From positions 1-36,547 of the forward strand of contig OMXA01000040.1 of the NCBI GenBank assembly GCA_900314905.1: a stretch of 36,547 bases of DNA, read 5' to 3'. How positions within the stretch are numbered: position 1 is the stretch's first letter; each line of letters begins with the position of its first letter. A program made the position numbers and the translations under genes. The notes beneath the pieces were generated by a model. The model had not been told where the DNA came from and did not search any database. It saw nothing but the letters and a program-made list of their open reading frames with translations. Below are positions 1 through 36,547 of the stretch, one piece after another. Origin of the DNA: an uncultured Erysipelotrichaceae bacterium. GTDB lineage: Bacteria; Bacillota_I; Bacilli_A; Erysipelotrichales; Erysipelotrichaceae.

Positions 1-405
1 CAGCCTGAACAGCTTCTTCATCTCCGGGTCCAGAGACCCTTGGAAACCAAGCCCGTAAACAGCATCGATGATGGCGTCCGCATGTTTCACTGCCTGCGGA
101 AGATCATGCTGGGAAACTATGCATGCAGGATCGATCTTTCTGTATGCAGCCCGGGCTTCGCGACTTTTCGGATCTCCGCAGACATAGGCAATCTGAACAG
201 AGAAACTCCCTGCAAGCATACGGCATGCAACCGCACCGTCACCGCCGTTATTGCCGTTTCCGGCCAGAATCAGGATATTGGCACCTTTGCTGAGTACCTT
301 ATCAAGTGCACCGGAAACTGCTTTTCCAGCAGCTTCCATCAATCTGCCTGGTGTCTTGCCTGAGCTTTGCTCGATCTTGATCATGCCTTCCTTGTCTTGA
401 ATCAT
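1..405 (-). CDS. nnrE: NAD(P)H-hydrate epimerase (YjeF N-terminal domain), partial
   Basis: Read on the minus strand from an ATG at 403-405, preceded by AAGAGG, and open to the window edge, so only the first 135 codons are present. The translation has the YjeF_N signature AGNGNNGGDGAVACRML near residues 43-59, followed by DAVYGLGFQGSL, the usual second conserved block. The family epimerises damaged R-NAD(P)H hydrate to the S form for repair in the cytoplasm. In many bacteria this domain is fused to the ADP/ATP-dependent dehydratase; whether that is so here cannot be seen. The N-terminus is short and begins almost directly at the domain. It diverges from the gene at 532 across a 126-bp gap. 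Confidence 0.85.
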   Translation of the reverse strand, partial: MIQDKEGMIKIEQSSGKTPGRLMEAAGKAVSGALDKVLSKGANILILAGNGNNGGDGAVACRMLAGSFSVQIAYVCGDPKSREARAAYRKIDPACIVSQHDLPQAVKHADAIIDAVYGLGFQGSLDPEMKKLFRL

Positions 406-485
406 GGAAGCCTCTTTTCTTTTTCTATAGTAGCAGTTTGAATTGCGTCCGCGCAAGATGCTAAGTCACATTCAGAAAACCGTGT

Positions 486-522
486 TATAATGCGGTTGTG
501 AGGGATTATTTCTCATAGGAGG
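486..522 (+). promoter_or_regulatory. -10 box and ribosome binding site of the histone-like gene
   Basis: A perfect TATAAT lies at 486-491, and AGGAGG at 517-522 sits 9 nt before the ATG at 532. No good -35 hexamer is seen at the expected spacing (463-468 reads AAGTCA), so the -35 is weak or unrecognised. Confidence 0.65.
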
Positions 523-531
523 ATAGCTAGT

Positions 532-1020
532 ATGCCAGCAAAGAAAACTGTTAAGGAAACAACTTCCGTCGAAACTGAACCAGCTGTCAAGAAGGAACCG
601 GCAAAGAAGGCTGCTGTGAAAAAGGCTGCGGTGAAGAAGGAAACTGCTGAGAAGAAAGCACCGGCAAAGAAGGCAGCAGCGAAGAAGCCTGCTGTGAAGA
701 AGACGGCAAAGAAAGAAGAGCCGAAACCCGAAGTTGAGAAGAAGAGCTTCCAGACCTATAAAGATGTCATCAACTGGAAGAAGTGGGAAGCTCATAACAT
801 GAACTGGCTTTACATTGAGGTCAACGCAGGGGACCTTATGACTGAGCTGGAAGCTGGAGTCAATAATATTGAAACCTGCTGCAATGCAATTCTGGACTGC
901 ATGCTGGAAGGGGACACCTTCATTGTTCAGGCTGACAAGCCTGATACCAAGCTGACGGTACGCTACTATTGCGATAATCTTGCTGAAGATCGCAGAAAGT
1001 GGTCTGACGTCAACAGATAA
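532..1020 (+). CDS. Histone H1-like Lys/Ala-rich protein with conserved-looking C-terminal domain
   Basis: 162 aa. Residues 1 to about 65 are a low-complexity basic tail of repeated (A/V)KK(A/E/P) units like the bacterial histone H1-like and HU-tail proteins, which bind DNA through disordered basic arms. Residues about 70-162 are a different, balanced-composition domain containing WLYIEVNAGDL and LTVRYYCDNL. I do not recognise this domain, but it has the look of a folded unit (W77, W81 and W88 region, CC and C pairs). There is a strong RBS and promoter, and an intrinsic terminator follows at 1101, so it is probably a well expressed single-gene unit. Nucleoid binding is an inference from the tail only. 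The purine-rich repeat creates long antisense open frames that are artefacts. Confidence 0.85.
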   Translation: MPAKKTVKETTSVETEPAVKKEPAKKAAVKKAAVKKETAEKKAPAKKAAAKKPAVKKTAKKEEPKPEVEKKSFQTYKDVINWKKWEAHNMNWLYIEVNAGDLMTELEAGVNNIETCCNAILDCMLEGDTFIVQADKPDTKLTVRYYCDNLAEDRRKWSDVNR

Positions 1021-1100
1021 TAGGTTCCGGATCCGGATGGTTCAGAGCGATCTCAAAAGGGGGTCTGAACTGTTCCTCATTATTCACGATCATTCATGAT

Positions 1101-1140
1101 ATCCCTGGCAAAGCGGATTCTCTGCCAGGGATTTTATTAT
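1101..1140 (+). terminator. Intrinsic terminator after the histone-like gene
   Basis: ATCCCTGGCA (1101-1110) pairs perfectly with TGCCAGGGAT (1123-1132) around a 12-nt loop and is followed by TTTATTAT. A weaker inverted repeat, GTTCAGA/TCTGAAC (1040-1046 and 1064-1070), and a palindrome TCCGGATCCGGA (1026-1037) lie between it and the stop codon. I see no gene in 1141-1306. Confidence 0.85.
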
Positions 1141-1306
1141 GATCTGTTCTCCTGATGTGGCCATCTTCGTCCAAGGGCTTGTGCGCCCTCAGACTTATGT
1201 CAGGATCGTCAGGCTGCTGTGGTGTGGCACCGGCTGCCTGCATGAATACTGCTGAAAACGGCTCTGGAAAGACGAAGACAGATAATCGGAGAAGGAAGTG
1301 GTTTTC

Positions 1307-1930
1307 TCATTTTCTTGCCAATATCGCGATCCACGGCTTGTTCGGATGATGGTCGATAACAACCTCTGAAAAGCCTGACTTTTTCAGCGCCGCTTCGATC
1401 TGCCCTGGGGTATAACAGGTCATGCCGTCGATGATGCGCTCGAACTTTTTGCCGACGGCATCTCTGCCATCGGATTCATTGCAGATGAAAAAGTATCCTC
1501 CCTGTTTTAAAATCTTCGCCACCTGCGCAAAGCATCTTTCAAGCCCTGGCCAGAAGTAAATTGTCTCAAAGGCGGTGGCAAGGTCAAAATGGTTTTCTTC
1601 GAGCTGCAAGTCTGACACATCGCCCTGCTGCACTTTGCAGCGGCCGCTGCCGATCATCGTTTTGTTGTATTCCGATGTTTTTTCAACTGAAAGCGGTGAG
1701 TAGTCAATTGCCGTCAGCGTGGCGGCCGGATATCGTTTTAGCAGTTCTCTGGCGTTACGACCCGCTCCGCAGCCAAGCTCAACGATTTCCTTTGGTGAGA
1801 TTTCAGACAAGTGCCCCATCCCCCAATCCGCCAGCTTTGCGTGGCCGGAATTCATGGTGCTTAGCATGAATTTGCCCAGCAAGCCGGAAGGCCTGCCTGT
1901 TTGATTGAAAAAGTTCTTCATAAATCCCAT
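1307..1930 (-). CDS. Class I SAM-dependent methyltransferase
   Basis: 207 aa. Motif I is VELGCGAGRNARELL (about residues 51-65), followed by an acidic motif II region TAIDYS and LQLEENHFDLATAFETIYFW as the post-I/motif IV region, as in the UbiE/Methyltransf_11-25 group. The N-terminus (MKNFFNQTGRPSGLLGKFML, then MNSGHAKLADWG) matches a common Firmicutes subfamily of unknown substrate. The start is chosen because AAGGAGG lies 10 nt upstream. Its first codons overlap the end of the SRPBCC gene by 13 nt, so the two are co-transcribed. The pairing suggests a small-molecule modification, but the substrate cannot be told from sequence. Confidence 0.88.
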   Translation of the reverse strand: MGFMKNFFNQTGRPSGLLGKFMLSTMNSGHAKLADWGMGHLSEISPKEIVELGCGAGRNARELLKRYPAATLTAIDYSPLSVEKTSEYNKTMIGSGRCKVQQGDVSDLQLEENHFDLATAFETIYFWPGLERCFAQVAKILKQGGYFFICNESDGRDAVGKKFERIIDGMTCYTPGQIEAALKKSGFSEVVIDHHPNKPWIAILARK

Positions 1931-2412
1931 TGTTCATTATCCTCCTTCAGAGTACGCTGCCATATCTGGTTTTTTCTTGACAATTGCATCCAGCGGATCA
2001 GTCTGTGCACATAAAATCGATTTTTCCATATCCAGACAGCCAGGGTCTTCCAATCGGAATCTATCTCTGCCTGATCTGTACAGGAGCAATGATTGTCATG
2101 AATGGGCTGCAAAATGATTTCATTGTTCCATATCGGCACATGGCTGTTCCGTTCCTGTGTATTTTTTCCTTCATTGAGTCTGAAACGGATCACATGGAAA
2201 TGGGAAGTGCCGAATGGTACGACACCAAAGAGACGAAAGAGGAAGCCATTCTCTGCACCTTTCTTCCATTGGATGGACTGCTCTGTCTGCGAAGGAGTAA
2301 AAGAAACCCAGAGAGAAGCAATCATCTGAAGCATGGAGTGCTTCTGGAGCCTGGCGAATGCTTTCTCTGCAGATTCCGGAAATGCAGAAGTACGGGTACC
2401 TTTTACAGACAT
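1918..2412 (-). CDS. SRPBCC-family ligand-binding protein
   Basis: 164 aa. The layout fits the START/Bet v1-like (SRPBCC) proteins of Firmicutes. It begins with a beta strand and TSAFPESAEKAFARLQK, followed by LWVSFTP, then GFLFRLFGVVPFGTSHFHVIR, a VPIWNNEIILQP strand, an acidic TDQAEIDSDWKTL segment and the closing long helix NRFYVHRLIRWMQL. These proteins form a single hydrophobic pocket and act as lipid or aromatic binders or cyclases. The RBS is poor (GGGG about 9 nt upstream), but the N-terminus begins exactly where the family does. It is the first gene of the pair with the methyltransferase and has a promoter at 2505-2533. A 172-codon frame on the opposite strand is a shadow. Confidence 0.72.
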   Translation of the reverse strand: MSVKGTRTSAFPESAEKAFARLQKHSMLQMIASLWVSFTPSQTEQSIQWKKGAENGFLFRLFGVVPFGTSHFHVIRFRLNEGKNTQERNSHVPIWNNEIILQPIHDNHCSCTDQAEIDSDWKTLAVWIWKNRFYVHRLIRWMQLSRKNQIWQRTLKEDNEQWDL

Positions 2413-2504
2413 TATTGTTTCCCCAGACAGAATAAGCGGCGGATCGGTCTTCCTGCGCTCCGCTCATGCATGATTCATTTGATGAGCGACAATCTGCACT
2501 AAAA

Positions 2505-2533
2505 AGAATATCATAGTTTGTCATAGCTAACAA
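2505..2533 (-). promoter_or_regulatory. Promoter of the SRPBCC-methyltransferase pair
   Basis: On the minus strand TTGTTA (2533-2528), a 17-nt spacer and TATTCT (2510-2505) give a sigma-A-like promoter. The transcript would start near 2498, leaving a leader of about 86 nt that can form a GCTCAT/ATGAGC hairpin (2462-2487). Confidence 0.5.
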
Positions 2534-2575
2534 CGGGTAGGCTTGTGCAATTTCTGCTTCAGCCGTGATTTTCAG

Positions 2576-2765
2576 CTACCGCTGGGATGCACTTTCTCTT
2601 TCCAGAATGAATTCCTGGCAGATAGGAAATTTCTTCAGCAGTTCTTCGCGCATTCGATCATTATGTTTCCCTTTTCTCCATGGATGACGATTTGATCCGC
2701 ATTTTGAATGGTGTTTTGCCAATGGGCAATGACCAGCGTCACCTTATCCTCAAAGAAGGTTGTTC
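2576..2765 (-). pseudogene. Decayed C-terminal tail of an ABC-transporter ATPase
   Basis: Read leftward from about 2765, the frame gives DKVTLVIAHWQNTIQNADQI and then VIHGEKGN. This is the H-loop (switch) region of ABC exporter ATPases, usually written IAHRLSTI..ADKI. That frame stops at a TGA, and the adjacent frame continues naturally as HNDRMREELLKKFPICQEFI to a stop at 2576-2578, as in the G-x-H-x-ELL tail of these exporters. One frameshift therefore separates two collinear homologous pieces. No Walker A, Walker B or transmembrane part is present in the flank, so only the last 60 or so codons survive. Basis: motif reading by eye; the outer limit near 2765 is uncertain. Confidence 0.6.
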
Positions 2766-3315
2766 TGGATGAAACGAAATATGCAGAGCTTGTCTCTGTA
2801 CTGGAAACTGAGGAGACGTCCCTGCGCTGACTTAGCTGGATCAGATCACGAGAAAACGGCTGCGAATCTGTGATGCGTGCAAGTACTTTATAGACAGAAA
2901 GCTTCCTGATCGGAATGTCCTTTCTGCATCATACATGAGTATTTCGAAACGCTTCAGATCGATTGTCTGGTTCCGCAAGCTCTGGTTTCAGAGCTTTTTT
3001 CAGGTTTCCCCTCTTTTCAGCCGGTTTGGGGGGCGCGGAGTCTGTGAAGTTATGCTTCAATCCGGGTACAGACGGAAGAAGGCTGAAAAGCACAAATCCC
3101 TTGTTATGGATTCCTAGCAATGAAATGAATAGATTCTTCTCAGAATCTGGCAGAAAGGGGCCAGTGTCTATGCGGAAGATTGATTCTTTCCGCAGGATTT
3201 CCTGGTTCCTTCAAGCGACAGGTGCTTTGCTCTTCGATCAGAAGCAGGGGAAGGCTTCAGCCAGGCCGTAATCAGCGATTGATCTGGAAACTCTTGAAAT
3301 GGAAAGGAAAAGACT
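2766..3315. other. Gene-poor stretch with possible remnants
   Basis: No intact gene is supported in this 550-bp stretch. On the plus strand about 2855-2935 reads KRLRICDACKYFIDRK in one frame with stops in the others. It resembles the single zinc-knuckle segment of decayed C-x-x-C proteins but is too short to name. The 87-bp repeat copy lies at 2994-3080. Just before the lipoprotein start, the sequence GGAAAGGAAAAGACT (3301-3315) serves as its ribosome binding site. Confidence 0.4.
2994..3080. repeat. 87-bp dispersed repeat, copy 1
   Basis: This segment aligns without gaps to 8224-8310 with about 15 differences by eye. The best-conserved blocks are CCCCTCTTTTCA, GGGGGGCGCGGAGT, TTATGCTTCAATCCGG and TACAGAC. 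In this copy GTCTGT/ACAGAC and TGAAG/CTTCA can pair around the TTATG core, so a folded RNA is possible. Both copies are in the same orientation: upstream of a lipoprotein gene on the plus strand, and upstream of transport-type genes (here a decayed one) on the minus strand. Confidence 0.8.
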
Positions 3316-4812
3316 ATGAACGCAAACTTGAAACGATTGGGATCCTTCATGCTTTCAGCAATGACTGCATTCAGTCTGTCTGCCTGCAGCCCCAGCGGAT
3401 CGGCATCCTCAGCTTCTGCAGCTGCACCAGAGGCATCTGCTCCTGCTGCAAGTACACCATCAGCCACTGAAGAAGTATTTGAGGGAACAGCAGTATCTAC
3501 CACTCTGTTCTCCCTTACCTATCCGGATGGCTGGGCGGTTGACGAGACCATGACCTCAGATAGCAGCAGTTACTGCTATATGGAGCTTGCTCTTATGGGG
3601 GAGGAATCCGCTGCTGCTCAAGTGAATATTTCTGCATCACAGTCAGATGTCAGAAATTATCGTGACCGACTCAGGGGTGCTGGAATAGATGCCTATGATC
3701 TGGTGGAAACAAAGAACCTGGATATGGTCCAGGTCGGCGGAGTAGAATGTGTCGAATATATGTCAGAATCCTGGTATTCCAGTTCTCTCATCTATCTTGG
3801 CCGTGATGAAGCCTCCGGAATAACCGTATCCATTGATATTATCGGAGATCAGGAGGATCCAGGAATTCAGACCATGATCAGATCCCTGAAGTTCACGCTG
3901 AATGATTCCGGCAATGTGGATCCGCCATGGCCGTGGCAGGGAGAACCGTTCTCGACCGATGCTCGCCATACGCTGAATGCGGGAAATTATACAGTGACCG
4001 TGGACTGGATGAAACTGGAAGACCCGCTGGTTGCTTATGATATCTTCTCTGGCAGAGTGGAGATGACCGGCGATACAGTCTGGGTACTTCTGGACAATTC
4101 TCTCTATGAATATCAGTACAGCCAGGATGGTCTGACTTATGTCAGCGAGCAGGCACTCAGCAACGAGGGCGACTACGAGGAACTGTCTTCTGATCGTAAT
4201 GGGAAACTGTATGTTTCGGGATTCATGGAACAGATGCTCATCATGGAACAGGGAGAGGTCACCGGAAGGATTGAAGACGTGGATCAGGCACTCGTCCATC
4301 CAAGCGGAACCTGGGGCATCAGTTCCTTCTTCGGACAGCCGCTGCGGAAAGTCATGATCGATGGAGAAACTGCGCAGATTGAAGACTGGGAACTGAGATC
4401 AGCAGAAGAGACGACCAAAGGGTTCATTTCCGAGAATCATGTTTACATCACAGGAACTTCTGAGGATAAGGAAAATGTTGCTGTCTGGGTTTTTGACACG
4501 GATGGAAATCAGAAGTATGAATTCGGCAATGCAGATATGAATGAAGAGGGATGGATGGGGGCAATCACGGATGTGATTGAAACTCCCAACGGGTACCTCG
4601 TTCTCGATGGCAATATGAGAAACCTGCTGTTCTACGGAACGGATGGGACGCTCTTGGCAACAGTGGACGATGAAGAGCTGTTCGGAACAGCATATCCATG
4701 GATCAGTTCTGCATGCCTGATGCCGGATGGCAGTGTCCTGATTGCTCTGACCGAAGAACGGGCAGATGAATCTGCATATGAGCTGCTGATTTACCGGCTG
4801 AGCGGTTTCTGA
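3316..4812 (+). CDS. Lipoprotein with PsbP/Mog1-like and propeller-like regions
   Basis: 498 aa. The type II signal peptide ends in a lipobox LSAC (C24), followed by a Ser/Ala/Pro-rich linker (residues 25-50). Residues about 55-200 (LTYPDGWAVDE ... VQVGGVECVEYMSESWY ... IRSLKF) look like the DUF1795/PsbP-like fold found in many Firmicutes lipoproteins. Residues about 215-498 are a chain of short beta-repeat segments (GDTVWVLLDNSLYEY, RNGKLYVSGF, ENHVYITGT, PNGYLVLDGNMRNLLFYGTDG, PDGSVLIALTEE), suggesting a beta-propeller or YncE-like sheet. Function is unknown. It is preceded by a good RBS and followed by a fragment-like ORF and a terminator. Confidence 0.85.
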   Translation: MNANLKRLGSFMLSAMTAFSLSACSPSGSASSASAAAPEASAPAASTPSATEEVFEGTAVSTTLFSLTYPDGWAVDETMTSDSSSYCYMELALMGEESAAAQVNISASQSDVRNYRDRLRGAGIDAYDLVETKNLDMVQVGGVECVEYMSESWYSSSLIYLGRDEASGITVSIDIIGDQEDPGIQTMIRSLKFTLNDSGNVDPPWPWQGEPFSTDARHTLNAGNYTVTVDWMKLEDPLVAYDIFSGRVEMTGDTVWVLLDNSLYEYQYSQDGLTYVSEQALSNEGDYEELSSDRNGKLYVSGFMEQMLIMEQGEVTGRIEDVDQALVHPSGTWGISSFFGQPLRKVMIDGETAQIEDWELRSAEETTKGFISENHVYITGTSEDKENVAVWVFDTDGNQKYEFGNADMNEEGWMGAITDVIETPNGYLVLDGNMRNLLFYGTDGTLLATVDDEELFGTAYPWISSACLMPDGSVLIALTEERADESAYELLIYRLSGF

Positions 4813-4901
4813 TTCAGAAACATGAGCCAATCCATCTGGCGAATGATGGACAGCAGGCAAAGCTCTGCTGCAGCTATTCAGACTCCGAACATGGAGACCG
4901 T

Positions 4902-5177
4902 ATGGAGATCGGAGATCCGGATACGATGGAGGGATGCAGGCTGATTCCGCCTGATCGCTGGAAAGAGCTGTCTGATTATTTACGCAGTTATGAACTGCCT
5001 GCCTGGAAAACCTCGCAGCCGGACTTGCTGGATGAGACAAGAAGCTCGATCACGATTACCTGGAGAGAAGGTTCAGAACTGGCAAGGTATTGCCATGATG
5101 GAATCGGTGCCTGGGAGGTTCGCGAGATACTTCAGAAACTTTCAGAAGAGCTCTGTCAGAGTACGAAGTCTGCATAA
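4902..5177 (+). CDS. Small hypothetical protein, possibly the tail of a larger lost gene
   Basis: 91 aa from an ATG with GGAG 5 nt upstream. The frame stays open back into the 3316 gene without a stop, and the upstream codons also read like protein, so an older, longer protein may have lost its front. The visible part (RWKELSDYLRSYELPAWKT ... ITITWREGSELARYC ... EVREILQKLSEEL) resembles the last third of extracellular Firmicutes proteins with the pattern W-[..]-D-x-S-x-[IL]-x-[VI]-x-[WF]-x-[DE]-G. It has no signal peptide of its own. Either a short real gene or a remnant; the evidence does not decide. Confidence 0.45.
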   Translation: MEIGDPDTMEGCRLIPPDRWKELSDYLRSYELPAWKTSQPDLLDETRSSITITWREGSELARYCHDGIGAWEVREILQKLSEELCQSTKSA

Positions 5178-5193
5178 GCATTCGGACAAGATC

Positions 5194-5226
5194 AAAGGTG
5201 CCCGGCTGAATACCAGGTACCTTTTT
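5194..5226 (+). terminator. Intrinsic terminator ending the 3316-5177 unit
   Basis: AAGGTGCCCGG (5195-5205) pairs with CCAGGTACCTT (5213-5223), with one mismatch and one G-U pair and a 7-nt loop, followed by TTTTT. Read leftward the same stem is followed by a weak U-run, so it may also slow transcription arriving from the LuxR gene at 5288. Confidence 0.75.
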
Positions 5227-5287
5227 CGATTGCTTGCCTCAAGGGGAAGGAGAGCTGATCGAGACCAGGAAAGACTCGTTTCCGGTT

Positions 5288-6868
5288 TCATTGCTTTCTG
5301 CGCTGACTTTCTTCCATTGCCTGCTTCTTCGCAACTCTTGCATAAAGAACTGCCTGCTTCCTGGAAGAGACACCTAGCTTGCTGTAGATATTCTTATTAT
5401 GAAAGCGCAGTGTACTCTCCTTGATGCTGAGCTGTTCCAGGATCTCTGCCGTTGACAGATCCTCCATATACAAGCTCAGAATTCTCTTTTCGGCAGGGGT
5501 CAGTTCCGCAAGACCTTTCAGGAAGATCTCGTAGGCATCCGGATCAATCCCAGTTTTCCGGTGGTATGCAAGCCGTGCGGCTTCTGTTTCGGCTTTCTGC
5601 TTTTCCTGTTCCAGACTGGTGAGAGCAGCGGTGTGGTTATTCTGCTGGGTTCTCAGAAATTCGCAGAGCTCATCCAGTTCGCGATAGCTGGTGGTGGCTT
5701 CTTCGCTGACGGTTTCTTTCAGATGGGATATTTCCTTCAGAAGCGGTTTCAGGTAGCTCTTGCTGAAGAAATGACAGGATACCGCGATGAAGAAAATCAG
5801 AAGGGCAATGATCATGGCGGTCTGCGTATAGCTTCTGGCAGCTTCGGAATTGAAGTCTGCTTCCGGAATCATTGCGGTCAGCAGATACTGATGCTCGGTG
5901 CTGTCCAGGAAAATGGTTCTCTGCATGCCGACATAGGAGGTTCTGCCCTCGAAGAGATATAAGCCCTGGCGGAGGCTTTTCGCACGGAAGGTGCCATTGG
6001 GGATCGCATAATTCTTCCCGCAGTCCAGGGCCATATCCAGGTCCAGCGGACTTTTCTCATTGCTGGAAATCGTGCAGATCAGCCTGCGGAATTCGGTTGG
6101 CTGGGGATTGGAAGCACGGAAGAAACGCCGGCTGACTTCGAATCCGCATAAGCCGGAGATCTCATCATTGATCCTGAGCGGGAACGTCAGCAGATATACT
6201 TCTTCATCGGTTCCATACAGGCATAACGGTCCGGAAATCTGGTACGCTTCGTCTGCGGCCGTGCTGGATGGACGAATCAGGCTGCTGTAATCCGGAATCA
6301 AATTCGTCTGGAAATACATTCTCCATTTCCGATGCGGATAGACATTCTGGCTTTTGCCGGCCGAAGAGATGCCGCGGTATAGCAGAAGCTCAGGATCGGA
6401 ACGATCACTCATCCCCTTTGAGATATAGACACCGGGAACTTGTTCGGATGGATGCTGAGGATCATCCAGCAGGATGAAGCCGCCGGAGCAATCCGTCTGC
6501 TGGAGTTTTTCAGAGAGTTCCCGGATCAGCAGAATCTGCAGATCATAGGCATCTCTGCTGGTGCCGCGCAGGTTTTCCAGCTTCAGATTCCGGGTGTTCA
6601 GATAGGACTGAATCAGATAAGAGCTGTCTTCTGAAAGATCGATGCCCATAACGGTCAGATTTTCCCAGTAGGAGGTCATGGAGTTTTCAAAGAAGTCGAG
6701 CTGGAGAGATAGAGTTCCGGCAATTCTCTTCTTCGGATCGCTGAGCTTTCCGAAGAAGAACAGGCAGCTCAGAAGCATTGATAAAACAAGTGCTGCCAGC
6801 ACCATCATGCACAGAAAGAGCTCACGGCGGAGAGACCTCCGGGATTTTCCGATCGAAGAGAAGGACAT
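5288..6868 (-). CDS. Membrane-anchored sensor with LuxR-type HTH
   Basis: 526 aa. A basic N-terminus and first membrane helix (about residues 17-39) are followed by a large extracytoplasmic region (about 40-345). A second helix (about 347-367, IIALLIFFIAVSCHFF) leads to a Glu/Gln-rich coiled linker (about 375-440). The C-terminal LuxR/GerE HTH lies at about 454-515 (LTPAEKRILSLYMEDLSTAEI ... STLRFHNKNIYSKLGV). There is no kinase, HAMP or receiver domain, so it appears to be a one-component transmembrane regulator whose outer domain senses and whose inner end binds DNA. Its ATG lies 3 nt after the stop of the solute-binding lipoprotein gene, which suggests that protein delivers the signal. The outer domain looks CACHE-like in size, but I cannot assign it. 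Confidence 0.85.
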   Translation of the reverse strand: MSFSSIGKSRRSLRRELFLCMMVLAALVLSMLLSCLFFFGKLSDPKKRIAGTLSLQLDFFENSMTSYWENLTVMGIDLSEDSSYLIQSYLNTRNLKLENLRGTSRDAYDLQILLIRELSEKLQQTDCSGGFILLDDPQHPSEQVPGVYISKGMSDRSDPELLLYRGISSAGKSQNVYPHRKWRMYFQTNLIPDYSSLIRPSSTAADEAYQISGPLCLYGTDEEVYLLTFPLRINDEISGLCGFEVSRRFFRASNPQPTEFRRLICTISSNEKSPLDLDMALDCGKNYAIPNGTFRAKSLRQGLYLFEGRTSYVGMQRTIFLDSTEHQYLLTAMIPEADFNSEAARSYTQTAMIIALLIFFIAVSCHFFSKSYLKPLLKEISHLKETVSEEATTSYRELDELCEFLRTQQNNHTAALTSLEQEKQKAETEAARLAYHRKTGIDPDAYEIFLKGLAELTPAEKRILSLYMEDLSTAEILEQLSIKESTLRFHNKNIYSKLGVSSRKQAVLYARVAKKQAMEESQRRKQ

Positions 6869-6871
6869 AGG

Positions 6872-8182
6872 CTATCGGATCGTGATCAGGATATTCCAGA
6901 CCTGTTCTGCAAACTGGTCCGGATCTGTTTCTTCCGACACGCTCTGCTGCAGATTGCGCACCGCATTGTAGAATTGCTCCGCTTTTGAGTAATAGTCTTT
7001 GAAAGACGGCTCTGAGCAGGCCTGATAGGTCTGGCTCATCTGCCCGAGGGCTTCATACAGATTTCCATAGCCAGCATCAGAGAATTGTACCTTCTGAATC
7101 GCTTCTGCAGAAGACTTCTTCACGGGCATATAGCCGGCAGAAGTCACAAAGCTGAGATTGCGATCAGGATCCAGCAGCCAGTGGGCAAAGACAGAGGCTG
7201 CCTCTGCTTTCTGTTCCGTAGTCTTACGGGCACAGAGGCCGACGCCTGCAATCGTCATCAATGGTTTGCCTGTTTCTGCATGCATAAAGGGAACCACCTG
7301 AAGGTCCATAGGTTCCGAGGTCCCATCCGGATAGGTCACGGTATCGTTATAGTAAAGGATCGCTGCGGAAGAGCCTACTCCGCACAGCACTTCTCCCGTC
7401 ATGACCTGCGTATTGGAGTAGCGGTCTGAGACGACAATGTTTCCTCTGGCGATTTCCTTGGCAAATCGCAGCACTGCTTCATGAAGAATTTCATTTCCCG
7501 GGTCATACCATTCCGAATCGGAGTACAGGTTTTCTGCTCCTTGTTCTTCTGCATAGAGCTCGATTGCTCTCAGCAGATAGTCAAAAGCGCAGAACGGAGT
7601 GCCATCAGACCATTGACGGTAGGCATCTGCTGCTTCAAAAAAACCATCCCAGGTTTCCAGACTCTGAAGAGAGATTCCGGTATCCTGCTGGAAACGGGCA
7701 AATCCGGATCCGTTTACCATCAGGACATGCGTGGACTTGGACAGAGGAAGAACAGCAAGCTGGGAGCCGATTCTTCCATCTTCGAGAAAGCCGGGAATGA
7801 ATTCTTCCTGTTCGGTTTCTGAGAACCAGTCATTCCAGTCCAGGAGATTCTCCATACCGATGGTTTCCGCCTCATTGACATGACAGGTGAAAAGATCCGG
7901 CATATCCGGTGCACCTGGCTTGTCAGAAAGAGCTTCGGAGAGTTCCTGGCCGATGCTGTAGGCGTTGCTCAGACGGGCGGTGCTGATGATGATGCCTTTC
8001 TCCATGCCTTCCGTTTCATTGAACTCTTCGATGAGCTGGTCCATCGGAGAACCTGCCTGCTCGCCATAGACGTGCCACATCACAAGCGTTACAGGATCGT
8101 CTGGAGACAGCAATGGCTTGCTGCAGGCGGAAGCGGGAAAACATAATGTGCTGGCCAGCACCAATCTGATCAAACGTTTCAT
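6872..8182 (-). CDS. Extracellular solute-binding lipoprotein (family 1 type)
   Basis: 436 aa from the ATG at 8180-8182, with AAGGAG upstream. A longer frame to 8374 lacks an RBS and runs through the 87-bp repeat. The signal peptide ends PASAC (C20), giving a lipid anchor. The body has the sugar-binding-protein opening VTLVMWHVYGEQ, an EEFNETEG helix, and late segments (AGVGLCARKT, ASVFAHWLLDPDRNLSF, TSAGYMPVKKSS) typical of SBP_bac_1/8 proteins. No ABC permease or ATPase gene is adjacent. The only partner is the downstream membrane LuxR regulator, so a role as ligand receptor rather than transporter component is inferred. The ligand is unknown. Confidence 0.88.
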   Translation of the reverse strand: MKRLIRLVLASTLCFPASACSKPLLSPDDPVTLVMWHVYGEQAGSPMDQLIEEFNETEGMEKGIIISTARLSNAYSIGQELSEALSDKPGAPDMPDLFTCHVNEAETIGMENLLDWNDWFSETEQEEFIPGFLEDGRIGSQLAVLPLSKSTHVLMVNGSGFARFQQDTGISLQSLETWDGFFEAADAYRQWSDGTPFCAFDYLLRAIELYAEEQGAENLYSDSEWYDPGNEILHEAVLRFAKEIARGNIVVSDRYSNTQVMTGEVLCGVGSSAAILYYNDTVTYPDGTSEPMDLQVVPFMHAETGKPLMTIAGVGLCARKTTEQKAEAASVFAHWLLDPDRNLSFVTSAGYMPVKKSSAEAIQKVQFSDAGYGNLYEALGQMSQTYQACSEPSFKDYYSKAEQFYNAVRNLQQSVSEETDPDQFAEQVWNILITIR

Positions 8183-8223
8183 GAAATACTCCTTTCCTGG
8201 AAAATTCTGAGAGAAATACAGAT

Positions 8224-8310
8224 CTTTTTGCGGTTTTCCCCTCTTTTCAAAGGTTTCGGGGGGCGCGGAGTTTTCGGACTTATGCTTCAATCCGGATACA
8301 GACAGAAGAA
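8224..8310. repeat. 87-bp dispersed repeat, copy 2
   Basis: Second copy of the element at 2994-3080, lying between the divergent starts at 8182 and 8422. If transcribed leftward from the promoter near 8345 it would form most of the 5' leader of the solute-binding gene. In that strand CGGAT/GTCCG can pair around the conserved TTGAAGCATAA core, and CCCCCC can pair with GGGG of AGAGGGG. Confidence 0.8.
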
Positions 8311-8344
8311 CGGGAATGAAGCTTGAGTCACTTTTGCTGAATTC

Positions 8345-8353
8345 ATCATAGCA
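8345..8353 (-). promoter_or_regulatory. Extended -10 of the solute-binding/LuxR operon
   Basis: The minus strand reads TGCTATGAT (8353-8345), an extended -10 with TG one base before TATGAT. A -35 is not obvious. Transcription would start near 8338, giving a leader of about 155 nt that contains the repeat. Confidence 0.45.
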
Positions 8354-8421
8354 CAAAGAAGCGGTTTCTCTCACCTTCTGATGGAGATGAAGACATGATT
8401 CTGCATGGAAAGGAGAACGTC

Positions 8422-9654
8422 ATGAAATTCTTTACTCGTTTCCTCGGACTGCTTTTATCTGCTGTGCTTGCATTCACGCTTGCTGCCTGCACAGGCAGTT
8501 CAGCAGGCAATGCCAAGGCGGCTGGCGTTTATCAGCTTACCGGAGCAGACGGAAAATCCGGGTATATCGAGCTCGTCAAAGACGGATCCGGAACTATTTC
8601 TGCGGATGACATGAAATTCGATCTGGCCTGGCAGCTGGATGGCAATCAGTTCAGCGGCAGCTATCGTACATTCGGATCTGATCAGAAGCTGAGCGGAACG
8701 CTTGAAGATGAGGCTCTGATCGTGAAGGATTCCTCCGGGACCACGTATCACTATCAGAAGGGATCTGCCGGCAGGTCTGCTGCTCCAAAAGCGGGTCTTG
8801 CAGGAACCTATTATCTGTATCAGCTTGAGGGAGAAGGGCTCACGCTCAATTACGGAGACCTGAGCCTGCTTGAGATGACGGAAGGATACCGGATGATCAT
8901 CAATGAGGATGGACTCAGCGGAACCTTGTACATGGGCGAGGACCAGGATACATTCCGGCTTGATCTCGGAAAGAAAATACTGGACTTTGCCGAGATGGAC
9001 ATGGCCTTTGAAGATCTCGGAAATGGGGAGATCAGAGTTTCAGCTGACAGCTCGGAAGAGCCTCTCGTGATGTATCTTGCCAAGGATATCACTCCGTATC
9101 AGGACCAGAAGAGCACGTTGTTTGACGGAATGAGCACGGATGAATCAGATCAGCAGAAATGGTGGAACGGAAGCTGGTATGGCTGGTGGATGGTCGAAGA
9201 TGCGACTGGCGAATATACGGAACTGATCGGCAGCTGGTGGGATTGCAGTGCAGTGATCGAAGTGGATGAGGACCTGCAGGGGACCATGGTGATCTATGAC
9301 GAAGACGGATCGCTGACCGACCCGATTTCAGATGCGGAAGTCAGTGTCGCCATGACCGGAACCAGCGAACATGGCACGATGCTGTCGCAAGGCGGATATT
9401 TCATGGATCAGGATCTGCAGTATGCAGACTGGATGATCGATCCGGGAGAGTCCGAATATGCGGATACCCTGGAATTCAGAGGGTCGTTCACCGTGGATGA
9501 TGGCGGCATTGACTACTATGTGATCCTGAGACCATGGGGCACTGACTGGTCCGATGTCGTGAAAGAAGATCGTCCGTACTTTTATGAAGACTGGTATCTT
9601 CCGCTGATTGAAAGCGGCAGTGAGATGCCATATAAGATTGGCGGCGAGGGCTGA
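8422..9654 (+). CDS. Lipoprotein with lipocalin-like repeated modules
   Basis: 410 aa. The start at 8422 is preferred to the in-frame ATG at 8395 because AAGGAG lies 7 nt before it and the signal peptide then begins MKFFTRF. The lipobox is LAAC (C23). Two related beta-rich modules follow: GVYQLTGADGKSGYIEL ... GTISADDMKFDLAW, and GTYYLYQLEGEGLTL ... YRMIINEDGLSGTLYM. A distinct Trp-rich domain comes next (WWNGSWYGWWMVEDATGEY, GSWWDCSAVIEVDEDLQG). This looks like small-molecule or self-associating beta-barrel modules on the outer face, but no function is known to me. It is the first gene of the nine-gene SPFH operon, with a 4-nt gap to the next. Confidence 0.85.
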   Translation: MKFFTRFLGLLLSAVLAFTLAACTGSSAGNAKAAGVYQLTGADGKSGYIELVKDGSGTISADDMKFDLAWQLDGNQFSGSYRTFGSDQKLSGTLEDEALIVKDSSGTTYHYQKGSAGRSAAPKAGLAGTYYLYQLEGEGLTLNYGDLSLLEMTEGYRMIINEDGLSGTLYMGEDQDTFRLDLGKKILDFAEMDMAFEDLGNGEIRVSADSSEEPLVMYLAKDITPYQDQKSTLFDGMSTDESDQQKWWNGSWYGWWMVEDATGEYTELIGSWWDCSAVIEVDEDLQGTMVIYDEDGSLTDPISDAEVSVAMTGTSEHGTMLSQGGYFMDQDLQYADWMIDPGESEYADTLEFRGSFTVDDGGIDYYVILRPWGTDWSDVVKEDRPYFYEDWYLPLIESGSEMPYKIGGEG

Positions 9655-9658
9655 TGCC

Positions 9659-11461
9659 ATGAAACGTCTGATCCTCTTCCTGATGGCAGGGATTCTGATG
9701 ACTGCAGGGTGCACTGACTCAGGGCATTCACAATTCGTATCGGAAAGCACGGCGAGAGTTCTGCCGCCGGCAGACCCAGTAAAAACATATGACGACTCCC
9801 TGATTGGCGAAGCCTGGAGCATGGACGGAACGCTTCAGCAGGGAAATTATCATTATCGGGTTCCCGAGCTGCTCAGCGATCAGCCAGGAGCAGAGGCATT
9901 CAATGAGCACCTGCTTTCAATATATGACGAAGTTGAATTCTCCGGCTATATTTCCAATTATGTCTGTTCGCTGGACTGGGAAAGCAGATGGTACGGAAGT
10001 CTGCTCTCTCTCGTCATGATTCAGGAAAACTGGGAAGGGAATATCAGCCACTACAGCTATTTCTTCGATTTCGGCAGAGATCAGGAAATGACCGCATCCG
10101 AGGTGCTGGATGAGTATGCAGGGGTTTCTTCCGATCGCTTTTTCCGGGAGCTGGAACGGGAAGCAGCGCTCTGCCAGGATGAGATCACGCTGTTTGAACC
10201 GGATTACAGCGAGCAGGGAATTGCCGAGATGCTGCTGAGAAGAGCGGAGACGCTTGCAACGGCTTATGACCGCAACCGCTATCTGCTGTCGATCTATCTG
10301 GATGAAGATGGAACCATCGGGGCATATCTCCCTGTGTACAGCACTGGTGCAGGAATGTGGGTGGAGCATGAATGCTTCCCGGATATGGACTGGGTCTGCC
10401 AGGCAGAAGAAGCGGAAGCCGGGTTTATCCATGCTTCCTGCAGGCCGGATGGAATCGTGGAAATCTGGTATTCCTCCGAATTCGGAAGCAGAAAGCCAAA
10501 GACCCTCTACGGGTTTGAGTACAACAAGAAGTATGAGGTTGAGGGGTGCTATGGCAGATATACCGATCTGATGTTTCAGAAGGATGCACCGGATTCCGGA
10601 ATCCCGTATCTGTTTCTATTGACGAAGGACCATACGGTGGAATACGTCGATGTGTTCCGGTGCATGAAGTATGGGACCTATATCTGCGGCGGACCGCTCT
10701 ATGGTCACAATGACATTCTGAGCCTGGAGGCAGATCCTGATGACGGAAGAATCTATGGGGTCAGACAGGATGGAAGCCGGGTGGACCTGGCAGATGAGAT
10801 TCATCCCTTCAGCATTCCGGTTTCTCTTGCAGAGACCTGGGAAGATTCCTGGGATTTATGGTCCGGTTCGCTGAGCATTGATGAAGATGGGAACGTGCAG
10901 GAGTACTGCAGCAATCATGGCCAGGAATCTTCTCATGAAGGCAGACTGGAACGGATCGGAGTCAGCACAGAAGGATTGATCTATGCTTCGTCGAAAGAAA
11001 ACGAACCAGGATATGATTCCCCGGTATACGGATTCCAGCGCAGCGATCTGAACAGTATTTTCCTTACGTACCTCAGCGGTCCTGATGTGTTCGGGCTTAC
11101 TGATTATGATGGATTTTTTCTGACCAGGAATTCTGAAGAGCCAGGTGGATCCGTGATGGACCAGGCATTCTTTGATGCCCTTTATGACATGGATGATTCT
11201 TCCTTCCGGGATGCGCTTGCGCAGAACGATCAGAGGAGCGTGGATTTTTCTGAGCCGGAGGAAGTGATTGATGGGCAGACCTGCCGGATCGTCACAGTCG
11301 GCGAAATGAGGAGGGACAGATGGACCGTCATCGAATGGTATGCCGTGAGCACGGATTCCTTGCAGCGGATCTATCACTATGACATGGATTCAGACCAATG
11401 GATTCGGATTTCGGATGGAGCGTATGGAATGGGAGGAGAGGCATGGAAACAAAACATCTGA
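9659..11461 (+). CDS. Lipoprotein, DUF3298-like N-terminal region
   Basis: 600 aa from the ATG at 9659, just after the previous stop. The upstream in-frame ATG at 9608 lies inside the preceding gene. The signal peptide ends in TAGC (C18). Residues about 60-250 (YHYRVPELLSDQPGAEAFNE ... ISHYSYFFDFGRDQEMTASEVL ... FLDEDGTIGAYLPV-type segments) resemble the DUF4163/DUF3298 surface proteins, in which a folded domain is followed by a declared-value-like sheet region. The remaining 350 residues are acidic and beta-rich without a recognised domain. Its end overlaps the start of the metallophosphatase gene by 19 nt, so the two are translationally linked. Confidence 0.8.
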   Translation: MKRLILFLMAGILMTAGCTDSGHSQFVSESTARVLPPADPVKTYDDSLIGEAWSMDGTLQQGNYHYRVPELLSDQPGAEAFNEHLLSIYDEVEFSGYISNYVCSLDWESRWYGSLLSLVMIQENWEGNISHYSYFFDFGRDQEMTASEVLDEYAGVSSDRFFRELEREAALCQDEITLFEPDYSEQGIAEMLLRRAETLATAYDRNRYLLSIYLDEDGTIGAYLPVYSTGAGMWVEHECFPDMDWVCQAEEAEAGFIHASCRPDGIVEIWYSSEFGSRKPKTLYGFEYNKKYEVEGCYGRYTDLMFQKDAPDSGIPYLFLLTKDHTVEYVDVFRCMKYGTYICGGPLYGHNDILSLEADPDDGRIYGVRQDGSRVDLADEIHPFSIPVSLAETWEDSWDLWSGSLSIDEDGNVQEYCSNHGQESSHEGRLERIGVSTEGLIYASSKENEPGYDSPVYGFQRSDLNSIFLTYLSGPDVFGLTDYDGFFLTRNSEEPGGSVMDQAFFDALYDMDDSSFRDALAQNDQRSVDFSEPEEVIDGQTCRIVTVGEMRRDRWTVIEWYAVSTDSLQRIYHYDMDSDQWIRISDGAYGMGGEAWKQNI

Positions 11462-12915
11462 CAATTCTTCATAGCAATGACATGCATGGCGACTTCCTTC
11501 CAGGTATCAGGGATGGCAGAAAGACGGGCGGACTGGCATTGCTTTCAGGGTATGTGAAGGAGTCGCGGAAACGGGATCGGAACGTGCTGTATGCAATTGC
11601 CGGAGATGTGTTCCAGGGGTCGATCATCGATCAGGAATACCGGGGCATTTCCACGATTGATCTGATCAATCAGCTGAACCCTGATGTGATGACGATCGGC
11701 AATCATGAAGTAGATTACGGATTGTCGCATCTATTGTTTCTGGAGAAGTGTGCCAATTTCCCGATCATCAATGCGAATCTCTACGTAACGCTGAACAGCA
11801 GCAGACTGTTTCTTCCTTATCTCATCAAGGAAGTGAATGGAATGAAGATTCTGTTCATCGGATTGCTGACGGAAGAAGTGATCCGGGTCACGCGTCAGGA
11901 TAAGCTGGTCGGAACGTTTGTGGATGTGGAACAGGCAGTCCATGAGATTGAACTGATTCTGGACAGCTATCGCACGGTCGATATTGACCTGACGGTGCTG
12001 CTCACGCACATCGGTATTGAGAAAGACCGCGAACTTGCCGAGCGGCTGGATCCGCAGTATGGCGTAGATCTGATTATCGGCGGGCATTCCCACACCAGCA
12101 TGGAACATCCGGAGCTCGTGAATGGAATCTGGATTGCCCAAGCCGGGCATGGCACTGGTCAGATCGGAAGATTCGATCTGATCTGCGATACGGATACCAA
12201 CAGCATTGCCGACATGAAATGGGAGTGTGTGCCGATCAATGAGGATACCGCGGCGCCGGACGAGGCCATGCAGGAACTTCTGAATCGGTATCAGACTGCT
12301 ACCGATGCGAAGTATTCCAGGGTCATCACGACGTTTGAACGCAAGCTGACACATCCTTCGAGGAATCAGGAGACCGAGCTCGGAAATCTGTATGCAGATC
12401 TTCTGCAGGCAGGCAGTTCCTTTGATCTGATGGTGCTTGGCTCTGGTTCGATTCGCAAAGAGGAGCTCGGACCGATTGTCACGTTTCAGGATATGAAGGA
12501 GAACACGCCGTTTGATGACTGCCTGTGGATGCTGAAGGTGAAAGGAGAACAGCTGAGGCGGATGGTTTCCTATGTCTTCCGTGATGAAGCTTGGAGCGGT
12601 CATACGGAATTCTATCAGTATTCCCGGGGGATGCGAATTCTATGGGATCGCAGAAAGAGGGCTCTGGAGGAATTCCGTTTCCATGGAGCAGAAATCCGCG
12701 ATCAGGATGAATTCTCCATCGGTCTGCAGGACTATCATCTCCGGAATTTCGATCAGGTGTTCTCAGTCAGTCTGAAAGAAGTAAGCAGGAATATGGAACC
12801 TCGGCTGGTGGCGGTATCGCTGAACCACATCATTGAAGAATACATGACGACGCATCAGGGACTCAATGCAGAAGTGGAAGGAAGAATCGTAGTCACGGAT
12901 GGAGGCAGATCATGA
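11443..12915 (+). CDS. Cytosolic 5'-nucleotidase-like metallophosphatase
   Basis: 490 aa. It begins METKHLTILHSNDMHGDF without a signal peptide; GGAGGAG precedes the ATG at 11443. The calcineurin-like metal-binding motifs are in order: SNDMHG (D and H ligands), AGDVFQGS, IGNHEVDYG (N and H), LLTHIG and GGHSHT. The C-terminal 5'-nucleotidase domain follows (ETELGNLYADLL, GSGSIRKEELGPI, FQDMKENTPFDDCLWMLKVKG). The fold is that of UshA/YfkN, which hydrolyse nucleotides or cyclic nucleotides, but those are exported while this copy stays in the cytoplasm. Placement between lipoproteins and the SPFH gene suggests a nucleotide-linked role in that system. The substrate is not known. Confidence 0.85.
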   Translation: METKHLTILHSNDMHGDFLPGIRDGRKTGGLALLSGYVKESRKRDRNVLYAIAGDVFQGSIIDQEYRGISTIDLINQLNPDVMTIGNHEVDYGLSHLLFLEKCANFPIINANLYVTLNSSRLFLPYLIKEVNGMKILFIGLLTEEVIRVTRQDKLVGTFVDVEQAVHEIELILDSYRTVDIDLTVLLTHIGIEKDRELAERLDPQYGVDLIIGGHSHTSMEHPELVNGIWIAQAGHGTGQIGRFDLICDTDTNSIADMKWECVPINEDTAAPDEAMQELLNRYQTATDAKYSRVITTFERKLTHPSRNQETELGNLYADLLQAGSSFDLMVLGSGSIRKEELGPIVTFQDMKENTPFDDCLWMLKVKGEQLRRMVSYVFRDEAWSGHTEFYQYSRGMRILWDRRKRALEEFRFHGAEIRDQDEFSIGLQDYHLRNFDQVFSVSLKEVSRNMEPRLVAVSLNHIIEEYMTTHQGLNAEVEGRIVVTDGGRS

Positions 12916-13163
12916 AAATTCAGATCAGTGCGGTTCCGTATGCGATTGAACTGACTGAAGATACGCATCCTGCCGAAGCAGGATACAGGAAATTCTTCAT
13001 TGCTACGGCCGGAGCGGATTCACCGCGTCCGGTGACTCTGAAACAGAATGGGAATGCCTGGAACCTCTATGAGTATTCCAGTATTCTTTCCGGCATACGC
13101 ATGCCGGTGGATCATCAAGTGTTACCCGAAAGAGAAAGAGAGGAGAAAAGGGTATGGGATTAA
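12912..13163 (+). CDS. Short DUF6935-like protein
   Basis: 83 aa, overlapping the previous stop by ATGA and the next start by 10 nt. The central block (GYRKFFIATAGADSPRPVTL, then KQNGNAWNLYEYSSILSGIR and MPV) matches, to my recollection, the C-terminal block of DUF6935 proteins (GADSPRPVKLR...W.LWE...LSDIR.P), which sit next to SPFH/zinc-ribbon genes in other gut Firmicutes. Those are about twice as long with a helical front domain; here that front is missing, so this is a reduced version. No catalytic motif is visible. Tight translational coupling on both sides says it belongs to the system. Confidence 0.7.
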   Translation: MKIQISAVPYAIELTEDTHPAEAGYRKFFIATAGADSPRPVTLKQNGNAWNLYEYSSILSGIRMPVDHQVLPEREREEKRVWD

Positions 13164-14455
13164 TTCAGGCGGCAATCGGCGCAGCAGGCGGAGTTCTGGC
13201 AGATTCCTGGAAGGACTATTTCTATTGCGAGTCGCTTCCGAACAATGTTCTTGTGACAAAGGGAAAGAAGCGCGTGTCTGGCAGATCGTCAAATTACAAG
13301 GGCAATGAGAACATCATCACGAATGGATCCGTGATCGCGGTGGCGGATGGCCAGTGCATGCTGCTGGTAGATCAGGGGCAGGTTACGGAAATCTGCGCCC
13401 AGCCAGGAGAATTCGTCTACGATTCCGGCACCGAGCCTTCCCTGTTTACCGGTGATCTTGGCAATGCGGTCAAGGATACCTTTGCAAACATCGGCAGACG
13501 ATTCACGTTCGGCGGCGAAGCCCCGAAAGACCAGCGCATCTATTTCTTCAATACCAAGGAAATCACCGGAAATAAATACGGAACGCCGAATCCGGTTCCG
13601 TATCGGGTGGTGGATCAGCGGGCAGGAATTGATCTTGATATCTCGGTCAAGTGCTTCGGGGAGTACAGCTACAGGATTGCGGATCCGGTCCTGTTCTATA
13701 CGAATGTCTGCGCAAATGTTTCGGAGGACTATACCAGGGACCAGATTGACGGACAGCTGAAGAGCGAACTGCTGACCGCATTGCAGCCTGCCTTCGCGAA
13801 GATCTCTGAAGAAGGAATCCGCTATTCTGCACTGCCCGGCCATACGACCGAGCTTTCAGAAGCTCTCAACGAAGTGCTGACGAAGAAGTGGAAGCAGCTG
13901 CGCGGCCTGGAGATTGTTTCCTTCGGGGTTTCGTCAGTGAAGGCAGATGAAGAAGACGAGCAGATGATCAAGCAGATGCAGAGAAATGCTGCCTATACGA
14001 ATCAGAATCTCGCTGCTGCGACGCTGGTCGGTGCACAAGCGCAGGCAATGCAGGATGCGGCGAAAAATGCCAATGGCGCCGCGATGGGCTTCATGGGAGT
14101 GAACATGGCTGCAGCAGCCGGAGGAGTCAATGCAGCGGAGCTGTTCCGGCAGGGCGCTGCACAGCAGCAGGCAGCACCTGCGTCAGCAGCGTCTTCAGAC
14201 AGCTGGACGTGTCCGAAGTGCGGCAGTACGGCTTCCGGTAAATTCTGCCCGGAATGCGGCACTCCGAAACCGGTTCAGCAGGATGGCTGGAAATGCCCGA
14301 AGTGCGGAGCAGTGAATACCGGAAAGTTCTGCATGGAGTGCGGAACGAAGAAACCGGAGGCATTGACGAATTGCCCGAGCTGCGGTGCGAAGATCAAAGA
14401 TCCTTCTGCCCCGCCGAAGTTCTGCCCGGAATGCGGTTTCAAGCTTCATGACTGA
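13154..14455 (+). CDS. SPFH-domain protein with three C-terminal zinc ribbons (YdjI-like)
   Basis: 433 aa. Residues about 15-290 form the SPFH/virion-core-like region of the YdjI group: a YCESLPNNVLVTKG opening, ITNGSVIAVADGQCMLLVDQ, RIYFFNTKEITGNKYGTPNPV and LEIVSFGVSSVKADEEDEQM. An Ala/Met/Gln-rich helix (about 295-345) then leads to three zinc ribbons: CPKCG..CPECG, CPKCG..CMECG and CPSCG..CPECG (about 352-430). SPFH proteins oligomerise on membranes and scaffold microdomains; B. subtilis YdjI works with YdjG and YdjH and the PspA protein. Here the YdjG- and YdjH-like genes follow downstream. The start has the RBS AAAGGG and lies within the end of the DUF6935 gene. Confidence 0.88.
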   Translation: MGLIQAAIGAAGGVLADSWKDYFYCESLPNNVLVTKGKKRVSGRSSNYKGNENIITNGSVIAVADGQCMLLVDQGQVTEICAQPGEFVYDSGTEPSLFTGDLGNAVKDTFANIGRRFTFGGEAPKDQRIYFFNTKEITGNKYGTPNPVPYRVVDQRAGIDLDISVKCFGEYSYRIADPVLFYTNVCANVSEDYTRDQIDGQLKSELLTALQPAFAKISEEGIRYSALPGHTTELSEALNEVLTKKWKQLRGLEIVSFGVSSVKADEEDEQMIKQMQRNAAYTNQNLAAATLVGAQAQAMQDAAKNANGAAMGFMGVNMAAAAGGVNAAELFRQGAAQQQAAPASAASSDSWTCPKCGSTASGKFCPECGTPKPVQQDGWKCPKCGAVNTGKFCMECGTKKPEALTNCPSCGAKIKDPSAPPKFCPECGFKLHD

Positions 14456-14885
14456 AACAATGCATACATTAAGACCTGACAAGAACGTTCTGAAGGGAAT
14501 GCTGGCCGGACTGTTTCTGACTGTCAGCACCGGATGCGCAAAGCCATTCATCCTGGATGGGCCGGGAATGGTGAAAGAATGGAATCAGAGCTTGCCTGAT
14601 TACACCTGGGTGAAGCAGGGTTCTGATTCCTCTGATCAGCTGATCTTTGAAGATGACACGGTGAAGATCATGGAACACGGAAAAGAAATCGGGATCTGGA
14701 ATGTCCGGTATGTGATTGAAACCAGAGAGATTCTGCCCATGGATGATGGAGAAATCGGACCGTATTCCCGGCTTCTGTTCCGGCCGGAAAGCATTGTGCA
14801 AACAGACGGATGTCTGGATGCGATTGAAGCATATCCGTGTGGCAGCAGTCTGCCGGTAATTTATGAAGGAAAGTGGGGAGAATAG
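14448..14885 (+). CDS. Small lipoprotein in the SPFH operon
   Basis: 145 aa from the ATG at 14448, which overlaps the SPFH stop; an ATG at 14460 is an alternative. A charged N-terminus is followed by a hydrophobic stretch, GMLAGLFLTVSTGC, ending in a lipobox-like STGC. The mature part is a short, mostly beta sequence (DQLIFEDDTVKIMEHGKEIG, IWNVRYVIE, YSRLLFRPESIV) with two Cys near its end. I recognise no family. The signal peptide places it outside the membrane, so it could be the external partner of the SPFH/zinc-ribbon membrane complex. Confidence 0.7.
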   Translation: MTETMHTLRPDKNVLKGMLAGLFLTVSTGCAKPFILDGPGMVKEWNQSLPDYTWVKQGSDSSDQLIFEDDTVKIMEHGKEIGIWNVRYVIETREILPMDDGEIGPYSRLLFRPESIVQTDGCLDAIEAYPCGSSLPVIYEGKWGE

Positions 14886-14887
14886 CG

Positions 14888-15652
14888 ATGGGATTATTTG
14901 ACAAGAAATACTGCGATATCTGCGGAGAAAAAATCGGACTTCTCGGAAACCGGAAACTTGCGGATGGAAATCTATGCAAGGATTGTGCATCAAAGCTTTC
15001 GCCATGGTTCCGCGATCGGAAGAATGAAACCGTGGAAGAGATCAGAAAGCAGCTGGAATGGCGGGAACAGAACAAGGAGAAGGTTAGGAACTTCCACCCG
15101 GATCGCGTGATCGGAGAAGGAAAGAAAGTGCTGATAGATTCTGCGGCGAGGACCTTTGCAGTGACTTCTGCCGCGGATCTTGAAAAGGATAATCCGGACA
15201 ATCTGAATCTGTCTGATGTGACCGGAACAAATCTTTCCGTGGACGAATCAAAGCGGGAGATGTTCAGGAAGGTAGGAGACAAGAGCGTCAGCTTCAATCC
15301 TCCTAGATATGAATACAGCTATGATTTCAGAATGACCATTTATGTCAGCAATCCGTATTTCAGTGAGATGGAGTTCGATCTCAATCAGCAGGAAGTGACG
15401 TTCCAGGAAAACGGAAGAAGATTTTCCGGAAATGTTCTTTCAGAAAGCCCTCGCTATCGCCATTACGAAGAGATGGCGGAAGAGATTCGGAAGGCACTGA
15501 GCACACAGCCAGGAAGTTCTGCAGCAGCTCCTCAGCCGGTCGCTCCTTCTTCAGCGCCAGAGGCTGGAAATCCTTCCTGGACCTGTCCGTATTGCGGAAA
15601 AGTCAACCAGGGAAAATTCTGCGAGGCGTGCGGAGCAGAACGCGGCATGTAA
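14888..15652 (+). CDS. DUF4428 protein with C-terminal zinc ribbon
   Basis: 254 aa; the start at 14888 (MGLFDKKYCDICGEKIG) is chosen over 14873 because the family starts MGLFDKK and GTGGGGAG precedes it. The N-terminal DUF4428 treble-clef has YCDICG and LCKDCASKLSPWF, that is four Cys (about residues 9-37). The middle (about 60-190) is a mixed helix/strand domain with DFRMTIYVSNPYFSEMEF. A Pro/Ala linker leads to a last zinc ribbon, CPYCGKVNQGKFCEACG, nearly identical in layout to those of the SPFH protein two genes upstream. The shared ribbon points to a shared partner. There is a 2-nt gap after the lipoprotein stop. Confidence 0.85.
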   Translation: MGLFDKKYCDICGEKIGLLGNRKLADGNLCKDCASKLSPWFRDRKNETVEEIRKQLEWREQNKEKVRNFHPDRVIGEGKKVLIDSAARTFAVTSAADLEKDNPDNLNLSDVTGTNLSVDESKREMFRKVGDKSVSFNPPRYEYSYDFRMTIYVSNPYFSEMEFDLNQQEVTFQENGRRFSGNVLSESPRYRHYEEMAEEIRKALSTQPGSSAAAPQPVAPSSAPEAGNPSWTCPYCGKVNQGKFCEACGAERGM

Positions 15653-15668
15653 GAAAGGAGGGATCCAG

Positions 15669-16751
15669 GTGGCATCACAGATTACAAACTATCAGTGTCC
15701 TGCCTGCGGCGGACCGCTGCATTACAGCGGTGCTTCCGGAAAGCTGGAGTGCGACTACTGCGGATGTGCATATGAGCCTTCAGAAATAGAGGCATTGTAT
15801 GCGGAAAAGAATGAAAAAGCAGCAGAAGCGATGGAAAGTGCAGGCTGGGATACTTCCGGAATGACAGAATGGGGACCGGAGACATCCGGCATGCGTGCAT
15901 ACAGCTGCCCATCCTGCGGCGCTGAACTTGTCACAGATGAGACGACGGCTGCTTCCTGCTGCCCGTACTGCGGCAATCCGACGATCGTGCCGGGCCAGTT
16001 TGCGGGAGGACTGAAGCCGGACTATGTGATTCCATTCAAGATGGCCCGCAAGGAGGCGGAAAATGCTCTGCGCCAGCATTACCGGGGAAGGCCTTTTCTG
16101 CCTGGTGCATTCACGGCCGGGAACCATATCAGCAAGGTGCAGGGAGTCTATGTGCCATTCTGGCTTTTTGACGGAACTGCAGAAGGCTCCGCCCGTTATG
16201 AAGGCAGAAGGGTCAGAACCTATACGCAGGGAGATTATGAAATCACGGAAACAGACCATTATGAAGTCTTCCGAAGCGGCAGTCTGCCGTTTGAGAAGAT
16301 TCCCGCAGATGGATCCAGGAAGATGCAGAATGACTACATGGAATCGGTGGAGCCGTTCCACTATGAAGATCTGAAGCCTTTCTCGAATGCCTATCTGCCA
16401 GGCTATCTTGCCGATAAGTTCGATGTTCCTGCAGAAGAATGCGAAAAGCGGGCGGACCAGCGCTGCAGCAATTCGCTTTCCGATGCACTGGCACGGACCG
16501 TGACGGGCTACTCTTCCTATTCCCGGGTTTCTGAAACCATCCAGCTGCAGCGCGGAAAAGTTCATTATGCGCTGCTGCCGGTATGGATTCTGAATACGAA
16601 GTGGAATGGGAAGGACTTTCTGTTCATGATGAATGGCCAGACGGGAAAGATGGTCGGCGATCTTCCGATCAGTCCGACGAAGTTCTGGGGAACCTTTGCA
16701 GGACTGACATTCTCTCTGACAGCGATCCTGTCGCTGCTGTTTCTGAGGTAG
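15669..16751 (+). CDS. TFIIB-type zinc-ribbon membrane protein (YdjG-like)
   Basis: 360 aa, starting at GTG with AAGGAGG 8 nt upstream (no better ATG exists). Two zinc ribbons open the protein: CPACGG..CDYCGC (about residues 10-37) and CPSCGA..CPYCGN (about 79-100). A body of about 200 residues follows with FKMARKEAENALRQHYRG, YVPFWLFDGTAEGSARYEG and LLPVWILNTKW, and a single C-terminal membrane helix (TFAGLTFSLTAILSLLFL). This layout is that of B. subtilis YdjG, which pairs with the TPM protein YdjH at the membrane. The TPM gene follows here after 6 nt, keeping that order. Confidence 0.87.
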   Translation: MASQITNYQCPACGGPLHYSGASGKLECDYCGCAYEPSEIEALYAEKNEKAAEAMESAGWDTSGMTEWGPETSGMRAYSCPSCGAELVTDETTAASCCPYCGNPTIVPGQFAGGLKPDYVIPFKMARKEAENALRQHYRGRPFLPGAFTAGNHISKVQGVYVPFWLFDGTAEGSARYEGRRVRTYTQGDYEITETDHYEVFRSGSLPFEKIPADGSRKMQNDYMESVEPFHYEDLKPFSNAYLPGYLADKFDVPAEECEKRADQRCSNSLSDALARTVTGYSSYSRVSETIQLQRGKVHYALLPVWILNTKWNGKDFLFMMNGQTGKMVGDLPISPTKFWGTFAGLTFSLTAILSLLFLR

Positions 16752-16757
16752 GAGGCG

Positions 16758-17516
16758 ATGCAGATGAAGAAGATGCTGATGATGATTCTGGCAGGATTCG
16801 TATTCCTGATTCTGCCGCTTCCGGCTGCAGGCATGCATGTCTTCGATGAGGCCGGCCTCCTGAGCGAAAGCCAGCTGGCTTCCCTTGAAGACTATGCCGG
16901 AAACATCTCGGAACGCTATCAGTTCGGAGTTTATATTGTGACGCTGCCTTCCCTTTCAGGCGGCGAAGTCGAGGAAATGGCGGATGAGCTCTATCATGAG
17001 CGCTATGGTCTAGGAGAAGGAACAGATCGGAATGGAATTCTGCTCCTGCTGAGCATGGAGGAGAGGGAATATGCATTGCTGACGAATGGTCCGAAAGCAG
17101 ACTATGCATTTACCTCCTATGGACTGGATCAGCTGGAAGCGAAGTTTCTGGATGATCTGAAGGAGGACCAGTGGGCATCGGGATTCAATGATTATCTCTC
17201 GGAGTGCGATCGCTATCTGAGCCTGGCTTCAGAGAATCATCCGGTGAAGCGTCCGCTCTGGACAGGAATTCTTCTGATCTTTGCGATTTCTGCAGGAATC
17301 TCCCTCGGAGTCTGCCTGATCCTGAAGAAACACATGAAGTCGGTTGCCATGAATCGTTCAGCAGCTGCTTATTGTGCCGGCAGTCTGGCGCTCAGAGGGC
17401 AGTCGGATCAGTTTGTGAATACGACGGTATCCCGGCGGAAGATCGAAAAGTCTTCCCGGAACTCAGGTTCTTCGGAAACGTCTCATGGAAGTACGGTCCG
17501 AAGCGGGAAGTTCTGA
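16758..17516 (+). CDS. TPM-domain membrane protein (YdjH-like)
   Basis: 252 aa with AGGAGG just upstream. A signal-anchor (MKKMLMMILAGFVFLILPLP) is followed by a TPM domain (about residues 27-160: VFDEAGLLSESQLASLEDYA, FGVYIVTLPS, YHERYGLGEGTDRNGILLLL, EREYALLTNG). A membrane helix (about 170-190, WTGILLIFAISAGISLGVCL) and a basic Ser/Arg-rich cytosolic tail end the protein. TPM domains are beta-alpha domains used in photosystem repair (TLP18.3/Psb32) and in YdjH. It is the last gene of the operon; the end converges on the leftward gene at 17519, and the two stop codons lie in one palindrome, so no separate terminator fits between them. Confidence 0.88.
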   Translation: MQMKKMLMMILAGFVFLILPLPAAGMHVFDEAGLLSESQLASLEDYAGNISERYQFGVYIVTLPSLSGGEVEEMADELYHERYGLGEGTDRNGILLLLSMEEREYALLTNGPKADYAFTSYGLDQLEAKFLDDLKEDQWASGFNDYLSECDRYLSLASENHPVKRPLWTGILLIFAISAGISLGVCLILKKHMKSVAMNRSAAAYCAGSLALRGQSDQFVNTTVSRRKIEKSSRNSGSSETSHGSTVRSGKF

Positions 17517-17518
17517 AT

Positions 17519-18046
17519 TCAGGTTCGTTCCAGGACAAGGATCCTGAGGCAGTGATTTACCATGCATGCATAAATAACTTCTGCCAGCCCGCAGATGGAA
17601 TTGCTTGTCAGGGAAACCATTGCGGCAAGAACGGACCCGATGAGGTACGGCATGCGGACCTTCGGATGATCCCATCCTGTCTGATAAAGCATCCAGTTCA
17701 GCAGGATCAGAAAACACCACGCGAGAATCAGATGGAGAGAGGAGAGGATGCTCTCCTCTTTCTGATATGGGGTGAATACCATCAGAACCATCAGGATCGC
17801 AGCATAGAGACATTGTCTTCCCCAGTGAGGTATAAGACCATCCCCGGCCCGATGCAGAAGCATCAATTCAATGAAGCCGGATGGGACTTCACAGAGGAAG
17901 AACCAGAGCCGGAAACGGGGATCATTGATCAGCCCGGTATAGTTGAAGGAAAGAAGGCGATCCGGCAGAAAGGGCAGGACAAACAGAACCGGCATGAGCC
18001 AGCGGCTGAGGAAAAGGATCAGTTCTTGAACGGACCTGCGGCGCAT
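17519..18046 (-). CDS. Small integral membrane protein of unknown function
   Basis: 175 aa with four or five hydrophobic segments (WLMPVLFVLPFLP, LWFFLCEVPSGFIELMLL, CLYAAILMVLMVF, LHLILAWCFLILLNWML, MPYLIGSVLAAMVSL). No recognised motif. A -10 box lies only 7 nt upstream of the ATG and there is no SD sequence, so the mRNA may be leaderless. It diverges from pheA and converges with the TPM gene. Function cannot be assigned. Confidence 0.7.
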   Translation of the reverse strand: MRRRSVQELILFLSRWLMPVLFVLPFLPDRLLSFNYTGLINDPRFRLWFFLCEVPSGFIELMLLHRAGDGLIPHWGRQCLYAAILMVLMVFTPYQKEESILSSLHLILAWCFLILLNWMLYQTGWDHPKVRMPYLIGSVLAAMVSLTSNSICGLAEVIYACMVNHCLRILVLERT

Positions 18047-18052
18047 ATTAGA

Positions 18053-18058
18053 ATTATA
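18053..18058 (-). promoter_or_regulatory. -10 box giving a likely leaderless mRNA
   Basis: The minus strand reads GGTATAATTCTAATATG: a perfect TATAAT at 18058-18053 with the ATG of the membrane protein 6 nt later, so transcription would start at or next to the A of ATG. No clear -35 is seen. The pheA ATG is only 26 nt away on the other strand, so the two promoters must overlap. Confidence 0.55.
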
Positions 18059-18084
18059 CCAGCTTCGGAAACAGGAGATACGCC

Positions 18085-18822
18085 ATGGCAGTCAGAGTCG
18101 GTTATCAGGGAAATCACGGAACATTCAGCGAGATTGCCGTGATGAAGTATTTTGCAGGAAAACAGGCTGAGCTTTGCGGTTACCGCAGCTTTCCGGAGAT
18201 TCTTTCGGATTTGGAGAAGGGCGTGCTCGACTATGGAATGCTGCCGGTGGAAAATACCACGACCGGAGTCATCGCGAGAACGTATGACCTGTTTCAGAGT
18301 CATGAGGTCCATGCGGTCGGGGAGTGCAGCGGATTCTTTGAAGCCCATCCGGGGATCCAGGCAATTGCCTGGCAGGATACCTCGGCGGCGGTACGTCATG
18401 TTGCAGAGTGCGCCGATCATTCCAAGGCTGCCCTTGGTTCGTACCGCGCGGCAGAATACTATCATCTGGAGTCCCTGCAGAAAGAGGTGCAGGACAGCGA
18501 TACGAACATGACGAGATTCCTGCTCATGAGTGCAATTCATGAGGAGCCCCAGGATGGAACGAAGATCTCGATTATCCTGACCGTGAATCATGAGCCGGGA
18601 GCACTTTATCATGCGCTCGGGATTCTGAGCTATGCGGATATCAATGTGACGAAGCTGGAGTCACGGCCGATTCCCTCGGAGCCGTTTCATTACCGGTTCT
18701 ATCTGGATTTTGAAGGAAACCGCAGCGATCCGTTTGTTCAGACCGCTCTGCTGAAGCTGAAGGAACATAGTCTGGATCTGAAAATCCTTGGGTGCTACCG
18801 GGCGGCAGATCCGGGAGAATGA
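18085..18822 (+). CDS. pheA: Prephenate dehydratase
   Basis: 245 aa, ACAGGAGA before the ATG. Residues 1 to about 165 are the periplasmic-binding-like catalytic domain: GYQGNHGTFSE, DYGMLPVENTTTGV, and NMTRFLLM, which holds the catalytic Thr-Arg-Phe. Residues about 170-245 are an ACT domain with LESRPIPSEPFHYRFYLDFEG, the Phe-binding ESRP motif that gives feedback inhibition. It converts prephenate to phenylpyruvate. It is shorter than the usual 270-280 aa and the family's Q-L substrate-pocket block reads FEAHPGIQAIAW. No chorismate mutase domain is attached. It stands upstream of the attenuator and so is outside aro control by that terminator. Confidence 0.92.
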   Translation: MAVRVGYQGNHGTFSEIAVMKYFAGKQAELCGYRSFPEILSDLEKGVLDYGMLPVENTTTGVIARTYDLFQSHEVHAVGECSGFFEAHPGIQAIAWQDTSAAVRHVAECADHSKAALGSYRAAEYYHLESLQKEVQDSDTNMTRFLLMSAIHEEPQDGTKISIILTVNHEPGALYHALGILSYADINVTKLESRPIPSEPFHYRFYLDFEGNRSDPFVQTALLKLKEHSLDLKILGCYRAADPGE

Positions 18823-18848
18823 AATAATTTTCAGATGATTTTCAGCTC

Positions 18849-18877
18849 TTTACATCCTGCTTCCGGAGAGGTAAGAT
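18849..18877 (+). promoter_or_regulatory. Promoter of the aromatic operon leader
   Basis: TTTACA (18849-18854), a 17-nt spacer and TAAGAT (18872-18877) fit a sigma-A promoter. Transcription would begin near 18884, about 9 nt before the leader peptide ATG. GGAGAGG at 18865-18871 lies inside the spacer and would serve as a leader RBS only on read-through RNA from pheA. Confidence 0.5.
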
Positions 18878-18892
18878 AGTCCTGGTAAATTT

Positions 18893-18934
18893 ATGAGAAC
18901 GATGTACGGTTACTATTACTTTACCTTTAGATAG
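18893..18934 (+). CDS. Tyr/Phe-rich attenuation leader peptide
   Basis: A 13-codon frame reads MRTMYGYYYFTFR and ends with TAG. Six of 13 residues are Tyr (4) or Phe (2), with Tyr-Tyr-Tyr-Phe in a row, and it lies just upstream of a hairpin and terminator before an operon that makes Tyr and Phe precursors. That is the layout of ribosome-mediated attenuation in the phe/trp/his leaders of enterobacteria. A second in-frame ATG at 18902 is an alternative start. Translation of the peptide measures charged tRNA-Tyr and tRNA-Phe. The SD is weak (GGT 8 nt upstream), so initiation may be near-leaderless. Confidence 0.85.
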   Translation: MRTMYGYYYFTFR

Positions 18935-18991
18935 TCAGGGTCATTCAGATAATGGCCCGTTTTGTGTGAAGGCGTTATCTGAATGGTAAAG
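18919..18991 (+). promoter_or_regulatory. Attenuator hairpin (regions 1 and 2) of the aro operon
   Basis: ATTCAGATAA (18943-18952) pairs perfectly with TTATCTGAAT (18975-18984), extended by flanking pairs to about 14 bp. In addition CTTTACC in the leader's Tyr-Phe-Thr codons (18919-18925) pairs with GGTAAAG (18985-18991). The right arm CGTTATC (18973-18979) can instead pair with the GATAATG at 19016-19022, inside the terminator. The identical GATAATG occurs in the left arm (18948-18954), so the two structures are mutually exclusive. Confidence 0.75.
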
Positions 18992-19009
18992 AGAACCGAG
19001 CGATCTGAG

Positions 19010-19040
19010 CCACAGGATAATGTCCTGTGGTTTTATTTTT
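19010..19040 (+). terminator. Attenuator terminator before aroB
   Basis: CCACAGGA (19010-19017) pairs with TCCTGTGG (19023-19030) around a 5-nt loop and is followed by TTTTATTTTT. It ends 16 nt before the aroB start, so it must be bypassed for operon expression. It therefore acts as a regulated terminator rather than as the end of pheA. Confidence 0.85.
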
Positions 19041-19056
19041 CAGGGGAGATGGAACG

Positions 19057-20061
19057 ATGAAGATTGAAGTTCATACCAGACAGAGGAATTATCCGATCAT
19101 TCTGGAACATGGGATTCTTTCCAGAGCGAAGGAAGTGATCGGCGAGTGCGGACATCCTGTGCTGATCAGCGACAGCGGAGTGCCGGAGAAATGGCGCAGC
19201 CTGCTGCAGCAGCAGTATCCTGATTCCCCGATGATTGTGGTGCCGCATGGAGAAGAATCCAAGAGTATCCGCCAGTGGTCTATGATTCTTTCACGTATGC
19301 TGAAAGAGAATGTGTCCAGAAAGGATGCTGTGATTGCCCTGGGCGGAGGAGTCGTCGGAGATCTGGCCGGATTCTGCGCTGCTTCGTATAAAAGAGGAAT
19401 CCGCTGGGTGAATATTCCTACGACGATGCTGTCGATTGTAGACAGTTCCATCGGCGGAAAGACCGCAGTGGACCTGGATGGAATCAAGAACTGCGTAGGT
19501 GCGTTCTGGCAGCCTTCCATGGTGCTGGCAGATCCGGAAGTGCTTGCCACGCTCAGCCCCAGGCTTCTTTCAGAAGGAATGGCGGAAGCGGTGAAGATGG
19601 GCATGACCCATGATCCGGAATTGTTTGCTTTGTTTGAACATGATGACTATCTGGACCATCTGGATGAGATCATCTATCGTTCCCTGGAGGTCAAGCGCAG
19701 GGTCGTGGAACACGATGAAGAAGAAAATGGCGAACGGATGCTGCTGAATTTCGGACATACCTATGGACATGCATATGAAAGCTACTATGAGATGAACCGG
19801 TATCTTCATGGCGAATGCGTCGGCATGGGCATGATGACGATTCTGAAGAATCCACAACTGAAACAGAGACTGTCAGCGGTGATGACCAGACTGAATCTGC
19901 CTCAGTCCTGCGATGCGGATCGGGAACGGATCTGCCAGCTCGTGCAGAACGACAAGAAAGCAGATCATGATACGGTAACGATCGTCCAGGTGGATGAGAT
20001 CGGCAGAGGCCATCTCGAAGTATGGAACCAGGAAGAAATCCGGGAGGGGATCGGACTATGA
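19057..20061 (+). CDS. aroB: 3-dehydroquinate synthase
   Basis: 334 aa. The ATG at 19057 follows GGGGAGA; an in-frame ATG at 19027 lies in the terminator and is rejected. NAD-binding and catalytic segments are visible: VPHGEESKS, ALGGGVVGDLAGFCAASYKRGI, PTTMLSIVDSSIGGKTAVD, and the zinc-binding LNFGHTYGHAYE and LHGECVGMGM. It converts DAHP to 3-dehydroquinate, the second step of the shikimate pathway, in the cytoplasm. At 334 aa it is slightly shorter than the usual 350-360. It is the first structural gene of the operon and its stop overlaps the aroC start by ATGA. Confidence 0.96.
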   Translation: MKIEVHTRQRNYPIILEHGILSRAKEVIGECGHPVLISDSGVPEKWRSLLQQQYPDSPMIVVPHGEESKSIRQWSMILSRMLKENVSRKDAVIALGGGVVGDLAGFCAASYKRGIRWVNIPTTMLSIVDSSIGGKTAVDLDGIKNCVGAFWQPSMVLADPEVLATLSPRLLSEGMAEAVKMGMTHDPELFALFEHDDYLDHLDEIIYRSLEVKRRVVEHDEEENGERMLLNFGHTYGHAYESYYEMNRYLHGECVGMGMMTILKNPQLKQRLSAVMTRLNLPQSCDADRERICQLVQNDKKADHDTVTIVQVDEIGRGHLEVWNQEEIREGIGL

Positions 20062-21164
20062 AAAATACATTCGGAAATGAAGTGACGCTCACGCTGTTCG
20101 GAGAATCGCATGGTCCGGCAATCGGATGCGTGATCGATGGCCTGCCTTCCGGTTTCCGCATTGATGAAGAACAGCTCAGGCAGGACATGGACAAGCGCAG
20201 AGCTGCCGGGTCTATCTCCACAGGGCGCCATGAGGCAGATGAGGTGCAGTTTCTTTCGGGGGTGAAAGAGGGGGTTACTGAAGGAACGCCATTGGCGATT
20301 CTGATTGCCAATACCAATGTTCGCTCGAAAGACTATTCTGCTCTTGAGCATCTGGCTCGTCCCGGACATGCGGATTATGCCGCAGAGATGCGCTATCACG
20401 GCTTCCAGGATGCCAGAGGCGGCGGCCATTTCAGCGGGAGGCTGACCGCGCCGATTGTCGCAGCAGGATCGATTCTGCGGCAGATGCTTGCGAGCCATGG
20501 CATCCTGATTGCAACGCATATTGCTTCCCTGCATGGAGTCGAAGATGACCCGTTTTCAGAATCGTCTCTGATAGAGCAGATGAATCTCCTGAACCGCCGG
20601 ACGTTTGCGGTGCTGAATGAAGAAGCTGGCGAGCTGATGAAGCAGGAAATCCGCAAGGCCGCAGAATCCCTGGATTCTGTCGGAGGCATTCTGGAGACAG
20701 TGGTATCCGGCATGGAAGCTGGCATCGGTGAGCCGGAGTTCGGTTCCGTGGAAAGCGAGCTTTCCGGTGCGCTGTTCTCGATTCCGGCGGTCAAAGGAGT
20801 GGAATTCGGAGAAGGTTTCCGGTTTGCACAGCTGTTCGGAAGCCAGGCAAATGATGCGTTTGAGATCAGAGATGGGAAAGCCGTGACGAAGACGAATCAT
20901 AATGGCGGAATCAACGGGGGCATCACCAATGGCATGCCGATCTGTTTCCGGATTGTGATCAAGCCGACTCCTTCCATCGCAAGGAAACAGGACACCGTGA
21001 ATTTCAGAACGATGGAGAATACGCAAATCGAGATTCATGGACGACATGATCCTGCCATCATTCACCGGGCAAGAGCAGTCGTGGATGCGATGACTGCGAT
21101 CACGCTTGCAGACATGCTGGCATCTGCTCATGGCCGGCAGTGGCTGAAAGGAGAAGAGAGATGA
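20058..21164 (+). CDS. aroC: Chorismate synthase
   Basis: 368 aa. Start at 20058 (ATGA overlap), since MKNTFGNEVTLTLFGESHGPA is the family start; an upstream ATG at 20022 is inside aroB. Signature segments are FGESHGPAIG, GRHEADEVQFLSGV, RPGHADYAAE, DARGGGHFSGRLTAPIVAAG and GGINGGITNGMPI. The enzyme removes phosphate from EPSP to make chorismate and needs reduced FMN; no flavin reductase domain is attached. It precedes the earlier-step genes, an order common in Firmicutes operons. The end overlaps the next start. Confidence 0.96.
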   Translation: MKNTFGNEVTLTLFGESHGPAIGCVIDGLPSGFRIDEEQLRQDMDKRRAAGSISTGRHEADEVQFLSGVKEGVTEGTPLAILIANTNVRSKDYSALEHLARPGHADYAAEMRYHGFQDARGGGHFSGRLTAPIVAAGSILRQMLASHGILIATHIASLHGVEDDPFSESSLIEQMNLLNRRTFAVLNEEAGELMKQEIRKAAESLDSVGGILETVVSGMEAGIGEPEFGSVESELSGALFSIPAVKGVEFGEGFRFAQLFGSQANDAFEIRDGKAVTKTNHNGGINGGITNGMPICFRIVIKPTPSIARKQDTVNFRTMENTQIEIHGRHDPAIIHRARAVVDAMTAITLADMLASAHGRQWLKGEER

Positions 21165-22405
21165 AACTCGGACTGATCGGCTATCCGCTTGGCCATTCCT
21201 GGTCACCGGAAATTCATTCGTTCTTTCTGAAGCAGAACTGCTATTCGCTGATTGAACTGAAGGAAGATGAACTCGGACCGTTTCTGGAGAAGAAGGAATT
21301 TGATGGCCTGAATGTGACGATCCCTTATAAGCAGAAAGTCATTCCATATCTGGATGAGCTTGATCCTCTTGCGGAAGAAGCCGGAGCAGTGAATACGATC
21401 GTGAACCAGAACGGACGGCTGATCGGACATAATACGGATGTCGAAGGCTTCCGGGATATGATGCTTGCCCATGGCATTGATGTGAAGAGCTCAAAGACAG
21501 CCGTGATCGGAGATGGCGGTGTTTCCAGGGCAATCCAGTGTGCGCTGAGGCAGCTTGGTGCAGATTATTCCGTGACGAGCCGCAAGCATAGCCCCGGCTC
21601 CATCACGATGCTAGAGCTTCTAGAGCATGCGGCGGATTATTCGTGTCTGATCAATGCGACTCCGCTTGGCATGAAGCCGCATGATGAAGAACTCCCGGCG
21701 GATCCGAAGATGTTCGGAAATCTGAAGGATGCAGTGGATGTGATTGCAAATCCGCTGCGGACCAGGTTCCTGTTTGAAGCCAAGATGAAGGGATGCAGAA
21801 CCTGCGGCGGGTTTGAGATGCTGGTCCGCCAGGCAGCTGCTGCCGATCGCTGGTTTGCAGATATGCAGATTCCGGAAGCAGAGATTCTTGCATGCATGCG
21901 ATTCCTGTATGATCAGCGAAGAAGCGTCGTGCTCATCGGAATGCCGACATCCGGCAAGACGACCATCGCGAAGCTGCTGGCCGAAGAGACCGGAAAGAAG
22001 CGGATTGAGATGGATGACATCATTGAAAAAGAGATGGGAATGAAGATCCGCACCTGCTTCCAGGAACGCGGGGAAACGTATTTCCGCGATCTCGAGAGCA
22101 GACTCTGCGAATCGCTGAAGGAGGCTGGCGGAAGTGTGATCTCCTGCGGAGGCGGGGTGATCAAGCGCCGGGAAAACATGCAGGCATTAGCCGAGAATGG
22201 CCTGATTCTCTGGCTGGATCGTCCCCTGGATCTTCTGTACGGATCGAATGATCGGCCGCTGTCGATTGACAGAGAACAGGTTGTATCGCTCTATGAAGCG
22301 CGCAGGCCCGACTATGAGCGCTATGCGGATGTACGGATTGAGAATTCAGGCTCCGTGAACGAAACGATGGAACAGATCAGAAAGGCAATGGAGGAAACCA
22401 TATGA
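21161..22405 (+). CDS. aroE-aroK: Fused shikimate dehydrogenase-shikimate kinase
   Basis: 414 aa. Residues 1 to about 245 are AroE: GLIGYPLGHSWSPEIHSFF, FDGLNVTIPYKQKVIPYLDE (catalytic Lys), GAVNTIVNQNGRLIGHNTD, the NADP loop AVIGDGGVSRAI and INATPLGMKP. Residues about 250-414 are AroK: P-loop VLIGMPTSGKTTIAKLLAE, DDIIEKEMG, FRDLESR, ISCGGGVIKR and NDRPLS. One reading frame joins them with no stop. The product carries out dehydroshikimate reduction and shikimate 3-phosphorylation, steps four and five. The AroE NADP loop (GDGGVSRA) differs slightly from the usual GAGGAA/SRA. AAAGGAG lies before the ATG. Confidence 0.94.
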   Translation: MKLGLIGYPLGHSWSPEIHSFFLKQNCYSLIELKEDELGPFLEKKEFDGLNVTIPYKQKVIPYLDELDPLAEEAGAVNTIVNQNGRLIGHNTDVEGFRDMMLAHGIDVKSSKTAVIGDGGVSRAIQCALRQLGADYSVTSRKHSPGSITMLELLEHAADYSCLINATPLGMKPHDEELPADPKMFGNLKDAVDVIANPLRTRFLFEAKMKGCRTCGGFEMLVRQAAAADRWFADMQIPEAEILACMRFLYDQRRSVVLIGMPTSGKTTIAKLLAEETGKKRIEMDDIIEKEMGMKIRTCFQERGETYFRDLESRLCESLKEAGGSVISCGGGVIKRRENMQALAENGLILWLDRPLDLLYGSNDRPLSIDREQVVSLYEARRPDYERYADVRIENSGSVNETMEQIRKAMEETI

Positions 22406-23424
22406 TCATCACCCTTAAGAAGAACGCACCCCAGGAAGAAATCGAGAAGCTGCATAAGCAGTTTGAGGATAAGGGACTGCAGGTCAGCATCATCCAGGGA
22501 GAAAACTGGAATGTATGGGGCTTAGTCGGAGATACGACCAGACTGGATGAACGTCTGATCCAGGCAAATGAGTGGGTGGAGAACGTTCAGCGTGTCCAGG
22601 CTCCGTACAAGCTTGCCAATCGCATGTTCCATCCCCAGGATACGATTGTGGATCTTGGCCATGGCATCAGGATCGGAAATGGACAGCCGATCGTGCTGAT
22701 GGCAGGACCCTGTGCGGTCGAAGGAAAGAAGGAAGTAGAAGAGATTGCAGAAGAAGTTCACGCGGCAGGCGCGAACGTGCTGCGCGGCGGTGCTTATAAG
22801 CCGCGTACGTCACCGTATTCGTTCCAGGGGCTTGGCCATGAAGGAATCCTGGATCTCTATGAAGCAGGCCAGAAGAACGGCATGCCCGTTGTCTCGGAAA
22901 TCATGTCTGCGGATAAGCTGGATGAGTTTTCAAAATACGTGGATGTGCTGCAGATCGGCGCGAGAAATATGCAGAACTTCGATCTCCTGAAGGCAGTCGG
23001 ACGCACGAAGAAACCAGTTCTCCTGAAGCGGGGAATGTCGGCAACGATTGAAGAATGGATCATGAGTGCAGAGTATATCATGGCCAGCGGCAACCCGAAT
23101 GTCATCTTCTGCGAGCGCGGGATCCGCACCTATGAGAAGTACACACGCAATACGATGGATCTGGCAGTGGTGCCGATTCTGCGGGAACGGACGCATCTGC
23201 CGATCGTGATTGATCCTTCTCATTCTTCCGGTGACTGGAAGCTGATCGAACCAGTTTCGCTTGCGGCGATCGCTGCGGGATGCGATGGCCTCATCATCGA
23301 ATGCCATAACCACCCGGATCAGGCAATGTCTGATGGCGCGCAGTCTCTGAAGCCGGAGAAGTTCGCGCATCTGGTCAGCAGCGCGAAGAAGGTTGCAGAG
23401 GCAGTCGGGAGAAGCATCCGATGA
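22402..23424 (+). CDS. aroF: 3-deoxy-7-phosphoheptulonate synthase
   Basis: 340 aa, ATGA overlap with the preceding gene. Residues 1 to about 70 form the ferredoxin-like front domain (MIITLKKNAPQEEIEKLHKQ, VEDTTRLDE-type segment) seen in type I-beta enzymes and used for Tyr/Phe feedback in Thermotoga. The TIM barrel follows with GPCAVEG, RGGAYKPRTSPYSFQGLG, LLKRGMSATIEEW, CERGIRTYE and IDPSHSSGDW. It condenses PEP and erythrose 4-phosphate, the first committed step. The domain is not the chorismate mutase found in Bacillus homologues, so mutase activity is not supplied here. The enzyme is likely controlled both by the attenuator and by allostery. Confidence 0.96.
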   Translation: MIITLKKNAPQEEIEKLHKQFEDKGLQVSIIQGENWNVWGLVGDTTRLDERLIQANEWVENVQRVQAPYKLANRMFHPQDTIVDLGHGIRIGNGQPIVLMAGPCAVEGKKEVEEIAEEVHAAGANVLRGGAYKPRTSPYSFQGLGHEGILDLYEAGQKNGMPVVSEIMSADKLDEFSKYVDVLQIGARNMQNFDLLKAVGRTKKPVLLKRGMSATIEEWIMSAEYIMASGNPNVIFCERGIRTYEKYTRNTMDLAVVPILRERTHLPIVIDPSHSSGDWKLIEPVSLAAIAAGCDGLIIECHNHPDQAMSDGAQSLKPEKFAHLVSSAKKVAEAVGRSIR

Positions 23425-24689
23425 GAGTGAAGATCTTTCCTGGAAGAATTTCAGGAGGAGAAGTGACGATTCCGGCAAGCAAGTCGCTGTCGCATCGGGT
23501 TCTGATTTCAGCGGCGCTGGCAAAGGGAACTTCTGTGCTGCATCATGTCGCTGGCAATCAGGATACGGAAGCGACACTGCGGTGTCTGAAGGCACTTGGA
23601 GCGGCTTTCGAGAAAAAACGAGACGGGCTTTCTGTCACTGGTATCAGAGACTGGTCTGCCTATGATGGTTCCGTGCTGGATTGCGGAGAATCAGGCAGCA
23701 CCCTGCGCTTTCTGATCCCGATTGCGGCAATGACCGGAAGGACCGTGACATTTACCGGACATGGCAAGCTGATGCAGCGGCCGCAGTCCGTCTATGAAGA
23801 CCTGTTTTGCAGAAAAGGGCTGCAGTTTGAAAAAGATGGAGAATTCCTGCGGGTGCGGGGACCTCTGCCTGGCGGAGAATATGTGCTGAAGGGAGATGTC
23901 TCCTCGCAGTTCATCACCGGGCTTCTGTTCACGCTTCCCCTTGCGGAAGAGGACTCCGTGATCCGGATTCTTCCGCCGTATGAGTCCCGTTCTTATGTCC
24001 TGCTTACGGAGCAGATTCTGAAAGGATCCGGGATCCGGATCCTGGATGATGGTGCTGAAATCCGTATCCCCGGTAATCAGCACTATCTCCCTTGCGAGCG
24101 TACGGTAGAAGGCGATGATTCCCAGGCAGCATTCTTCGAGACACTCGGCGTGATCACGGACCAGCCGGTATGCATTCATGGTCTCAATCCTGCAAGCATG
24201 CAGGGGGACCATGCCATGCTGAGCATCCTCAGGAAGATGGGCGGGAACCTGAGAGAGGATGGAGATCTCGTGACTGCAGAACCATCGGTTCTGCATGGAA
24301 CAATGATTGACCTTGAAAACTGCCCGGATCTCGGACCGGTATTGTTTGCGGCGGCAGCACAGGCAGAGGGGACGACAGAGTTCATTCATGCCGGCCGTCT
24401 TCGCATCAAGGAAAGCGATCGGATTGCGGCCATGGAAGAAGAGCTGAGGAAGCTTGGGGCAATCATGCACAGTCAGGAAGATTCTGCTGTGGTTTCCGGA
24501 AAGGCGAAGATTTCCGGAGGGGTTCTTCTGAATGGTCACAATGATCATCGGATTGTCATGGCGCTTGCAGTTCTTGCATGCACTGCGGATTCTCCGGTTG
24601 AAATCGATGGCGCAGAAGCAGTAAATAAGAGCTACCCGGAGTTCTTTGAGGATCTGAAGAAAGCGGGTGTCAGGGTGGAACAGGTATGA
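23421..24689 (+). CDS. aroA: 3-phosphoshikimate 1-carboxyvinyltransferase (EPSP synthase)
   Basis: 422 aa, ATGA overlap. Motifs: PASKSLSHRVLISAALA (usually PGDKSISHR, PEP/S3P binding), LDCGESGSTLRFLIPI, LMQRPQSVYEDL (R of the RPM-type block), GDVSSQFITGLLF, SDRIAAMEEELRKLG and NGHNDHRIVMALA. It joins shikimate 3-phosphate and PEP. The A-S-K in place of G-S/D-K and the LMQRP block match class II-like enzymes, which tolerate glyphosate better, but this is an inference from two short motifs. It is full length. Confidence 0.95.
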   Translation: MRVKIFPGRISGGEVTIPASKSLSHRVLISAALAKGTSVLHHVAGNQDTEATLRCLKALGAAFEKKRDGLSVTGIRDWSAYDGSVLDCGESGSTLRFLIPIAAMTGRTVTFTGHGKLMQRPQSVYEDLFCRKGLQFEKDGEFLRVRGPLPGGEYVLKGDVSSQFITGLLFTLPLAEEDSVIRILPPYESRSYVLLTEQILKGSGIRILDDGAEIRIPGNQHYLPCERTVEGDDSQAAFFETLGVITDQPVCIHGLNPASMQGDHAMLSILRKMGGNLREDGDLVTAEPSVLHGTMIDLENCPDLGPVLFAAAAQAEGTTEFIHAGRLRIKESDRIAAMEEELRKLGAIMHSQEDSAVVSGKAKISGGVLLNGHNDHRIVMALAVLACTADSPVEIDGAEAVNKSYPEFFEDLKKAGVRVEQV

Positions 24690-25531
24690 TCACACAGAAT
24701 ACTGTCATTACAATTGTCGGTCTCGGACTGCTGGGCGGCAGCTATGCACAAGGTCTTCGCAGAGAAGGGTATCGGGTCAGAGGAATTGACATCGATCCCC
24801 AGGCAGTCGAATATGCAAGGAAGAAAGACTGGATTGAAGAAGGCGGAACGGATGCTTCGCTGGTGCGGGGCAGCGATCTTGTGATCTTTGCGCTTTATCC
24901 GCATGTCTTTGTTTCATGGATTGCCGAGCATCAGCAGGAGCTGAAGCCAGGCTGCCTGATCACGGATGTGACGGGTATCAAGCGAAAGGTCATTGAAGAA
25001 GTGAACCGGATCCTTCGGAAGGACGTGGAGTATATTGCCTGCCATCCGATGGCTGGAAGAGAGTTCAGAGGAATTGCCTACAGTGATGCGGATCGCTTCC
25101 GGCAGGCGAATTTTCTGATTGTGCCGACCAGGGAAAATACAGAATCCGCAATCGCATCCGCAAGACAGCTTGCGGAGATTCTGCAGTTTCATCATATTGC
25201 GGTCCTGAGCCCGGAAGAACATGATCAGATGATCGGCTATCTGTCGCAGCTGACGCATGTGATTGCGGTGTGCCTGATGAATGCAAATGACAATACGCAT
25301 CTGGCGCAGTATACCGGAGACTCGTTCAGGGATCTGACCAGGATTGCAAAGATCAATGAGAATATGTGGCCGGAGCTGTTCATCCTGAACAAGGATTATC
25401 TGATTTCGGAAATCGATGCCTTTGAGGAAGAGCTGATGACGTTCCGGAAGATGATTGAGGAAGAAGATACGGAAAGCATGAAGCAGAAGATGATACAGTC
25501 GACGAAGAGAAGGAAGTGCTTTGACAGATGA
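24686..25531 (+). CDS. tyrA: Prephenate dehydrogenase
   Basis: 281 aa, ATGA overlap. The Rossmann loop is IVGLGLLGGSYAQGL; GCLITDVTGIKRKVIEEV, CHPMAGREFRGIAYSDADRF (catalytic His region) and LSPEEHDQMIGYLSQLTHV complete the TyrA layout. It makes 4-hydroxyphenylpyruvate from prephenate with NAD. There is no ACT domain and no chorismate mutase domain, so the Tyr branch here is controlled mainly through the attenuator or through DAHP synthase. Confidence 0.95.
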   Translation: MITQNTVITIVGLGLLGGSYAQGLRREGYRVRGIDIDPQAVEYARKKDWIEEGGTDASLVRGSDLVIFALYPHVFVSWIAEHQQELKPGCLITDVTGIKRKVIEEVNRILRKDVEYIACHPMAGREFRGIAYSDADRFRQANFLIVPTRENTESAIASARQLAEILQFHHIAVLSPEEHDQMIGYLSQLTHVIAVCLMNANDNTHLAQYTGDSFRDLTRIAKINENMWPELFILNKDYLISEIDAFEEELMTFRKMIEEEDTESMKQKMIQSTKRRKCFDR

Positions 25532-25995
25532 AGAAGATCATGATTCTGAATGGGCCGAATCTGAATATGCTCGGCATCCGGGAGAAGAATCTCTATGGGA
25601 AAGGAAGTTATGAGGACCTGACTGCTTTTCTGAAGGAAGAAGCGAGGAAGCGGGGAATCGAGGCAGACTGCCGGCAGTCCAACCATGAAGGGGATCTGGT
25701 GGACTGGATCCAGGAGGCTTATTTTTCGCATCTGCTCGGAGTGGTGATCAATCCTGGTGCTTATACGCATACCAGCATTGCGCTGGCGGATGCGGTGAAG
25801 GCAGTTGCCCCTCTTCCGGTGGTAGAAGTCCATATCACGGATATAAGCAGCAGGGAAGAGTTCCGTCATATTTCCTATGAGGCGCCTTATTGCCTGGCTC
25901 AGATCAAGGGACATGGCTGGGCTGGCTATGCAGAGGGCATGGACGCGATTCTGAAGGCTGAAAACAAGGCTGATCGCATGGTTGGCAACGGATAA
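25528..25995 (+). CDS. aroQ: 3-dehydroquinate dehydratase, type II
   Basis: 155 aa, ATGA overlap. The type II signature is clear: LNGPNLNMLGIREKNLYG (catalytic Tyr), CRQSNHEGDLVDWI, INPGAYTHTSIALADAV, and VEVHITDISSREEFRH (catalytic His region). It makes 3-dehydroshikimate, step three, by anti elimination. It is the last gene of the aro operon; a new promoter lies in the 47 nt after it. With it all seven chorismate-pathway reactions are encoded in one operon. Confidence 0.96.
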   Translation: MKKIMILNGPNLNMLGIREKNLYGKGSYEDLTAFLKEEARKRGIEADCRQSNHEGDLVDWIQEAYFSHLLGVVINPGAYTHTSIALADAVKAVAPLPVVEVHITDISSREEFRHISYEAPYCLAQIKGHGWAGYAEGMDAILKAENKADRMVGNG

Positions 25996-26004
25996 GCTAG
26001 ATCA

Positions 26005-26033
26005 TTGTTTCCCTTCTGAAGTGATGATATAAT
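26005..26033 (+). promoter_or_regulatory. Promoter of the NusG-II/Gx pair, likely leaderless
   Basis: TTGTTT (26005-26010), 17 nt, TATAAT (26028-26033). The ATG begins 10 nt after the -10, so the mRNA would start within about 3 nt of it. No SD sequence lies between. Confidence 0.65.
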
Positions 26034-26042
26034 GCGTTCACT

Positions 26043-26396
26043 ATGAAGAAAAAAGAACTGTGGATACTGATTCTGATCGCTGCAGGAGCTCTGATTGCAC
26101 TGGTGGTGCTGAACCGGAATGCCCCGGCGGAATCGTCCGGAACTAAGGTAGCGATTCAGCATGGAAATACGATTGTTCAGGAATTTGATCCGGATGTGGA
26201 CGCAATTTATTCCGTTGATGGAGATACTGGCGGCTTGCAGGTAGAGGTCAAGGATGGCAGATGGAGAGTCATCAATGAGAAATGCCCGAACCATATCTGC
26301 GCAAGCATGGGCTGGGCATCGGTGGATGATCCGATTCCGATTACATGCCTTCCGAACAATATCATCATCTATCCCGAGGAGTCTGAGGCAAAATGA
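26043..26396 (+). CDS. NusG domain II-containing membrane-anchored protein
   Basis: 117 aa. N-terminal membrane anchor KELWILILIAAGALIALVVL (about residues 4-23), then the NusG_II-type beta domain with IYSVDGDTGGLQVEVKDGRW and the paired-Cys block EKCPNHICASMGW, followed by ITCLPNNIIIYP. Such proteins are usually next to Gx-transporter genes and occur in flavin-linked extracellular electron-transfer or quinone-related loci in Firmicutes. The domain probably faces outward. The next gene overlaps by ATGA. Confidence 0.9.
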   Translation: MKKKELWILILIAAGALIALVVLNRNAPAESSGTKVAIQHGNTIVQEFDPDVDAIYSVDGDTGGLQVEVKDGRWRVINEKCPNHICASMGWASVDDPIPITCLPNNIIIYPEESEAK

Positions 26397-26917
26397 CGAT
26401 CGATAAGAATCGCCATTTCACTTACCTGGCTCTGCTCAGTGCGATGGCCATCGTGCTGAATCTGGCTGAGTCCATCTATATCGGTCCGATCATCGGCGTG
26501 CTGAGAATCGGCCTGGCGAATATCGTTGCTCTGATTGCGATCCGCCTGCTTGGCGTGAAAGATATGATCATCGTCAATATCATGCGGGTGGTCATCGGCA
26601 ATCTGCTGAGAGGAACGATCTTCGGGAGCACCTTCTGGATCAGTGCCGGCGGCGTGCTGCTTTCAAGCCTGGTGCTGATTCTCTTGGACCGGATGGATTC
26701 TTCGCTGATGTTTACGTCTGTGCTGATGTCGATCGCCCATTCTGTCGGCCAGGTCTTCGTGGTTATGCTGTTCTATATGCAGCCGGGCATTGCAGTGCTG
26801 CTTCCTTATCTTCTGCTGGGCTCGATTCCGACCGGAATCCTGACTGGCTATGTTGCCGGACTGGTGCTGAAGCGGATCAGGCCATTGAGAATCAGACCCA
26901 AGAAGAATACGAACTGA
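26393..26917 (+). CDS. Gx transporter family protein (heptaprenyl diphosphate synthase component I-like)
   Basis: 174 aa with about five membrane segments: LLSAMAIVLNLAESIYIG, IGLANIVALIAIRLLG, a long central helix region (VLLSSLVLILLDRM), VLMSIAHSVGQVFVVMLFYM and LLPYLLLGSIPTGILTGYVAGL. The opening block A-I-V-L-N-L-x-E-x-x-I and G-L-A-N-I are conserved in this family. The family was named after a Bacillus subunit, yet it lacks prenyl synthase motifs and is more likely a small-molecule carrier of the ECF S-component type. Together with the NusG-II protein it forms a two-gene unit closed by a strong terminator. Confidence 0.88.
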   Translation: MTIDKNRHFTYLALLSAMAIVLNLAESIYIGPIIGVLRIGLANIVALIAIRLLGVKDMIIVNIMRVVIGNLLRGTIFGSTFWISAGGVLLSSLVLILLDRMDSSLMFTSVLMSIAHSVGQVFVVMLFYMQPGIAVLLPYLLLGSIPTGILTGYVAGLVLKRIRPLRIRPKKNTN

Positions 26918-26918
26918 G

Positions 26919-26950
26919 CGCTATCTGTACAGATAGCGTTTTCTGTCTCT
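26919..26950 (+). terminator. Intrinsic terminator after the Gx gene
   Basis: A 20-nt perfect palindrome, CGCTATCTGTACAGATAGCG (26919-26938), follows the stop and runs into TTTTCTGTCT. It is the end of the 26043-26917 unit. Confidence 0.88.
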
Positions 26951-26959
26951 ATCGGACAA

Positions 26960-26987
26960 TTGTAAAGTCTGCGTAAATTACTATACT
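26960..26987 (+). promoter_or_regulatory. Promoter of the surface 5'-nucleotidase gene
   Basis: TTGTAA (26960-26965), 16 nt, TATACT (26982-26987). The leader of about 87 nt carries one unused-looking AAAGGAGGAGA (27029-27039) and the working GGGAGGA just before the ATG at 27080. Confidence 0.55.
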
Positions 26988-27079
26988 GAAATTACAGAAT
27001 TGCAGTGCAGAAGAAAAATGATCAGCAGAAAGGAGGAGACATACTGCCTGCAGTGATTTCTGTATGGGAGGAAAATATA

Positions 27080-29242
27080 ATGAAACGATTTACTGGTTTT
27101 CTGCTTGCCCTGTCTGCATCATTCGGATTATGTCTGCAGCCGGTGCAGGCGGCTGGCACAGCCTTCGGTGACATCGGGGCAGGCGCTTCGGACATCATTG
27201 TGCTCTATACCAATGATGTGCATGGAGGAATTTCGGACAATGCAGTGCTTACGGGAACGTCGTCTTCCCTGGGCTATGCCGGAGTGGCGGCGGTCCGCTC
27301 AGAAGCAGAAGAGCAGGCTGCCGGAGTTCTTCTGGCAGACAACGGCGATTCGATTCAGGGTTCGGTGTTTGATACGCTGTCTGATGGGACAGTCTCCATG
27401 GATCTGATGGAAAAGCTTGGCTATGACCTCTGCATTCCAGGAAACCATGAGTTTGATTTCGGTGTGGATACGTTCCTGGAGGAAGTGAAGAACCATCCTG
27501 GCCTGGAGTATATCTGTGCAAATTTCACGGATATGGATGGCAATCCGGTCTTTGAGAAAGGATATGATGTCAGGTCTTTTGAAGTCGGCGGCAGCGAAGT
27601 GAAAATTGCATTTGTCGGCCTGGATACTCCGGAATCGATCTCCAAGGGAACTCCGAAGTACTTCATGGAAGACGATGGGCAGACCTATCGTTATTCGTTC
27701 CAGGCGGATACTCCGGAAGACTTCTATTCGTTTATTCAGAATACTGTGGATGAAGCGAGAACAGAAGCGGATTATGTCATCGTTCTTGGCCATATTGGTG
27801 ACGAGGGAGTCACGGATGGCTGGTCCAGCCCGGAAATCATAGAGCATACGAATGGAATCGATGTGTTCCTGGACGGGCATGCACATTCTGTCATTGAGGG
27901 CGAACAGATTGAAAATAAAGATGGCGAAGAGGTTCTTCTGAGCAGTACCGGCACCAAGCTGGAGAATATCGGATGTCTGAAGCTGACCGTTTCGGACGGC
28001 AGAATCACATCAGCCGAAAGCCGCTTGATTGATACGATCACGGATGCGGAAAAGGACAGCGAGGCATATCGGAATATGGCTGCGGAAGTCTCTGATGCAG
28101 AAGCGGAGTATGCATATCTTGCTGAGGTGGTCGGACATACGGATTTTGATCTGAAGATCTATGATCCGGAAGATAGCAGCGTCCGCCTGGTCAGAACCAG
28201 AGATTGCAATATGGCAGACTTCCTGACAGATGGATATGTCTGGGCATCCAGCAATCTGGAAGGATTTGAACCGGCGGATCTGTCTCTGCTGAATGGGGGC
28301 TCGATCCGGGCAGATATCGAAGCAGGAGATGTGACCTATACAAGCGTGCTTACGGTATTTCCGTGGTATACCCATGTGACGGAAATCAAGGCGACCGGAC
28401 AGCAGATTGTCGACTGTCTGGAGATGGGAGCACGGAAATCTCCGGAAGAATGCGGCGGCTTCATGATCGGCGGAAATCTGAGCTATCAGATTGATCTCTC
28501 GAAAGAGAGCAAGGTTCAGGAAGACAGCCAGGGCATGTTCTTAGGGGTAGATGGTTCTTATGAAAACGGGGACTATCGGGTAAGCAATGTGCTGATCGGC
28601 AATGAGCCGGTAGACCTGGAAAAGGAATATCTGCTGGTGATCAATGATTACTACTATACTCAGTGCGGAGATGGCATGACGATGTTCCAGAATGATGAAA
28701 GCATCGTGAACGGGGATGACAATGTCATTGATGTGGAACTGATGTGCAGCTACTTCAGGTCACTGGAAAATGAGCAGGTCCCTGATCTCTACAGCAATCC
28801 TTATGGAGATGGAAGAATCACGGTGATTTCGGATGCGGAAGCAGCTGCTTCGGAATCAGCTGACAGCGATCTTCTCAATGCGCTGATTTCTTCCGATCTT
28901 GGCATCAAGGAAAAGAATACCGCGGCTTTTGATTTTTCTTCTGAGGCAGCCGTGCTGAATTCAGATAATCTGTACCGTGTGCGCATTGCGAAAGAACAGC
29001 TCCCGGCAGCTCTGCAGAATTCTTCACATGTCTATGCCGTTTCGCAGGCTGACATGTCTCCGGTCCTCTGCTTGCGTGATGTAAATGGCGACTTGCTGGT
29101 CCCGGTGACGGATGCGGATGGCTCTGCGGTTCTGGGAACCAATTCCAGCGATGCAGTTCAGACGATTGCCGTGGTTTCCATGGTGATCATCCTGATTGCT
29201 CTGTTTGCGGCACAGGCAATGGATCGCAGAAAGAAAGCATAG
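27080..29242 (+). CDS. Surface 5'-nucleotidase/2',3'-cyclic phosphodiesterase-type metallophosphatase
   Basis: 720 aa from the ATG at 27080, preceded by GGGAGGA; the longer frame to 27005 lacks a better start. Signal peptide MKRFTGFLLALSASFGLCL...AQA-type end (VQAAG). Calcineurin-like motifs: YTNDVHGG, LADNGDSIQGS, PGNHEFDFG, ILGHIGD and DGHAHS; C-terminal 5'-nucleotidase domain from about residue 350 (DCNMADFLTDGYVWAS, LNGGSIRADIEAG, FPWYTHVTEIKATGQQI). Acidic linkers follow, then a C-terminal membrane helix (IAVVSMVIILIALFAAQAM) with a basic DRRKKA tail, so it is anchored on the outer face. No LPXTG is seen. It would hydrolyse external nucleotides for uptake. A cytosolic relative sits in the SPFH operon. 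Confidence 0.9.
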   Translation: MKRFTGFLLALSASFGLCLQPVQAAGTAFGDIGAGASDIIVLYTNDVHGGISDNAVLTGTSSSLGYAGVAAVRSEAEEQAAGVLLADNGDSIQGSVFDTLSDGTVSMDLMEKLGYDLCIPGNHEFDFGVDTFLEEVKNHPGLEYICANFTDMDGNPVFEKGYDVRSFEVGGSEVKIAFVGLDTPESISKGTPKYFMEDDGQTYRYSFQADTPEDFYSFIQNTVDEARTEADYVIVLGHIGDEGVTDGWSSPEIIEHTNGIDVFLDGHAHSVIEGEQIENKDGEEVLLSSTGTKLENIGCLKLTVSDGRITSAESRLIDTITDAEKDSEAYRNMAAEVSDAEAEYAYLAEVVGHTDFDLKIYDPEDSSVRLVRTRDCNMADFLTDGYVWASSNLEGFEPADLSLLNGGSIRADIEAGDVTYTSVLTVFPWYTHVTEIKATGQQIVDCLEMGARKSPEECGGFMIGGNLSYQIDLSKESKVQEDSQGMFLGVDGSYENGDYRVSNVLIGNEPVDLEKEYLLVINDYYYTQCGDGMTMFQNDESIVNGDDNVIDVELMCSYFRSLENEQVPDLYSNPYGDGRITVISDAEAAASESADSDLLNALISSDLGIKEKNTAAFDFSSEAAVLNSDNLYRVRIAKEQLPAALQNSSHVYAVSQADMSPVLCLRDVNGDLLVPVTDADGSAVLGTNSSDAVQTIAVVSMVIILIALFAAQAMDRRKKA

Positions 29243-29273
29243 AGACTGAGCCTGCTGCAGAAGCAGGAGGGAA

Positions 29274-29471
29274 AACGCGATAACGAAGGCTATCGCCGCC
29301 CTGCGGGCAGAAGAAGGTCGGCTAACCCCGCCTGAACAGCTTGCGCTGCTATAGACGGAGTATGCGCTGCCACTAATCAAACGTATCGAGTGGCTTGGAA
29401 GTCATTTGGAACAGCATGGAATGAAAGAACCATTGTCAGAGCTGATTCTGCTTTTCCGGATGGAATTGTGA
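29274..29471 (+). pseudogene. Possible coding remnant with an internal stop
   Basis: In one frame the sequence reads ENAITKAIAALRAEEGRLTPP and EQLALL, then TAG (29352-29354), then continues with IKRIEWLGSHLEQHGMKEPL to a TGA at 29469-29471. The composition and the open run either side suggest a decayed gene. The opening loosely recalls mobile-element proteins with TPEEQ. No start codon or RBS. The rest of 29243-29782 shows no gene apart from a terminator and the promoter region of the HAD gene. Confidence 0.3.
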
Positions 29472-29606
29472 TTCCTGAAACGATCGGAATTCTTGCGGTT
29501 GCCGGCCGCTGATGCAGAACGGCATGGAAATGTTCCTCGCAGCGGTATCTCCCGCATTTCCTCTGTGCAGATTTCTTGGTATTGTCTGTCGTTGGAAATG
29601 CTCTTC

Positions 29607-29639
29607 AGCAGAGAGCATAAGGTCTCTCTGCTTTTTTTT
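29607..29639 (+). terminator. Intrinsic terminator in the 29243-29782 gap
   Basis: AGCAGAGAG (29607-29615) pairs with CTCTCTGCT (29624-29632) around an 8-nt loop, then runs of T to 29639. It is 365 nt beyond the nucleotidase stop, so it either ends that long 3' region or a separate RNA. Confidence 0.8.
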
Positions 29640-29714
29640 CATGAAGTGTTTCGCAATCGGAAAATTTCTGTACCGAAATTCATTTTTCTGAGTGTAAGGG
29701 CTTTCCTCCTAACG

Positions 29715-29760
29715 TATAATTAAGATAAGCAGGAACGGCAGACCGCATTGGGAGTCTGCC
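29715..29760 (+). promoter_or_regulatory. -10 box and leader hairpin of the HAD-PTS operon
   Basis: TATAAT at 29715-29720; the -35 is weak (GTGTAA at 29692-29697). In the leader GGCAGAC (29737-29743) pairs with GTCTGCC (29754-29760) around a 10-nt loop, ending just before AGGAGG (29771-29776). No U-run follows, so it is not a terminator; it may affect mRNA stability or bind a regulator. Confidence 0.55.
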
Positions 29761-29782
29761 TGGATCAGATAGGAGGAAGCGA

Positions 29783-30619
29783 ATGAAACTCATCTTCCTG
29801 GATATTGACGGGACTCTGACTCCGGCTGGATCGAATACTCCGCCGGAGAGTGCTCTGCGGGCAATCCGCAGAACCAGAGATCTCGGCAATCGGGTATTTC
29901 TCTGCACAGGACGGAATTATGCAATGCTGAAACCGGTACTGAAGTATCAGTTTGATGGCATGGTTGCCTCGGCTGGCGGATATGTCACGCTGGAAGACAA
30001 GGTGATCTATGATCACCCGATGACAGACGAACAGCTGAACAGGAGCCTGGCGGTGCTTCATAAGAACGGAGTGTTCTGCACGATTGAAGCGAAGGACGCA
30101 ACCTACGGAGATGAGAATCTGGGTGACTTCCTGAAGAACGCGGATGCAGATAATTCTGAAATTGAGAGGTGGCGAAAGGCGTTATCAGAATCGCTTTCGA
30201 TCCGGCCGATGAAGGAATATGATGGCGCTCCTGTTTATAAGGTCGTGATCATGTGCCAGAGTGCATCGCAGCTGGAGGAGCCGAAGCGTGAGCTCGGTGT
30301 TGAATTTGATTTCGTGATCCAGGAAGTCAAGGCACATGGCAGGTGTCAGAATGGAGAGCTGATCAATCGTGCGTTTGATAAAGGAACTGGAATCCGGAAG
30401 ATTGCGGATGCACTTCAGATACCGCTTAGTGATACATACGGATTCGGAGATTCCATGAATGATCTGGCGATGATCCAGACGGTCGGTACATCCGTCTGCA
30501 TGGCAAACGGGGCGGAGGCTCTGAAGAAGATCAGCAATGTGGTAGTTCCTTCCGTGGAAGAAGACGGGCTTGAAAAAGGATTTCTGATGCTTGGACTTCT
30601 GGACGGAAGCGGATTATAA
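29783..30619 (+). CDS. HAD-superfamily phosphatase, Cof-like (subfamily IIB)
   Basis: 278 aa with AGGAGG upstream. HAD motif I is FLDIDGTLTP (D7, D9), motif II lies in the VFLCTGRN region, and motif IV is GFGDSMNDLAMI (about residues 222-233) followed by CMANGAEALKKISNVV. A long cap between them is the C2B type. Cof-like enzymes remove phosphate from sugar phosphates, flavin nucleotides or pyridoxal phosphate. Co-transcription with a PTS sugar permease 27 nt downstream suggests a sugar-phosphate substrate. The exact substrate is not shown by sequence. Confidence 0.9.
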   Translation: MKLIFLDIDGTLTPAGSNTPPESALRAIRRTRDLGNRVFLCTGRNYAMLKPVLKYQFDGMVASAGGYVTLEDKVIYDHPMTDEQLNRSLAVLHKNGVFCTIEAKDATYGDENLGDFLKNADADNSEIERWRKALSESLSIRPMKEYDGAPVYKVVIMCQSASQLEEPKRELGVEFDFVIQEVKAHGRCQNGELINRAFDKGTGIRKIADALQIPLSDTYGFGDSMNDLAMIQTVGTSVCMANGAEALKKISNVVVPSVEEDGLEKGFLMLGLLDGSGL

Positions 30620-30646
30620 GCAACGAGGGGAGAAGAAGAAAAGGGT

Positions 30647-32506
30647 ATGGCATTGGATTATCGGAAGTGCGCGGAAGAGATTTACAGCCATCTGGGCGGA
30701 AAAGACAACATCGCTTCGGCAGCACATTGCGCGACACGGCTCCGCCTTGCGATTGTGGATAACAGCAAGGTTGATGTCAAAGCACTGGAAAATGTGGAAG
30801 GCGTCAAAGGAGTCTTCTCTTCAAATGGTCAGCTTCAGCTGATCATCGGAACAGGAACCGTCAATAAGGTTTATGATGAGTTTCTTGCGATTACCGGCCT
30901 TTCAGCGGCGACAAAAGAGGATGTGAAAGCAGCTGCTGCAGCGCAGATGCCGGTCTGGAAGCAGATGCTCAAGGCACTTGGCGATGTATTCGTGCCGATT
31001 CTGCCTGCCATCGTAGCTTCCGGTCTCATGATGGGTCTTGTCGAAGCACTCGGCAAGGCGGTTCCGGGATTTGCGTCGAGTGACTGGTATGGCTTCCTTG
31101 ATATGGTGGCGAATACCGCATTTGCTTATCTGCCGGTCATCGTTGCGGTTTCCGCGGCAAAGGTCTTCGGCGGCAACGTGTATCTGGGTGCGGTCATCGG
31201 TCTTCTGATGATCCATTCCAATCTGGTGAATGCATGGTCTGTGGCAAGCTATGAAGGTGCGATTCCGACCTGGAATCTGTTCGGCTTCTCAGTCCGCCAG
31301 GTGGGCTATCAGGGACACGTCATTCCGGTCATCATATCAGTCTGGTTCATGTCCAAGCTGGAGCAGAGACTCCACAAGAAGGTTCCGGAAATGCTGGATC
31401 TCTTCGTGGTCCCGCTGGTCACCGTGCTGGTCACGGCACTCCTGACGTTCATTGTCATCGGACCGATTTTCGCACAGCTTGAAAACTGGGTGCTTGCCGG
31501 TGCCCAGGTCCTGGTCAAGAATCCATTCGGAGCAGCGGCAATGGGTGCGCTGTATCCGTGGACTGTCGTGATGGGTCTTCACCACATGTATAACATCATC
31601 GAAGCGGGCATGCTGGCATCCGGCGGTCTGAATACATGGATGCCGATTGCTTCTGCTGCCAACTTTGCCCAGTTCGGTGCCTGCCTTGCGGTCGGTCTCA
31701 AGACGAAGAATGGAAAGATGAAGTCCGTTGCAGTTCCTTCTTCGCTTTCGGCGGCGTTAGGAATCACGGAACCGGCAATCTTCGGTGTCAATATGCGCCT
31801 GTTCAAGCCGTTCATTGCGGCAATGATCGCAGGTGCTGTCGGCTCTCTGTTTGCGGCATTCTCCGGGATCGGTGCTACGGCATATGGCGTAACCGGAATC
31901 CCAGGCTATCTCACGATCAACAATGCGCTGGTCTATACAATCCTTCTGGCTATTTCCGGCGGTCTGGCGTTCGTTCTTACGAATATCCTCTGGAAAGAAG
32001 ATGCAGAAGCTGGCGCGGTGGAAGCAGAAGGCACTGCTGCTGAAACTGCAGCGTTTGAAAAAGCAGAAGCCCCGAAGGAAACTGCAATCAGCACAGAAGC
32101 AGGTGTTGTTCTGTCTCCGGTGAATGGCAGAATCATTCCGGCATCGGAAATTCCGGATGCAGTATTTGCCGGAGAAGCGATGGGCCCGTCTATCGGAATT
32201 GAAGTTGCTGATGATGTTGTCTATGCGCCGTTTGACGGCGAAGTGGTCATGGTATTCCCGACCAATCATGCGGTTGGCTTGAAATCGGATTCCGGCATGG
32301 AAGTCCTGATTCATGTCGGGGTGGATACGGTCAATATGAATGGCGATGGCTTCAAGGCATTTGTCAAGCAGGGCGACAAAGTCAGCGCTGGTCAGGAACT
32401 GCTGCAGTTTGATCGCAAGAAGATCAAGGAAGCCGGTCATCCGGATACCGTGATTGTCGTGCTGACCAATGGCAGCGATTTCAAGGATGTGAAGAAAGCA
32501 GCCTGA
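30647..32506 (+). CDS. PTS transporter subunit EIIBCA, sucrose/beta-glucoside family
   Basis: 619 aa; ATG after AAAAGGG. EIIB is at residues about 1-85, with GGKDNIASAAHCATRLRL and phosphorylation Cys C28. EIIC is at about 105-460, with membrane segments and GNVYLGAVIGLLMIHSNLVN, NLFGFSVRQVGYQGHVIPVI, MGLHHMYNIIEAG and LGITEPAIFGVNMRL (substrate/Glu region). An Ala/Glu linker leads to EIIA at about 480-619 with H541 (PTNHAVGL) and active-site H556 (LIHVGVDTV), 15 residues apart as in EIIA-Glc. It imports and phosphorylates a disaccharide, with sucrose or trehalose most likely by resemblance. No sugar-6-phosphate hydrolase or antiterminator gene is next to it, which leaves the substrate open. 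Confidence 0.93.
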   Translation: MALDYRKCAEEIYSHLGGKDNIASAAHCATRLRLAIVDNSKVDVKALENVEGVKGVFSSNGQLQLIIGTGTVNKVYDEFLAITGLSAATKEDVKAAAAAQMPVWKQMLKALGDVFVPILPAIVASGLMMGLVEALGKAVPGFASSDWYGFLDMVANTAFAYLPVIVAVSAAKVFGGNVYLGAVIGLLMIHSNLVNAWSVASYEGAIPTWNLFGFSVRQVGYQGHVIPVIISVWFMSKLEQRLHKKVPEMLDLFVVPLVTVLVTALLTFIVIGPIFAQLENWVLAGAQVLVKNPFGAAAMGALYPWTVVMGLHHMYNIIEAGMLASGGLNTWMPIASAANFAQFGACLAVGLKTKNGKMKSVAVPSSLSAALGITEPAIFGVNMRLFKPFIAAMIAGAVGSLFAAFSGIGATAYGVTGIPGYLTINNALVYTILLAISGGLAFVLTNILWKEDAEAGAVEAEGTAAETAAFEKAEAPKETAISTEAGVVLSPVNGRIIPASEIPDAVFAGEAMGPSIGIEVADDVVYAPFDGEVVMVFPTNHAVGLKSDSGMEVLIHVGVDTVNMNGDGFKAFVKQGDKVSAGQELLQFDRKKIKEAGHPDTVIVVLTNGSDFKDVKKAA

Positions 32507-32515
32507 ACAGGAACA

Positions 32516-32556
32516 AGAGGAGAAGCAGTGCAATGCTGTTTCTCCTCTTTCTTTTC
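32516..32556 (+). terminator. Intrinsic terminator after the PTS gene
   Basis: AGAGGAGAAGCAG (32516-32528) pairs with CTGTTTCTCCTCT (32536-32548) with one G-U pair around a 7-nt loop, then TTTCTTTTC. Confidence 0.85.
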
Positions 32557-32564
32557 TGAGCAGA

Positions 32565-32590
32565 CAATAAAAAAAGCCTCATACGAGGCA
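32565..32590 (-). terminator. Intrinsic terminator of the tRNA operon
   Basis: On the minus strand GCCTC (32589-32585), a GTAT loop, GAGGC (32580-32576) and then TTTTTTTATT. It lies 63 nt beyond the 3' end of tRNA-Trp and back to back with the PTS terminator. Confidence 0.82.
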
Positions 32591-32651
32591 CAGTGTATCG
32601 GAGTAAGCCGCACATCATTCGCTGAATCGTGTTCGACTTTTCCAGATAAGG

Positions 32652-32722
32652 CAGGGGTGGAGAGAATCGAACTCCCATTAGCGGTTTTGGAGACCGATGT
32701 ACTACCATTGTACGACACCCCT
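32652..32722 (-). tRNA. tRNA-Trp (CCA anticodon)
   Basis: The minus strand folds as a cloverleaf: acceptor AGGGGTG/CACCCCT with discriminator G, anticodon arm loop CTCCAAA (anticodon CCA, complement of 32690-32688) and a T arm GGGAG-TTCGATT-CTCTC. The CCA end is not encoded (CCT follows), so tRNA nucleotidyltransferase must add it. It is 8 nt downstream of tRNA-Glu. Confidence 0.93.
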
Positions 32723-32730
32723 AAAACCAA

Positions 32731-32807
32731 TGGTGACGAGTACGGGATTCGGACCCGTGAATGCCGCCGTGAAAGGGCGGTGTGTTAAGCCGCTTCACCA
32801 ACTCGCC
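32731..32807 (-). tRNA. tRNA-Glu (UUC anticodon)
   Basis: Acceptor GGCGAGT/ACTCGTC, anticodon arm CCGCC-CTTTCAC-GGCGG (anticodon TTC, complement of 32773-32771), T arm ACGGG-TCCGAAT-CCCGT. Encodes the ACCA end. First gene of the two-tRNA transcript. Confidence 0.94.
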
Positions 32808-32824
32808 AGAGCGACTGCTCATGT

Positions 32825-32853
32825 ATAGTATCATAACGGATTTCGGAAAACAA
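32825..32853 (-). promoter_or_regulatory. Promoter of the tRNA-Glu/tRNA-Trp operon
   Basis: On the minus strand TTGTTT (32853-32848), 17 nt, TACTAT (32830-32825), 17 nt before the 5' end of tRNA-Glu. Confidence 0.7.
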
Positions 32854-32962
32854 CAGAAAATTCAAAAAGTTTCATGAAAGCATCCTGAGTTCTGATGATT
32901 CTCTGAAAGATAAAGCCTGAATAGAGCAGAATCGCCGCGCAGACACCCGGGCAGGTCTGTGA

Positions 32963-32968
32963 TATGAT
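32963..32968 (+). promoter_or_regulatory. -10 box of the DUF262 gene
   Basis: TATGAT at 32963-32968, 26 nt before the ATG, with the RBS AAAGGAA starting at 32981. The -35 is not clear. Confidence 0.45.
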
Positions 32969-32994
32969 AACTTCGCTTCGAAAGGAATAGAAGA

Positions 32995-35487
32995 ATGATC
33001 AAACAGCCAGTCAGAACAACCATGTCTGACTTTATTAAATCGATGATGGGCAGTCAGCTCGTGATTCCGGTATATCAGAGGAATTATTCCTGGAATCCTT
33101 CTGGCGAGACTGCTCGTTTCATGAATGACCTTGAAGATCTGCTTGCGGACCGCAGCCGGAATCATTTCCTCGGCATTCTGATTTATTCAGAGTCGGATCT
33201 CGGCGCGATGTACAAAGAAATTCAGATCGTGGACGGACAGCAGCGCCTGACGACCTCCTTCATCTTCCTGCTCTGCCTCAAGCGGGCAGCCCATGAGCGG
33301 AAGGACGCGGAGATTGAGGGGATGATTGATGACTATTATCTCTATAATCGCCATGCCTCGAAAGAAGCGCGGCTGCGTCTGAAGCCTGCAGTCTCGGAAG
33401 ATGATGTCTATGCCAAGTTAGTCTATGGCAGCTGGACCGATCTGACGAAAAAAGAGAGGGAGACTTCTGTCTATCGGAATTACGATTATATCTACGGAAG
33501 AATTGAAAAAGCTGCTGAGAAGTATTCTCTGGCAGAGATTCTGGATACGCTGGGAAGAATGGATATTCTGGCTTTTCCGCTTTCTGATCAGGACAATGCA
33601 CAGCAGATCTTTGAGTCGATCAACAGCACGGGAGCTCCGTTGACTTCTGCAGATATGATCCGGAACTATATCCTGATGAATGATACCAGTGAAGTTCAGG
33701 AACGGAATTACCGCATGTACTGGCAGCCACTGGAACAGATGATGCCGGATTCTCATAAACTGGAAGAGTTCTTCCGGTATTACCTCGCATCCAGAACATA
33801 TGAGCTGCTCAATCGCAGAGACGTGTATGAGGGGTTCAAGGATTTCTGGAATGCTTCGGAAGCAGATAAGGAGACCAAGCTCCGTGAAATCAACCGCTTC
33901 TGCCGCTATTACCATGCAATCCTGAATGGACCTGCAGAGGAAGCGGAGCTGGAGGCAGTGCTGAAGAATTTCCGCAGGAATGAGACAAGGGTTCCTGCTC
34001 CCTTTCTGATGGGCATGTTCAGCCTCCATGAAGAGGGAAAACTTGATCTCAGGACTCTGATGGATCTGATCCGTCTTCTGGATACCTATCTGATGAGGAG
34101 ATCCCTCTGCGGGATGGACAGCGGTTCACTCAGCAGGTATTTTCCGCAGCTGCTTCGCTCTGTTCTCAACAGCTGGCAGAAGACGCATCAGAATCTCATG
34201 GAAATCACGCGTGTATTCCTCGTCAACAACAACCGGGGCAAAGCGCTTGCTATGCCTACCGACAGTCAGCTGCGCAGCTGCCTGAGGGAAGTCAATGCAT
34301 ATTCTCTGATGTGCATACGTCCGGTTCTGGAGCGGATTGAGCACTATGGGGCAACGGCAGAAGTGGATACTTCTGCGCTGAATATCGAGCACATCATGCC
34401 CCAGCATCCGGATGCCTGGTGGAAGAAGCACAGCGGTGCAAGGGATGAAGAAGAATACGCATTCTATGCCAATCTGATCGGCAATCTCACTCTCTGCGCA
34501 GAGTATGACAATACCCGGATGGGCAACCAGGATTTCGCATTCAAGAAGTCCGTCCTTTCGAAGACGCTTCATATTCGCATGAATACGGAACTTCTGAAGA
34601 AAGACACATGGACGGTCAGAGACATTCTGAACCGCTGCGATGAAATGGCAGATCAGATCATCGCAATTTATCCCTATGAACCAGGAAAGGCATCGATTGA
34701 AATGACTAAAAATGACAACGTAATCATACTCACTGCTCCGACGGTCAATGCGCGGGCACTCTACGTGAACCCGCAGTGCATTGAAATCCTCGCCGGGACA
34801 ACCATGAAAGCCTATGGACCTCAGGAAATGAAGTCTATGTGCTCTTTGTTCCGCGATATGAGTGAGAAAGGAATTCTCAGCGAAACCGAGACCGGAAGAA
34901 TTCAGTTCGAGAAAAACTACCGATTCCATGATCTGAATACCGCAGCTCAGTTCCTGCTCCACAGAGGCGGTGACAACTCGGCAATGTGGACGAAGGAGAA
35001 CGGCAGCCCGCTTTCCGAGACCAGCCCGGCATCGGCAGAGAAGACAGAAGAAAAAGCTCCTGCCCGAAAGCAGCATCAGGATCATAAACCATCCACCCAG
35101 CGGTCACATTCCGGAAACAAGCCTTCAAAGAAAAAGGAAACAAAGCCGGCGGCCATGAAGAAACAGGATGGGAAGCCTTCTTCAGAGAAGCAGAGCCAGC
35201 CGAAGAAATCTGATCATACGCATCAGAACCGGAAGAATCATTCTTCTGACCAGAAGCAGCATCATTCCGCAACGGCGAATCAGAAAGCTCAGCCGTCAAA
35301 ACAGCCTGTTTCGAGAAATCAGGAACACTCCGGAAACAGCCAGGCCAGAAAGAAGAAGAGCTACCGCCGGCAGACGATGGCCGATAAGATGGATATCAAG
35401 CCGCAGAAGGTAACACCTCAGGTAAAGGAAGCAGAGAAAAGCAGCAACGGATTCTTCAGCAATATCCTTGCCCGCTTCCGGCACTAA
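32995..35487 (+). CDS. DUF262/DUF1524 GmrSD-type protein with long basic tail
   Basis: 830 aa. The DUF262 (ParB-like NTPase) domain opens it: IPVYQRNYSWN (about 24-34) and IVDGQQRLTT with D80-G-Q-Q-R. An alpha-helical middle is followed by the DUF1524 HNH nuclease, N463-IEHIMPQ, and NLIGNLTL. Residues about 585-670 (ARALYVNPQCIEILAG ... FEKNYRFHDLNTAAQFLL ... MWTKENG) look DUF4357-like. Residues about 675-815 are a Lys/His/Gln/Ser-rich disordered tail, and the last residues (FFSNILARF) form a short amphipathic end. GmrSD proteins are type IV restriction enzymes that cut DNA with modified bases, so phage defence is the likely role. It stands alone, with no methylase next to it. The end overlaps mutY by 4 nt, convergently. 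Confidence 0.88.
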   Translation: MIKQPVRTTMSDFIKSMMGSQLVIPVYQRNYSWNPSGETARFMNDLEDLLADRSRNHFLGILIYSESDLGAMYKEIQIVDGQQRLTTSFIFLLCLKRAAHERKDAEIEGMIDDYYLYNRHASKEARLRLKPAVSEDDVYAKLVYGSWTDLTKKERETSVYRNYDYIYGRIEKAAEKYSLAEILDTLGRMDILAFPLSDQDNAQQIFESINSTGAPLTSADMIRNYILMNDTSEVQERNYRMYWQPLEQMMPDSHKLEEFFRYYLASRTYELLNRRDVYEGFKDFWNASEADKETKLREINRFCRYYHAILNGPAEEAELEAVLKNFRRNETRVPAPFLMGMFSLHEEGKLDLRTLMDLIRLLDTYLMRRSLCGMDSGSLSRYFPQLLRSVLNSWQKTHQNLMEITRVFLVNNNRGKALAMPTDSQLRSCLREVNAYSLMCIRPVLERIEHYGATAEVDTSALNIEHIMPQHPDAWWKKHSGARDEEEYAFYANLIGNLTLCAEYDNTRMGNQDFAFKKSVLSKTLHIRMNTELLKKDTWTVRDILNRCDEMADQIIAIYPYEPGKASIEMTKNDNVIILTAPTVNARALYVNPQCIEILAGTTMKAYGPQEMKSMCSLFRDMSEKGILSETETGRIQFEKNYRFHDLNTAAQFLLHRGGDNSAMWTKENGSPLSETSPASAEKTEEKAPARKQHQDHKPSTQRSHSGNKPSKKKETKPAAMKKQDGKPSSEKQSQPKKSDHTHQNRKNHSSDQKQHHSATANQKAQPSKQPVSRNQEHSGNSQARKKKSYRRQTMADKMDIKPQKVTPQVKEAEKSSNGFFSNILARFRH

Positions 35488-36547
35488 AGCGAATACCAGG
35501 CTTTGATTGCCTTGAATGCAGAAGGAACTGCTGTCTCAGCAAGTTCCTTTTCTGTAAGAAGCAGACAGTTCTCTGTGTCCATGGTGCTCAGATCCGCGAT
35601 CTGGATCTCATATGCGCGCATATCCCATTCCAGATGCGTGAAGAGATGCTTTGAGTCCGGCAGTCTCCGGATCCGCAGCGGCAGCACATGAAATAGTTCT
35701 TCAGCGGCGGCTGCAGCCTGTTCGGCATCCAGCCATTCCTCCATACCGGGAAACTCATATAATCCGGCCAGCAGGCCTTGCTCTGGACGCTTCTTCAGCA
35801 GAAATCTCTCGCCATCCCGGATGACAAGCACGGTCCGTTTCACGATTTTCCGCTGTTTCAGAGCACTCCGGAATGGAATATCTTTGGTGCGCTGTTCCAG
35901 ATGTGCTCTGCAGAAACTGTTCCAGGGGCAGATCTGACAATGCGGTTCTCCATTCGGAACACAGACCAGCGCACCGAGTTCCATCAATCCCTGGGTGAAA
36001 CGGGAGACAAAACCCGGATCTGCGCTTTCTGCTTCGGAAAGGTGTTTTTCATAGAATGCAGAAATCACTGATTCATATGACTTCCTGGTTTCCTGATTCC
36101 GGATATCGGAAGGATCAGAGAACAGCCTTGCCAGCACTCGCAGAACATTTCCATCGACAGCCGGCACTGGAATTCCATAAGCAATCGCGGCAATCGCTCC
36201 GGATGTATATGGGCCGATTCCGGGCAGTTTTCTCAGCTTCTGAGGATCTGAAGGCAGAACTCCCTCATAGTCTTTCATGACTGCCTGGGCACATTTCTTC
36301 AGATTTCTTGCCCGGCTGTAATAGCCCATACCTTCCCAGAGCTTCATCAGCCTGTCGTCATCGCATTCCGCAAGGGCAGAGATATCCGGCAGCTCTTTTT
36401 GGAACTGAATGAAGCGTTCTTTTACGAACTCGACCCTGGTCTGCTGCAGCATGATCTCACTCAGCCAGACGTCATAAGGGTTTCCGGTATTCCGCCAGGG
36501 GAGGATGCGCTGGCTTTTCTGAAACCATCTGGTCAGAAGAAGAGCCT
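35484..36547 (-). CDS. mutY: A/G-specific adenine DNA glycosylase, N-terminus cut off
   Basis: The minus-strand frame is open to the window edge, so the first few residues are missing; the visible part begins LLLTRWFQKSQRILPWRNTG and then NPYDVWLSEIMLQQTRVE, containing the catalytic Glu. Other motifs: LWEGMGYYSRARNL, LPGIGPYTSGAIAAIAYG (HhH), VPAVDGNVLRVLAR (catalytic Asp) and the iron-sulfur cluster C-x7-C-x2-C-x5-C (GALVCVPNGEPHCQICPWNSFC region, one residue longer in the first gap than in E. coli). The C-terminal NUDIX-like domain reads FLLKKRPEQGLLAGLYEFPG. It removes A paired with 8-oxoG. Confidence 0.94.
   Translation of the reverse strand, partial: ALLLTRWFQKSQRILPWRNTGNPYDVWLSEIMLQQTRVEFVKERFIQFQKELPDISALAECDDDRLMKLWEGMGYYSRARNLKKCAQAVMKDYEGVLPSDPQKLRKLPGIGPYTSGAIAAIAYGIPVPAVDGNVLRVLARLFSDPSDIRNQETRKSYESVISAFYEKHLSEAESADPGFVSRFTQGLMELGALVCVPNGEPHCQICPWNSFCRAHLEQRTKDIPFRSALKQRKIVKRTVLVIRDGERFLLKKRPEQGLLAGLYEFPGMEEWLDAEQAAAAAEELFHVLPLRIRRLPDSKHLFTHLEWDMRAYEIQIADLSTMDTENCLLLTEKELAETAVPSAFKAIKAWYSL

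Follow-up and report, generated by a model that had tools for sequence, protein, structure and literature searches.

In the enterobacterial pheA and pheST attenuators, which are under Phe control, a short open reading frame (ORF) bearing a series of regulatory codons is combined with alternative hairpins and an intrinsic terminator, and Rfam includes a Phe leader family. The enterobacterial his attenuator can be written as six segments, A to F: a ribosome stalled on A leads to B:C and D:E pairing and to read-through, and a ribosome that has moved further on leads to C:D and E:F pairing and to termination. For Acholeplasma aroF, a motif named uORFC-13-1 has been proposed to comprise a terminator and an upstream ORF (uORF) in which Phe is encoded once or more; in the excerpts of PMC8632094 used here, the motif is located solely upstream of DAHP synthase, in Acholeplasma and in environmental sequences of unassigned origin, a Tyr run is not mentioned, and an extra base-paired substructure is given without a stated role. 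His-leader attenuators of his operons are described for six species of Erysipelotrichales (PMC9413887, excerpts), and His leader peptides are described upstream of hisS-type genes in bacilli (PMC2965389, excerpts). The enterobacterial pheA/pheST leader-peptide attenuators are also mentioned in PMC1262725, in which, as far as its excerpted text goes, the Phe and Tyr operons of Actinobacteria are stated to show no conserved RNA structure.

This study concerns a stretch of 36,547 nt (the window) from an uncultured Erysipelotrichaceae bacterium, whose source genome is a 2.1-Mb assembly of 76 contigs. In front of its shikimate pathway operon lies a leader from which a transcription attenuator, governed by the position of the ribosome on a Tyr/Phe leader peptide, is proposed with considerable confidence for aroB-aroQ on the grounds of sequence comparison. 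The leader shares with pheA/pheST the short ORF with its codon run, the alternative hairpins and the terminator; it differs in belonging to another phylum, in using Tyr and Phe together and in preceding the operon of the common shikimate pathway, and the enterobacterial pheA-type family in Rfam does not match it. The six-segment logic is that of the his attenuator, except that here A pairs with D, and not with B, when no ribosome is present, and that E includes the terminator loop. Compared by description only, the leader and uORFC-13-1 both consist of a uORF and a terminator upstream of a shikimate pathway gene. The Erysipelotrichales His leaders, again compared by their excerpted descriptions only, come from the same order and likewise combine leader-peptide attenuation with a terminator and an antiterminator, but they carry His codons and precede his operons; the hisS-type leaders of bacilli, as excerpted, differ in amino acid, genes and lineage. 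Among the literature matches listed (titles and abstract openings, with few subscription papers covered), this Tyr/Phe element was not described. The preliminary description had called it seemingly unusual for such a leader to control all of aroB-aroQ, which is softened by what is excerpted of the Phe uORF of Acholeplasma aroF (PMC8632094) and the His leaders of Erysipelotrichales (PMC9413887). Since leader-peptide attenuation, pheA, the Acholeplasma uORF and the Erysipelotrichales His leaders are known, the element in the window is regarded as a variant of a known mechanism.

All leader elements lie on the forward strand within the 234-nt gap between pheA and aroB, and those named in the preliminary description were recovered there base for base from the sequence and its translation. 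A candidate sigma-70-type promoter (18849-18877; pattern scan, 9/12 matches) consists of TTTACA (18849-18854), a 17-nt spacer and TAAGAT (18872-18877), and places the predicted transcript start at about 18884. Downstream of this promoter-like pair, the leader ORF (18893-18934) encodes MRTMYGYYYFTFR followed by a stop, i.e., 13 codons of which four are Tyr and two are Phe, with a contiguous Tyr-Tyr-Tyr-Phe; a second in-frame ATG is located at 18902, and the Tyr/Phe run is kept in 58 loci (see below). In the region 18849-18902, the predicted 5' UTR is very short (9 or 18 nt) and the ribosome-binding site of the leader ORF is weak. Segment A (18908-18934) extends from the Tyr/Phe codons through the stop and is assigned from duplex energy and co-variation to a partner in the D region (18975-18998; -20.2 kcal/mol); as had been pointed out, the leader codons CTTTACC (18919-18925) are complementary to GGTAAAG (18985-18991). 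Segment B (18938-18945), recognized by alignment and co-variation, begins 3 nt past the stop and is the 5' arm of the first hairpin, P1, whose stem is GGGTCATT/AATGGCCC (18938-18945/18951-18958). Segment C (18946-18958) covers the P1 loop and 3' arm and is an alternative partner of D by duplex energy (-13.6 kcal/mol, or -20.6 kcal/mol with B also open). In most relatives a T-rich tract, mostly GTTT or ATTT, stands 3' of P1 (18959-18963 in the window); possibly it is a pause site.

The switch segment D (18970-18993; AGGCGTTATCTGAATGGTAAAGAG) may pair with A, C or E, as judged from co-variation. Segment E (19004-19024) consists of the terminator 5' arm and loop and is the antiterminator partner of D (-19.1 kcal/mol; duplex energy and co-variation). 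The intrinsic terminator E:F (19008-19040), supported by pattern scan, folding and co-variation, has a stem of -17.7 kcal/mol with the 8 bp CCACAGGA/TCCTGTGG (19010-19017/19023-19030), followed by the U tract TTTTATTTTT, which ends at 19040 and thus 16 nt 5' of the aroB ATG (19057). GATAATG does occur twice (18948-18954 and 19016-19022), and either copy is complementary to CGTTATC at 18973-18979; the pairing scheme is amended to one of six segments, in which D has three alternative partners. What had been presented as a 10-bp hairpin is a real complementarity between CATTCAGATAATG (18942-18954) and CGTTATCTGAATG (18973-18985), with a 10-bp perfect match within 13 contiguous pairs including one G-U, but it is better read as C:D, one of the three competing pairings, the local hairpin being 18938-18958.

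Several comparisons with chance expectation were made. The 157-nt leader has a folding z of -5.7 against 200 shuffles, and a scan of both strands of the window for short ORFs (7-30 codons, starting with ATG, GTG or TTG) returned the leader ORF as the only one with at least five Tyr/Phe in the last seven codons. When the 260 nt preceding aroB or its homologue were examined, 31 of 58 regions contained such an ORF, compared with 0/58 on the opposite strand and none in ten rounds of shuffling; under a relaxed rule of four in seven, the figures were 38/58, four, and a shuffle mean of 1.1. These 58 regions are non-duplicate, long enough to test, include distant aroB homologues and were chosen independently of the covariance models. 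The promoter and the terminator are less distinctive as patterns, since the two promoter-like and two terminator-like sites in 18500-19200 are little above the shuffle means of 0.9 and 0.4, and the promoter choices across loci are the best sites of a lax scan run without a chance control.

A search with the AroB protein recovered named relatives that are mostly Erysipelotrichaceae, including Solobacterium-labelled MAGs, Lactimicrobium and Holdemania; 83 loci were reduced to 59 non-duplicate regions upstream of aroB or its homologues for comparison. Leaders were picked by the Tyr/Phe rule (39, with the rule relaxed for L060, L061 and L004), and L004, in which the frame lies inside pheA, was left out of the resulting MAFFT alignment of 38 leaders, across which a shared layout is visible. 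A covariance model built from this alignment (R1) gave matches in 34/71 genomes of the genus and 55/273 genomes of the family. When a further model (R2) was run on 316 genomes of the order, its 60 matches all fell within one Erysipelotrichaceae-like family and were distributed over 14 of 79 genera, and sampled wider searches of the class (395 genomes, six matches) and the phylum (392 genomes, seven matches) returned only members of the same family; because the search filters were strict, distant or weak relatives may escape. The leader ORF is present in 58 of the 60 matches, in 14 genera. The other two, L115 (2249-2389) and L116 (2994-3134), are degenerate remnants with a terminator but no leader ORF; they precede aroC, and their genomes gave no aroB match. 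They are counted in the model match totals and in alignment A2 (see below), and are excluded from the 58.

Among relatives the Tyr/Phe run upstream of aroB is kept, and so is the GATAATG-type pairing, even where its letters have changed. Loss in close relatives, which the preliminary description had named as grounds for rejecting the proposal, is partial: the element is retained in 32 of 43 congeners with a true aroB (44 aroB-matching genomes minus one with only E 1.1e-5), but 11 of the 43 are without a match, and two further congeners have only the degenerate remnant. In eight of these 11 (L033, L035, L037, L038, L039, L054, L063 and L018), there is no attenuator and pheA adjoins aroB directly; the other three are G001, G012 and G043. 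Relocation of the leader to a position upstream of pheA was considered for the congeners lacking it before aroB and is rejected: their loci gave no model match, and by eye no Tyr/Phe ORF was seen upstream of pheA in seven such loci, in which pheA starts soon after an AT-rich stretch.

Because the covariance model was seeded by the Tyr/Phe rule, the 58 loci form a sample biased for Tyr/Phe content (the model-free ORF test above being independent), in which 295 of the 348 codons at positions 2-7 before the stop specify Tyr or Phe (72-97% by position), compared with 0-14% at codons 8-15. At positions 2-7, the third base of codons beginning with TT or TA is T or C in 295 cases and another base in one. 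Both amino acids are found at every position of the run. Four leaders, all before transporters, contain no Tyr (L136, L137, L146 and L147), and five, all before aroB, have no Phe in their last nine codons (L013, L023, L025, L122 and L125). With regard to translation start, the best Shine-Dalgarno pairing has a median of -3.4 kcal/mol in the window's genus (7/32 at -4 or better) and of -6.9 kcal/mol in other genera (23/26 at -4 or better), so that the leader of the window is assumed to be translated. In L003, L016, L114, L122, L125 and L133, the predicted transcript start coincides with an ATG of the ORF, and in other loci it lies up to about 70 nt away.

The commonest form of D is GGCATTATCT, often followed by ATGG. 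In divergent species (e.g., L061, L133, L134, L135, L136, L138 and L148) D has changed and E has changed along with it, and C and A follow variably. Duplex energies in 17 representatives range from -8.6 to -23.3 kcal/mol for D:E, from -6.0 to -20.2 kcal/mol for C:D and from -4.9 to -14.3 kcal/mol for A:D, the last being weak in several species (e.g., -4.9 kcal/mol in L149 and -5.6 kcal/mol in L134). When partner segments were swapped between hand-chosen representatives of the 14 genera, one species each, none of 20,000 swaps was as good as the native combination for B:C (z -6.0), E:F (z -7.7), C:D (z -4.6) or D:E (z -6.3), and one was for A:D (z -4.3), while five control segment pairs remained flat (z 0.1 to 1.1). 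With 17 representatives, in which three genera are represented twice, none of 20,000 swaps was as good for any of the five pairings; the segment boundaries of L025 and L146 were set by hand after a displaced automatic terminator call. On these swap results, all five pairings (A:D, B:C, C:D, D:E and E:F) are read as co-evolved.

Column counts were taken on alignment A2, which has 53 distinct rows, was built with L115 and L116 included and was fitted to a model holding A:D, B:C and E:F, so that the counts favour those three and C:D and D:E stand outside the model. In it, 87.8% of D:E cells are paired, with 16 double changes, and 92.1% of C:D cells, with 20 double changes, counts reached by none of 500 shuffles in either case. 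Sliding the partners by 1-3 columns lowers the paired cells to 22-71% (D:E) and 22-38% (C:D), and leaves covariation scores no higher than 0.054 and 0.034, down from 0.167 and 0.175, respectively. Judged by how many pair positions carry a double change, D:E stays within the shuffles (183/500) and C:D is only mildly beyond them (34/500). RNAalifold on the MAFFT alignment recovered the terminator alone; P1 and the alternative pairings were read from the alignment by eye and then tested by the swaps and counts. Terminator (E:F) and antiterminator (D:E) share E and are mutually exclusive, and both co-vary. The his-type wiring, B:C with D:E versus C:D with E:F in the order A to F, is thus present, with all four pairings co-varying. 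A run of codons for the end products lies just 5' of the terminator, in a frame whose translation is predicted, and the terminator and its mutually exclusive antiterminator precede the first gene. Ribosome-mediated attenuation by a Tyr/Phe leader peptide, as originally suggested, is the best explanation, supported by the conservation of the leader and the co-evolving pairings in relatives.

Leader translation, stalling, the Tyr/Phe response and the order of folding are inferred, and would combine as follows. Under a shortage of charged tRNA-Tyr or tRNA-Phe, the ribosome would stall on codons 2-7 before the stop and mask A and, from the third codon before the stop upstream, would leave B exposed; B:C would then form, leaving D free to pair with E, so that no terminator arises and the shikimate operon is transcribed. 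When Tyr and Phe are plentiful, a ribosome at the stop would mask A and B, and C:D would form, allowing E:F to terminate before aroB. If no ribosome is present, A:D and B:C would be expected, and E:F would again terminate. The spacing agrees with this: the 5' arm of P1 starts 0-3 nt past the stop in 53/58 loci and 4-7 nt past it in the other five, so that a ribosome whose front edge is assumed to reach about 12 nt beyond the A-site would cover B at or near the stop, and would leave B free in 58/58 loci if stalled at least three codons earlier.

Folding calculations would support the switch only if P1 forms first and persists. With P1 kept and the ribosome at codons 2, 3, 4 and 5 before the stop, the mean openness of D over the 58 loci was 0.49, 0.63, 0.63 and 0.54; it was 0.37-0.41 for a ribosome at codons 6-12, 0.37 without a ribosome and lowest, 0.13, in the stop state, so that the codons that free D best are Tyr/Phe codons. 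Without a ribosome, D pairs only partially with A (mean 0.31), and in the equilibrium folds its partner in the stop state is C (0.85). Without persistence of P1 the effect weakens: at equilibrium, D is on average more open with the ribosome on the Tyr/Phe codons than in the stop state in 54/58 loci, and more open than in both the stop and the no-ribosome states in 32/58. For the window, plain equilibrium before E is made leaves D on C (0.96-0.97) for stalls at Y8-F12 unless an early and lasting P1 is assumed. Once E is made and P1 is retained, D:E pairing is 0.99 at codons 8-12, but it also amounts to 0.81-0.82 at codons 2-7 and to 0.89 in the stop state, with 0.53 for codon 13; termination would thus require C:D to form first and to hold. 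A simulation scored by the largest pair probability was saturated (D:E above 0.5 in 53/58 loci without a ribosome, 55/58 at the stop and 58/58 stalled), does not discriminate between states and is not used as support. As equilibrium does not separate the states cleanly, the switch would depend on folding order during transcription, a dependence that is accepted for attenuators.

The last codons of the leader also bear on another reading, in which a nascent chain ending in Phe-Arg-stop would act as an arrest peptide that senses free Tyr/Phe or another metabolite, much as TnaC senses tryptophan. Arg is the last residue in 41 of the 58 loci and the penultimate one is Phe or Tyr in 86%, in keeping with an arrest peptide, but Ser (6), Gly (6), Phe (4) and Asn (1) also occur at the end, and Tyr and Phe interchange at each position of the run. 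The final Arg is mostly AGA within AGATAG, AGATAA or AGATGA (40/58), an AGA-stop string that also pairs with D, and the six leaders with GGA as last codon either have TCC for TCT in D (L122, L125 and L011) or keep TCT and form a G-U pair (L013, L023 and L025). This tracking by D points to a role of the last codons in the RNA, whose letters explain the conservation, rather than to an arrest peptide. Moreover, TnaC-type arrest on plenty, leading to read-through, would presumably be the wrong direction for a biosynthetic operon, and this reading is judged very unlikely. A ligand-binding riboswitch or a protein-bound RNA with a terminator, in which the ORF is incidental, would fit the several helices and the T-rich tract 3' of P1 in most loci; yet conservation tracks codons (TAY and TTY exchange, with nearly no TTR or TAR) at a near-fixed distance to the stop, and the alternative pairings account for the structured segments seen. 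No Rfam family matches the leader at gathering cutoffs, and the only hits at E <=10, three microRNA families and one snoRNA, are far under their cutoffs; the probability of this reading is judged extremely slight.

A T-box or another tRNA-sensing leader would be in keeping with the source genome, in which T-box matches are common (18, nine of them above the cutoff), one of them lying directly before tyrS (L153:1501-1708) with UAC in the specifier region, read as GAA-UAC in our own alignment. However, at gathering cutoffs RF00230 matched neither the window nor any of 15 related loci, and it gave no hit in the leader at E <=10, so that a T-box at this position has practically negligible probability; the earlier statement that no T-box is present applies to the aro operon, but not to the rest of the genome. 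An ordinary terminator between pheA and aro, combined with chance complementarity and without regulation, is suggested by the end of pheA only 26 nt before the promoter-like site, from where the terminator could serve pheA transcripts. It is set against an ORF, a spacing and five co-evolving pairings that are kept across 14 genera, including loci where the gene downstream is an unrelated ABC transporter gene; these conserved, co-varying alternative pairings in relatives are the finding that would be incompatible with chance complementarity, and such a reading retains hardly any probability.

Of the 58 loci, 48 have aroB 3' of the attenuator. Eight (L136, L137, L138 and L146-L150) have a gene for a PF04392 ABC-transporter substrate-binding protein there (two scanned against Pfam, the other six called by BLAST to one of those), and one (L132) has DAHP synthase, 194 nt downstream and followed by prephenate dehydrogenase; in the last (G053) the contig ends 83 nt past the match and aroB begins another contig. 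All 57 readable loci thus have an aromatic biosynthesis gene or a PF04392 transporter downstream, which is consistent with sensing of aromatic amino acids. Runs before PF04392 genes are Phe-only, Tyr-rich or mixed; the transporters presumably carry Tyr or Phe, and the leader codon runs would predict the substrate specificity of the adjacent transporter. In the source genome, a PF04392 gene is located at a T-box match of 87 bits, under the Rfam cutoff (L164). Tyr-tRNA in this genome is probably sensed by the T-box at tyrS and, by the present proposal, by the ribosome at the shikimate operon. This would provide a comparatively well-supported case of leader-peptide attenuation over a shikimate operon in a Firmicutes lineage otherwise rich in T-boxes. 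It is conceivable, though put forward tentatively and as somewhat short of probable, that one ancestral Tyr/Phe attenuator module was moved among aroB and DAHP synthase operons and PF04392 uptake genes, was retuned by its codons (Tyr and Phe together, Tyr-only before aroB, Phe-only before transporters) and is loaded with ribosomes in a near-leaderless manner. The last point derives from leader ORFs that begin no more than about 15 nt from the predicted transcript start and whose ribosome-binding site is weak or missing, as in many representatives of the window's genus and some others. The same codon-run switch would then have been adjusted to Tyr or Phe, and to synthesis or uptake. Since the regulatory RNA letters overlap the last codons and the stop, coding and RNA constraints should be separable by ordinary mutagenesis, and the variation of D and E between genera makes them a good natural set for testing models of co-transcriptional folding.

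In the window, the first controlled gene is aroB (3-dehydroquinate synthase, 19057-20061; TIGR01357, 311.2 bits, cutoff 305), followed on the same strand by aroC (chorismate synthase, listed ORF 20022-21164, with the real start probably more 3'; NF003793, 402.8 bits, cutoff 321), an aroE-aroK fusion (shikimate dehydrogenase/shikimate kinase, 21140-22405; both domains match, and none of the 25 families listed reaches its cutoff), DAHP synthase (22402-23424; NF006421 and TIGR01361 above cutoff), aroA (EPSP synthase, 23421-24689; TIGR01356 above cutoff), a tyrA-like prephenate dehydrogenase gene (24686-25531; best matches under the cutoffs) and aroQ (type II 3-dehydroquinate dehydratase, 25528-25995; TIGR01088, 170.3 bits, cutoff 169.85). 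The genes from aroB to aroQ are tightly packed, and adjacent ORFs overlap. Upstream on the same strand, pheA (prephenate dehydratase, 18085-18822; family match) lacks about 32 residues in frame after HAVGE relative to its homologue in L033, which is either a real deletion or an assembly error. Lastly, a NusG domain II gene and a gene for heptaprenyl diphosphate synthase component I (together 26043-26917) follow aroQ after a gap of 47 nt and may share the aro transcript.
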